Source: a virus
Length of the DNA: 34,628 bases
Reading direction: 5' to 3' (one strand)
IMG/VR virus record: IMGVR_UViG_3300044858_001561
Location: 1-34,628 of that record
Shown: positions 1-34,628 of the stretch, piece by piece
Position numbering within the stretch: the first letter of the stretch is position 1
How the letters are laid out: each line of letters opens with the position of its first letter
The notes under the pieces: model-generated
Databases searched by the model: none
What the model was told of the DNA's origin: nothing
The model's input: only the letters and a program-made list of their open reading frames with translations
Made by a program: the position numbers and the translations under genes

Positions 1-784
1 CAGGGAAGCGTGGATATTCTTGGTGCATCTGCCAAGACTGCATGTTTCTTGACTTTGCTTCATACCAATCTTCATTGCGTTCACCGTCAGCGTCCCAAGG
101 GAAGAAAATTCCTTTGAACTGGTTGGAACCAGTTTGCGAGCCAACCCATAACTGATGAAAAAAGTTGCCACTACCATTAGCGGTGGACAAACCAATAACA
201 CGACCACCGACATCCGCAATCGGTTCAATAGATGCCCACGCTTCCTCAGGATTGGGCAAAAACGCCCATTCGTCCACAATAACTAAATATACAGATTCAC
301 CACGAGCAGGGTCGTTCCCTGAAGGTAACGACTCAATAGCCGACTCGTTGTCAAACATCATTTTAAGTTGATGGTCTGTTGTTTGTGCAGGTCCACGCTC
401 TTTCATCCAATGAGGAAGAAATTTGTAACCATATTTACTTTTAGCCAACAACTTAACTGACTCACGCTCAGTACGAGACAACATAACAACAAAACGGTCA
501 GGACGAAAAAACACTAACCAAAAAGCGTATGCGGAAGCCAAAGTAGAAAAACCAATCTGACGGGCTTTCAACACGATACTGTAACGGTCAGACATCCATG
601 CTTCCATAGTTGCCATTTGTGCGCCACGCAACTCAAACTTTATGCGACCCTTCTCAGGATGTTTAATAGACCAATAGTTTGAACAAAAATAGTTGAACGC
701 TTCCAGTTGTTCTTCTAATGTTGCGTTTTCAGGTCCACGGCACAATCGCCATTCTTTTTCATTTAGTAACGCAGTTAAATCCAC
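1..784 (-). CDS. terL: Terminase large subunit, ATPase half (3' end cut by window edge)
   Basis: This is the DNA-packaging motor ATPase, acting at the portal of the procapsid. I read it from a GTG at 782-784, preceded by GGAG (789-792 on this strand); the GTG overlaps the end of the lysozyme gene. The protein opens MDLTALLNEKEW. A Walker-A-like KARQIGFST is at about residues 73-81, Walker B VYLVIVDEWAF at about 165-175 (Asp171, Glu172), and an STAN coupling motif at about 200. About 261 residues are visible, which is the ATPase domain. The nuclease domain lies beyond base 1. The altered P-loop (ARQIGFS) is common in large terminases. On a circular map the portal gene at the right edge would follow. 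Confidence 0.93.
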   Translation of the reverse strand, partial: MDLTALLNEKEWRLCRGPENATLEEQLEAFNYFCSNYWSIKHPEKGRIKFELRGAQMATMEAWMSDRYSIVLKARQIGFSTLASAYAFWLVFFRPDRFVVMLSRTERESVKLLAKSKYGYKFLPHWMKERGPAQTTDHQLKMMFDNESAIESLPSGNDPARGESVYLVIVDEWAFLPNPEEAWASIEPIADVGGRVIGLSTANGSGNFFHQLWVGSQTGSNQFKGIFFPWDADGERNEDWYEAKSRNMQSWQMHQEYPRFP

Positions 785-1185
785 GGTTCTCCGCCCCAAG
801 GCTGCCAGCCAGCATAATCATAAATAGCCATAAACGCTTTTGCGTTTATGGAAGGAATATAAAGTTCTGAACAATGTTTTAAAATACCTTGGTCTTGTAA
901 CCAACCCTTCTTAGAGAACTGTGACGGTTGACACCAGTAACCATTAATTTGAAACAAACCATAAGACCCACCATTAGGGTCCGTAGGGTTATGTGCAACT
1001 TGACGGCATCGTGACTCACGCCACATTATATAATCCACCTGTTCAATCATTTTACGATTGTCAGAAACACTACGAATAAGATGCTCCCGAGAATCACACC
1101 TCAAATCAAGTGGCTTCTTAGCGTGGGCAACTGTCCCACCTAAAAATGAATAAACGAAAATAGCAACTATTAGTAGTTTCTTCAT
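775..1185 (-). CDS. Secreted lytic transglycosylase / lysozyme-like endolysin
   Basis: Predicted cell-wall hydrolase of 136 residues. It has a signal peptide (MKKLLIVAIF..., hydrophobic to about residue 20, cleavage after AHA at 22). The SLT/lysozyme-like core follows: catalytic Glu57 in WRESRC, then GGSYGLFQINGYWC (73-85) and a C-terminal YAGWQPWGG. Cys30, Cys60, Cys85 and Cys105 could form disulfides once exported. The family cleaves the glycan strand of peptidoglycan. It follows the M15 peptidase, and the large terminase starts inside its last codons. The signal peptide suggests host export rather than strict dependence on a holin. No strong Shine-Dalgarno is seen before the ATG. Confidence 0.82.
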   Translation of the reverse strand: MKKLLIVAIFVYSFLGGTVAHAKKPLDLRCDSREHLIRSVSDNRKMIEQVDYIMWRESRCRQVAHNPTDPNGGSYGLFQINGYWCQPSQFSKKGWLQDQGILKHCSELYIPSINAKAFMAIYDYAGWQPWGGEPWI

Positions 1186-1199
1186 AGAACTCTATTCTA

Positions 1200-1215
1200 G
1201 ACGGCAAAAGCCGTC
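1200..1215 (-). other. Intergenic hairpin between the two lysis genes
   Basis: GACGGC and GCCGTC form a perfect 6-bp stem with a 4-nt loop in the 44-nt gap between the peptidase and lysozyme genes. There is no U tract, so it may be an mRNA processing or stability element rather than a terminator. Confidence 0.4.
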
Positions 1216-1229
1216 CATAGACAATAAGA

Positions 1230-1772
1230 CTATTTAGATTGCAACCACAAAGTTACGGCTTCAGGAATATTGTCCCCTGCGACATAACGAATATGCCACG
1301 GCTCTTCAGGTAAAACTTCCCAAGACCAACCAAACTTTGCGATGTTGTTAAACATCCATTCCAATCTAGCACCATTCGCTCCAGCAACATCAACAGCAAT
1401 ACCCAACATGTGCCTAGAACATGTTTTGGCATCATCGTTTGGCGCAGCCAACGGTGCATTACCTTTCTTCAAAAACCATTTCTTACCATTATAGGTGCGT
1501 GTAGACGCACCCTCAATAGGTTCCTGCTGATAGCGTTGCAAGAACCCTCTCTTTTGTTGTTCAATACTGCGGAATAAATCTCCGAGCGAAGTCGGAGCCA
1601 ACTTTACACCATCTGCTTTAGCGGCAGCAACCATAGCCTCCCAAGCATCAGCGGCACACAACTCCAAAGAGCCACCACCAACAACCTTTCGCAACATCGC
1701 AGGCAAAATTTCACTAGGTTTTTTCCCCTTGATATGTTTGCAAGGTTTAACGGGTTTAATAAAAAGTTTCAA
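1230..1772 (-). CDS. M15 (VanY-type) D-Ala-D-Ala carboxypeptidase/endopeptidase, endolysin
   Basis: Zinc peptidase of 180 residues expected to cut peptidoglycan cross-bridges or stem peptides. The M15 signature is clear: SRHMLGIAVDV (119-129) gives His121 and Asp128, and EPWHIRY (157-163) gives the third ligand His160 and the usual Trp before it. The N-terminal 50 residues carry no recognised domain. No signal peptide is seen, so release would need the membrane proteins encoded upstream. The annotated start is TTG directly after the upstream stop codon and has no clear ribosome binding site. Met26 is an alternative, giving 155 residues with the catalytic domain intact. Together with the transglycosylase it makes a two-enzyme lysis cassette. 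Confidence 0.82.
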   Translation of the reverse strand: MKLFIKPVKPCKHIKGKKPSEILPAMLRKVVGGGSLELCAADAWEAMVAAAKADGVKLAPTSLGDLFRSIEQQKRGFLQRYQQEPIEGASTRTYNGKKWFLKKGNAPLAAPNDDAKTCSRHMLGIAVDVAGANGARLEWMFNNIAKFGWSWEVLPEEPWHIRYVAGDNIPEAVTLWLQSK

Positions 1773-2336
1773 CTATTTAGGACGCTTTACTGTTTTTTTG
1801 GGAGCAGCCTTCTTAGCCGCCTTCTTAACGGGCTTTGCTGGCTTTGAAGTCAACGCCCTTCTTGCGTTTTTGTTGGTTGCCATACCTTGCTTGCGACCAA
1901 TTTCAACTTCAGCGTTCCAAGCAGCATTGGACCTTTTGTTAAATTCTTTGCGTGGTGCATTACCAGTTTTCATTTCATTAAAAAATCGTTCATGGGGACC
2001 ACTTGAATCACCATAAGTGCGAGCGACTTTATCCTGCTTCTTATAAAACATACTATCTTTATGAAGGGCAAGAGCATTATCTTTGGTTTTTGCAATACGA
2101 TTTTTTCCAGTTGTGCTATCTTTCCAACTGTTTAAACCAGTAGCCTTATTCTTTAACTTAGAATCAACTGCCTTGTCAAGACCCGTCTTTTCGTAACTTT
2201 TAGACCAGCCGATACCACGAGCGTAACGCTTAATGTTTTTTAATTCTGACTGGGAGAGTTGTTTCCCACCCTTGCTAATAATCCATTTACCCAAATCGTC
2301 AATTGGGGACTTTGGTTTACGCTTACTTGTAGCCAT
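1773..2336 (-). CDS. Hypothetical lysine-rich protein with histone H1-like tail
   Basis: This 187-residue protein of unknown function is strongly basic throughout. It ends in a Lys/Ala/Pro-rich tail (KPAKPVKKAAKKAAPKK, about 164-180) that resembles histone H1 or AlgP tails. The middle (GIGWSKSYEKTG...PHERFFNEMKTG) matches no family I can name. Nucleic-acid binding is a reasonable inference from composition only. It sits between the holin candidates and the peptidase, and its ATG overlaps the upstream stop (TAATG). A packaged DNA-binding protein is as plausible as a lysis role. Confidence 0.6.
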   Translation of the reverse strand: MATSKRKPKSPIDDLGKWIISKGGKQLSQSELKNIKRYARGIGWSKSYEKTGLDKAVDSKLKNKATGLNSWKDSTTGKNRIAKTKDNALALHKDSMFYKKQDKVARTYGDSSGPHERFFNEMKTGNAPRKEFNKRSNAAWNAEVEIGRKQGMATNKNARRALTSKPAKPVKKAAKKAAPKKTVKRPK

Positions 2337-2611
2337 TACTTTACTTCAACCTTCTTGGCAGCACGCTTTGCTGCAATCTTCTTAGGAGTAGCACCAAACG
2401 CTGCATCAATTTCTTCCTTGGTCAAAACACCATCAATAGATGCTTTAGCCAGTCCTTCGGCAACCTTGAAAATAGAAACAGCACCAGCAATCAAAGCCGA
2501 CTTCCAAACCTCTAGGTCAGGAGCAATAACGGCAGCACCAGTTACAACGCCCAAAGCGTTTGTCAAAAACAATGCAACAATGCGACCCGAAATATCTTTA
2601 ACTTTTTCCAT
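2336..2611 (-). CDS. Putative holin-like membrane protein (91 aa)
   Basis: Two hydrophobic stretches, about residues 11-31 (IVALFLTNALGVVTGAAVIA) and 36-54 (WKSALIAGAVSIFKVAEGL), are followed by a charged segment with LTKEEIDAAF and a basic, Ala/Lys-rich C-terminus. Size, two-helix hairpin layout and basic tail fit small phage holins that open the membrane at lysis. The position just upstream of the endolysin genes supports this. No family is recognised by sequence. The start codon overlaps the stop of the preceding 53-aa membrane gene (TAATG), so the two are probably translationally coupled and may act as a holin/antiholin or two-component pair. Confidence 0.55.
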   Translation of the reverse strand: MEKVKDISGRIVALFLTNALGVVTGAAVIAPDLEVWKSALIAGAVSIFKVAEGLAKASIDGVLTKEEIDAAFGATPKKIAAKRAAKKVEVK

Positions 2612-2772
2612 TACTTCTCCTTAACTAAAGCACCGACCATGTGAACAATCAGTGCAGCGATAGTAATTTGGATTCCCAAATTACGAGTATTACCTGACAA
2701 GGTTATCAAAACCATGCCCGTTCCAGCCAAAGTCCAAGTAAGAGCATGGATTTCGGAAAGAAACTTATTCAT
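2611..2772 (-). CDS. Small two-helix membrane protein, possible second holin component (53 aa)
   Basis: Short ORF starting at ATG 2770-2772 and ending at TAA 2611-2613, which overlaps the next ATG. It reads MNKFLSEIHALTWTLAGTGM... with hydrophobic segments at about 10-26 and 36-50, and a basic end (VKEK). No family is recognised. The two predicted helices, coupling to the following membrane protein and the lysis-cassette setting make a holin or holin-modulator role the best guess. Confidence 0.55.
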   Translation of the reverse strand: MNKFLSEIHALTWTLAGTGMVLITLSGNTRNLGIQITIAALIVHMVGALVKEK

Positions 2773-2792
2773 AATAATAGCCTATTTGTTCC

Positions 2793-4133
2793 TTACAATT
2801 GGCGGCGTTGACCTGCAGCCACCATTGCTGTCCCTGCAGCAACCGCAATAAGGGTTCTACGAGTTCCAACAGGCACAGTGCTACCCAAAGGAACATACTC
2901 ATCAAAGCCCTCAGCAAAAATGTTTATCTCCTGCTCAAACGCCTGACGAACTTCGGCTGGTGCATCCTGCACAGCCTCAACAATTGCCTCAATCTCCTGC
3001 GTGGACAACTCTGATACCACAATGGCATCAAACACAGCAACAGCCTGAGATTCCGACAATGATTCAACGAACTGTGCATCTTGTGCTACAGCAACCGCTT
3101 CCTCTACGGTTATTGTTTCCACATCTTCTAGGACGGCTTCTAGTTCTTCGTCACTAAATATATCAGCAACTGTGTCCTCGGTCACAATCTCGTCAGGAAC
3201 AGTATCCTCAAAGACAACATCCTCAGGTATAATTTCCTCAATAACCGTTTCATCAATTACCTCATCTATAACTTCATCTACAATCTCAGGAAAGTCAGGA
3301 TATGTCTCTAGAGTTATTTCTTCAACTGGCTCTGTCACTACTGGAATGGGTTCCGTATCTTCTGTGGCTGGCTCTGCTATGGGTTCAGGCTCAACCACTG
3401 CAGGTGGTTGCGCTACTGGTGGGGCTTCGTATTCTGTGGTGGTTGTGGACTGCTCAACCGTCACGCTGGTCGTAGATTGCATCACTGTTGTTGTCGTTGA
3501 AGAACTCGTAGAGGTAGATGTCTGCACAGGGGCAATGCTTGTGTCCACAACTGTTGTTTCGGGTACACTTGTAGTTGTCGTTGTTTGAACAGTCGTAGTA
3601 GTCCATGATTCTCCATTCGCTATAAAAGCCTCATCGGGAACAATTTGCCAAGGCTCATCATCAATTTGCCAAGCCAACATCCAACAAGTCCCACCACCCG
3701 ACTCGTAAAACCAGCCATCCAAACTATGGATACCAGCATCCAAATCTAGAAACCCTGATTCAGTAGCAGAACAACCTTGGTCACCCCAAAAGCCAAACTC
3801 GTCCGTGCCAATCTTTATAGTACCACCATCATCAGAAGCAACCCAAAACTGGATAGTGTCATGCGCAGGAATAATAATAGAACCCGTGTAATGAACCATA
3901 AACATATCGTCAGGGCAATCCTGAAACGGTTCACCATTAAAACTACGGTTAATGTTGTTTTCTAGTTCCGAACCACAAGTTTCATAAAGAGTATCAGATT
4001 TGGTTGGTGGTATATCGGTAACGATATACCCCGTAGCGTTTAAGCCTTGTATTGGTTCAGCGTTTGTTACCGTGCTAAAAAAGGCAAGGACAACGCTGGG
4101 TAGAAATATCAGCCAACGGGTATTTCTAGCCAC
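2793..4133 (-). CDS. Secreted PA14/GLEYA-like protein with Thr-rich linker, acidic stalk and C-terminal membrane anchor
   Basis: 446 residues from a GTG (4131-4133). Order of parts: signal peptide 1-25 (cleavage near TNA); a PA14/GLEYA-like beta domain at about 26-175 (MFMVHYTGSIIIPAHDTIQF, WVASDDGGTIKIG, paired Cys), a fold often used for carbohydrate binding; a linker of Thr/Ser repeats at about 176-240; a long acidic, Val/Glu-rich region; then VPLGSTVPVGTRR and a hydrophobic helix with a basic tail RRQL (about 423-446), as in a tail anchor. This resembles actinobacterial cell-surface proteins more than a virion protein. Its place between the fibre genes and the lysis genes allows a receptor-binding role or a role on the infected cell surface, such as blocking superinfection. 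It overlaps the upstream gene by 25 nt. Confidence 0.7.
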   Translation of the reverse strand: MARNTRWLIFLPSVVLAFFSTVTNAEPIQGLNATGYIVTDIPPTKSDTLYETCGSELENNINRSFNGEPFQDCPDDMFMVHYTGSIIIPAHDTIQFWVASDDGGTIKIGTDEFGFWGDQGCSATESGFLDLDAGIHSLDGWFYESGGGTCWMLAWQIDDEPWQIVPDEAFIANGESWTTTTVQTTTTTSVPETTVVDTSIAPVQTSTSTSSSTTTTVMQSTTSVTVEQSTTTTEYEAPPVAQPPAVVEPEPIAEPATEDTEPIPVVTEPVEEITLETYPDFPEIVDEVIDEVIDETVIEEIIPEDVVFEDTVPDEIVTEDTVADIFSDEELEAVLEDVETITVEEAVAVAQDAQFVESLSESQAVAVFDAIVVSELSTQEIEAIVEAVQDAPAEVRQAFEQEINIFAEGFDEYVPLGSTVPVGTRRTLIAVAAGTAMVAAGQRRQL

Positions 4134-4474
4134 GCCAACGATTCTTCATTCCAATAGTTCGGACCTTCAGGGCGTGGAGTTGGTGGTTGCCAATCATTGT
4201 TTGCATCCAAAGTCCATGATGGATATGGTTGTGGTGCTACGAACTGGTCTGCGTTAGTATCATATGCATAGCCAACGCCTGCATACTGTTTGCGAAAGTT
4301 GTTGTTAAATGATGTCTGTTTCCACAAGCCATCAAACTTTAATGTGTTCGCTATAAACGCACGACCCGCCGCTTCAGTATCAGGGAAATCCAATGTCGGT
4401 TCACCGCACACTTCGTTACTAACACTAATAACTTGTGTAACAATGTTGTTTTCTAGTTTTGCAAAGTAAGCCAT
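4109..4474 (-). CDS. Fibre-associated virion protein (aquatic phage family), 121 aa
   Basis: It begins MAYFAKLENNIVTQVISVSN and contains FRKQYAGVGYAYD, FVAPQPYPSWTLD and a Trp-rich C-terminus. I recognise this pattern from small proteins next to tail-fibre genes in marine and freshwater phages, where the function is not established. I place the start at ATG 4472-4474, overlapping the fibre stop codon (TAATG), rather than at an upstream ATG four codons earlier. It may be a fibre tip, adhesin or chaperone. Evidence is family resemblance and position only. Confidence 0.72.
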   Translation of the reverse strand: MAYFAKLENNIVTQVISVSNEVCGEPTLDFPDTEAAGRAFIANTLKFDGLWKQTSFNNNFRKQYAGVGYAYDTNADQFVAPQPYPSWTLDANNDWQPPTPRPEGPNYWNEESLAWLEIPVG

Positions 4475-5415
4475 TACGAACCCCACTTAATTGTGCCGCT
4501 GTCATTGAAGGTGTAATAAGCATAAGTTGCGTCAATACTTAGCGTTCCTCCTGTTACAGCCCCAATCAAAAGACTATCGCTGAGTGCCTGCCTAATAATA
4601 ACTACACCCTTACCACCAGCGCCGCCAGTAGGGGTTGCGTTTTCACCACCGCCACCACCGCCACCACCAAAGTTTGCCGTACCATTTGAAGCACCACCCG
4701 CAGCGCCACCGTTACCACCGCCACCGCCACCGCCTGCACCAGCAGCACCAAATGGCGCATATGCACCCGAACCACCACCGCCGCCTCGTTGAACGGAGGT
4801 ACCAGTAATGCTGCTTGCTACACCAGCACCGCCAACAGCACCGCCGCCAGCAGATGAGTTGCCTCCTACAGCACCAGCACCGCCACCACCACCACCCGAA
4901 AAACCTTCGCCTGCATTAGTACCTGTACCACCTGCATAGCCTTCGTTTGCCGTTCCTGCTCCACCAGCGCCACCTGCACCTGGTGTGTTGCCACCACCGC
5001 CACCACCCGAACCGCCTAAGTTTCCAGCACCACTATATAAGGCTTTACCACCGCCACCACCAACCGTACTAACAGTTAAACCTGTTCCAATAATTGAAGA
5101 AGCATTACCATTTGTGGCAGCAGCGCCACCATTAACACCACCAGTACCACCACCACCTACAGTGATTGTGTAAGTAGTTCCAATTGTTACCGCTACTTTT
5201 GATTCCGCACTAGCACCACCACCAGATGTTGCACCTGTTACCGAAGTTTTATAACCACCAGCACCGCCACCACCACCTCGTGAGTTACCACCACCGCCTC
5301 CGCCAGCAATAACAAGATATTCAAGCGCAGCAGGAGCAAGAATACTAACAGCAGGTTTGCCCCAAGTAGCAACGCTAGGATTTTCGGCAGTTTTTCCACC
5401 AAATCGTGCAGACAC
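4474..5415 (-). CDS. Glycine-rich tail fibre / receptor-binding protein
   Basis: 313 residues starting at GTG 5413-5415, preceded by AGGAAT. The entry motif EYLVIAGGGGGGNSRGGGGG at about 32-51 is the hallmark of the phage glycine-rich domain. Runs of five to eight Gly alternate with short variable loops to about residue 265, then a beta-rich C-terminus ends in TYAYYTFNDSGTIKWGS. Poly-Gly strands of this kind pack as polyglycine-II bundles in fibre tips such as the S16-type adhesin, with the short loops touching the receptor. A host-recognition role is therefore likely. The repetitive GGT/GGC codons make the locus prone to recombination and loop exchange. Confidence 0.82.
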   Translation of the reverse strand: MSARFGGKTAENPSVATWGKPAVSILAPAALEYLVIAGGGGGGNSRGGGGGAGGYKTSVTGATSGGGASAESKVAVTIGTTYTITVGGGGTGGVNGGAAATNGNASSIIGTGLTVSTVGGGGGKALYSGAGNLGGSGGGGGGNTPGAGGAGGAGTANEGYAGGTGTNAGEGFSGGGGGGAGAVGGNSSAGGGAVGGAGVASSITGTSVQRGGGGGSGAYAPFGAAGAGGGGGGGNGGAAGGASNGTANFGGGGGGGGENATPTGGAGGKGVVIIRQALSDSLLIGAVTGGTLSIDATYAYYTFNDSGTIKWGS

Positions 5416-5426
5416 AGTATTCCTAC

Positions 5427-5789
5427 TTACGCTGTAATTCGGTTAACATACCCATGAACAACAATAACATTGGTTGTCGCAGCAAAAGCCCGAACAACCA
5501 ACGGAGTAGCATTACCCTTAATTAATAGACCAGCAGCAATCAAATATAGACCATTTTCTGCTTTGACCGTATATTCAATGTGGTCATCAGGGGAAGCAAC
5601 GCCACCCCACTCAACAGTCAATTTAACATCGGAAGCCGAAGTATTGACCGCATACAACCAAATTTCATCTAAAGTTGTTGCTGTGCTTGAACCAGTATGA
5701 ACAGTGGTACCAGCCGTTGCGGTAGCCGCAACCTTGATACCTTTGCCATCGGTTGAACCGCTGAGGATGAGTTTGCTAAAAGTTGCCAT
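5427..5789 (-). CDS. Small virion structural protein (120 aa)
   Basis: MATFSKLILSGSTDGKGIKV starts a beta-rich, Ala/Thr/Val-rich protein with DEIWLYAVNTS, LTVEWGG and a C-terminal VIVVHGYVNRITA. I recognise this layout from small structural or tail-associated proteins of aquatic phages encoded next to fibre genes. No enzymatic motif is present. It is preceded by GAAGG before the ATG and follows the 108-aa gene. A fibre-base or virion decoration role is inference. Confidence 0.7.
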   Translation of the reverse strand: MATFSKLILSGSTDGKGIKVAATATAGTTVHTGSSTATTLDEIWLYAVNTSASDVKLTVEWGGVASPDDHIEYTVKAENGLYLIAAGLLIKGNATPLVVRAFAATTNVIVVHGYVNRITA

Positions 5790-5809
5790 ATATATAAACC
5801 TTCCGTTCC

Positions 5810-6136
5810 CTAACCTAATATAACTTCTTGTTCAACCGTGTTATAACGGTCAAAGACATATAATTCCAGCCATTCGTCAAATTCATCAAACTCAAAAATG
5901 ATTGAATCAATAAACAAAGGATAATCTTCAGCCCAAAAATCGTTAGCCAAATCAGCCAAAGTAGTACCCGAAGCACCCTGCAAGACATAATACTCATAAC
6001 CTAAAGAACCACGGTAGGTTTGACCTTCGGGACCTACAGCAACCCAATGGGCAGCCAACAAGTCACCTAAAGTTGCCCCAGCCTCAGGATACAACAAACG
6101 CAACGCTTCATACATTGCATCGTTAGTCGTTGTCAT
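5810..6136 (-). CDS. Hypothetical small acidic late protein (108 aa)
   Basis: An acidic, aromatic-rich protein (MTTTNDAMYEALRLLYPEAG... ending in FDEFDEWLELYVFDRYN). The repeated phrase GATLGDLLAAHW / GTTLADLANDFW suggests an internal duplication of a short helical unit at about residues 20-31 and 57-68. I do not recognise a function. Its start lies inside the end of the zinc-ribbon gene, so it is co-transcribed with the small terminase and the fibre genes. Confidence 0.6.
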   Translation of the reverse strand: MTTTNDAMYEALRLLYPEAGATLGDLLAAHWVAVGPEGQTYRGSLGYEYYVLQGASGTTLADLANDFWAEDYPLFIDSIIFEFDEFDEWLELYVFDRYNTVEQEVILG

Positions 6137-6263
6137 AATCCCTCATCTTTCTTGGCTCACCCTCACAACACGAATCTTTATATCCGCACTCAGGACATCT
6201 CCACCGTGTTGCCACAGGCGGATACTCACATCCACAAGTCGGACACTCAATCGTGCCACTCAT
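6123..6263 (-). CDS. Short zinc-ribbon protein (46 aa)
   Basis: ATG 6261-6263 overlaps the small-terminase stop (TAATG) and the frame ends at TAA 6123-6125. It contains ECPTCGCEY and WRCPECGYKDSCC, two CxxC knuckles about 13 residues apart, a typical zinc ribbon. The C-terminus is basic, then acidic. Small ribbons like this often bind nucleic acid or a polymerase, but nothing here shows the partner. It overlaps the next gene by 14 nt. Confidence 0.65.
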   Translation of the reverse strand: MSGTIECPTCGCEYPPVATRWRCPECGYKDSCCEGEPRKMRDYDND

Positions 6264-6685
6264 TATAAGGCTTTTAGTTCCCTACGGGATTCAACCTCAG
6301 ACTGAGCGACTGACGCTATGAGAGCGTCCAGTTCTGCGTCAGAGATTTCTGATGGTTTTGTGGAGTGTTCTACTTGGACTTGGGTTGGGGCTAAACGGTT
6401 GGTTGCTTGTAGGTATAGTTTGGCGGAGTTGTTGTCGCCTGCTAACGCACGCTCATAAAGATTATCCAGTAGTTTTTGGGTTCGTTCGGGGGATTGTTGT
6501 AGTTCTCCGACTCGGCGTTCCCATTCAAGTTTGAACGCAGGTTTCTTTTTCCAGCGTCTTAGCGTGGTTTCGTCTACGCCTTCTTCTAGAGCATATTTTT
6601 CTTGGGATGATGGCACCCGATGTGTTTGGGGTACCATCAGCCAGTTCAAAAATTTTTCTTGTCTTGGGTCTAGAATGTTGTCCAT
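6263..6685 (-). CDS. terS: Terminase small subunit (phBC6A51-like HTH)
   Basis: 140 residues. The N-terminal region DPRQEKFLNWLMVPQTHRVPSSQEKYALEEGVDETTLRRWKKKPAF (about 6-51) is a helix-turn-helix of the phBC6A51-type small-terminase family. It is followed by a helical oligomerisation-like segment with WERRVGELQQSPERTQKLLDNLYERALAGDN. The C-terminus is acidic. Small terminases recognise phage DNA and regulate the large subunit. It is the first gene of this late block and diverges from the early genes. The large subunit lies about 5.5 kb downstream, separated by fibre and lysis genes, an unusual but not unknown arrangement. Confidence 0.8.
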   Translation of the reverse strand: MDNILDPRQEKFLNWLMVPQTHRVPSSQEKYALEEGVDETTLRRWKKKPAFKLEWERRVGELQQSPERTQKLLDNLYERALAGDNNSAKLYLQATNRLAPTQVQVEHSTKPSEISDAELDALIASVAQSEVESRRELKAL

Positions 6686-6865
6686 GCCATTAGGTGAAAT
6701 GTTCCTAACTTGTATTGTACTTGTCTAGGGAACGGAGGGAACATTGATGGGGGGACCTACGGGGGGGGTAAGGGCTAGTGGATAGCACGAGCCTTAGCGA
6801 AGTGCGTCCTGATATAGTATGTTTAAGGATAAAACCATCTCCGATGGTTTTCTGACTGTTTTAGC
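6686..6865. promoter_or_regulatory. Divergent control region between late (-) and early (+) genes
   Basis: The only divergent junction in the window. It has G runs at 6749-6768 on the plus strand, an A/T-rich stretch with TATAGT near 6814-6819, and the hairpin described separately. Promoters for both directions are expected here, but no convincing -35/-10 pair can be read by eye. AGGGAACGGAGGGAACATTG on the plus strand (6723-6742) resembles the AGGRAAC motif seen at late-gene junctions. Confidence 0.45.
6831..6851. other. Perfect 9-bp hairpin in the divergent region
   Basis: AAAACCATC and GATGGTTTT pair perfectly around the loop TCC. On either strand the 3' arm ends in U residues, so it could stop stray transcripts or act as a 5' leader hairpin for the first plus-strand gene, which starts 15 nt later. 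Confidence 0.5.
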
Positions 6866-6997
6866 ATGGACAATGGTATGATTAGAACAATCCTCACAAT
6901 AGTAACAAGCATGCTTTTTACCTTGATAGGTATAGGGGTGTTTTTGCGTACAGTATTCAAAACTCTAGAGATTTCGGACCCTGAAGATGGCTTCTAA
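6866..6997 (+). CDS. Single-pass small membrane protein (43 aa)
   Basis: The frame from ATG 6866 to TAA 6995-6997 encodes a short N-terminus, one hydrophobic helix (ILTIVTSMLFTLIGIGVFL, about residues 8-26) and an acidic cytoplasmic-like tail (LEISDPEDGF). It overlaps the start of the next gene by 11 nt, as other genes here do, which supports it being real. No family is recognised. Internal Met5 is an alternative start. Confidence 0.5.
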   Translation: MDNGMIRTILTIVTSMLFTLIGIGVFLRTVFKTLEISDPEDGF

Positions 6998-7259
6998 AAA
7001 AATGTTTAAACCTATGGATTCACCTGCAGATGATTCTGAACGGATGATGGGTGCAATGCAGTACATTCGTAAAAAGTATGGTAACAAGTTCAGTACCGAG
7101 GGTTATAAGTCGCCACGGGAGTTTATTGCTTCTGCCAAGGATGTTATTTCTGAATCTGATATATCAGACATGTATCCTGAGAATGTGTGGTCTAAGGCTG
7201 CAGATAAGTTGTTGATGAATGTTTGGTCTAAGCGTAAGATGAAAATTACCCGCAAGTAA
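6987..7259 (+). CDS. Hypothetical basic protein (90 aa)
   Basis: MASKKMFKPMDSPADDSERMMGAMQ opens a charged, mostly helical protein with clustered Lys at both ends (KKM, KRKMKITRK). I recognise no domain. It is the second of five consecutive plus-strand genes, four of which encode Lys-rich proteins. Its start overlaps the small membrane gene and its stop is one base before the next ATG. Confidence 0.6.
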   Translation: MASKKMFKPMDSPADDSERMMGAMQYIRKKYGNKFSTEGYKSPREFIASAKDVISESDISDMYPENVWSKAADKLLMNVWSKRKMKITRK

Positions 7260-7260
7260 C

Positions 7261-7539
7261 ATGGCTAGCAAGAAGCAAACCAAAAAAATTGGTGCAGTAA
7301 TGCGAGAATACAAAACTGGTACCCTGCACAGTGGTAAAAAGGGTCCTGTGGTTAAAGACATTAAGCAAGCCATCGCTATTGCGATGTCTGAGGCTAAGAT
7401 GAAAAAACCTCTTGGCAGGGACGACATTGAAACCAAACAAGGTGGTGGCAAAAAAACTGTTTACCGCAACCCTAAAAAGAAAAATATAGATAAGTTACCC
7501 CGCATACGCAAGGGTCCTGACTTCTGGACTGGTGTATAA
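7261..7539 (+). CDS. DUF6496-like basic protein
   Basis: Residues 8-45 (KKIGAVMREYKTGTLHSG followed by KKGPVVKDIKQAIAIAMSEA) match the DUF6496 pattern, in which a short motif ending in QAIAIALSEA is conserved in many bacteria and phages. Biochemical function is unknown. The rest is Lys-rich with a C-terminal RKGPDFWTGV. The stop overlaps the next ATG (TAATG). A nucleic-acid-binding role is only suggested by charge. Confidence 0.65.
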   Translation: MASKKQTKKIGAVMREYKTGTLHSGKKGPVVKDIKQAIAIAMSEAKMKKPLGRDDIETKQGGGKKTVYRNPKKKNIDKLPRIRKGPDFWTGV

Positions 7540-7856
7540 TGCAAGCACCAAAGCGTGACCCAAGGTTAGCACGAGCAGGAGTGTCAGGTTACAACAAACC
7601 AAAACGCACACCCAGCCACCCAACCAAATCCCATATCGTAGTCGCTAAATCAGGTGGACAAGTAAAAACCATTCGCTTCGGTCAACAAGGTGTAAAAACC
7701 AACCAAACCGCAGGACAACGCCAAGCGTTCAAATCCCGACACGCAAAAAACATTTCCAAAGGACCAATGTCAGCCGCATACTGGGCTGACAAAACAAAAT
7801 GGTCACCCTCAAAAACTGCACAACCCCAAAACAAGAAATGGGTTAAAGGCTCATAA
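7539..7856 (+). CDS. Conserved basic phage protein (DPRLARAGVSGYNKPKRTP family)
   Basis: 105 residues with DPRLARAGVSGYNKPKRTP, SHPTKSHIVVAKSGG, VKTIRFGQQG, then a region like FKSRHAKNISKGPMSAAYWA ending DKTKW. I have seen this combination in hypothetical proteins of many aquatic phages and some bacteria. It usually sits beside DUF5872- or DUF6496-like genes, as here. The compact beta strand with IRFGQQG is conserved, but no activity is established. It is coupled to both neighbours by TAATG overlaps. Confidence 0.65.
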   Translation: MQAPKRDPRLARAGVSGYNKPKRTPSHPTKSHIVVAKSGGQVKTIRFGQQGVKTNQTAGQRQAFKSRHAKNISKGPMSAAYWADKTKWSPSKTAQPQNKKWVKGS

Positions 7857-8257
7857 TGAGTTACACCAAACCTGAACTACGGCAACGCATTGTCTCCGCC
7901 GTAAAAGCAGGAACTGCAGGCGGAAAAGCAGGACAATGGTCAGCACGCAAAGCCCAAATCGTAGCACAACGCTACAAGAAGGCTGGTGGAGGCTACACAG
8001 GAGCCAAAACCAGCAAACAACAATCGCTTAGTAAATGGACATCAGAGAAGTGGACAACCAAATCAGGTAAACCATCCACCCAAGGACCCAAAGCCACAGG
8101 CGAACGCTACCTACCAGCCAAAGCAATAAAGAACCTGTCATCAAAAGAGTACGCTGCCACCACGGCAGCAAAGCGTAAAGGCACAGCCAAAGGCAAACAA
8201 TTCGTCCCCAATACCATAGCAGCACGGACAGCAGGACGCAAAGCCCGAAATTCTTAA
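7856..8257 (+). CDS. DUF5872-like basic protein
   Basis: 133 residues. YTKPELRQRIVSAVKAGTAG followed by GKAGQWSARKAQIVAQRYKKAGGGYTG, then QSLSKWTSEKWTT, YLPAKAIKNLSSKEYAATTA and a C-terminal GKQFVPNTIAARTAGRKARN, fit the DUF5872 pattern. The protein is strongly basic. It resembles DNA-associated proteins in composition, but no function is demonstrated. It is the last of the five-gene group, followed by an A/U-rich stem-loop and the long non-coding region. Confidence 0.7.
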   Translation: MSYTKPELRQRIVSAVKAGTAGGKAGQWSARKAQIVAQRYKKAGGGYTGAKTSKQQSLSKWTSEKWTTKSGKPSTQGPKATGERYLPAKAIKNLSSKEYAATTAAKRKGTAKGKQFVPNTIAARTAGRKARNS

Positions 8258-8260
8258 CAC

Positions 8261-8280
8261 ACTATAATTTTTTTTATAGT
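8261..8280 (+). terminator. A/U stem-loop after the basic-protein genes, possible weak terminator
   Basis: ACTATAA and TTATAGT pair over a six-T loop, three bases after the DUF5872 stop. The U-rich loop and lack of a following U tract make it a poor intrinsic terminator. It may instead mark the 3' end of the mRNA or an upstream boundary of the non-coding RNA. Confidence 0.35.
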
Positions 8281-9162
8281 ACCCCCCGTATCCAAACGAT
8301 ACGCATTGGCTCTACCTCCTAGTATAAATAATAACACATAGGTGCGTACCCCCCCATGCCCCCCGCCTGCACCATGCGTGGTGGCTGCACATGAGATTTG
8401 GAATGGCGATTCGGGTTCATAATGCAGTCTATTATTAGGACCCACCACCAAAAATCTGCTATGGATGCGCACACATGCGAGGGGGCAGACGGTCACAGCG
8501 ACCCTTACCTACCGATGGGTAACTTGCTTTATGCGTATGCGGCAATGCGTGCTTTGGCAGGACTTTTCGTGAGCATTATGCGTAGGAAAGCACGGGAAAA
8601 GTTCTGTGTTGCCGAGATGACTTGCAATTTTTTTTGGGGTGTGTTTATGATGTTGGGGTCGGCAACGGCTTACGGTTCCCTAGATGGATAGGGCTACTAG
8701 CGGTAAGCGGTACGACAGTCCTGAGCAGTACGAATCGGGACGCCACACTTGCAACTGCCGAACGGCTATGGTCGTTCGGATTGGGATGCGGTTGGAGCCA
8801 TAGGGTAGCCTAGTGAGTCCGAGTGATAATCGGATATCGGCGTAAAATGGCACGGACACTGTTTACAGTGTTCAACATGGATGGTTTAGCGGATAATCTG
8901 TAGATTATGTCGGTGTGGACCTCATCAAGTAGCGAATTGCCTAGTCATACGGGATTCGTGGAGGATTGGGGAACGGGCATGGTTGGAATTACGCTAGGCT
9001 GTCAGGTAATGTCCTCGTGATTGAATGTTCATGTTCACGGGGTCACGGGAGGCACACAGGCAGTGTGCCAACTGTAGGTATGGACGGGCATTTATGCTCT
9101 AGAGTGCTTACGGTTGTAGCGAGGTTCAATTCCTTGCCTTTCCGCTATGTCCTTTAGGACAT
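8281..9162 (+). ncRNA. Candidate large structured non-coding RNA (boundaries approximate)
   Basis: No convincing gene occupies this stretch, yet perfect stem-loops are dense. CACCA/TGGTG is at 8370-8383, GGTC/GACC at 8491-8503, CCCTA/TAGGG at 8678-8693, CCGAACG/CGTTCGG at 8758-8779 and TCCGA/TCGGA at 8818-8834. ACACTG/CAGTGT is at 8856-8871, ATAATCT/AGATTAT at 8893-8908, GCCTAG with CTAGGC at 8939-8944 and 8994-8999, and CCTCGTGA/TCACGGGG (one G-U pair) at 9013-9042. GGCACAC/GTGTGCC is at 9051-9069 and ATGTCC/GGACAT at 9147-9162. A 6-bp arm with the T-loop UUCAAUU is at 9119-9137. The G-U pair and the T-loop favour the plus strand. Size and phage setting recall the giant ornate RNAs (GOLLD, ROOL), but I cannot assign it to either. 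Confidence 0.6.
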
Positions 9163-9163
9163 A

Positions 9164-9194
9164 AATCATAACTACGATTCAACTGGAGGTTGAA
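9164..9194 (+). promoter_or_regulatory. Repeated translation-initiation leader, copy 1 (SD in hairpin loop)
   Basis: These 31 nt recur at 10937-10967 with two mismatches. The 3' part forms TTCAAC-TGGAG-GTTGAA, a perfect 6-bp stem whose loop holds most of the Shine-Dalgarno GGAGG. ATG 9196 follows directly and decides that start over the in-frame TTG at 9190. Confidence 0.7.
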
Positions 9195-9195
9195 T

Positions 9196-9513
9196 ATGAA
9201 ATTAGCAGACATAAATCCCGCTGTTAGCGGAGTGTGGTTCAAACATGGTAGGTGCCGTAAGGTTGGGCAGTGGACTTTCACGGACACCATTGATTCCAAT
9301 GGTGTCATGCATCGTTTGGTTTCCCATCATGGTACGGTTATGGGTGAATTTGCTGGCATGGCAGGTTCAATTTGGGCATTTTACCCCGTTTCAACGGGGT
9401 GGGGTTCTGCATCGGACCAACAGGGCATGAACAAAATTATGCCGAATGGTTGGAAGTTCCGTAGGAACGGTGGGCATGCCCGTTATGAGTATTTTGGCGA
9501 AATAGTTCTTTAA
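9196..9513 (+). CDS. Hypothetical protein (105 aa)
   Basis: MKLADINPAVSGVWFKHGRC starts a small, probably single-domain beta-rich protein with many Gly, His and aromatic residues (WTFTDTIDSNGVMHRLVSHH, then AGSIWAFYPVSTGWGSASDQ, ending ARYEYFGEIVL). No family is recognised. It shares its initiation leader with the VWA-like gene, so the two may be expressed at similar levels. A stem-loop begins inside its stop codon. Confidence 0.65.
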   Translation: MKLADINPAVSGVWFKHGRCRKVGQWTFTDTIDSNGVMHRLVSHHGTVMGEFAGMAGSIWAFYPVSTGWGSASDQQGMNKIMPNGWKFRRNGGHARYEYFGEIVL

Positions 9514-9660
9514 CCCTTTCAGGGTTGGCAGGCGAAATAGCAACGCTTTAGCGTTGGGCAGTGCAATTCTGCTGTCGTCTACGATGGTGGCTAGAGCAAA
9601 TGCTTTAGCATTAGATGTCCGTGAACGGACAGCCACACTAACATGCTATGGAGGTTACAC
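9512..9660 (+). promoter_or_regulatory. Structured leader with three-way junction upstream of the AAA+ gene
   Basis: Consecutive perfect stems: AACCCT/AGGGTT (9512-9526), CAACGC/GCGTTG with loop TTTA (9541-9556) and GCAG/CTGC (9558-9572). A closed three-way junction follows: outer stem GTGGCT (9587-9592) with AGCCAC (9631-9636), enclosing AATGC/GCATT with loop TTTA (9599-9612) and GTCCG/CGGAC with loop TGAA (9617-9630). GGAGG for the next gene is at 9650-9654. No known riboswitch class is recognised. Confidence 0.55.
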
Positions 9661-10938
9661 ATGGCTACGAAAGCACCAACGATTATCTCGGTTGACCGAG
9701 AGAATATGCTAGTTCAGGTTCTCAATGAGAACGGACACTATGCCAGTGTTCATGTCAAGGACATGGACAAGAATACCCTTATCAAACTTGGCACATTCTT
9801 GAATGTGACTTGGGCTGGAACCCCGATGCACAAGACGCTGGACACAATCCAACGGATTGTGAACGCAAAGTTGTTGGGTGTTTCGGCTCCTACGGAGCCT
9901 GTAAAGCCTGTTCAACCTTCGGTTGTTGTCCCTGCTGTAAAGCCTTCGGCTTTGCCTACTGGTTCATCGTTGGATGCTGTCATTGCAACTATGGTTGCAA
10001 ATATTATGCAGACTATCCCTGTCGGGATTGATGAGGATGCAGTTCGTAACATCGTTTCCGATGTTGTTGACCCAATCGCCTTAGACAATGCTGTGGCATT
10101 GGACAGACTGTCCACCAAAATTGACGCTTTGCAACCGAAGGTTACACAAATCATCATCAAGGACCGTCCGACTCTCACCCTGAAGGGTGTACAGCACAAG
10201 GCTTTCTCCGACATTATGATGTCGTTGGCGGCTCGTTGCAACACTTTCCTTGTGGGTCCTGCTGGCACTGGCAAGACTACTATGGTGTCTCAAGCGGCAG
10301 ATGCGTTGGGTTTGGATTTTCATGCCGAAAACTTGACAGCGGCGACAACAGAATATGCCCTAAAGGGCTTCAAGGATGCCAACAGCAAATATGTGCCAAC
10401 GAAACTGCGTGAGTTCTTTCAGAACGGCGGCGTTTACTTGCTGGATGAAATTGACAACGCTAACCCGAATGTTCTCGGAGTTCTTAACTCCGCATTGTCC
10501 AACGGATTCATGGCGTTTCCTGATGCCATGGTGAAGAAACACGACAATTTCATCGCTGTTGCGGCAGGTAATACTTACGGCAACGGTGCGACAGCCGAAT
10601 ATGTTGGTCGTAACCCGATTGACGGTGCAACCTTGGACCGTTTCGCCTTCTTCAATGTGGACATTGATGAATCGGTGGAGGATGCAATGTTGGCTGGTTA
10701 TGCGTTGCCTTCGGCAACTGCGGCATGTTGGGTTAAGGCTGTTCGTCAGTCCCGACAGAATGTCGCTGAGGCAGGGCTTCGGGTCATCGTTTCCCCTAGG
10801 GCTACGGCGAACGGTGCGGCGTTGTTGTCACAGGGCATGGACATGAACAAGGTGTATGCCGCCACTGTGTTGAAGGGTGCCAAGCAGGACCAAATTGAGA
10901 AGATTCGTCAAGGTGTAACCTTGTCGGTGTCGGCTTAA
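9661..10938 (+). CDS. MoxR/CobS-like AAA+ ATPase
   Basis: 425 residues from ATG 9661, chosen over an upstream in-frame ATG because GGAGG lies at 9650-9654. An N-terminal variable part ends in a Pro/Val-rich linker (about 75-100). The AAA+ core follows: Walker A GPAGTGKTT (199-207), Walker B GVYLLDEID (257-265), a sensor-1-like AAGNTYGNG and a LDRF segment. MoxR and CobS-type ATPases remodel partner proteins and usually work with a VWA-domain protein. The next gene is such a candidate and shares the repeated leader of the 105-aa gene. It has no lid features of DnaA, Lon or ClpX. The substrate in this phage is unknown. Confidence 0.82.
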   Translation: MATKAPTIISVDRENMLVQVLNENGHYASVHVKDMDKNTLIKLGTFLNVTWAGTPMHKTLDTIQRIVNAKLLGVSAPTEPVKPVQPSVVVPAVKPSALPTGSSLDAVIATMVANIMQTIPVGIDEDAVRNIVSDVVDPIALDNAVALDRLSTKIDALQPKVTQIIIKDRPTLTLKGVQHKAFSDIMMSLAARCNTFLVGPAGTGKTTMVSQAADALGLDFHAENLTAATTEYALKGFKDANSKYVPTKLREFFQNGGVYLLDEIDNANPNVLGVLNSALSNGFMAFPDAMVKKHDNFIAVAAGNTYGNGATAEYVGRNPIDGATLDRFAFFNVDIDESVEDAMLAGYALPSATAACWVKAVRQSRQNVAEAGLRVIVSPRATANGAALLSQGMDMNKVYAATVLKGAKQDQIEKIRQGVTLSVSA

Positions 10939-10967
10939 TCATAATCACGATTCAACTGGAGGTTGAA
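10937..10967 (+). promoter_or_regulatory. Repeated translation-initiation leader, copy 2 (SD in hairpin loop)
   Basis: 29 of 31 bases match copy 1 at 9164-9194, including the TTCAAC-TGGAG-GTTGAA hairpin. It starts inside the AAA+ stop codon and sets the ATG at 10968. Confidence 0.7.
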
Positions 10968-11816
10968 ATGTACACAAGTAACACAGTTAAGCAACAGTTA
11001 AACGGCTCTGCCGTTTATGTTGACTACTTTGATTCATTCGGTGCGATGCTCAACTATGTTGAACAGAATCCGAAAATGGGTTCGTCCAATGCTGACCGTG
11101 GCAGTGAGTGGGACGGCATGAAATGTTTTGCCGATGCGGCACAACTTGCCCGTAGCGGTTGGCATGATGTTCGTCCTGAGGTTGAGAAACTTCTCAACAA
11201 CATGTCGGAGGTCATTGCCGATAGGTTGGAGTTGTCCCCTGCTATGCAGTGGAATGTCGCTGGTGGTGTTGTGGATGTTGGTCGTTACTGTGGTAACGAA
11301 CCGATGTGCATGATTGACTTCCCGATGGAACCTCAGGAGCGTATGGGCAAGGTGGTCAAACTGTTTATTGACTACGGCGCATCGTCATCGTTCAGTGGTG
11401 AGTTCATTATGAAACGGGGCATTGTGTTGCTGGCATTGGTTGACACTTTGCAGAAACTTGGTGTTTCTGTAGAGATTTATGGCGAGACAGCAATTACAAG
11501 CGGCACGACATGTCACACTACGGTCACGAAATTGCATGACCCAACCGACAGGCTGGACATTGACGAGTTGATGTTCACATTGGCGCATCCTGCGATGCTT
11601 CGCCGTATGGCGTTCGCTGTCCGTGAAATGTCGTCCTGTGCCAAGCAAATTGATGCAGTGAACGGTGGCGGTTATGGCAGAACGGTTCACACGGTGTACG
11701 CTCCGACTGTGAACGCTGACATTCGGATGGAACGCTTGGAATCCCGTGCTACTCAGTGCGTTGAGAATCCTGTGGAATGGGTTATGCAAACCGTAACGGG
11801 GCTTGGCTTAATCTGA
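10968..11816 (+). CDS. VWA-like / DUF7192-like partner of the AAA+ ATPase
   Basis: 282 residues. The N-terminal half has SEWDGMKCFADAAQLARSGW, which I associate with DUF7192-type proteins. The centre (KVVKLFIDYGASSSFSGEFI, then a helix MKRGIVLLALVDTLQKLGVSVEIYG, about 125-170) reads like a degenerate von Willebrand A fold: a hydrophobic strand, a DxSxS-like turn and the following helix and strand. The MIDAS-like motif is imperfect (DYGASSS). Together with the adjacent MoxR-like ATPase it forms the classic ATPase plus VWA pairing, suggesting a chaperone or metal-insertion-like complex. Assignment to VWA is by pattern only. The C-terminal 80 residues are unassigned. Confidence 0.6.
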   Translation: MYTSNTVKQQLNGSAVYVDYFDSFGAMLNYVEQNPKMGSSNADRGSEWDGMKCFADAAQLARSGWHDVRPEVEKLLNNMSEVIADRLELSPAMQWNVAGGVVDVGRYCGNEPMCMIDFPMEPQERMGKVVKLFIDYGASSSFSGEFIMKRGIVLLALVDTLQKLGVSVEIYGETAITSGTTCHTTVTKLHDPTDRLDIDELMFTLAHPAMLRRMAFAVREMSSCAKQIDAVNGGGYGRTVHTVYAPTVNADIRMERLESRATQCVENPVEWVMQTVTGLGLI

Positions 11817-11822
11817 AAGATT

Positions 11823-11870
11823 GGGTGTAGCACGGTAGGTAACCTCTACCGTGTTACACCTTTGGTGTAA
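11823..11870 (+). promoter_or_regulatory. Two mutually exclusive hairpins after the VWA-like gene (terminator/attenuator candidate)
   Basis: Hairpin A is 15 bp: GGTGTAGCACGGTAG (11824-11838) with CTACCGTGTTACACC (11846-11860), with one G-U pair. Hairpin B is 7 bp: TTACACC (11854-11860) with GGTGTAA (11864-11870) and loop TTT. Both use 11854-11860, so only one can form at a time. A short U run follows hairpin A. Confidence 0.55.
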
Positions 11871-11883
11871 TATAAACAACAAA

Positions 11884-11898
11884 CAACCTAGGAGGTTG
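11884..11898 (+). promoter_or_regulatory. RBS hairpin with Shine-Dalgarno in the loop
   Basis: CAACC-TAGGA-GGTTG is a perfect 5-bp stem, and AGGAGG spans loop and 3' stem. ATG 11902 follows four bases later, which sets the start of the membrane-protein gene. Confidence 0.55.
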
Positions 11899-11901
11899 AT
11901 T

Positions 11902-12381
11902 ATGGTAATCAAGGGAATGAAAGTTGCTGTCCTGTGGGCAGTGTTTTTTGGCGTGTTGTGGTTATGTTATGGGATGGTGGGGCAACCTTCGCATTTCATG
12001 GCGTATCTGTTCACGGCTAGTTTGTCAGTGCTTGCGTTTGTCCCTGCTATGTATGAGACAGCGATGTTCATGGGTTATGTTTTGCTGAACAGCAAGGACA
12101 AGTACGACAACGATGTAGTTGGTGATGATGGGTTCACTTGGGATGTCACGATTCCTACGGTGGGCGGAATGTTTTTTCGTCTTTATGATTCTCGGGACCC
12201 GCATTTTGACCCGCTGTTCGTTGGCGATTTGTGTGAGGTGTCGGCAGGTATGATTCACATACTTGACAGGCAACACTTCACTTCTGCTAGGCTTGCCAGT
12301 GAGTGGGCTGTAGCCAAGGATGTTGAGTTGATGGAATGGGAACTTTATCGTGACCCTTCGGATGAAGGGATTTGGAACTAA
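11902..12381 (+). CDS. Hypothetical membrane protein (159 aa)
   Basis: I start at ATG 11902 because of the AGGAGG at 11890-11895; the longer in-frame extension would run through the leader hairpins. Two hydrophobic segments, about residues 7-26 (VAVLWAVFFGVLWLCYGMV) and 34-60 (FMAYLFTASLSVLAFVPAMY onward), are followed by a soluble acidic C-terminal half (DVTIPTVGGMFFRLYDSRDP...). Function is not recognised. It looks like an inner-membrane protein with a cytoplasmic domain, encoded between the AAA+/VWA pair and the ribozyme. Confidence 0.6.
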   Translation: MVIKGMKVAVLWAVFFGVLWLCYGMVGQPSHFMAYLFTASLSVLAFVPAMYETAMFMGYVLLNSKDKYDNDVVGDDGFTWDVTIPTVGGMFFRLYDSRDPHFDPLFVGDLCEVSAGMIHILDRQHFTSARLASEWAVAKDVELMEWELYRDPSDEGIWN

Positions 12382-12384
12382 GTG

Positions 12385-12546
12385 ATGATTATTAACAACT
12401 TGAAAAGTTGGACGACAAGCGAATTGTTGGACCAACTGCTAAAGAATCGCAACAACATTAAAGTTGTTGAACAAGAAAACGCACAGATTATTGAAATCTG
12501 TGAAAGCAGGATTAAAGAAATCAAAGATGCGATGTATAAAGATTAG
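12385..12546 (+). CDS. Short coiled-coil protein (53 aa)
   Basis: ATG 12385 (or the GTG just before it) to TAG 12544-12546. MIINNLKSWTTSELLDQLLK followed by a heptad-rich segment with IKVVEQENAQIIEICESRIKEI suggests a single helix or coiled coil. No family is recognised. Its stop codon ends on the first base of hammerhead stem II, so ribozyme cleavage would leave a 3' end 29 nt past the stop, protected by the stem III hairpin. Confidence 0.55.
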   Translation: MIINNLKSWTTSELLDQLLKNRNNIKVVEQENAQIIEICESRIKEIKDAMYKD

Positions 12547-12604
12547 GACGAAAAACGGGACTTCGGTCCCGTTTCCACAAGTATATGCTTGTGCTGATGA
12601 GTCC
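12546..12604 (+). ncRNA. Type II hammerhead self-cleaving ribozyme
   Basis: All core parts are present in order. Stem II 5' strand GGAC is at 12546-12549 and GAAA at 12550-12553. Stem III has 9 bp including A15.1-U16.1, with a UUCG tetraloop (12553-12561 with 12566-12574). The cleavage-site nucleotide is C17 (12575). Stem I has 6 bp, CACAAG/CTTGTG (12576-12581 with 12588-12593), with loop TATATG. CUGAUGA is at 12594-12600, and stem II 3' strand GUCC at 12601-12604 gives the canonical G10.1-C11.1 pair. The open ends lie on stem II, so the type is II. Stem II may extend past an internal loop by UAAA (12537-12540) with UUUG (12607-12610). Predicted cut: between 12575 and 12576. Confidence 0.92.
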
Positions 12605-12615
12605 AGTTTGATTCA

Positions 12616-12628
12616 CACCTTGGAGGTG
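12616..12628 (+). promoter_or_regulatory. RBS hairpin before the DUF3846-like gene
   Basis: CACC-TTGGA-GGTG, a 4-bp stem, holds GGAGG (12622-12626) across loop and stem, five bases before ATG 12633. It lies on the downstream product of hammerhead cleavage. Confidence 0.4.
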
Positions 12629-12632
12629 CATT

Positions 12633-13250
12633 ATGGGTACAATGGTTAGCGGAGCGTTACTCCCTTGCGGAGTTGGTAACACGATAGAACCTGCGATTGT
12701 TGAGGGGTTGGAATCCTTGCAACAGTATGTTGGCGGCATGATTGATGCTGTTCGTACCGAACTGGAAGATGGAACGGTTATCGTTGGTTATGTTAACGAT
12801 GAGGGTTTGATGTTGAACATGGAAACAAACTGGTTTGCCAGTGCGTTGTTTGACCGTCAAATTGTTGGTGATGTTGTGCTGGTTTCGGGTACTTCACCTG
12901 AAGGTGAATATGATGGTGAGAATTATGATTTGCCTGAAAATTTCTTCAGGTTCTTGTCCACGAAATTCACGGAACATGTTGCCCAAACATACAATGAGTC
13001 CATGGTTATGACGCTAGGTATCAACCTTGCCCACAGGTTCGGTGTGATTGACGATGAAGAAATGCGTGATTTGCAACAGCAGATTGATGATGCGGTTGAT
13101 GGTGGCGATGATGCCGCTTTGAAAGCACACTTGCTGGACATCTCTGAGCGTGTTACCAACTTCGTTACGAACTATGTGTCGGAGCGTCACGCTGATGACA
13201 TGATTAGCGGTTTGGAAGAACTGTTGAAAACAGAAGCAGAAGGGAAATAG
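12633..13250 (+). CDS. DUF3846-like protein
   Basis: 205 residues. The N-terminal 90 residues (EGLESLQQYVGGMIDAVRTE, then VIVGYVNDEGLMLNMETNWF and a segment with IVGDVVLVSG) match the DUF3846 pattern found in phages and conjugative elements; its function is unestablished. The C-terminal half is acidic and helical (IDDEEMRDLQQQIDDAVDGG...). It is the first gene downstream of the hammerhead, so its mRNA would start with a 5'-OH and the stem I hairpin after cleavage. The ATG is set by GGAGG at 12622-12626. Confidence 0.7.
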   Translation: MGTMVSGALLPCGVGNTIEPAIVEGLESLQQYVGGMIDAVRTELEDGTVIVGYVNDEGLMLNMETNWFASALFDRQIVGDVVLVSGTSPEGEYDGENYDLPENFFRFLSTKFTEHVAQTYNESMVMTLGINLAHRFGVIDDEEMRDLQQQIDDAVDGGDDAALKAHLLDISERVTNFVTNYVSERHADDMISGLEELLKTEAEGK

Positions 13251-13253
13251 TTG

Positions 13254-13424
13254 ATGGAATCTGATGCAGAGGTGGGGGCGAAAGCCCCCACACTGTTACC
13301 CAAAGGGTCATACGAGTGTCCCAAGTGTGGTAACATGGTTGAAGTGTTTATCCGTTTAACCTGTCCTCCTGAGTGTGTTAAACATTCGGGTGGTGGTGTC
13401 CCAATGAGTAGGAGAAAAAAATGA
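13254..13424 (+). CDS. Zinc-ribbon-like protein with an mRNA hairpin in its 5' coding region (56 aa)
   Basis: ATG 13254 to TGA 13422-13424. YECPKCGNMVEVF (about 20-32) and LTCPPECVKH (about 35-44) supply a CxxC and a CxxxC pair, giving a likely zinc ribbon. The C-terminus is basic (MSRRKK). The stop overlaps the next ATG (ATGA). Codons 7-13 form GTGGGGGC-GAAA-GCCCCCAC at 13272-13291, an 8-bp GNRA hairpin inside the coding sequence that could slow ribosomes or protect the mRNA. Confidence 0.6.
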   Translation: MESDAEVGAKAPTLLPKGSYECPKCGNMVEVFIRLTCPPECVKHSGGGVPMSRRKK

Positions 13425-13603
13425 AGTGTCCACATTGTAATGGTCCAATCCCTAATGCTTTGCATGAGGGACAATATAGCGGTGCGTTGTCACGCATTGA
13501 TAACAAAACGGAAATTTGTTCTGACTGTGGTGTTCGTGAAGCAATCATGGATATGCACAAATTTGACAATGCACGCCGTACAACAATCGTTGAGGAGGTG
13601 TAA
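13421..13603 (+). CDS. Zinc-ribbon protein (60 aa)
   Basis: CPHCNGPIPNA (3-13) and ALSRIDNKTEICSDCGVREA (22-41) contain two CxxC pairs. The phrase ALSRxDNxTEICSDCG is one I recognise from short proteins of many actinobacterial phages, of unknown function. It is preceded by AGGAG and coupled to the previous gene by an ATGA overlap. Confidence 0.68.
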   Translation: MKCPHCNGPIPNALHEGQYSGALSRIDNKTEICSDCGVREAIMDMHKFDNARRTTIVEEV

Positions 13604-13604
13604 C

Positions 13605-13829
13605 ATGTTGGTTCAGGTTCGTTCACCTAGATGTCCCGAGTGTGGTGTTGATTCGGAATTTATGGTTGATTATAATTCGTACCGTCAATGGTCCAACCGT
13701 GAAACCCTTATCCAGCAAGCGTTTCCCGACATGTCTATCCACGACAGGGAAACTTTGAAAACTGGTTATCATCAAAAATGTTGGGATGATGCGTTCGGAA
13801 ACTTTCATCACAAAGGTGAAGAAGAATGA
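13605..13829 (+). CDS. Zinc-binding-like phage protein (74 aa)
   Basis: The start is ATG 13605 after AGGAGG. A longer in-frame extension would cover the zinc-ribbon gene and is rejected. PRCPECGVDSEF (8-19) provides one CxxC. SYRQWSNRETLIQQAFPDMS followed by HDRETLKTGYHQKCWDDAF then supplies His and Cys. I associate the W-RE-LIQ-AFPD...REXLXTGXHXXCWD pattern with small actinophage proteins. Function is unknown. Confidence 0.65.
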   Translation: MLVQVRSPRCPECGVDSEFMVDYNSYRQWSNRETLIQQAFPDMSIHDRETLKTGYHQKCWDDAFGNFHHKGEEE

Positions 13830-14404
13830 ATGACGATTTCTTGGATGATGTAACACCTATGGGTATTGAAATTAATCGTGAAGCAGTCTCAGACATGTGG
13901 ATGGGTAAGCGTGTAGCAGAAGTCCATAAATATGATTTGGGTAACCGTCACGAGATTTTGAATTGGTTGGAATCTGTAACCGATTTGCATGACAAGTTCA
14001 TAACCTACAGGGGTGTTTATGTTGTGGATTGGGAGTCGTTGAAACCGATTGAGCATCCGAAAAACAATTTGCAACGCTGGCAAAGCATCCGTGAGCAAGT
14101 CACGAAGGCGGTGTTGCAGTTCCCTGTGGAATCCGTTATGGATGTTTTGGTCAAGATTGAAATTCCTTTACATGAATTTCTTTCCGCTATGACCACGAAC
14201 AAAATTAGTAAACAATTAACCGAGGGCGAGTTCCGTTCTTTTGAAAACGATTTCTTGGTTAAGAAACCTGTACTGTCTGACATTGTGCGTAAACATGGCA
14301 TAGGTAGAAACACGGTCATTGCTTTCCGTGATTTCTACAAACCCATGCATCAAAGACGGCATGGACAGATGGAAGGTCTAGTAAGAGTAAATGATGAACA
14401 GTAA
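13826..14404 (+). CDS. Hypothetical protein with C-terminal HTH-like region (192 aa)
   Basis: The first part is acidic, with no recognised motif. The C-terminal 55 residues (EGEFRSFENDFLVKKPVLSD, then IVRKHGIGRNTVIAFRDFYK) look like a helix-turn-helix in which GIGRNTVIAF would be turn and recognition helix, as in phage regulatory or DNA-recruitment proteins. This is pattern-based. The start overlaps the previous stop and AAAGG lies a few bases upstream. It ends just before the promoter-like motif preceding the nuclease gene. Confidence 0.55.
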   Translation: MNDDFLDDVTPMGIEINREAVSDMWMGKRVAEVHKYDLGNRHEILNWLESVTDLHDKFITYRGVYVVDWESLKPIEHPKNNLQRWQSIREQVTKAVLQFPVESVMDVLVKIEIPLHEFLSAMTTNKISKQLTEGEFRSFENDFLVKKPVLSDIVRKHGIGRNTVIAFRDFYKPMHQRRHGQMEGLVRVNDEQ

Positions 14405-14457
14405 TGTGTTACACTGTTACTACAGGTAACTGTCCATGCTAATCAATTGGAGGAATA
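14405..14457 (+). promoter_or_regulatory. Leader of the Cas4-like nuclease gene with extended -10-like TGTTACACT
   Basis: TGTTACACT at 14406-14414 fits an extended -10 (TGnTAnnnT). The same motif, TGCTACACT, recurs at 15302-15310 before another gene, and TGTTACACC at 11852-11860. TTGGAGGA (14447-14454) is the ribosome binding site for ATG 14458. No -35 is evident. Confidence 0.35.
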
Positions 14458-15297
14458 ATGAAAATAGATGAACAGAATAAGCGTATATATGTGCGACAGT
14501 CGTGGCTTGGGGATGTTGCTATTTGCCCTGAGCGTGCAAGATTGGGTCAAGTCCGACCCGACCTTCGGACGGGTTCGGATGCCACAGTTATCGGCACTTC
14601 GTTGCATGCTGGCATTGAGGCTGTGCTTACTGGTGCCGCCAATGACCGTCAGCAGATGTTTGACGCTGTGCAACATGAGTGGACTTCACTTCAGGACACA
14701 AATTATAAAGTTACAAACATTGACCAAAGTAAAATCCAAACCTATTTGGAGTCTATGACTTACGGGTTTTATGATGAGATTCTTCCCAGCGTTCCGCAAG
14801 GTGGGTTGGTTGAGCATTTCTTTACTGCACCATTGAACATGGAAATCAACGGCTATGGCGTGTACCTTGAAGGCACCATGGATTATGTTGCCCCTGATGG
14901 CACACTTTGGGATTGGAAAACTTCCAGTCGTACCTACAACATTAAAGAAAAACAGAAGTCGGCTATCCAACCTACGGTTTACGCTGCTGCTGCAGTTCAT
15001 AATGGTTTGGTTCCCGATTACCCTGTTCAGTTCAGGTACGGTGTGATGGTGCGTCAAGAAACGCCCAAGACACAAATTGCGACTGTTGAACGGACCGAGA
15101 AGCACGGTTTATGGTTAAACCGTTTGGTTCGTACCGCTGTCACTTCCGCTATGGCTGTCGGCATGGACGAACCATGGCTTGTGAACGATTCGTCCACGCT
15201 ATGTTCTGAAGCATGGTGTTCGTATTGGAGTATCTGCAAGGGTGCTTTCTGTGGCGATGACGAAGCCCGTTTCGCAAATCAATCATTAACTGACTAG
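14458..15297 (+). CDS. Cas4/RecB-like PD-(D/E)XK exonuclease with Fe-S cysteines
   Basis: 279 residues. The nuclease core is ordered as in Cas4 and AddB/RecB families: TSLHAGIE (His50), EGTMDYV (Asp142), LWDWKTSS (Asp152, Lys154) and QPTVYAAA (Gln171, Tyr175). A cysteine near the N-terminus (AICPERA, Cys23) and a C-terminal cluster LCSEAWCSYWSICKGAFC (249, 254, 260, 265) can hold a 4Fe-4S cluster. It would resect DNA ends for recombination or replication. It is followed by the ssDNA-processing and replication genes, so it belongs to the DNA-metabolism module. A recombination role is preferred over CRISPR adaptation because no cas1, cas2 or array is nearby. Confidence 0.85.
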   Translation: MKIDEQNKRIYVRQSWLGDVAICPERARLGQVRPDLRTGSDATVIGTSLHAGIEAVLTGAANDRQQMFDAVQHEWTSLQDTNYKVTNIDQSKIQTYLESMTYGFYDEILPSVPQGGLVEHFFTAPLNMEINGYGVYLEGTMDYVAPDGTLWDWKTSSRTYNIKEKQKSAIQPTVYAAAAVHNGLVPDYPVQFRYGVMVRQETPKTQIATVERTEKHGLWLNRLVRTAVTSAMAVGMDEPWLVNDSSTLCSEAWCSYWSICKGAFCGDDEARFANQSLTD

Positions 15298-15299
15298 AT

Positions 15300-15310
15300 T
15301 GTGCTACACT
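15300..15310 (+). promoter_or_regulatory. Extended -10-like motif TGCTACACT
   Basis: Nearly identical to the motif at 14406-14414, in a 112-nt gap before the next gene. It is a possible early promoter with weak or no -35. The rest of the gap (15311-15392) shows nothing else clear. Confidence 0.3.
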
Positions 15311-15392
15311 TATTTAAGATGTTCGGACGACTCGGCTGGCATAACCTCCAGTGTCTCAGTCGGGTCGTTCACAAATGTAATACCAAAACAAA

Positions 15393-15407
15393 CAAGCAGG
15401 AGGCTTG
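15393..15407 (+). promoter_or_regulatory. RBS hairpin with Shine-Dalgarno loop
   Basis: CAAGC-AGGAG-GCTTG is a perfect 5-bp stem whose loop is the core SD sequence itself. ATG 15410 follows and defines the start. Confidence 0.6.
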
Positions 15408-15409
15408 AC

Positions 15410-15871
15410 ATGAATACCATCAGCAAAGACCAATCCATAATCACACAGGTGGCAGCAAAAATTGCTGCTGACCTGACACCGAAAACGGATGACCTTAATA
15501 CGAATATCACCAATTGGGTGATTGCGTTTGAGGCAACCACCGAAGCCCTGCTCGGAGCGCACGGCATGTCACCAGCAAGCCAAGTGGCTGTTGCAGAGCA
15601 AATGATTACAGAAGCGTTCACCGCAACTGCAGTCCAAAGCCCAGCCCCAGCACCACAGTGGGCGCAAGAAGCCGCTAGTGGCGGTATGAGCGTTCGGATT
15701 AAAGGTCAGCAACATGGACCAATCCCAGCGTGGCTTGCCGCAGAGTGTGCGAAGAAAGGTGTTACCGAAGTGTGGGACAACCGTGACGGTTTAGTTTCCA
15801 ACCCTAAGCGTCCTTGGTTTAAGGCTGTTCAGGGTGATGCCGCATTTTGGGAACCACGAGCAAAGCGATAA
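15410..15871 (+). CDS. Conserved hypothetical replication-region protein (153 aa)
   Basis: The start at ATG 15410 is fixed by the AGGAGG before it; the upstream in-frame extension covers the leader. The N-terminal half is helical (about 1-70), a Pro/Ala linker (SPAPAPQWAQ) follows, then a compact C-terminal domain: MSVRIKGQQHGPIPAWLAAE, CAKKGVTEVWDNRDGL and NPKRPWFKAVQGDAAFWEPR. I have seen this domain in actinophage proteins encoded beside helicases. A single-stranded-DNA-binding or helicase-accessory role would fit the context but is not shown. Confidence 0.6.
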   Translation: MNTISKDQSIITQVAAKIAADLTPKTDDLNTNITNWVIAFEATTEALLGAHGMSPASQVAVAEQMITEAFTATAVQSPAPAPQWAQEAASGGMSVRIKGQQHGPIPAWLAAECAKKGVTEVWDNRDGLVSNPKRPWFKAVQGDAAFWEPRAKR

Positions 15872-15877
15872 TCCGCA

Positions 15878-16954
15878 GTGGCTCCTGATTACGAGGAGCG
15901 TTGGGCAAAAGCAGGGAGAGGCGAACTTATCGCCTCTCCCGATTTGTCTTTAACGCCTAAGTTTGCGTACTTCCAACCGCTTGTCAAAGCCGCCGATGAT
16001 TATGTTCATTGGGCGCAATCCCCTAATGAAAGAATCTATTTGGGGTTCGCTGACATTGACTCGCAAATGCGTGGTATTGCACCAGCCGAACTATGCCTGA
16101 TTAACGGTTACAGCCACTCAGGTAAAACACTGGCACTGCTACAGATACTTGTAGCGAACCGTGACAAGCGTGTTGTCTATTTCTGTCCTGATGAGCCACG
16201 CACTTTAACTTTGATTAAGTTGGCGTGTGTCATGCACGGTGTTGACGCAACACAACTAGAACAACAAATAGGCAACGGGGACCGTGAAGCCATAAAGTTG
16301 TTGAAAGAAACAGCAACAGAACACTTCCCGAACCTAGCGGTCTTTGACCAAACTGTGTCGCTATTGGACATGGAGCGTGCATTGTCCGAGGTGTCGGATG
16401 CTATGGGTGAACCACAACTTATCGTTGTGGACTACTTGGAACTCATAACAGGTGGCGGTGAAGATGTGCCATCCAAAGCGAACGCCATTAAAGCGTTCGG
16501 TAAACGGCATAACAAACCGTTGCTGGTGTTGCATCAATCATCCCGTACCGCTGGTGCTGATGGTCGCAAAATGACTATCAGTTCAGGTGCTTATGGTGGT
16601 GAGCAACAGGCAACACACATCATTGGTGTTCGCCGTAAACGGTTTGAAATTGAGGGACACATTCGTGACCTGCAAGAAAAACTGGAGCGTGCCGCCAACA
16701 CCGAAAAGATTATGGAAAAGATTGAATCACTGCAATACGAGTTGCGTATCCACATGGATACTTTGACATTGAACCTTGTGAAGTGTAAGCGTCCAGCATC
16801 TAATCTGTTGGATGACATGGACTTCACAATTGAGTACGGTTCAGGTCGTCTACACAGGTTGGACACAGGTGTGCTACCATGGAAAGAATCCCGTCCAGCA
16901 GTGGACAATCCGTTAGAGCAATTAGTTATCGCAGACAGTTTGGAGGACTGGTGA
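15878..16954 (+). CDS. DnaB/RecA-fold replicative helicase
   Basis: 358 residues from GTG 15878, seven bases after the previous stop. Walker A GYSHSGKT is at 77-84 and Walker B QLIVVDYLEL at about 180-189. LLVLHQSSRT and GGEQQATHIIGVRRKR follow as in the DnaB helicase core (motifs H3/H4). A charged coiled segment (about 258-290) interrupts the C-terminal core. The DnaB N-terminal domain is absent, as in many phage single-domain helicases. It unwinds the fork as a hexamer. The primase gene starts within its stop codon, so the two are translated together. Confidence 0.82.
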   Translation: MAPDYEERWAKAGRGELIASPDLSLTPKFAYFQPLVKAADDYVHWAQSPNERIYLGFADIDSQMRGIAPAELCLINGYSHSGKTLALLQILVANRDKRVVYFCPDEPRTLTLIKLACVMHGVDATQLEQQIGNGDREAIKLLKETATEHFPNLAVFDQTVSLLDMERALSEVSDAMGEPQLIVVDYLELITGGGEDVPSKANAIKAFGKRHNKPLLVLHQSSRTAGADGRKMTISSGAYGGEQQATHIIGVRRKRFEIEGHIRDLQEKLERAANTEKIMEKIESLQYELRIHMDTLTLNLVKCKRPASNLLDDMDFTIEYGSGRLHRLDTGVLPWKESRPAVDNPLEQLVIADSLEDW

Positions 16955-17874
16955 TACCACAATATTTAGTGGACCCGTTTATAACTTTATTTCGTGGACG
17001 AGGTGATGTCTATGGACATGACGAAGGTCGTTGCGTCAAAGAGCAGTTAACAAACGAAGTGTTCCAAAAACATTTATCAGGTGAAGCACCAATAGGTGTT
17101 TACCCAATGCTCCCACATTGCGACCAGTTTTATGTTGCTTGGGGTTGCGTTGACTACGACACAGCAGACGCAGAAGAAAACGCCATAAAACTACATGATG
17201 CTTTAATGCAAGCAGGTGTGGTTTCATGGATTGAGCGTTCACGGTCCAAGGGATATCATGTTTGGGTATTTGCCGAGCATGCTGTCCTTGCCGAAGATAT
17301 GCGAAACATGTTGCTGATGGCATCACAGGTAGCAGAAACACCAACAACAGAAGTTAATCCGAAACAAACAACATTGAAGGAGGGTCAGTATGGGAACTAT
17401 GTTCGGTTACCGTATGCGAATGTTTATGACAGATACACGGAAAAGCAACGCATCATTCCGAGAGCCAGCATTGAGAAAGGCACTTATCGCAGTCCGATGC
17501 TGTTTAACGACTTCGTTCGTGCGGCTATTGAAAGCCGCACTTCCGAGGAAACGATTAAGCGCATCGCATCCATGTATCAACCACCCAAGCAAGAAACGGT
17601 TGTAACCCATGCTTATGTTTATGATGCAACTCTTGACGAGGCTATGCGTGTACTTAGCCCGTTGGGTAAAGTCATTTGGCGTGACGGACCGTTAGCAGGC
17701 AAAGACAGGTCATCCACACTGGCGAAACTAGGTCACGAAACTGTGCGCAGTGGATTGAACCCTAGTCAGACAAAGATTGTGTTGATGACAGCCGATAAGC
17801 GTTGGGGCAAATATCATTTGCGCCATAACGGCGAGGACGAAATAGACAAACTAGTAGTCAGGGTACATTCGTGA
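16951..17874 (+). CDS. Archaeo-eukaryotic-type primase (AEP superfamily)
   Basis: The real start is GTG 16951, overlapping the helicase TGA and preceded by TTGGAGG, giving 307 residues. The AEP catalytic core is visible: WGCVDYD (about 64-70) with two Asp of the hhDhD motif, then SRSKGYHVWVF (97-107) with the sxH-type His103. YGNYVRLPYANVYD (about 148-161) may supply the third motif. The C-terminal 100 residues (TLDEAMRVLSPLGKVIWRDG...) may be a helicase-binding or primase-C region. It primes DNA synthesis and may also extend primers, because AEPs include primase-polymerases. No other polymerase is visible in the early operon. Confidence 0.78.
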   Translation: MIPQYLVDPFITLFRGRGDVYGHDEGRCVKEQLTNEVFQKHLSGEAPIGVYPMLPHCDQFYVAWGCVDYDTADAEENAIKLHDALMQAGVVSWIERSRSKGYHVWVFAEHAVLAEDMRNMLLMASQVAETPTTEVNPKQTTLKEGQYGNYVRLPYANVYDRYTEKQRIIPRASIEKGTYRSPMLFNDFVRAAIESRTSEETIKRIASMYQPPKQETVVTHAYVYDATLDEAMRVLSPLGKVIWRDGPLAGKDRSSTLAKLGHETVRSGLNPSQTKIVLMTADKRWGKYHLRHNGEDEIDKLVVRVHS

Positions 17875-18452
17875 CAACAATACTCGCAATCCAAGGTGAC
17901 GACTTCTGTGCAATCGGTTCCGACTCACAATGGACCGATGACTATAATCGTGTCGGAAAAATGAACCAACCCAAAGTTGTGTCTGTGGGCAGATATCTGA
18001 TTGGCGTAGCAGGTGATACCCGTGGTGCAAATGTCATCCAACACATCTTCACACCACCAGTGCTACCACCAAAGTTGGTGGGAGCAAAGTTGGCAAAATT
18101 TATTGTTTCACAATTCTTGCCATCCTATAAAGAATGTTTAGAAGCAAACGGTGCAGGTCGCCCACAATATGATGACCAGCCTGCACAATCAGCAAACGAT
18201 TTGCTGGTGTGCGCAAACGGAACCATCTTCCAAATAGATTGCGACTACGGAACCGAAACAGACACATGCAACCTGTACGCAATCGGTTCAGGCGCACATT
18301 ATGGTTTAGGTGCCATGCAGGCTTACACAAATGGTAAGCGTGTCTCACTGGCAAGTGCTAAACAGGTGTTACTGAAATCGCTTACTGTGTCAGCAAAGTT
18401 TGACAGCGGTTCAGGTTCACCCTTCCACACATTCATCCAACAAACAAAGTAG
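17871..18452 (+). CDS. Proteasome-like Ntn hydrolase
   Basis: 193 residues from GTG 17871, overlapping the primase stop. MTTILAIQGDDFCAIGSDSQ followed by KMNQPKVVSVGRYLIGVAGD is the proteasome beta/HslV opening. After Met removal Thr2 would be the nucleophile, with Asp18 and Lys35 at the positions of proteasome Asp17 and Lys33. A Gly-rich YAIGSGAHYGLGAMQAYTNG in the C-terminal half also fits the fold. No propeptide is needed. Family members form rings and hydrolyse peptide bonds, and I have seen relatives in actinobacterial phages. Its target is unknown, and no regulatory ATPase is adjacent except the MoxR-like protein 7 kb away. Confidence 0.75.
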   Translation: MTTILAIQGDDFCAIGSDSQWTDDYNRVGKMNQPKVVSVGRYLIGVAGDTRGANVIQHIFTPPVLPPKLVGAKLAKFIVSQFLPSYKECLEANGAGRPQYDDQPAQSANDLLVCANGTIFQIDCDYGTETDTCNLYAIGSGAHYGLGAMQAYTNGKRVSLASAKQVLLKSLTVSAKFDSGSGSPFHTFIQQTK

Positions 18453-18457
18453 GTATC

Positions 18458-18952
18458 ATGGCTGCAAAAAAGAAACCCATCAAAGGCATCCCTGATGCTG
18501 GACCTTTAAAGATTATAAAACCTGATGGCACAGTAAAAATAAAGAATGTTAACCGTAAAGAAGTTGAGAAAACCATTGAAAAAGGTGAACGCAAAAAATC
18601 TAAAATGGCTCAGGTAGAACACGGCGTTTACATAGAAACAAAACCGATTCCCAAAGGTCGTCCACGAATGACACGCCGAGGGCGTGTCTTTACACCCATC
18701 ACCACATTGCATGCAGAAGGAATCATTGCGGAAGCATGGACAGGACCGAAGTACGAGGGGCTGGTCAAACTGGATTGCAATTTTACTGACAAAGGAATCT
18801 ATGTTTCTGTTACACCTTTGGACTCTGAAGAGCAGGCATCCAAGTTGCGTGGCGACCTAGACAACTATGTTAAGTTGCTAATGGACGGACTAAACGGTGT
18901 CGCATGGCTTGACGACAAACAGGTACACATTATCAATGCGAGCAAACAGTGA
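18458..18952 (+). CDS. RusA-like Holliday junction resolvase
   Basis: 164 residues. KPIPKGRPRMTRRGRVFTP (about 62-80) and GDLDNYVKLLMDGLNGVAWLDD (132-153) are the RusA signatures. Asp133, Asp135 and Asp152/153 are the likely metal ligands. The protein has a 50-residue Lys-rich N-terminal extension not found in typical RusA (about 120 aa); Met50 is a possible second start. RusA cuts four-way junctions, which would clear recombination intermediates before packaging. It overlaps the next gene by 4 nt. Confidence 0.85.
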   Translation: MAAKKKPIKGIPDAGPLKIIKPDGTVKIKNVNRKEVEKTIEKGERKKSKMAQVEHGVYIETKPIPKGRPRMTRRGRVFTPITTLHAEGIIAEAWTGPKYEGLVKLDCNFTDKGIYVSVTPLDSEEQASKLRGDLDNYVKLLMDGLNGVAWLDDKQVHIINASKQ

Positions 18953-19434
18953 GCAAGAACCAATCAGATTACGACATTCCTGCACGCAAATATGATTTCC
19001 ACACAGACCTGAAGTTTGGTCATAAAGGTGAGAAACTTGTAACCGAGTTCTTGGATGCGTTATCTGACGGTGACTTTGAAGTTAAAACAGACCGTTACCG
19101 CAACGGGCGAATGGTTCTTGAAATGGAACACAACCCACGCAAACAACTAAACCCTGACGGAACCCCATTATGGAAACCTTCAGGTTTGGCTATAACAAAA
19201 GCAAAATGGTGGGTGTATGTTTACACCCTAGATGGTTCGTTCGTCATACTTTCTGTGCCACGAATGAAACGCTATCTAAAAATCAATAAGGAACGATTCA
19301 ACAAAAAGAAATACCATGAATTTGCAAGAGCATCATCCAACCCATCAAAAGGTTATTTGCTGCAACCTGAAGATGTTATGGACATGATGATAAACACGGA
19401 ATATGATGAAGTACGAACCAACCTCCCAACCTGA
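18949..19434 (+). CDS. Probable PD-(D/E)XK endonuclease-like protein
   Basis: 161 residues from GTG 18949, overlapping the RusA stop. FGHKGEKLVTEFLDALSDGD then FEVKTDRYRNG (about 23-53) has the PD-(D/E)XK layout: a helix with Glu28, Asp42, then Glu44-Val-Lys46. WKPSGLAITKAKWWVYVYTL (75-94) matches the later strand pair. Such proteins include resolvases and single-strand or repair nucleases. Substrate is unknown. It is the second nuclease in the operon, next to RusA. Confidence 0.6.
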   Translation: MSKNQSDYDIPARKYDFHTDLKFGHKGEKLVTEFLDALSDGDFEVKTDRYRNGRMVLEMEHNPRKQLNPDGTPLWKPSGLAITKAKWWVYVYTLDGSFVILSVPRMKRYLKINKERFNKKKYHEFARASSNPSKGYLLQPEDVMDMMINTEYDEVRTNLPT

Positions 19435-19729
19435 CAACACGGACATCGGGTTTCTTATGATGCCCTTTGCCACAGACCATGATGACACAAACTGGGAACT
19501 AGTTGAACTGGTGCAGGATACTCTGTCCACGCTAAGTAAGTCTGACCAAGAAGCATTGGAGGGTGTGTTCTATCAGCGTAAAACTTATCAAGAGTTGGCA
19601 AGCGACCTTGGCATAAAAGCCAAGTCGCACGCATGGCGCAAAACAGACACAGCCATAAAGAACCTAAAAAAAGCATTACTTGCTAACGAAAAATTTATTG
19701 ATATGATGGGCGACAGGTACGAACTATGA
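19403..19729 (+). CDS. Sigma-70 region-4-like HTH protein
   Basis: 108 residues, starting within the previous gene. Residues 40-90 (TLSTLSKSDQEALEGVFYQR, then KTYQELASDLGIKAKSHAWRKTDTAIKNLKKAL) resemble sigma region 4: a first helix ending in an aromatic, YQELASDLGI as the HTH start, and a recognition helix. Region 2 is missing. It could be a small sigma-like regulator that redirects host RNA polymerase to late genes, which is inference. It may equally be a non-sigma DNA-binding protein of the Trp-repressor or YlxM sort. It is close to the end of the early operon. Confidence 0.6.
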   Translation: MMKYEPTSQPDNTDIGFLMMPFATDHDDTNWELVELVQDTLSTLSKSDQEALEGVFYQRKTYQELASDLGIKAKSHAWRKTDTAIKNLKKALLANEKFIDMMGDRYEL

Positions 19730-19884
19730 GAAAAAAGAAATTAGACATTGCACAACTGCTAGACAACTTGGAACACTTAGAAGAAGAACTCAAAACTGCA
19801 GGTTCACCCAAGACCGCTATTCGCCGTGTACGAGATGTCAAAGTCTCTATTGATTGGCTAGAAAAAAATGTACGGGTTGGCTGA
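19726..19884 (+). CDS. Short coiled-coil protein (52 aa)
   Basis: ATG 19726 overlaps the previous stop by four bases and TGA is at 19882-19884. MRKKKLDIAQLLDNLEHLEE opens a charged helix; the C-terminus is IDWLEKNVRVG. No family is recognised. It overlaps the next gene by 17 nt. Its charge pattern fits a small adaptor or inhibitor. Confidence 0.55.
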   Translation: MRKKKLDIAQLLDNLEHLEEELKTAGSPKTAIRRVRDVKVSIDWLEKNVRVG

Positions 19885-20122
19885 CGACTCCAACTTTGAC
19901 CCTGACGACATGTCGGAAATGGAAGGCATCTTTGCCTCCATGATAGAGGACAATGAATCAGGTTATGTTATGGAGTTTATAATCTCAAAGTTGGCTGCCA
20001 AAGAACTAGTAGACGAATGGCTTAAAGCATGCAACGGGGACGCAAAAGCCCTGAACATATCGTTGCATGAGTACGCCAAAATCATTGCAGAAATCAACTC
20101 TGCGCTAGACGAAAAAGACTAA
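19868..20122 (+). CDS. Hypothetical acidic protein, last early gene (84 aa)
   Basis: MYGLADDSNFDPDDMSEMEG opens a very acidic, helical protein (KLAAKELVDEWLKACNGDAK...). I recognise no family. It ends at TAA 20120-20122, which overlaps the stop codon of the convergent internal-protein gene. There is no room for a terminator between them. Confidence 0.55.
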   Translation: MYGLADDSNFDPDDMSEMEGIFASMIEDNESGYVMEFIISKLAAKELVDEWLKACNGDAKALNISLHEYAKIIAEINSALDEKD

Positions 20123-23100
20123 GGTTTAGTTTCTTTTTTAGGCGGCTTTGGTGGCTGCAACAATTTTTCAAGTGTTTTAATATCTTTAGCACTCATTGCT
20201 TCACCACGGTTAACTTTGTCCTGAAAAAACTTCCCAACCTCAATACTTCGGCTTATTGCCTCAGATTCTTGCTGCTTAGGACCAACATAACGAACGGGAA
20301 TACCAAACCAGTTAAGAATGTTACCCAACTGGCGTTCCTGATATGAACTCTTGCCACCTGTCAAACCACCCGTAACACGGTTCAACTGCCCAAATGTTGG
20401 GAAAGCGTTTTGGAAAACATAAGCCACTCGTGGGTCCAAAGTGGTTTCACCATCAGCATTTTTTGAAACCCAACTGTCACCACCCATAATTTTTGTAAGC
20501 GGAGCCAAAATATATTTGTCTATAATACCAGCCGCTTCGGTTTGTTGGTCAAGTGTTTGGAACGGACCAACATCAATACCCAACTGTTTACCAGCAATTA
20601 ATTCAAGAGGAACTTTAACAAGTGGTGTTAATTGACCGACCAAACCCTTTGGTGTAGCAATCTGTTTTATTTGTTGTTCCAAACGAGCAATAGGCGTGTC
20701 GGGTGTCAATACCCATTGACCACCCTCACCGTTAGGACCGCCCAAAGCAATCGGGTTCCAATCAGCAATCCACTTAGGAACCAAAATATCGTCACCAACA
20801 GGAGATGCTTCTGTCAACTTCCTGTAGTTTTCGTATGCCATTGGGTTTGACCATTGTTGAACCATTTGCAACGGAACATTTCGGCTTGTCCAAATCCAAA
20901 ATGGAATCCATTGTTTAGCAACCTCATCAAAACCACTCAGGTCACTATAATCAAAGTGGTTGCGAGTAACACGAGAAACCGCTTGGTCAAAAGTTTTACC
21001 CTTCTTCAAACTGTCCAACGCCATAGGCATACGCACGGCACGCTCAACAAAGTCGTTCTTCCTTTGGAAGAACCGTGTGTACGAGTTGTTCACTGCACGC
21101 TCACCAAAACCAGTGCCATAGGCAACGCTGGATAGGTCATCGGAAATACCACGACCTGATGTTTCTGCAACCTTCCAAGCGTTTTCATAAAGTTCTCGTT
21201 CTTTTGCTGGCAACTTGGACAAGAACCTTTCCCAACTGTCACCATTGCGTGCAGCCGTAGCGGCTGCAAAACCATCACGAATATTTTCTAAATCAACACC
21301 ATCAATCATGTTAACAAAAGTTGCAGACAAACCGTTACGGGTAAAGAAACCAACAGAAGCAGTAGCATAGGTTTTAAAGAACTTCATAGTGTACTTGTAA
21401 CCTTTATAAAACTTATTTTGCCATAATGGTGAACGCAACCTGTCAAGGTTTGGTTTCCAAATCTTCAAAATATCTTCAGGCATTTGAACACCCAAACCAG
21501 CAATTTCTTCCCAACCCTCTTGGGTGACATCAATCATGCGACCAAGCCAACCACTCTTAACATTGGACAAAGCGGTTTCAACAGCAGGTAACGCAACACC
21601 TTCCAAGCGTGCCAACTGTGCTTCATCAGCATGCAACAATCGTGTAACACGCTCATAAGCGTTACGCAACGCAGGGTCCTGAATACCACCCATAGAAGTC
21701 AAAGTGGCATCAACACGGCGCACCCAAGCAGAAGCATCACCAGCGGCTGCACCACTCGGAGGGCGAGCCTGAAGCAACATTCTCATATCTTGAATGTCAC
21801 GCTGCAAAACAGTACCAGTAGTCTGAGAATAAGTTTTCAAAACCTTAGCCTCATTCAACAACATAGGCAAACGATTTTTATAATCTGTTATCGTTTCAGG
21901 TAACGCCCCACCCTTGGTTCCACTTCTAGGAACACCAGCCTTCACATAGGCGGCATCAATCTGCTGTTCCAAACGCATATAAGCAGCCTCTAAACGCCTG
22001 TCAGAACGCACCAAAGCCCGTTGAGCCTGCTCACGAGTCAAAGTAACCTTCTCACCATTACGCACGATGTCCACGCTGTTCGTTGCCATCAGTTGCGCCC
22101 TAGCCGCTTCAGCCTTGGTTGCACGAGCGTTCTGCGCTCGTGTCAAACCACCCTTCTGACCAGCCAACTTCCTAACCTCAGCCCTAGCCTCAGCAGAAAG
22201 AACCTGAGAATTTTCCAAAGCAATAATTTCTTCCTCTTTTATTGCTTTAGCAGTGCTGGCTTCCAACGACTTCTCTTCATAACGACCTGCACGAATGTCA
22301 CCAACAAACTGATTATCTGCAACATACTGCACCCGTGCTTGCGGATTCCTAGATGGGTTACGAATGTTTGCAGGCATCGTGTACTCAGGGTCCATCAAAA
22401 CAGCCCAATGACCTTCCAAACCTTCAACACCTTCATCAATCCAAGCCTGCGGAACCAACAAACCTGCATCACCCAAAGGCGCATTGTTTCGGATGTAATG
22501 CGCCATTGCATCGTCCATAATTTCTCGGGCAAAAATGTCTGCATCCTCAACTGTTTCGTCAAGGCTGGTAGCAAAAATCCTGAGCAAATCATCGGTGTCA
22601 CCAAGCGCACCCAAAATAATTTCATCAGCAACATCATCACCTGATGTTGCAGCATGGTTATTTACTGTCCTAATTATTTCAGCCAACTCGGGGTACAGGT
22701 CCTCAAACATTGGGTCAAGAGAACCGCTGTTGGCAAAGTTTTGGGCTTCTGCACGCAAAGCGTCACCAGCCTCCAACAAGCCACGCTGTTCAAAACTGTC
22801 GGCAATACCAGCAATAATTCCATCTTCACGGAAGAACTCTTGGAACGATTTTCCTTCACGCAAATCTATAACAGAACTAGGACCAGTAGGTGATGCTTGT
22901 GTCACGGGCGCATGTACAGCAACACTGGATGGGAAGGTGTCAAAACCTTCCTCAACTGGCTTGGTACGGAAAATTTTGAATGGCATTGATTCCCGTGGTA
23001 ACGGAATCAAATCATTAGCAGAACCATAAATCAAACCTTCACTAGCATAATCTGCTTCAGCACGGACATTTGCCAGAACAGAGAAACCAGACTCAACTTG

Positions 23101-25656
23101 TTCCAAATCATAATACTGTGATTCAAGTTCAGCACGGGCGGCAGCATACTGTTCGCCTGAAGGAATAGAATCAATCTGTGTACGCAACTCTTTAAGACGG
23201 GCGTTAATAACACGGGTTTCACGGGCTGCAGGAATACCACGACCATTAAGAATCTTTTCCGCCAACCACTCAGGAGACTTTTTGTCCAACATCGCAGGAG
23301 TGGCGTTCGGATACATCTGTGTGTAAAGTTCACGCAACTGCAATGTCGCCGCATAACGGTCAGGGTTATCAATAGCGGCACGCAACACTGTAACTTCTTC
23401 CAGCAAAGCGGAGTGCATAACAGCAAACTCGCCACGCTGCGTTGCTTCCAAGGTCAAAGCATACTGATGCGATTCGCTAAGTTTGAAAATAGCCTCGTCC
23501 AAACGCCTGAACAGAGTGTCAATTTCTTTCTGATTAAACTTCCTAGCCTTGGTTTGTCCACGCAAAAAGTTTTGTGCAGCATTAACCGCTGTCGTAACAT
23601 AATCTTTAGTCAACTGTTTGTTCACGCCAATGCGTGAACGAAACTTGTTTTGCATAGTCAACAAACCTGCATGAACCTCAGTCAACCGAGTAACCAAAGC
23701 CTCATCAGGAATAACTTCTTTCAACATTGGCTTAATGATGTCTGAACCAAAATCCATTGCCCGTCTAGCAAAAGCCTCACGACCTTTAGCCTTAGCCATA
23801 GAGTAAGCATAAGAATCCATAACAGAAACAAAATCTGTTTCAAACCAGTTAAACAACTTATCCTCGGGATACAACCTATTTCCAGCAGGGTCTTTCAAGG
23901 TACGCAAATGGTCTTTAAAAATGTCGTTTAATTCATCAATGCTGCCAGTTTTAACTTCTTTAAGAAAAAAGGTTGAAGTAACAGTTTCACCAGTATCAGG
24001 ATTAACATAAGGCGCACGAAGTTTACGGAACATCATCGGACCATTTGGGTCCGTCAAATCTTTCGTAGTTATATCTGCACTACGGAACGAACCAGCACTT
24101 TGAGCAAGTTTACCTTTTTCAGAAGTCACCCAATTTCGTGCTGCAGTGCTAATTCTGTGATGAATATAATCATCAATCAAACCAATTTGACGAACATTAA
24201 CACCATAATCTGCACCAAATTTAAGAATCTTAGCGTTGACATCATCACGAACAGAATTTTGCCAAATTTTGGTGTCTCGTGCCAACTGTTTAAGTTCCTC
24301 ACTAATCGGCTGAACAATTAACTCAGACTCAGGCATTTCAACATACTTATAAAGATTCGCTGCAGCATCCTCACGAACACCGAACTTCAACTTGTTCCTA
24401 GCACCCTGACCAGTCATCTCACGCTGACGCTTAATCAAATCTAACAAATCCTGATTATAACGACTAAGCGAAGTTGCTACAGCAGCCTTCGCATAACGAG
24501 AACCAGTGAACTCAACCAACTTAGGAATCAAAGCCTCGTTAGTTAAACCTCGTCCACGACCGAAACCAACTTCACGCAAACCCTTTTGGCTTTTGGGTGT
24601 TAAAACTTTTTCGCCAACCAATCCAACAGTTGTGGCAAGTTTCCCAGTTTTGTTATTGAAAACAACATCGCCAATACCTGCTCTAGCCCTACCGAATGTT
24701 GCGGCAAATGCACGCTCAGCACCACCAGTCCTAGGAATTACAACACCTGCATAACGCAAACCCATGTTGATACCTTCGGCTTTGGCAACAGCCTTAGGGA
24801 TGCCTGCTGCACCAAGGCGACCAATACGGTCAATAACACCAGCGTTATTTAACACAGGGTATTTGGCTAACATTTCTGCTGTAGCAAACTCCATAGACAA
24901 AGCAGTTCTACCTGAGTAGCCCATGTTGACATGTGCGCCAACACCAAAACGGGTTAGTGGGTCAATATAAATTTCTGTAGCAACCTGCGCTACGGTGTTT
25001 AATGTGTCGCTTCCAAGACTGGCAACATTTTTGTTTGGGTCACTACCAAACAAAGCAAATTCTTTATCGTTGATACGGTCAACAAATCGTTCAAAAGTTG
25101 GACGGTTTTCATCAAACCATTTTGCGTCCCTGAGTCGGCGTTCGGCATTTTTGCTTTCCAAAAATGTTCCCTCAACCGCTTTATCTATCTTGACACCCAA
25201 CTGTGTGTATGGGCGCAAAACTACCTGTGCAGAGTCTGCAATAGTAGCCTGAGTAAAACGACTAAAATAACCTAAACCAGTCATAGCAGTTTTTACCGCT
25301 GGAGTAACAGTTTGTTTTATAACAGGAAGTTGACCCGTTGCACGCACGGCAGAACCTGTAGCACCCAACACGGCTCCACCAACAGTCTTAGCAAGACCTA
25401 AAATTCCTCCACCGCCACCTACAGGTGGACGCTGTTCACCTTTACGGGTAATAGCAATCAGTTGTTCCGCTACACGACTTTTATCTTTTTGGTCAATAGT
25501 TGGGTCAGAAATAATGCGCTCCAACGCATTTTGTTCAGTTGTTTGTAACTCATCACGGTTAGGTGTTGGAGGTGGTGTACTAATGGTACGACCCAAAATT
25601 TTGGTAGGACCAGCAGGGACAACTTGTGTAGCCCAAGGAGTTTTTTTGATAGCCAT
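20119..25656 (-). CDS. Very large internal virion / DNA-ejection protein (1845 aa)
   Basis: A single 5.5 kb ORF at the 3' end of the late genes. The N-terminus has a Gly/Ala/Val-rich amphipathic stretch (ILGLAKTVGGAVLGATGSAV, about 84-103). Long charged helical sections fill the middle. The C-terminal third has FFTRNGLSATFVNMIDGVDL, VERAVRMPMALDSLKKGKTF, NHFDYSDLSGFDEVAKQWIP and WTSRNVPLQMVQQWSNP, which I associate with large ejection-type proteins (T7 gp16-like, LPD38-like). No lysozyme or transglycosylase motif is seen. It probably leaves the capsid with DNA to form the channel through the cell envelope. It overlaps the next-upstream gene (TAATG). Confidence 0.75.
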   Translation of the reverse strand: MAIKKTPWATQVVPAGPTKILGRTISTPPPTPNRDELQTTEQNALERIISDPTIDQKDKSRVAEQLIAITRKGEQRPPVGGGGGILGLAKTVGGAVLGATGSAVRATGQLPVIKQTVTPAVKTAMTGLGYFSRFTQATIADSAQVVLRPYTQLGVKIDKAVEGTFLESKNAERRLRDAKWFDENRPTFERFVDRINDKEFALFGSDPNKNVASLGSDTLNTVAQVATEIYIDPLTRFGVGAHVNMGYSGRTALSMEFATAEMLAKYPVLNNAGVIDRIGRLGAAGIPKAVAKAEGINMGLRYAGVVIPRTGGAERAFAATFGRARAGIGDVVFNNKTGKLATTVGLVGEKVLTPKSQKGLREVGFGRGRGLTNEALIPKLVEFTGSRYAKAAVATSLSRYNQDLLDLIKRQREMTGQGARNKLKFGVREDAAANLYKYVEMPESELIVQPISEELKQLARDTKIWQNSVRDDVNAKILKFGADYGVNVRQIGLIDDYIHHRISTAARNWVTSEKGKLAQSAGSFRSADITTKDLTDPNGPMMFRKLRAPYVNPDTGETVTSTFFLKEVKTGSIDELNDIFKDHLRTLKDPAGNRLYPEDKLFNWFETDFVSVMDSYAYSMAKAKGREAFARRAMDFGSDIIKPMLKEVIPDEALVTRLTEVHAGLLTMQNKFRSRIGVNKQLTKDYVTTAVNAAQNFLRGQTKARKFNQKEIDTLFRRLDEAIFKLSESHQYALTLEATQRGEFAVMHSALLEEVTVLRAAIDNPDRYAATLQLRELYTQMYPNATPAMLDKKSPEWLAEKILNGRGIPAARETRVINARLKELRTQIDSIPSGEQYAAARAELESQYYDLEQVESGFSVLANVRAEADYASEGLIYGSANDLIPLPRESMPFKIFRTKPVEEGFDTFPSSVAVHAPVTQASPTGPSSVIDLREGKSFQEFFREDGIIAGIADSFEQRGLLEAGDALRAEAQNFANSGSLDPMFEDLYPELAEIIRTVNNHAATSGDDVADEIILGALGDTDDLLRIFATSLDETVEDADIFAREIMDDAMAHYIRNNAPLGDAGLLVPQAWIDEGVEGLEGHWAVLMDPEYTMPANIRNPSRNPQARVQYVADNQFVGDIRAGRYEEKSLEASTAKAIKEEEIIALENSQVLSAEARAEVRKLAGQKGGLTRAQNARATKAEAARAQLMATNSVDIVRNGEKVTLTREQAQRALVRSDRRLEAAYMRLEQQIDAAYVKAGVPRSGTKGGALPETITDYKNRLPMLLNEAKVLKTYSQTTGTVLQRDIQDMRMLLQARPPSGAAAGDASAWVRRVDATLTSMGGIQDPALRNAYERVTRLLHADEAQLARLEGVALPAVETALSNVKSGWLGRMIDVTQEGWEEIAGLGVQMPEDILKIWKPNLDRLRSPLWQNKFYKGYKYTMKFFKTYATASVGFFTRNGLSATFVNMIDGVDLENIRDGFAAATAARNGDSWERFLSKLPAKERELYENAWKVAETSGRGISDDLSSVAYGTGFGERAVNNSYTRFFQRKNDFVERAVRMPMALDSLKKGKTFDQAVSRVTRNHFDYSDLSGFDEVAKQWIPFWIWTSRNVPLQMVQQWSNPMAYENYRKLTEASPVGDDILVPKWIADWNPIALGGPNGEGGQWVLTPDTPIARLEQQIKQIATPKGLVGQLTPLVKVPLELIAGKQLGIDVGPFQTLDQQTEAAGIIDKYILAPLTKIMGGDSWVSKNADGETTLDPRVAYVFQNAFPTFGQLNRVTGGLTGGKSSYQERQLGNILNWFGIPVRYVGPKQQESEAISRSIEVGKFFQDKVNRGEAMSAKDIKTLEKLLQPPKPPKKETKP

Positions 25657-26882
25657 TAGAACCTTATGGTTGTTCCGCTATTACTCAAAGAATCAATAAA
25701 TTCTCTAATGCGTTTACGCTCCTCTTCGCTCAACAAGTCACCTTCCACAGGCTTCCTGTCAACCAAATCAGGCATCCTATCAAACTTGGGTATGCCACCA
25801 GTCGTGTCAGGAGGCATTGTGGGAGCCTCAGGGACCACGGGTGTCTTGGCTGTAGGGTATTTTTCTGTGGCTCCTACACGGGTTTTGGCTGCCTCATCCA
25901 AAGCATCTTGCAAACGCTTCTGAACATCGGATTCCGCTGAAGCACGCTCACCAGCCAAACCAGCCAACAACTCATCATACTTAGATTGGATACCTGATTC
26001 TAGTCGTGGCTTTTCCAAAGACAAATAGTCACGACCAGCCTGAGAGGCACCACGACCAGCGTTAATAAGTGAGTTCAAATAGTTTTGTTGAACATCACCG
26101 TACTGTGCAGCGGAACGCTGCAACAACTGCCTAGTGAAATCGTTTAATGCAGCATCAGAAGCCTGCTGTGCCTGAACCTCACCTGTCCCCGCACCTTGCG
26201 ATTGTAAAGCAGCAATTAAAGCGTTCTGCTGTTGCGGCAAAGCCGTCAACGGCAAATCAGAATAAGCAGTAGTAGGACGAATACCTGAAATAAAGTTTTG
26301 TTCACCAGTATCAATATCTGCAGCAGACTGACCCAACACACGCTTCAACAAATCAATCTGTGCCTGCCTTTGAGTACCCAAAGCAGTTTCCCGTGGAGCA
26401 TAAAGTTCTCTTATAGCATCCAACGCTTTTTCGGAAGCAGTCTTTGCTGTAGATTCATAACCAGTAGCAGCATTAAGAATTGCTTCAAACGAACTTTGGT
26501 CACCAGCAGTTTCAGCCGCAGCCTTCGCTGTGTCGGCTTCAATTTTGGCTTGGTCAGTACGATACTCGTTACGCAACTTCGCACGGTTTGCAGGAGTATC
26601 TTTCTTACCCAAAATATTGAGTTGCTGCTCCACATAACTTCGTTCGGGTGTCATATTAGCCTTTCCTGCTGCTGGACCTGCTGCTGGACCTGCTGCTGGA
26701 GGGGTTCCAGCACCTGCAGGGTTTTTTACTACTGGTGGAACATAACTTTTTTGTTGCTTCTCTAAACCTTTTAAGCGTGCAGCATTTTCTTCCTGAAGTT
26801 GCTTCGCAATTTTTGCTGCAGCAATAGCCTTGTCACCCTCTGAGGAGCGAACAAGACGACCATTAACATATGTGATAGCCAT
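25656..26882 (-). CDS. Coiled-coil internal virion protein (408 aa)
   Basis: Ala/Gln/Lys-rich, mostly helical. The N-terminal coiled coil (about 18-46) precedes a Pro/Ala linker with three copies of PAAG. A long helical body with many Gln and Ala (DYLSLEKPRLESGIQSKYDE, then LLAGLAGERASAESDVQKRL) follows, and a Pro-rich C-terminus. Composition and place between the tail genes and the giant ejection protein suggest a second internal or ejection protein (T7 gp14/gp15-like), but I recognise no family. Confidence 0.6.
   Translation of the reverse strand: MAITYVNGRLVRSSEGDKAIAAAKIAKQLQEENAARLKGLEKQQKSYVPPVVKNPAGAGTPPAAGPAAGPAAGKANMTPERSYVEQQLNILGKKDTPANRAKLRNEYRTDQAKIEADTAKAAAETAGDQSSFEAILNAATGYESTAKTASEKALDAIRELYAPRETALGTQRQAQIDLLKRVLGQSAADIDTGEQNFISGIRPTTAYSDLPLTALPQQQNALIAALQSQGAGTGEVQAQQASDAALNDFTRQLLQRSAAQYGDVQQNYLNSLINAGRGASQAGRDYLSLEKPRLESGIQSKYDELLAGLAGERASAESDVQKRLQDALDEAAKTRVGATEKYPTAKTPVVPEAPTMPPDTTGGIPKFDRMPDLVDRKPVEGDLLSEEERKRIREFIDSLSNSGTTIRF
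26665..26700 (-). repeat. Three perfect 12-bp tandem repeats
   Basis: The plus-strand unit CCTGCTGCTGGA is repeated three times without change. It encodes the PAAG repeats in the linker of the coiled-coil internal protein and is likely length-variable by slippage. Confidence 0.8.
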
Positions 26883-26884
26883 AA

Positions 26885-27322
26885 TTAGTATCCTTGAAGT
26901 TGACGCAACGCAGTAGCGGCATCAACAATAGACTGGTTTTTACGCAACTTTAAATCAGCAATATAAGCCTCCAAGTCAGCCTGATTGCTTGCCTCATCCA
27001 TACTGATACGATTCAACTCGTCCTGAATATTGGTTGTTTCAGCACCCAAACTTTCTTGCAAACCACGGGCATACTGTTCCAAACCTTTGCGTTGAATACC
27101 TGACTGAACATTAGGACCAGCCAATCCACGCCTACCATACTGAGCCATTTTAGGTCCGAAACCCTCAACATATTTGCGGCTAATATCGGCAAGATTGCGT
27201 GAACCACGCTGCTGACCCAACATTGCAGACTGTGTATTAGCGATAGAACGCTTCTGTTTCCTGCGGATAGCCGCAGCCTCAGTCAGCCCATAATCACCTG
27301 AATACGCATCATACATACTCAT
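26885..27322 (-). CDS. Virion-associated helical protein (145 aa)
   Basis: I start at ATG 27320-27322 (MSMYDAYSGDYGLTEAAAIR), after GAGGT; a longer frame upstream covers the 56-aa gene. It contains an Arg/Lys/Gln-rich segment (KQKRSIANTQSAMLGQQRGS) and a C-terminal acidic helix ending in ALRQLQGY. Function is unknown. Position between the tail and internal-protein genes suggests an internal core or ejection component, as small Gln-rich proteins are in T7-like virions. Confidence 0.6.
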   Translation of the reverse strand: MSMYDAYSGDYGLTEAAAIRRKQKRSIANTQSAMLGQQRGSRNLADISRKYVEGFGPKMAQYGRRGLAGPNVQSGIQRKGLEQYARGLQESLGAETTNIQDELNRISMDEASNQADLEAYIADLKLRKNQSIVDAATALRQLQGY

Positions 27323-27323
27323 A

Positions 27324-27494
27324 TTAATACCTCGTCCGTTCCTTATTGGTAGAAGAGTTGGCACTCTTCAATAAATCAATTTCTTGCTGCATACGGGACA
27401 ACTCAGCCTGAAGAGAACTAAAAATGCGTTGCAAAGCATCTTTATCTGTACCTGTCAGCACGGACAGAAAGGGAGTTTGCCAGCCGTTTTGCAT
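27324..27494 (-). CDS. Short coiled-coil virion-region protein (56 aa)
   Basis: ATG 27492-27494 overlaps the previous TGA (TGATG) and the frame ends at TAA 27324-27326. MQNGWQTPFLSVLTGTDKDA is followed by a coiled coil (LQRIFSSLQAELSRMQQEID, about 21-40) and a charged tail. Tight coupling on both sides supports it. The product may be a small tail or internal component; no family is recognised. Confidence 0.6.
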   Translation of the reverse strand: MQNGWQTPFLSVLTGTDKDALQRIFSSLQAELSRMQQEIDLLKSANSSTNKERTRY

Positions 27495-27724
27495 CAGCCG
27501 AAAATCTGTGTACCCAAAACCACTTGGTCACCGTCACCAGCAGCAGTCAAAGCCGTAACCGTAGCGGCAGCCAACTTGCTATAAACGATTGAACCATCGT
27601 CCAAGTTTGTCCCTGCTGCCAATGCTTCAACAAAAGTTTTGACTTGGTTGAAGTTTGCGTTAACTTCTGTGGCAACGGCAGGCGTGCCGTTGACAAAAGT
27701 ATTTGGAATACTAAGAGTTGCCAT
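27494..27724 (-). CDS. Small tail-associated protein (76 aa)
   Basis: MATLSIPNTFVNGTPAVATE, then VNANFNQVKTFVEALAAGTN and SKLAAATVTALTAAGDGDQV. This pattern (TIPNTFxNGTxAxAxEVNANF) recurs at the start of small structural proteins and tail-fibre-like proteins in many phages, usually with no defined role. Here only that N-terminal module is present, without a longer fibre. It follows the nozzle gene with a two-base gap. Confidence 0.68.
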   Translation of the reverse strand: MATLSIPNTFVNGTPAVATEVNANFNQVKTFVEALAAGTNLDDGSIVYSKLAAATVTALTAAGDGDQVVLGTQIFG

Positions 27725-27726
27725 AA

Positions 27727-29337
27727 TTAACCTTTAATCCTTCGTGCTTGATATTTGTAACCGATACTGTTAATACCCCATTTTTGACTAGAGGGACCAA
27801 TAAATTCCAGTTGGACACACCTTGCTAAACCAAGGTTGCGACCAGCAAGAACAATAGAACTTGCTGCACCACTAGCCCAATCTTCACCCCATAAACCCGA
27901 ACCCCACAACAAAGCCGACACTGCAGGTGTTTGGGAAATGTCAAAAATCTTTTGCTCGTTACCTTCACCCTCAACAAAGTCGTGATAAATTTTTACTGTA
28001 ATGTTTTGTGCCGCATCAGATTCTTTAACAACAAAATCGGGTCTGCGAAACATTTTCTTTTGCATATAAGAACCGCCATCAAACCAACGGGTTTTATAAT
28101 AACTAGAAAAAGCAACATCAGTACCCGAAATGTTGTCCGACTCTTCGTTATACATGTCAACCTTCAAAACATACGCTTGCGTAGGATGACACATTAAACG
28201 ATAATCATTCTTAGAAGAATCAGTCCAGTTGCAACCACCAACCAAACCGTAACCATCATGTGAAGAAAACTTTGTGTAAACACCACCACGAATAGTCGGG
28301 TCTAAAACAAAATTCACCGTAGGAACAGTAGGAGTGCTATCGGTGGAATATGGTGCAGAAACCCAAATACGGCGACCAACATAAGAAACACTAATAGATT
28401 CATGGTCGGCAGGGTTAATATGATTCAAGTCAATTGCGGTACGCAAATTGTTAAACATATCTTTAATCGTTGAACCATTATAAAAATATAGTCCCTGATT
28501 ATGGCTAAAAAAATATACGCCATCTTCCGCCTGAGCAATAGAATGATGGCTTATAGAACCCAAACGGGTTGTTAGTTCAACAACTTGAAAGTTGTCGGAA
28601 GCGTAACCAAAAATAATGTAAACAGCACTGGGTTTAAAAACAACAAGTTGACCTGACGCAATAGCCATGCCAGTAATACCGTTACCTCCACCAACAATAT
28701 CAAAATAGTCAGCCTCAGCCCAGTTTTCAGGAGAGTTTTCCAAAGACCAACGCAATCTGTTTGGATAATATGTTCCATCCTCGGTAGTGTTGGCAGCCCA
28801 CATTTTATTAGCGTGGACAAGAAGATGTTCCGCTGTTGGCATTTTACGCTCAGCAGTAGTCGGGGTGCTTTGCCAGTCATGCGGATTGGTACCCGATGCT
28901 GTCAATGCTGTGGCGTAAGTGCTGGATGTTTTCCAAACATAACCACCGCTACCTGCAGAACCAGTAGCAATATACATTGAGTCAGCCCACTGTGCCATAC
29001 AAACACCATGCGCACTAGTAGAAGTAATATCGTTACCCGAAGAATACTGCAAAGTAGTGAAGTTTCCACCAGTGGATTTATAAACTTTGGTGCTATTAGC
29101 CAACATGATTGTTGGCGTGGCACCACTAAAAGAATACAACTTCTGTGGACTCCAAGTACCAGCAACTGCTGTACTGTTCAACTGACGGTATGCGCCACGA
29201 CTAAACACACCACCTCTAGGGTCAATTTCAACATTGTTCATGTCGGGTGATTCAAAAGTAGACAACTGAAATTGGTCTGCACGAAAGTTCAGACCACCAG
29301 TGAAATCGCTCACCTCTGTAATGTTTAAACCAGCCAT
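27727..29337 (-). CDS. Tail nozzle / beta-propeller protein (P22 gp10 / T7 gp12-like)
   Basis: 536 residues. FTGGLNFRADQFQLSTFESP, then DMNNVEIDPRGGVFSRGAYR are typical of the N-terminus of podoviral nozzle proteins. Repeated blades follow (VYKSTGGNFTTLQYSSGNDI, KPSAVYIIFGYASDNFQVVE, HSIAQAEDGVYFFSHNQGLY). The C-terminal beta domain ends WGINSIGYKYQARRIKG. It forms the distal end of the short tail, below the adaptor. Overlap with the adaptor stop (TAATG) supports stoichiometric coupling. Confident at the functional level, family assignment by pattern. Confidence 0.8.
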   Translation of the reverse strand: MAGLNITEVSDFTGGLNFRADQFQLSTFESPDMNNVEIDPRGGVFSRGAYRQLNSTAVAGTWSPQKLYSFSGATPTIMLANSTKVYKSTGGNFTTLQYSSGNDITSTSAHGVCMAQWADSMYIATGSAGSGGYVWKTSSTYATALTASGTNPHDWQSTPTTAERKMPTAEHLLVHANKMWAANTTEDGTYYPNRLRWSLENSPENWAEADYFDIVGGGNGITGMAIASGQLVVFKPSAVYIIFGYASDNFQVVELTTRLGSISHHSIAQAEDGVYFFSHNQGLYFYNGSTIKDMFNNLRTAIDLNHINPADHESISVSYVGRRIWVSAPYSTDSTPTVPTVNFVLDPTIRGGVYTKFSSHDGYGLVGGCNWTDSSKNDYRLMCHPTQAYVLKVDMYNEESDNISGTDVAFSSYYKTRWFDGGSYMQKKMFRRPDFVVKESDAAQNITVKIYHDFVEGEGNEQKIFDISQTPAVSALLWGSGLWGEDWASGAASSIVLAGRNLGLARCVQLEFIGPSSQKWGINSIGYKYQARRIKG

Positions 29338-30053
29338 TATTGATTAATTTTCAAACCCTGACCCATGCGAGTCATCCAACCATTAAAAGTAGGACGACCA
29401 GCGGTATAACCAGCAGACAACACCAAATGCGCATGACTGTTAGGGGTCTTAATGTTTTTGACAGCCAAAGCAACACCCTCATCAAAAGAACGCTTATACA
29501 CATCAGCCATAGCGACATCTTCAAGCCGTTGATAAACACGACTGCAAGCATAATAAACTAAAGCAAAATGCAAATTAGGACTAGCATCCACATTGCCACC
29601 AGTTGTAACCCAATCAATAGGTTCACGATAACCACGAACAATCAAAGTACGAACATCGTTCGGCTTTGGATACAAATGGATTTTTCCTTCCCAAATAGTA
29701 TAAAACAAAGGGTTGCTACTAGTGTCATACGAACCAATATAAGTGTTCTCAGCCTCATCATGCGAAACCATATCCAAACGAGAACCAACACCAGTATTGT
29801 CCACAATAGAAACAATCTGCGCCATAGGGTCAGCAGTAAAAGCATCAATACTGTATGCACGCTGGTCAGCAACAGTGTTAAAAGTAAAAGTTTTTGCAAG
29901 AAAATCCCAACGCTTCTCAATATCCAAAATACGGTAATAACCGTCACGAATATAAAGATTCAGCAAAGCATCAGGTAAATCGGTAGCATCCAAATCGGTG
30001 ATGTCCCGTACTGCTTGACGCAACGAAGTTGCGTTCATTTGAGCGTATGCCAC
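29337..30053 (-). CDS. Head-to-tail adaptor (P22 gp4 / T7 gp11-like)
   Basis: 238 residues starting at GTG 30051-30053 with AAAGGGGA upstream. MNATSLRQAVRDITDLDATD, RDGYYRILDIEKRWDFLAKT and a region like EGKIHLYPKPNDVRTLIVRG with REPIDWV are characteristic of adaptor proteins. A helical segment (HFALVYYACSRVYQRLEDVA) and a basic C-terminus complete it. It sits between the portal and nozzle in the virion. Its position directly before the nozzle gene fits podoviruses. Confidence 0.8.
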   Translation of the reverse strand: MAYAQMNATSLRQAVRDITDLDATDLPDALLNLYIRDGYYRILDIEKRWDFLAKTFTFNTVADQRAYSIDAFTADPMAQIVSIVDNTGVGSRLDMVSHDEAENTYIGSYDTSSNPLFYTIWEGKIHLYPKPNDVRTLIVRGYREPIDWVTTGGNVDASPNLHFALVYYACSRVYQRLEDVAMADVYKRSFDEGVALAVKNIKTPNSHAHLVLSAGYTAGRPTFNGWMTRMGQGLKINQ

Positions 30054-30281
30054 TTAGTCCCCTTTCTGCTTATTATGTTGCCTTAAATGACCTGCACACA
30101 GTTCTTGTCCACGCACCTTATTAGCCCCACAGGAATCATCGTTAGCCGTACATTTGTCGCCACGACCAATGTACGGTCCACTAGGTGCAGCCAATCTAGA
30201 CCCCGTTTGGATAATAGCCAAACGGGAACCAGTTTGAGGTTCCCCATAAAGGGTGTGAGCAGGGACAGAGTTCTTAATCAT
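30054..30281 (-). CDS. Small cysteine/histidine protein (75 aa)
   Basis: I start at ATG 30279-30281; the frame can open at TTG two codons earlier. KCTANDDSCGANKVRGQELC followed by AGHLRQ places three Cys and one His as a zinc-binding knuckle near the C-terminus (Cx6Cx11CxxH). I have seen this pattern in aquatic phage structural regions, function unknown. No SD is close to the start. Confidence 0.55.
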   Translation of the reverse strand: MIKNSVPAHTLYGEPQTGSRLAIIQTGSRLAAPSGPYIGRGDKCTANDDSCGANKVRGQELCAGHLRQHNKQKGD

Positions 30282-30308
30282 ATACAAATAGCGTATATGT
30301 TCCTTGAA

Positions 30309-30776
30309 TTACTGGTCTTGACCGCCGCTAAGAATACGCAACAAATTCTTAATATCATTAGGCAAAATGCCGCCAACAACCTTAGCCCCAGTAGCACCAG
30401 TCTTTTTAAGACGCTTACCAACCTTACCCAAACCCATAGGAGCAATACCCAAAATAGCCATCAAAGCATCCTCAGGTTTACCCTTTTCGGAAAACTTGGC
30501 AACATCCTTAATACCAAAAAAGTCGGCAACATTGCTTTTAGCAGCAGCCTCACCAGCCAACCCAAGTTGACCCAACAACTTACGGGTATTATCGTTTAAA
30601 CCTGCAGCACCAAACTGATTAGCCATACCACCCTGAGTGTTGCGTGGCACATCCATTTCAGATGCCTGTTTACCTAAAGACAAAGACTCAGCACCGACAA
30701 GATTGTTTAACAAAAACTTTGTTAAATCATCCCGAGAAATACCAGCAGCCTTCTTCTTCGGCTTAGCCATAGCCAT
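30309..30776 (-). CDS. Hypothetical virion-region protein (155 aa)
   Basis: Basic N-terminus (MAMAKPKKKAAG), helical middle (LTKFLLNNLVGAESLSLGKQ), then ALMAILGIAPMGLGKVGKRL and GAKVVGGILPNDIKNLLRIL, hydrophobic/amphipathic segments at the C-terminal end. It may be an internal or membrane-active minor virion protein. I recognise no family. It is the fourth of a series of small basic genes between capsid and adaptor. Confidence 0.55.
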   Translation of the reverse strand: MAMAKPKKKAAGISRDDLTKFLLNNLVGAESLSLGKQASEMDVPRNTQGGMANQFGAAGLNDNTRKLLGQLGLAGEAAAKSNVADFFGIKDVAKFSEKGKPEDALMAILGIAPMGLGKVGKRLKKTGATGAKVVGGILPNDIKNLLRILSGGQDQ

Positions 30777-30778
30777 AA

Positions 30779-31333
30779 CTAACTGCGTGGCTTCTTAGGA
30801 CCCTTGGGTGCTGAAGCAGTACCAGTCTTTTTAGGATTCTTCGGACCTTTGCCAGCACCACCAGCAGCAGGTTTCGGCTTAGCAGCCTTACGAGCGTTAG
30901 CAGCCTTCTTCTGTCTAGCCTTAATGGCGTTCGGGTTGTTCCGTCCACCAGCAGCCTTACGGGCTTTAGCAATATCATCACGCTTAGCAGCCTGCATCAA
31001 CGATTGGCGAACATCTGCCTGTTCTTTCTTACCAATGTTTTGCGACTTGGCTTTAAGTCCACGCTGACGGGCTTGCTCACGAAGTCTTGCAGAAACGCTC
31101 TTTGCTTGCTGTTCGTCAGCAACTGAATAATCAAATTTTCCAATTCGTGAATCCCATTCCTTAATGTTGCGTTGTAAACCCCGTGAATTACGAGCAGCAT
31201 CCGACATGTAAGTATTCTGAATACCCCTAAGTCTAGCAACTTCCTTCTTTGCAGCAGGAGTACCCCGTTTGACCAATCGTGCAATTTGCTTGCCAATATC
31301 ATCAACAATACCCTTAGGTTTCATAGAAGCCAC
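30779..31333 (-). CDS. Very basic hypothetical protein (184 aa)
   Basis: GTG start at 31331-31333; Met4 is an alternative. The first 100 residues are helical and charged (IVDDIGKQIARLVKRGTPAA). The rest is Arg/Lys/Ala-rich (RQKKAANARKAAKPKPAAGG, then PKNPKKTGTASAPKGPKKPRS). Composition suggests binding of packaged DNA or RNA. No defined family is recognised, and compositional similarity to the basic proteins at 1773-2336 and 6987-8257 may be convergent. Confidence 0.58.
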   Translation of the reverse strand: MASMKPKGIVDDIGKQIARLVKRGTPAAKKEVARLRGIQNTYMSDAARNSRGLQRNIKEWDSRIGKFDYSVADEQQAKSVSARLREQARQRGLKAKSQNIGKKEQADVRQSLMQAAKRDDIAKARKAAGGRNNPNAIKARQKKAANARKAAKPKPAAGGAGKGPKNPKKTGTASAPKGPKKPRS

Positions 31334-31335
31334 GA

Positions 31336-31560
31336 CTAGTAGTCGCCTTTCATTTCACGCATAACATACTCTTTATAATTCTTGGTCAAACCACCCTTAG
31401 CATTATAAGGATTCTTTTTATAGTTCTTATCAGGAACATCCTTCAACGCTTTTTTGATAGGTTTCTTAGCCTTTTTGATTCCAGCCTTAACGAGTGGTTC
31501 AATGATGTCATCCAAACCACGGGTATGACCGACACGGGCTTCAATAGCAGGTTTACGCAT
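31336..31560 (-). CDS. Basic hypothetical protein (74 aa)
   Basis: ATG 31558-31560, one base after the previous stop; a longer extension would overlap the 44-aa gene. MRKPAIEARVGHTRGLDDII, then KKAKKPIKKALKDVPDKNYK and a C-terminal YVMREMKGDY. Function is unknown. It is one of three consecutive Lys-rich genes after the capsid terminator. Confidence 0.55.
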   Translation of the reverse strand: MRKPAIEARVGHTRGLDDIIEPLVKAGIKKAKKPIKKALKDVPDKNYKKNPYNAKGGLTKNYKEYVMREMKGDY

Positions 31561-31561
31561 A

Positions 31562-31696
31562 TTAGTAACCCTTAACTTTCTTAGACTTCTTAGACTTACC
31601 CGACTTAGCCGACTTCGGCGGATAGTTAGATGTAACTGTCCCTGCTTTCGGTTTAGCGTCAGCATGACTGGACAAAATGCTATATTTAACTGGCAT
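31562..31696 (-). CDS. Short Lys/Ser-rich protein (44 aa)
   Basis: ATG 31694-31696 preceded by AGGAG, ending at TAA 31562-31564. MPVKYSILSSHADAKPKAGT is followed by a run of Ser/Lys pairs (KSGKSKKSKKVKG). No family is recognised. It is the first gene after the terminator-like hairpin. Confidence 0.52.
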   Translation of the reverse strand: MPVKYSILSSHADAKPKAGTVTSNYPPKSAKSGKSKKSKKVKGY

Positions 31697-31714
31697 AAAT
31701 ACTCCTAGATATAA

Positions 31715-31748
31715 ATAATGGTGGGAGGTTTCTGCCTCCCACCATTAT
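31715..31748 (-). terminator. 14-bp intrinsic terminator after the decoration gene
   Basis: ATAATGGTGGGAGG and CCTCCCACCATTAT pair perfectly over 14 bp with a 6-nt loop. On the minus strand the hairpin is followed by TTTATAT. It probably reduces readthrough from the capsid genes into the small basic genes downstream. Confidence 0.8.
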
Positions 31749-31773
31749 GACTAATGTTCCTAAATGGTAGGAA

Positions 31774-32193
31774 TTATGCTCGGTAGATTGAAACCGTGTC
31801 TGCTGCAGTGAAAACCGCAACATAGGTAGCAGATGATGCTGCGGCAACCGAGAAGGTTGCAGATGCACCAACAAGTGTTACACCCGAAGCACCAGCAGTT
31901 ACCACGATTGGGTGGGTTGCTGCGGCAACATTGACAACGGTGAATTGGAAACTTGAACCAACACCCTCATCTGTGAACGCTGCACCAAGTTCCGCACCAG
32001 TTGGTGTGGTCAAGGTACGGCTTGCCGTTGGGGTCATAGTGTAAAGCGTGCGTCCTGCACCAGCAAGAGTTGCTGCAACCTGTACGGTTGCTGCGTCAGT
32101 TGCTGCAACTACTGTTACCTTCTCTTCCTTGGTTGCCCAAGCAGCGAGTCGTGTACGGTCAATTGCACCGTTAGTGTTTGAAATAAGTGGCAT
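31774..32193 (-). CDS. Capsid decoration / head-associated protein (139 aa)
   Basis: Beta-rich, Ala/Thr/Val-dominated sequence (MPLISNTNGAIDRTRLAAWA ... VVTAGASGVTLVGASATFSV) with no charged cluster or motif. It is the gene immediately after the major capsid protein, with its own strong RBS (AGGAG) and flanked by two terminators, implying high expression. Decoration or head-stabilising proteins are commonly found here. The assignment is from position and composition. Confidence 0.6.
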   Translation of the reverse strand: MPLISNTNGAIDRTRLAAWATKEEKVTVVAATDAATVQVAATLAGAGRTLYTMTPTASRTLTTPTGAELGAAFTDEGVGSSFQFTVVNVAAATHPIVVTAGASGVTLVGASATFSVAAASSATYVAVFTAADTVSIYRA

Positions 32194-32237
32194 TTTTTTC
32201 TCCTAAATTTTAAAGTTTTTTTTTTAATAAGTTGGAA

Positions 32238-32257
32238 ATGGGGGCTTGCGCCCCCAT
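32238..32257 (-). terminator. G/C hairpin after the major capsid gene
   Basis: ATGGGGGC and GCCCCCAT form an 8-bp stem with a 4-nt loop. On the minus strand TTTCC follows. It probably attenuates transcription or defines the 3' end of the capsid mRNA. The 81-nt gap also holds an A/T run (32217-32229) before the next AGGAG. Confidence 0.7.
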
Positions 32258-32274
32258 CGCCATAATCGGTTAAC

Positions 32275-33213
32275 TTACGCCGTCTTGGCGGTCAACTTAC
32301 CTTGCTTCGCAGCGTTGCGACAGGTCAAGTTGCCGTAGCACATGATGAGTGCGTAACGAGCATCCAAGTCCTCAGGACGAACAAAAGCGGTCTGTTCAAA
32401 CCACTTGCCTGAGTGACCAACCAAGGTCAGGTACTTGCTGTTCAAGAAGTACACAACACCAGCGGTGCAATGCTCATCATAAACAACAGGAGCAGCCTTG
32501 AACAACAGGTTCTGGAAACCAGCATCTGCCGTCTTGGTGTCGGTGTAACGAAGTTGTGGCTGCAAAAGAGCCTCATACTTCTCAAACAAAGTCTGACTTG
32601 TCAGAACCATGTCAGGGTGGTCGTTACCAACAGAAACGCTGTTGTAAGCGGTGGACATTTGAGCAAGAGTCAACGCTGTTGCGGTGTTCTCCTCGTATGA
32701 ACGCCAGTACTCGTTACCAGTCGTTGCACGGTTAATACCGCCAACAGTTCCCGAAGCCTCAACCAAGTTACCAAGACCGTTCCAGTCCTTGCCACTGTTG
32801 CCAGTTCCGTCTGCGAAGAACATTTGGTTGAAACCTTCACGCATGGACTCTTCAGCCTGCATGATTTTGGCTTCCAACAGGTTAATGATTTCCTGTTCAC
32901 CGTTGTTCTTGGCTTCTTCAATACCGCTGATTGCGATAGAAGCAGCGTACTGCTTCCAATCGTATTCAGCAGCCGTGATGCCAGCCTGTGCTGTCAAAGC
33001 GATTGAATCGTAGCCACTGTACGAACCAACAGTTGCGTTGGTGCCGTAGATGAGTGGTTCAACAATTTTGGTTCCACCGTTAAGCATGCGCATGCGACCC
33101 TTGTCCTGAAGGAAGTAGGTCAACGGGCGAGCCGTAAAGATGTTGTCCGTGAGTTGGTCACGGTAATTTGCGAGCGTTGTTGACAACAGCGCATCAAAGT
33201 TTGCGTTAGACAT
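32275..33213 (-). CDS. Major capsid protein
   Basis: 312 residues. It starts MSNANFDALLSTTLANYRDQ with NIFTARPLTYFL next, the usual N-arm of a group of podo- and siphovirus capsid proteins. WKQYAASIAISGIEEAKNNG and a C-terminal region rich in small residues (VYFLNSKYLTLVGHSGKWFE, YALIMCYGNLTCRNAAKQGK) follow. An HK97 fold is expected. The gene follows a scaffold gene and is followed by a terminator, the usual arrangement for a very highly expressed protein. Strong RBS (TTTTAGGAGA) before ATG. Confidence 0.85.
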   Translation of the reverse strand: MSNANFDALLSTTLANYRDQLTDNIFTARPLTYFLQDKGRMRMLNGGTKIVEPLIYGTNATVGSYSGYDSIALTAQAGITAAEYDWKQYAASIAISGIEEAKNNGEQEIINLLEAKIMQAEESMREGFNQMFFADGTGNSGKDWNGLGNLVEASGTVGGINRATTGNEYWRSYEENTATALTLAQMSTAYNSVSVGNDHPDMVLTSQTLFEKYEALLQPQLRYTDTKTADAGFQNLLFKAAPVVYDEHCTAGVVYFLNSKYLTLVGHSGKWFEQTAFVRPEDLDARYALIMCYGNLTCRNAAKQGKLTAKTA

Positions 33214-33242
33214 TATATTCTCCTAAAAGAAAGTTAGTTGGT

Positions 33243-34031
33243 TTATACTGCGCCCATAGAGCGTTTGGCGGCTTCCCAAGCCTCACGCACGCTAGTGATG
33301 GGTTCGTAAGTTTCGCTAGTGGTTGACGCTGTAGCGGATGAACCACCCGATACAACACTGGCTTGCCGTTTTGCTTCAACAACACCATTAACGGTCTGTT
33401 GCTGCTTCTCGGCTGCCTGTCGTTCTAACTCTGCTTTTGCCATCATTTTGTCAAACGCAATCTGCTTGTAAGTGCCTTCCAAATCTGTTGACCCAGTTCG
33501 CAAAGCGGCTGTGACAACTTCTTGGATATTAAAATCCTGATATTTTCGCTGTAGTGATTGAACTTCTCGTTCAACTTGCTGTTGACTTTGGTAGTCCTCA
33601 AAAGATGCAATACGCTGGTCTAATTCTTTGATACGCTTTTCTTGCGGGTCCAGCATTTCAAAGTCATCACCATCAGCAATCATGTCAACAGCCTGTTGAG
33701 GGCTGATACCATAATGCTTGGTCAACAATTCTATTGTTGACGCAGGGTCACGCTCTAAAGCCGCTTCAAGCGCACTAGCAAACTGGAATTGCTCCCGTTG
33801 CTGAGATAGTTCTTGCGTCTTACGAGTGTAATCTGCTTGGCGTTGATAACCTGCAATTGCCTCAGATAAAGGAACCTGAAGTTCTTCACCATCTAACTTT
33901 ACTGGAACTCTATGATTAGAGTATTCCTCTACACTTAGCGTTGGCGATGTATCTGTGGATTCTGAAACGCTTTCCGTAACGGGTGACCCTTGGGGTTCCA
34001 CGGCTGGCGTGTTTACGACTTCATCAGTCAT
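33243..34031 (-). CDS. Scaffolding protein
   Basis: 262 residues, acidic at the N-terminus and helical with long coiled segments (ELSQQREQFQFASALEAALE; ELDQRIASFEDYQSQQQVER; MMAKAELERQAAEKQQQTVN). The C-terminus is Ser/Thr-rich, then ends in a basic helix (VREAWEAAKRSMG), as in scaffolds that bind coat protein by their C-terminus. It is placed between portal and coat gene as in other tailed phages. No protease is evident. A good RBS (CAGGAGA) precedes ATG 34029-34031. Confidence 0.8.
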   Translation of the reverse strand: MTDEVVNTPAVEPQGSPVTESVSESTDTSPTLSVEEYSNHRVPVKLDGEELQVPLSEAIAGYQRQADYTRKTQELSQQREQFQFASALEAALERDPASTIELLTKHYGISPQQAVDMIADGDDFEMLDPQEKRIKELDQRIASFEDYQSQQQVEREVQSLQRKYQDFNIQEVVTAALRTGSTDLEGTYKQIAFDKMMAKAELERQAAEKQQQTVNGVVEAKRQASVVSGGSSATASTTSETYEPITSVREAWEAAKRSMGAV

Positions 34032-34088
34032 TATTATGTTTTCTCCTGAGTCCTAAATGGTTGCTCTATATATTAATATAGTTGTTCC

Positions 34089-34628
34089 CTATTGCTGGGG
34101 TTGTCCTTGCAATAGTGCAGCCAATTGTGCAGGGTCGCCGTTCAACGGCAAACCTGCACCACCCTCAGCAGGTGGCATTTGTTCAGGTCCAGCAGGGACA
34201 GGAGGTCCACCAGCAGGAGGCATGCCACCCATTTCAGGTCCAGCAGGTGCGGCTTTAGCCAAAAACTCGTCAGGGTTTTTGACACCAAAGCCCATCTGTA
34301 GCACATAAGCGGCAAGTTTAGCCATGTCAATAATTCCTGCACCAGCGAACGGTGCCATAGCGTCAACCATTTGCAAAGCCATTTGTCGTCTGAAGGATTC
34401 GTTGTGTGGTTGTGTTGAACCTGCGGCTACTTCAAAGTCAAAGTCACCTTCCAAGTAGTCACGGTCAAATTGAATCCAAATGGGTTCACCATCTTTGCCG
34501 ATGACACGGGCAACTTGTTCGCCAGTCATAAACTGGCGTGCCAAAGCAACCATGCGCCTTCCACATTCACTGATGGCTTGTTCAACCATAGCCAACTTGT
34601 CGGCTGTCCGTGCATTGCTGGCATCTTG
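34089..34628 (-). CDS. Portal protein, C-terminal part (5' end beyond the window)
   Basis: The frame is open to the right edge, beginning QDASNARTADKLAMVEQAIS, so the annotated start would be outside. RQFMTGEQVARVIG, EPIWIQFDRDYLEGDFDFEV and EAAGSTQP-like AAGSTQPHNESFRRQMALQM are typical of the clip/stem region of portal proteins of this type. The C-terminus is Pro/Gly-rich and ends LLQGQPQQ. The portal forms the dodecameric DNA-entry vertex and contacts the terminase. On a circular map the terminase gene precedes it. Confidence 0.8.
   Translation of the reverse strand, partial: QDASNARTADKLAMVEQAISECGRRMVALARQFMTGEQVARVIGKDGEPIWIQFDRDYLEGDFDFEVAAGSTQPHNESFRRQMALQMVDAMAPFAGAGIIDMAKLAAYVLQMGFGVKNPDEFLAKAAPAGPEMGGMPPAGGPPVPAGPEQMPPAEGGAGLPLNGDPAQLAALLQGQPQQ

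What the first reader, a model, noticed from the sequence alone, without database searches (positions are those of the whole stretch)
8281..9162. Candidate giant structured non-coding RNA of about 0.8 kb
About 900 nt hold no plausible gene but carry at least ten perfect local hairpins, several of 6-8 bp, plus a long-range GCCTAG/CTAGGC pair. This is far denser than the coding regions nearby. It sits upstream of a phage early gene. Size, ornateness and phage location recall GOLLD and ROOL RNAs, which were first found in lake metagenomes and phages, but identity is unproven.
Basis: partly seen in the sequence, partly recalled or inferred. Interest (0 to 1): 0.82.

Follow-up and report, generated by a model that had tools for sequence, protein, structure and literature searches.

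The report
Large phage RNA with tRNA-like end
A family of uncultured viruses of bacteria carries a conserved, intricately folded RNA of about 850 letters that makes no protein and ends in a built-in imitation of a transfer RNA; it matches no catalogued RNA family and would join the small club of giant phage RNAs whose job is still unknown.

Summary
The gap at 8281-9162 is a real structured non-coding RNA on the + strand, but not for the reasons first given. Its folding energy is no more extreme than that of nearby coding windows, and perfect hairpins are not denser than elsewhere. What proves it is comparison. Seventeen distinct viral copies (16 of them 46-96% identical) keep the same helices through compensatory changes: 61 pairs, 93.3% of cells paired, 31 pairs with two-sided changes, covariation score 0.429 against 0.181 shuffled. 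No open frame is conserved.

The RNA (about 8308-9163) ends in a tRNA-like domain (9046-9147): acceptor-like stem, D-like arm with a GG loop, long arm, T arm with loop UUCAAUU, and tail G-CUA instead of CCA. A smaller tRNA-like element lies at 9530-9584 in the same operon.

No Rfam 15 family matches; GOLLD does not match. It resembles GOLLD/ROOL in size, phage host and (in some relatives) a nearby tRNA gene, but is a separate family.

Best explanation: a stand-alone phage RNA, transcribed with the early operon and given its 3' end by host tRNA-maturation enzymes. RNA and tRNA-like domain are well supported; processing and function are inferred.

The parts
8308..9163 (+). whole conserved structured RNA (ends approximate; transcript not mapped)
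   Evidence: nhmmer homology to colinear copies in viral contigs; covariation
8344..8359 (+). 5' box GCGTACCCCCCCATGC, shared by both clades and, nearly, by the more distant group
   Evidence: exact scan of viral contigs, 28 stretches; alignments
8540..8614 (+). 'hub' module; in this sequence and L145 it could form a pseudoknot (8549-8555/8587-8593 with 8559-8568/8596-8605); tentative
   Evidence: pair check on A5: W, its close copy L143 and L145 fit, other clades do not in this alignment
8573..8586 (+). GCATTATGCGTAGG, most widely shared sequence of the RNA
   Evidence: exact scan with an extended form, 27 stretches
8718..8741 (+). helix Pa, 7 bp (GTCCTGA/TCGGGAC)
   Evidence: 100% of cells paired, 3 pairs with two-sided changes in 17 rows
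8758..8779 (+). helix Pc, 7 bp
   Evidence: 87.4% of cells paired, 5 pairs with two-sided changes
8797..8851 (+). helix Pd, 8797-8801 with 8847-8851
   Evidence: 100% of cells paired, 4 of 5 pairs with two-sided changes
8818..8834 (+). helix Pe (weakest helix tested on the joint alignment)
   Evidence: 67.6% of cells paired; clear within each clade
8856..8871 (+). helix Pf
   Evidence: 100% and 91.2% of cells paired in its two runs
8880..9003 (+). long-range helix, 8880-8891 with 8992-9003, enclosing a clade-specific variable arm
   Evidence: segments listed for 17 rows; not counted by the pair tool
8893..8908 (+). helix Pg, ATAATC/GATTAT
   Evidence: 100% of cells paired
9015..9040 (+). helix Pj
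   Evidence: 84.3% of cells paired, 5 of 6 pairs with two-sided changes
9046..9147 (+). tRNA-like domain: acceptor-like stem 9046-9052/9138-9144, D-like arm, long arm, T arm, G9144 then CTA
   Evidence: acceptor 96.6%, D 96.5%, T 100% of cells paired; covariance model R1
9053..9067 (+). D-like arm, loop AGGCA; GG of the loop invariant
9119..9137 (+). T arm GCGAGG-TTCAATT-CCTTGC
   Evidence: 100% of cells paired; loop TTCAATT in 16 of 17, TCCGATT in L145
9147..9162 (+). hairpin directly after the tRNA-like domain (ATGTCC-TTTA-GGACAT); no T run, so not a plain terminator
9178..9194 (+). hairpin TTCAAC-TGGAG-GTTGAA that shows the ribosome-binding site in its loop
   Evidence: sequence; variants in clade alignments
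9196..9513 (+). next gene, p107 family, function unknown; no p107 match in 5 of 17 relatives
9530..9584 (+). mini tRNA-like element between p107 and the ATPase gene
   Evidence: descriptor scan; 16 pairs, 98.3% of cells paired, 6 pairs with two-sided changes in 11 rows
9643..10938 (+). AAA ATPase gene (phrog_249), downstream of the RNA in 16 of 17 relatives
7856..8257 (+). upstream gene p133 (phrog_14910), upstream of the RNA in 12 of 17 relatives

Best explanation
A stand-alone, non-coding phage RNA of about 850 nt, transcribed with the early operon that starts just downstream. Shown: it is conserved, structured on the + strand, non-coding, keeps its place at the border of the p105/p133 genes and the ATPase operon, and ends in a tRNA-like domain. 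Inferred, in falling order of confidence: (1) the tRNA-like domain is bound by host tRNA-handling enzymes (RNase P at its 5' side, RNase Z or exonucleases at the R-C-N-A tail), so that the polycistronic transcript is cut there and the RNA gets a stable 3' end, as in tRNA punctuation; a real tRNA-Asn gene upstream in some relatives could set the 5' end in the same way; (2) the mini element at 9530-9584 is a second cutting point that frees the ATPase message; (3) the released RNA acts in trans as a stable structural RNA during infection, in the manner suspected for GOLLD and ROOL, perhaps as a homo-oligomer.
For: Covariation over 17 rows with shuffle and slide controls. Same main helices derived separately in two clades. 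tRNA-like marks: invariant GG in the D-like loop, T-loop positions 54, 56 and 58 invariant, G-CTA tail in 17 of 17. Mini elements with covariation. tRNA-like descriptor hits 1.76 per 10 kb in 38 related loci against 0.22 in 80 control loci, and 0.1 per strand in 60 resamples of the window, which has 2. RNA kept while the gene after it changes or is missing, which argues for a product of its own. tRNA-Asn upstream in L106, L138, L145, L147 and L162.
Against: No transcript, cleavage or expression data. No convincing promoter or terminator. The tail is CUA, not CCA, and 4 of 17 acceptor stems carry a U-U mismatch. The window itself has no tRNA gene, so the 5' end would need another route. Fold energy does not stand out from coding windows. 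The 5' half aligns poorly between clades.
Confidence: 0.55

Rival explanations
1. A giant 5' leader that regulates the early operon in cis, never released from the mRNA.
For: Lies just upstream of p107 and the ATPase gene in the same orientation; no clear terminator after it; a ribosome-binding-site hairpin follows.
Against: The next gene differs or is missing in 5 of 17 relatives while the RNA stays; a tRNA-like domain at its 3' border suggests a cut; 850 nt is far beyond usual leaders (general knowledge).
Confidence: 0.2
2. The tRNA-like domain is a functional mimic, aminoacylated or bound by EF-Tu or a synthetase, as in plant-virus RNAs or tmRNA, and acts on host translation.
For: Elbow marks (GG D loop, T loop) kept; R73-C-N-A tail; the exact-motif scan also brought in genes that look like real tRNAs with the same T arm and acceptor 3' strand, some with long variable arms.
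Against: Tail is CUA or CGA, not CCA; no anticodon arm; a G3-U70-like wobble in only 12 of 17, with U-U in 4 and A-U in 1; ARAGORN calls neither tRNA nor tmRNA there.
Confidence: 0.15
3. A very diverged member of GOLLD or ROOL that the Rfam models miss.
For: Same size class, phage host, tRNA neighbours; GOLLD is described as having a conserved 3' and a variable 5' region (PMC12286853, passages) and can contain a pseudo-tRNA (PMC6582537, passages).
Against: No GOLLD or ROOL match on 8150-9700 at E up to 10; none at the element in 20 records. The helices found were not compared with the published GOLLD drawing.
Confidence: 0.08
4. A DNA-level element such as a replication or packaging site.
For: Some contigs begin or are cut inside it.
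Against: G-U pairs are kept on one strand and changes are compensatory within helices; the stretch edges are partly a matter of data storage.
Confidence: 0.04

Closest known systems
GOLLD RNA (RF02032)
   Same: About 0.8 kb, ornate, phage or prophage, often next to tRNA genes, sometimes with a (pseudo-)tRNA inside; unknown function (PMC12286853 and PMC6582537, passages)
   Different: No match to the model over cut-off in the window or 19 related records; here the tRNA-like part is the 3' end and lacks an anticodon arm
ROOL RNA (RF03087)
   Same: Large phage RNA near tRNA islands (PMC12286853, passages)
   Different: No match (the control genomes did not ring either)
tmRNA
   Same: Long RNA with a T arm and acceptor-like stem at its 3' end
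   Different: Acceptor stem is local, not closing the whole RNA; no tag frame called; no CCA
Viral and other tRNA-like structures (recalled: plant RNA viruses; mascRNA of MALAT1)
   Same: 3'-terminal tRNA mimic on a long RNA that can be a processing signal
   Different: Here in a DNA phage; tail R-C-N-A with position 75 not C
tRNA punctuation (recalled: mitochondrial transcripts)
   Same: tRNA-shaped elements between genes of one transcript
   Different: Elements here are not tRNAs and cutting is not shown

Membership tests
GOLLD | match to Rfam covariance model RF02032 | tested here: not met
   best of 20 records E 0.2, elsewhere in another record; 0 over cut-off
GOLLD | phage-borne, about 800 nt, near tRNA genes | tested here: inconclusive
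   phage-borne and size met; tRNA-Asn in 5 of 38 related loci but not in the window
GOLLD | homo-oligomeric nanocage | not testable with these tools
   needs cryo-EM or native gels
ROOL | match to Rfam covariance model RF03087 | tested here: not met
   one search had no ringing control
tRNA | RF00005 or ARAGORN call | tested here: not met
tRNA | T arm with T-loop and GG D loop | tested here: met
tRNA | CCA end | tested here: not met
   G-CTA in 17 of 17
tmRNA | ARAGORN tmRNA with tag frame | tested here: not met
protein-coding gene | conserved open frame | tested here: not met
   longest frames differ in place and strand; similarity to relatives is spread over all six frames
structured RNA | compensatory changes beyond shuffles and slides | tested here: met

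The most novel reading that the evidence does not exclude
These phages punctuate their early transcript with home-made tRNA mimics whose tail keeps C74 and mostly A76 but in none of the elements examined has C75, so that host tRNA-maturation enzymes cut out a giant structured RNA and separate the messages while the mimics escape use as tRNAs. The giant RNA is a new class that keeps or uses its tRNA mimic as a 3' end.
Probability: 0.3. Interest if true: 0.86.

Novelty: new variant of a known kind. Interest (0 to 1): 0.72.

Why it matters
Only a handful of bacterial or phage RNAs of this size and intricacy are known, and the functions of GOLLD and ROOL are open. A further family, with a usable alignment and a recognisable tRNA-like domain, gives a handle: it predicts which host enzymes should act on it and where. 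It also suggests that phages may use tRNA mimics as processing marks between early genes.

Tried and rejected
Folding energy as evidence: rejected, coding windows of the same phage are as extreme. Hairpin density: rejected. The GCCTAG/CTAGGC pair: replaced by 8880-8891/8992-9003. Coding gene: rejected. Known Rfam family: rejected. The accession first used for GOLLD (RF01998, recalled) was wrong, it is a group II intron family; repeated with RF02032. Phage isolates: no DNA match beyond chance pieces of 35-37 bases, none to 15 kb of the window, no p107 relative; the ATPase has only distant relatives, best shown 39%. Bacterial genome contigs: no p107 relative. Pseudoknot in the hub: fits W, its near copy and L145 only, so left tentative. 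Model R2 gave a false match to a terminator-like hairpin in L030 at E 5e-4, so its weak match in L147 (19 bits) is not counted as evidence. The idea that contig ends pile up inside the RNA was weakened when one such 'end' proved to be a split of stored stretches. The sigma-70 and terminator scan gave about what chance gives.

The more distant loci were read only for the 5' box, hub and tRNA-like elements; their middle parts were not resolved. In one search, 3 of 15 near loci and 4 of 12 far loci were dropped because the anchor pattern did not fit them. One search was given 31 or so of the 80 control loci, not all; one search was given 6 of them.

Papers: PMC12286853, PMC5643018 and PMC6582537 were read as passages; others were seen only in search listings. 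That this family is not in print rests on those six searches, which cover openly licensed PMC papers only, and on Rfam 15.

Full report
What was checked. The window is a 34,628-base virus record. Between p133 (ends 8257) and p107 (first shared start 9196) lies a gap without a plausible gene. The + strand folds better than shuffles (z -3.7, against -1.0 on the - strand), but with the same kind of test six coding windows of this phage give -2.55 to -5.11, and a seventh, in a late gene read on the minus strand, -1.02. Perfect hairpins are not unusually dense.

Homologues. Proteins of the neighbourhood brought in related viral contigs, and exact scans with two motifs of the RNA brought more. nhmmer with a profile of the first copies found the element in many of them. 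Seven of the 29 stretches carried no copy and look like real tRNA genes instead. After removal of copies over 98.5% identical, 16 sequences covering at least 600 profile positions remained, 46-96% identical among each other; L003, part of a split copy, makes 17. None of the 80 loci fetched with p133 (L026-L105) gave a match or 26. Two clades and one outlier (L145) are evident. A more distant group (L004, L007-L012, L016 and others) shares the 5' box and the hub around GCATTATGCGTAGG and, in most members, has its own, shorter tRNA-like element upstream of p107.

Place in the genome. Of the 17, the ATPase gene is found downstream in 16, p107 in 12, and p133 upstream in 12; some of the missing cases are contigs that end there. 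In L023 and L106 the RNA runs almost up to the ATPase gene, and in L019 and L022/L024 other small frames take p107's place. The RNA thus stays while the gene after it changes. A tRNA-Asn gene lies upstream of the RNA, or of its 5' part, in L106, L138, L145, L147 and L162 (5 of 38 loci scanned); in L145 it ends about a dozen bases before the conserved start.

Structure. RNAalifold on each clade separately gave the same main helices in the 3' half. On the joint alignment A3 (17 rows) I counted 61 pairs in 10 named helices (the tool splits one and lists 11). 93.3% of cells form standard pairs (shuffled 80.2%; slid 36-46%), 31 pairs have changes on both sides (shuffled 21.3), 146 cells do (46.7), and the covariation score is 0.429 (0.181), each reached by 0 of 500 shuffles. 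The number of further pair types did not exceed shuffles (65 against 64.1, 214 of 500). The structure was drawn from the window's sequence and the clade folds, which favours it over slid versions; related rows also inflate shuffle tests, as the tool says. Helix Pe is poor on the joint alignment (67.6%) though clear within clades. The long-range helix 8880-8891/8992-9003 was judged by eye only.

tRNA-like domain. 9046-9144 folds as a 7-bp acceptor-like stem, a D-like arm with an invariant GG in its loop, a long arm in place of the anticodon arm, and a T arm with loop TTCAATT (16 of 17) or TCCGATT (L145), followed by G-CTA in 17 of 17. L145 replaces four of the seven acceptor pairs by other standard pairs, two of them on both sides relative to every other row. 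Four rows (L123, L109, L131, L106) have a U-U mismatch there. A mechanical descriptor (T arm plus acceptor stem) finds in the window exactly two places, both on the + strand: this one and 9530-9584. Resampled windows give 0.1 per strand, never 2 in 60. Thirty-eight related loci give 53 hits in 301 kb, 80 control loci 13 in 590 kb; the related loci were chosen for the RNA or p107, are partly redundant, and some hits are real tRNAs or chance. The mini element covaries: 16 pairs, 98.3% of cells paired, score 0.381 against 0.133, in 11 rows. Its tail is C-[T or G]-A in 11 of 11. Among other elements L014 has C-A-A and one of two in L161 has C-T-G.

A covariance model of the domain (R1) finds it in 13 of 20 whole related records at E up to 1, 9 of them below 1e-17 (several of these supplied the model), and more weakly in L147, L161 and L150.

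Other readings. No frame is conserved. No Rfam family fits. GOLLD and ROOL (whose control did not ring) give nothing at the element. ARAGORN finds no tRNA or tmRNA in the window.

Mechanism. I take the RNA to be a product in its own right, cut out of the early transcript at the tRNA-like domain by host tRNA enzymes. That the domain is tRNA-like is shown by sequence; that it is cut is inference from tRNA biology. What the RNA then does is unknown; the nearest analogy is GOLLD and ROOL, which form RNA-only cages (PMC12286853, passages).

Limits. No expression data, no defined 5' end, a 5' half whose structure is only partly resolved, and a single collection (IMG/VR) behind all homologues.

Noticed in passing
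window 9164-9194 and 10937-10967: A 31-base stretch with the ribosome-binding site in a hairpin loop is repeated (94%) before p107 and before the p282 gene; variants in relatives look compensatory.
   Followed up: partly
window 9780-17831: Early-gene coding windows fold much better than dinucleotide shuffles (z -2.6 to -5.1), the helicase gene most of all.
   Followed up: no
L176 3020-3110 and L188 5823-5915: The hub sequence GCATTATGCGTAGGAAAACAGGCG occurs in a non-coding stretch of longer viral contigs (52 kb and 17 kb) without a detectable rest of the RNA.
   Followed up: partly
L003 and L143: One 37.7-kb contig is cut inside the RNA with overlapping ends; the contigs of L020 and L117 also begin inside it. 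May be chance or an assembly effect.
   Followed up: partly
L019 5690-5872, L022 5640-5849: The slot between the RNA and the ATPase gene holds different small frames in different relatives, or nothing.
   Followed up: no
L190 9678-9758: ARAGORN calls a tRNA with a four-base anticodon (gaag) in a viral contig.
   Followed up: no
window 8312-8322: CTACCTCCT near the RNA's start resembles the anti-Shine-Dalgarno end of 16S rRNA (recalled); kept in most rows but not in L109, L106 and L145.
   Followed up: no

Follow-up and report, generated by a model that had tools for sequence, protein, structure and literature searches.

We found a complete type II hammerhead ribozyme (HHR), open on stem II, at positions 12546–12604 of a 34,628-nt viral DNA sequence (hereafter the window, meaning the whole stretch analysed), followed by a 3′ tail that can pair back onto the ribozyme. 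Our best reading, at a probability of roughly 60%, is that the ribozyme would cut a phage mRNA co-transcriptionally within a short interval and that a tail hairpin would then lock the product. The presence of the ribozyme, its conservation, its junction placement across phages and the covariation of the tail pairing are shown here, whereas we infer that the RNA cuts, in what sequence it folds in the cell and what follows for gene expression.

Structure and gene context of the ribozyme

Read base by base, the element runs GGAC GAA AAACGGGAC-UUCG-GUCCCGUUU C / CACAAG-UAUAUG-CUUGUG CUGAUGA GUCC, where the slash marks the predicted cleavage site (Table 1). The invariant core, comprising CUGANGA and GAA, the A15.1–U16.1 and G10.1–C11.1 pairs and H17, is present by base reading and in the covariance model (CM) alignment. 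Stems I and III are closed by loops and stem II is open, as seen in the minimum free energy (MFE) fold, the CM alignment and the compensatory changes of relatives. Stem II has 4 bp including G10.1–C11.1, stem I has 6 bp and one possible G·U, and loop I fits the conserved U-N-A type of this subtype. The RNAfold MFE structure was exactly the hammerhead (−24.1 kcal/mol, z −4.2 against shuffles), and a CM trained on 22 HHRs of the same layout from other phages scored the window element at 50.4 bits (E 1.4e-12). The initial annotation, made from the letters alone, had thus correctly recognized a complete type II HHR with all invariant elements. We regard the structural assignment as nearly certain and catalytic activity as very probable. 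The same annotation called type II the rarest permutation, which is mistaken: in bacteria it is as frequent as types I and III (Perreault et al. 2011; PMC3088659).

The TAG stop codon of the upstream ORF (12544–12546) has its G in common with the first base of stem II, and the downstream gene has a Shine–Dalgarno (SD) sequence, GGAGG, at 12622–12626 and its ATG at 12633. The HHR therefore begins on the last base of a stop codon and ends before the ribosome binding site, as initially described, with a same-strand stop just 5′ and an SD and start just 3′ of it. Of 215 GTCC-type phage HHRs, 97% have an A directly before stem II, which in the window is supplied by the TAG stop. The downstream product, initially called DUF3846-like, matched DUF3846 (Pfam PF12957) at E 4e-10. 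The window belongs to a dsDNA phage: its + strand encodes a DnaB-like helicase and a primase, its − strand the major head protein and internal virion proteins, and the replication genes follow downstream of the HHR on the same strand as the HHR. Searches of annotated phage records returned no DNA or protein match. The presence of a complete type II HHR at a junction of the phage replication-gene operon is supported.

Table 1. Features of the ribozyme locus and of its variant-core orthologues (positions refer to the window unless a relative is named)
Feature	Position	Strand	Basis or remark
Upstream small ORF P0002, 54 aa	12382..12546	+	Homologous ORF in L003
A directly 5′ of stem II	12545	+	Middle base of TAG stop
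Stem II 5′ strand GGAC	12546-12549	+	Base reading, MFE fold, CM alignment
Core G12 A13 A14	12550-12552	+	Base reading, CM alignment
Stem III, 9 bp, UUCG loop	12553-12561/12566-12574	+	Base reading, MFE fold, compensatory changes in relatives
A15.1 paired with U16.1	12553/12574	+	Base reading
Predicted cleavage site C17 / C1.1	12575/12576	+	Placed from hammerhead core
Stem I CACAAG UAUAUG CUUGUG	12576-12581/12588-12593 (hairpin 12576-12593)	+	Base reading, MFE fold
Core CUGAUGA (C3-A9)	12594-12600	+	Base reading
Alternative (trap) hairpin UGAGUC/GAUUCA, 6 bp	12598-12603/12610-12615	+	Loop CAGUUU
Stem II 3′ strand GUCC	12601-12604	+	Base reading, MFE fold
SD hairpin CACCU-UGG-AGGUG	12616-12628	+	Around SD of DUF3846 gene
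Downstream DUF3846 gene, 205 aa	12633..13250	+	PF12957, phrog_3777
Variant-core orthologous HHR	L003 2915-2970, L004 2916-2971, L005 1201-1256		

Elsewhere in the window, an HslV-family peptidase-like phage protein is encoded at 17871–18452 beside the primase and helicase genes, and a strong hairpin (CACGGTAG...CTACCGTG; 11826–11860) lies between a DUF7192 gene and the next gene, possibly as a terminator or processing site. At several + strand genes, a short and perfectly paired hairpin holds the SD in its loop or next to it (window SDs at 9185, 10958, 11890, 12622 and 15398; sequences ATTCAAC-TGGAG-GTTGAAT, CAACCT-AGG-AGGTTG, CACCT-TGG-AGGTG and CAAGC-AGGAG-GCTTG). The arms of such hairpins vary compensatorily in the relatives L003, L008, L011 and L020 (TACCT/AGGTA, AACAC/GTGTT), and a clade-wide role in translation control is possible.

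Chance occurrence and detection by covariance models

We searched viral contigs with the letters of the core and stem II only, without demanding stems I and III. Stems I and III of at least 5 bp were rightly placed in 237 of the 261 unique matches, compared with 0.1% of shuffled middles. A separate count of covariation in stems I and III is partly circular because its descriptor demanded both stems; the core-only search is the non-circular version. Together with the z score of the fold and the E value of the phage CM, this result led us to reject a chance origin of the HHR. The same CM, run with filters off, found no second HHR in the window.

The initial annotation had proposed a search with a type II hammerhead CM as a check. 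With Rfam this check came out negative: the window gave no HHR match, RF02276 (Hammerhead_II) returned nothing even at E 5, and the HHR did not reach its gathering threshold of 37 bits. The Rfam model misses this HHR because it describes another subtype with a pseudoknot and a stem II of ∼2 bp. Permutation and core are common to both, but stem II of RF02276 has 2 bp, as against 4 bp in the window HHR, and the paired stem I of the model is longer. RF02276 recognized some HHRs in L117 and L164; at E 1, all eight of L158 and those of the DUF3846 clade went undetected. Given that the model misses the subtype at most loci checked, annotation of viral genomes probably undercounts such ribozymes.

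Conservation among DUF3846 relatives

Relatives of the DUF3846 protein were found on 12 viral contigs. The HHR of L001 was identical to that of the window, and an HHR was also found directly before the DUF3846 homologue in L002 and L006 (∼63% protein identity), L037 (48%), L098 (34%), L011 (31%) and L020 (29%), so that homologues preceded by an orthologous HHR span 29–99% identity. In these last six contigs the sequences of stems III and I differ, with pairing kept by compensatory changes. Every invariant base is kept in the window, L001, L002, L006, L011, L020, L037, L098 and L118. A comparison of the intergenic gap in related phages, as initially suggested, thus showed the HHR to be retained with compensatory stem changes before homologues of down to ∼30% identity. 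In L007, L008 and L010 the HHR was located two genes earlier.

L003–L005 retain the HHR architecture (40.5 bits) with a variant core of U15.1–A16.1, A17 and U·U at 10.1/11.1, and their tail hairpin, GAUUC/GAGUC, is intact and compensated. These core changes may make the HHR slow or inactive. In L009, no HHR was found in the gap 5′ of the DUF3846 gene.

The L009 gap (2865–2970) holds several other hairpins, e.g. GTGATACATAG...CTATGTGTCAC, with no Rfam match. At position 2995 of L002 and L006, the DUF3846 homologue lacks an ATG at the aligned start, where the codon is ATC.

Placement at gene junctions across phages

Placement was assessed for 341 phage HHRs among the matches listed, a large, non-random sample. 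A stop codon was found within −30 to +5 of the HHR in 82%, an SD and start within 70 nt in 85%, and both on the same strand in 68%; the corresponding figures were 1.5% for the opposite strand and 2.9% for random positions. The stop ended within 0–2 nt of the HHR start in about one-third of cases (median −2).

Gene families downstream of HHRs (n = 138) included DUF932 seven times, DUF3846 four times and many families once, and HHRs also precede DUF6011, helicases and others. Because HHRs precede many gene families, we rejected a device specific to DUF3846; the HHR before DUF3846 is a feature of the clade, and the device is general to gene junctions. Of the programmed mRNA processing of the DUF3846-like gene that had been suggested initially, the processing stands as the best reading in light of the junction placement, and the specificity for DUF3846 falls away. 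It is likely that the HHR processes a polycistronic phage mRNA, and the layout of stop, ribozyme, SD and start in hundreds of phages is a strong argument for mRNA processing.

Whole contigs carried one HHR in the DUF3846 clade, two or three in some relatives and up to 13 in unrelated phages. In the L164 contig (G017), 13 HHRs were found within 8 kb (22533–30437), and in L158 (G018) eight within 3.3 kb, in both cases nearly one per gene junction.

Pairing of the 3′ tail with the ribozyme

Two forms of pairing between the ribozyme and its 3′ tail were found. Both form a hairpin of 5–6 bp with a loop of ∼6 nt that is exclusive with the active ribozyme.

In form A, CUGAY (C3–N7) pairs with RUCAG in the tail. 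Base 7, which is free in hammerheads, matched its tail partner in 53 of 56 cases (T–A 30, C–G 22 and A–T 1; exceptions C–A 1, A–C 1 and one T–G wobble), and among 397 non-redundant HHRs this covariation had p = 6.6e-13. The tail played no part in selecting these HHRs, nor did base 7, apart from one scan each for A7 and C7. NTCAG was ∼25 times commoner in the first eight tail bases than farther 3′, and L117 and L158 each contained both matched types within a single contig. Across 2.9 million contigs, scans for exact matches located C7/GTCAG in 10 stretches, C7/ATCAG in none and the wobble T7/GTCAG in two. Almost none of the HHRs with A7 or G7 had a form A tail, the third pair type being represented by one case (L277). 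In bacterial genomes, 119 stretches were among the matches listed and 16 non-redundant HHRs passed the descriptor, one of them with a form A tail, a set too small to serve as a replicate. The evidence for form A pairing, which is covariation in sequence, is strong. The window itself lacks form A, its tail AGUUUGAUUCAC containing no RUCAG.

In form B, A9 and the stem II strand (GAGUC) pair with GAYUY ∼10 bases on, across a loop of CAGNNN. We defined the form by at least 5 bp between A9 plus the stem II 3′ strand and the tail, a loop of ∼6 nt and exclusivity with stem II. The window has this form with 6 bp, and its trap hairpin excludes stem II and part of the core. Among tails starting with AG, GRYUY occurred with GUCC stems at 21:0 and GUYUY with GACC stems at 4:1 (p = 3e-4). 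L286 (GACC AGUUU GUUUCAC) and the window (GUCC AGUUU GAUUCAC) are one compensatory swap apart, and further matched variants were found in L070, L075, L151, L128 and L003. Form B occurred in 6 of 64 non-GTCC stems vs 2.4 expected and in only 4 of 114 HHRs of the full GACC set, and its pairing is poor in L002 and L006 (GACCU). For form B alone the evidence is moderate, less strong than for form A. An equivalent trap on the 5′ side was rejected, with 21 cases of such pairing vs 19 expected.

Predicted folding along the transcript

The predicted probability of stem II was 0.97–0.99 with the transcript ending at stem II, and after tail emergence it was 0.04 for form A and ∼0.3 for form B. For the 305 of 386 folded phage HHRs that have neither form, it fell only gradually to 0.5. 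In the window it was 0.99 until 12613 and 0.06 at 12622, and then returned to ∼0.5 because the SD hairpin competes. In the 3′ product, the window tail hairpin had a predicted probability of 0.95 (computed on the identical L001 sequence). Since nearest-neighbour energies leave out hammerhead tertiary contacts, these values may misjudge the balance between ribozyme and tail hairpin in the uncut RNA; the tail covariation holds independently of folding energies.

According to our best reading, the ribozyme would fold co-transcriptionally once GUCC (12601–12604) emerges and would cleave the mRNA at 12575/12576. The 5′ part would then end in the stem III hairpin with a 2′,3′-cyclic phosphate, and the DUF3846 part would open with a 5′-OH and the hairpin of stem I. 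Once a few more bases have been transcribed, the tail would pair with the 3′ half of the ribozyme (12598–12603 with 12610–12615), ending its acting time; cut products would be locked apart with no religation, and molecules still uncut at tail emergence would tend to remain so. The proportion cut would be set by transcription speed and ribozyme rate. The outcome would be separate upstream and downstream messages, possibly unlike in stability or translation; effects on expression may include different stabilities of the 5′-OH and cyclic-phosphate ends and uncoupled expression of the two genes. The simple cutting picture of the initial annotation missed the competing downstream tail, with which the likely mechanism shifts from constitutive cutting to cutting within a limited time. 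We consider it probable that the tail is a timer or lock in the group as a whole, and for the window we hold this to be an even question. That phage type II HHRs are commonly self-limiting through a covarying exclusive tail hairpin, acting in the few tenths of a second before the tail is transcribed, is a tentative generalization.

Alternatives to timed cutting

Under plain constitutive processing, nearly every transcript would be cut, as with other phage HHRs, and the tail hairpin would only structure or protect the new downstream 5′ end by the SD. The gene-junction placement agrees with this, as do the strength of the hairpin in the 3′ product and the position of the SD, which in forms A and B begins ∼14–16 nt after stem II, just past the tail hairpin. 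Cutting also has no need of a tail hairpin, since most HHRs lack one. However, the hairpin borrows core or stem II bases of the ribozyme and covaries with them, so that it must form at the expense of the active fold. Were it only a 5′ stabilizer, its sequence would be unconstrained, and stem I already places a hairpin at the 5′ end. We consider this explanation rather unlikely.

Translation might instead control cutting: a ribosome at the abutting stop would cover the stem II 5′ strand and the tail hairpin, capturing the exposed 3′ half, would form, so that only poorly translated messages would be cut. The abutment of stop and HHR described above, which in the window is an overlap, would fit such control. 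Genome compactness would also bring the two this close, as would use of the conserved A as part of the stop codon, and some HHRs lie farther from the stop. We consider translational control improbable.

The tail complementarity could also belong to a loop I–tail pseudoknot, a tertiary contact speeding cutting, which is reported for most type II motifs of Perreault et al. (PMC3088659). Loop I–tail pairing of at least 4 bp was found in 15.6% of the 397 HHRs vs 13.0% with permuted tails, with no excess within form A or B either; it is base 7 and stem II with which the tail covaries. The window loop I pairs with at most three of the first 10 tail bases, short of the published pseudoknot. The pseudoknot was thus rejected as the reason for the tail and is very improbable. 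A once-active relic drifting in the clade and no longer cutting, to which the core changes of L003–L005 and the absence of the HHR from L009 would point, is scarcely credible given the invariant bases kept amid compensated stem changes in the window and in the eight contigs listed with it above.

Relation to known hammerhead ribozymes

Type II HHRs flanking phage genes have been known since 2011 and are not rare. Perreault et al. (PMC3088659) describe them as common in bacteria and clustered around prophage genes, propose that they process long phage transcripts, and point to HF1/HF2 and A. tumefaciens for in vivo support; a 2017 review still counts the role of HHRs as open (PMC6155905). The type II HHRs of the former share with the window subtype the core, the stem-II-open permutation, the placement by phage genes and often several copies per phage (PMC3088659). 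Their consensus includes a loop I–tail pseudoknot (PMC3088659), whereas the window subtype has no pseudoknot signal and differs in its stem II (4 bp, GGAC/GUCC-like), the A that precedes this stem, a loop I of the U-N-A type and a tail that often pairs with the ribozyme itself.

Two described systems are close in layout. The HHphage of haloviruses HF1/HF2 lies, like the window HHR, before an early gene of a polycistronic operon, 13 nt from its start, and a transcript has its 5′ end no more than 3 nt away from the cutting site (PMC3088659); unlike the window, it has a variant core, an archaeal host and a helicase gene downstream. In the triple HHR around ardA of an Agrobacterium tumefaciens prophage, HHRs separate phage genes as in the window, and they were cut in vitro and in vivo when expressed in E. 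coli; the genes are different, and the excerpts of PMC3088659 report no tail hairpin.

The window HHR by itself is therefore a known kind of ribozyme, and the covarying off-hairpin is what is new. In viroid hammerheads, the core can be hidden in an alternative non-cleaving pairing after processing. That alternative fold is a long rod-like circular RNA, whereas that of the window is a short local mRNA hairpin. Within a limited literature search we found no description of the tail hairpin, so a 3′ tail that often pairs back onto the ribozyme is new as far as that search shows. The covarying tail hairpin provides a concrete, mutable handle on timed or locked cutting. If the self-limiting reading is true, the speed and pausing of transcription would set the share of each polycistronic message that is cut, and the cut would be irreversible.
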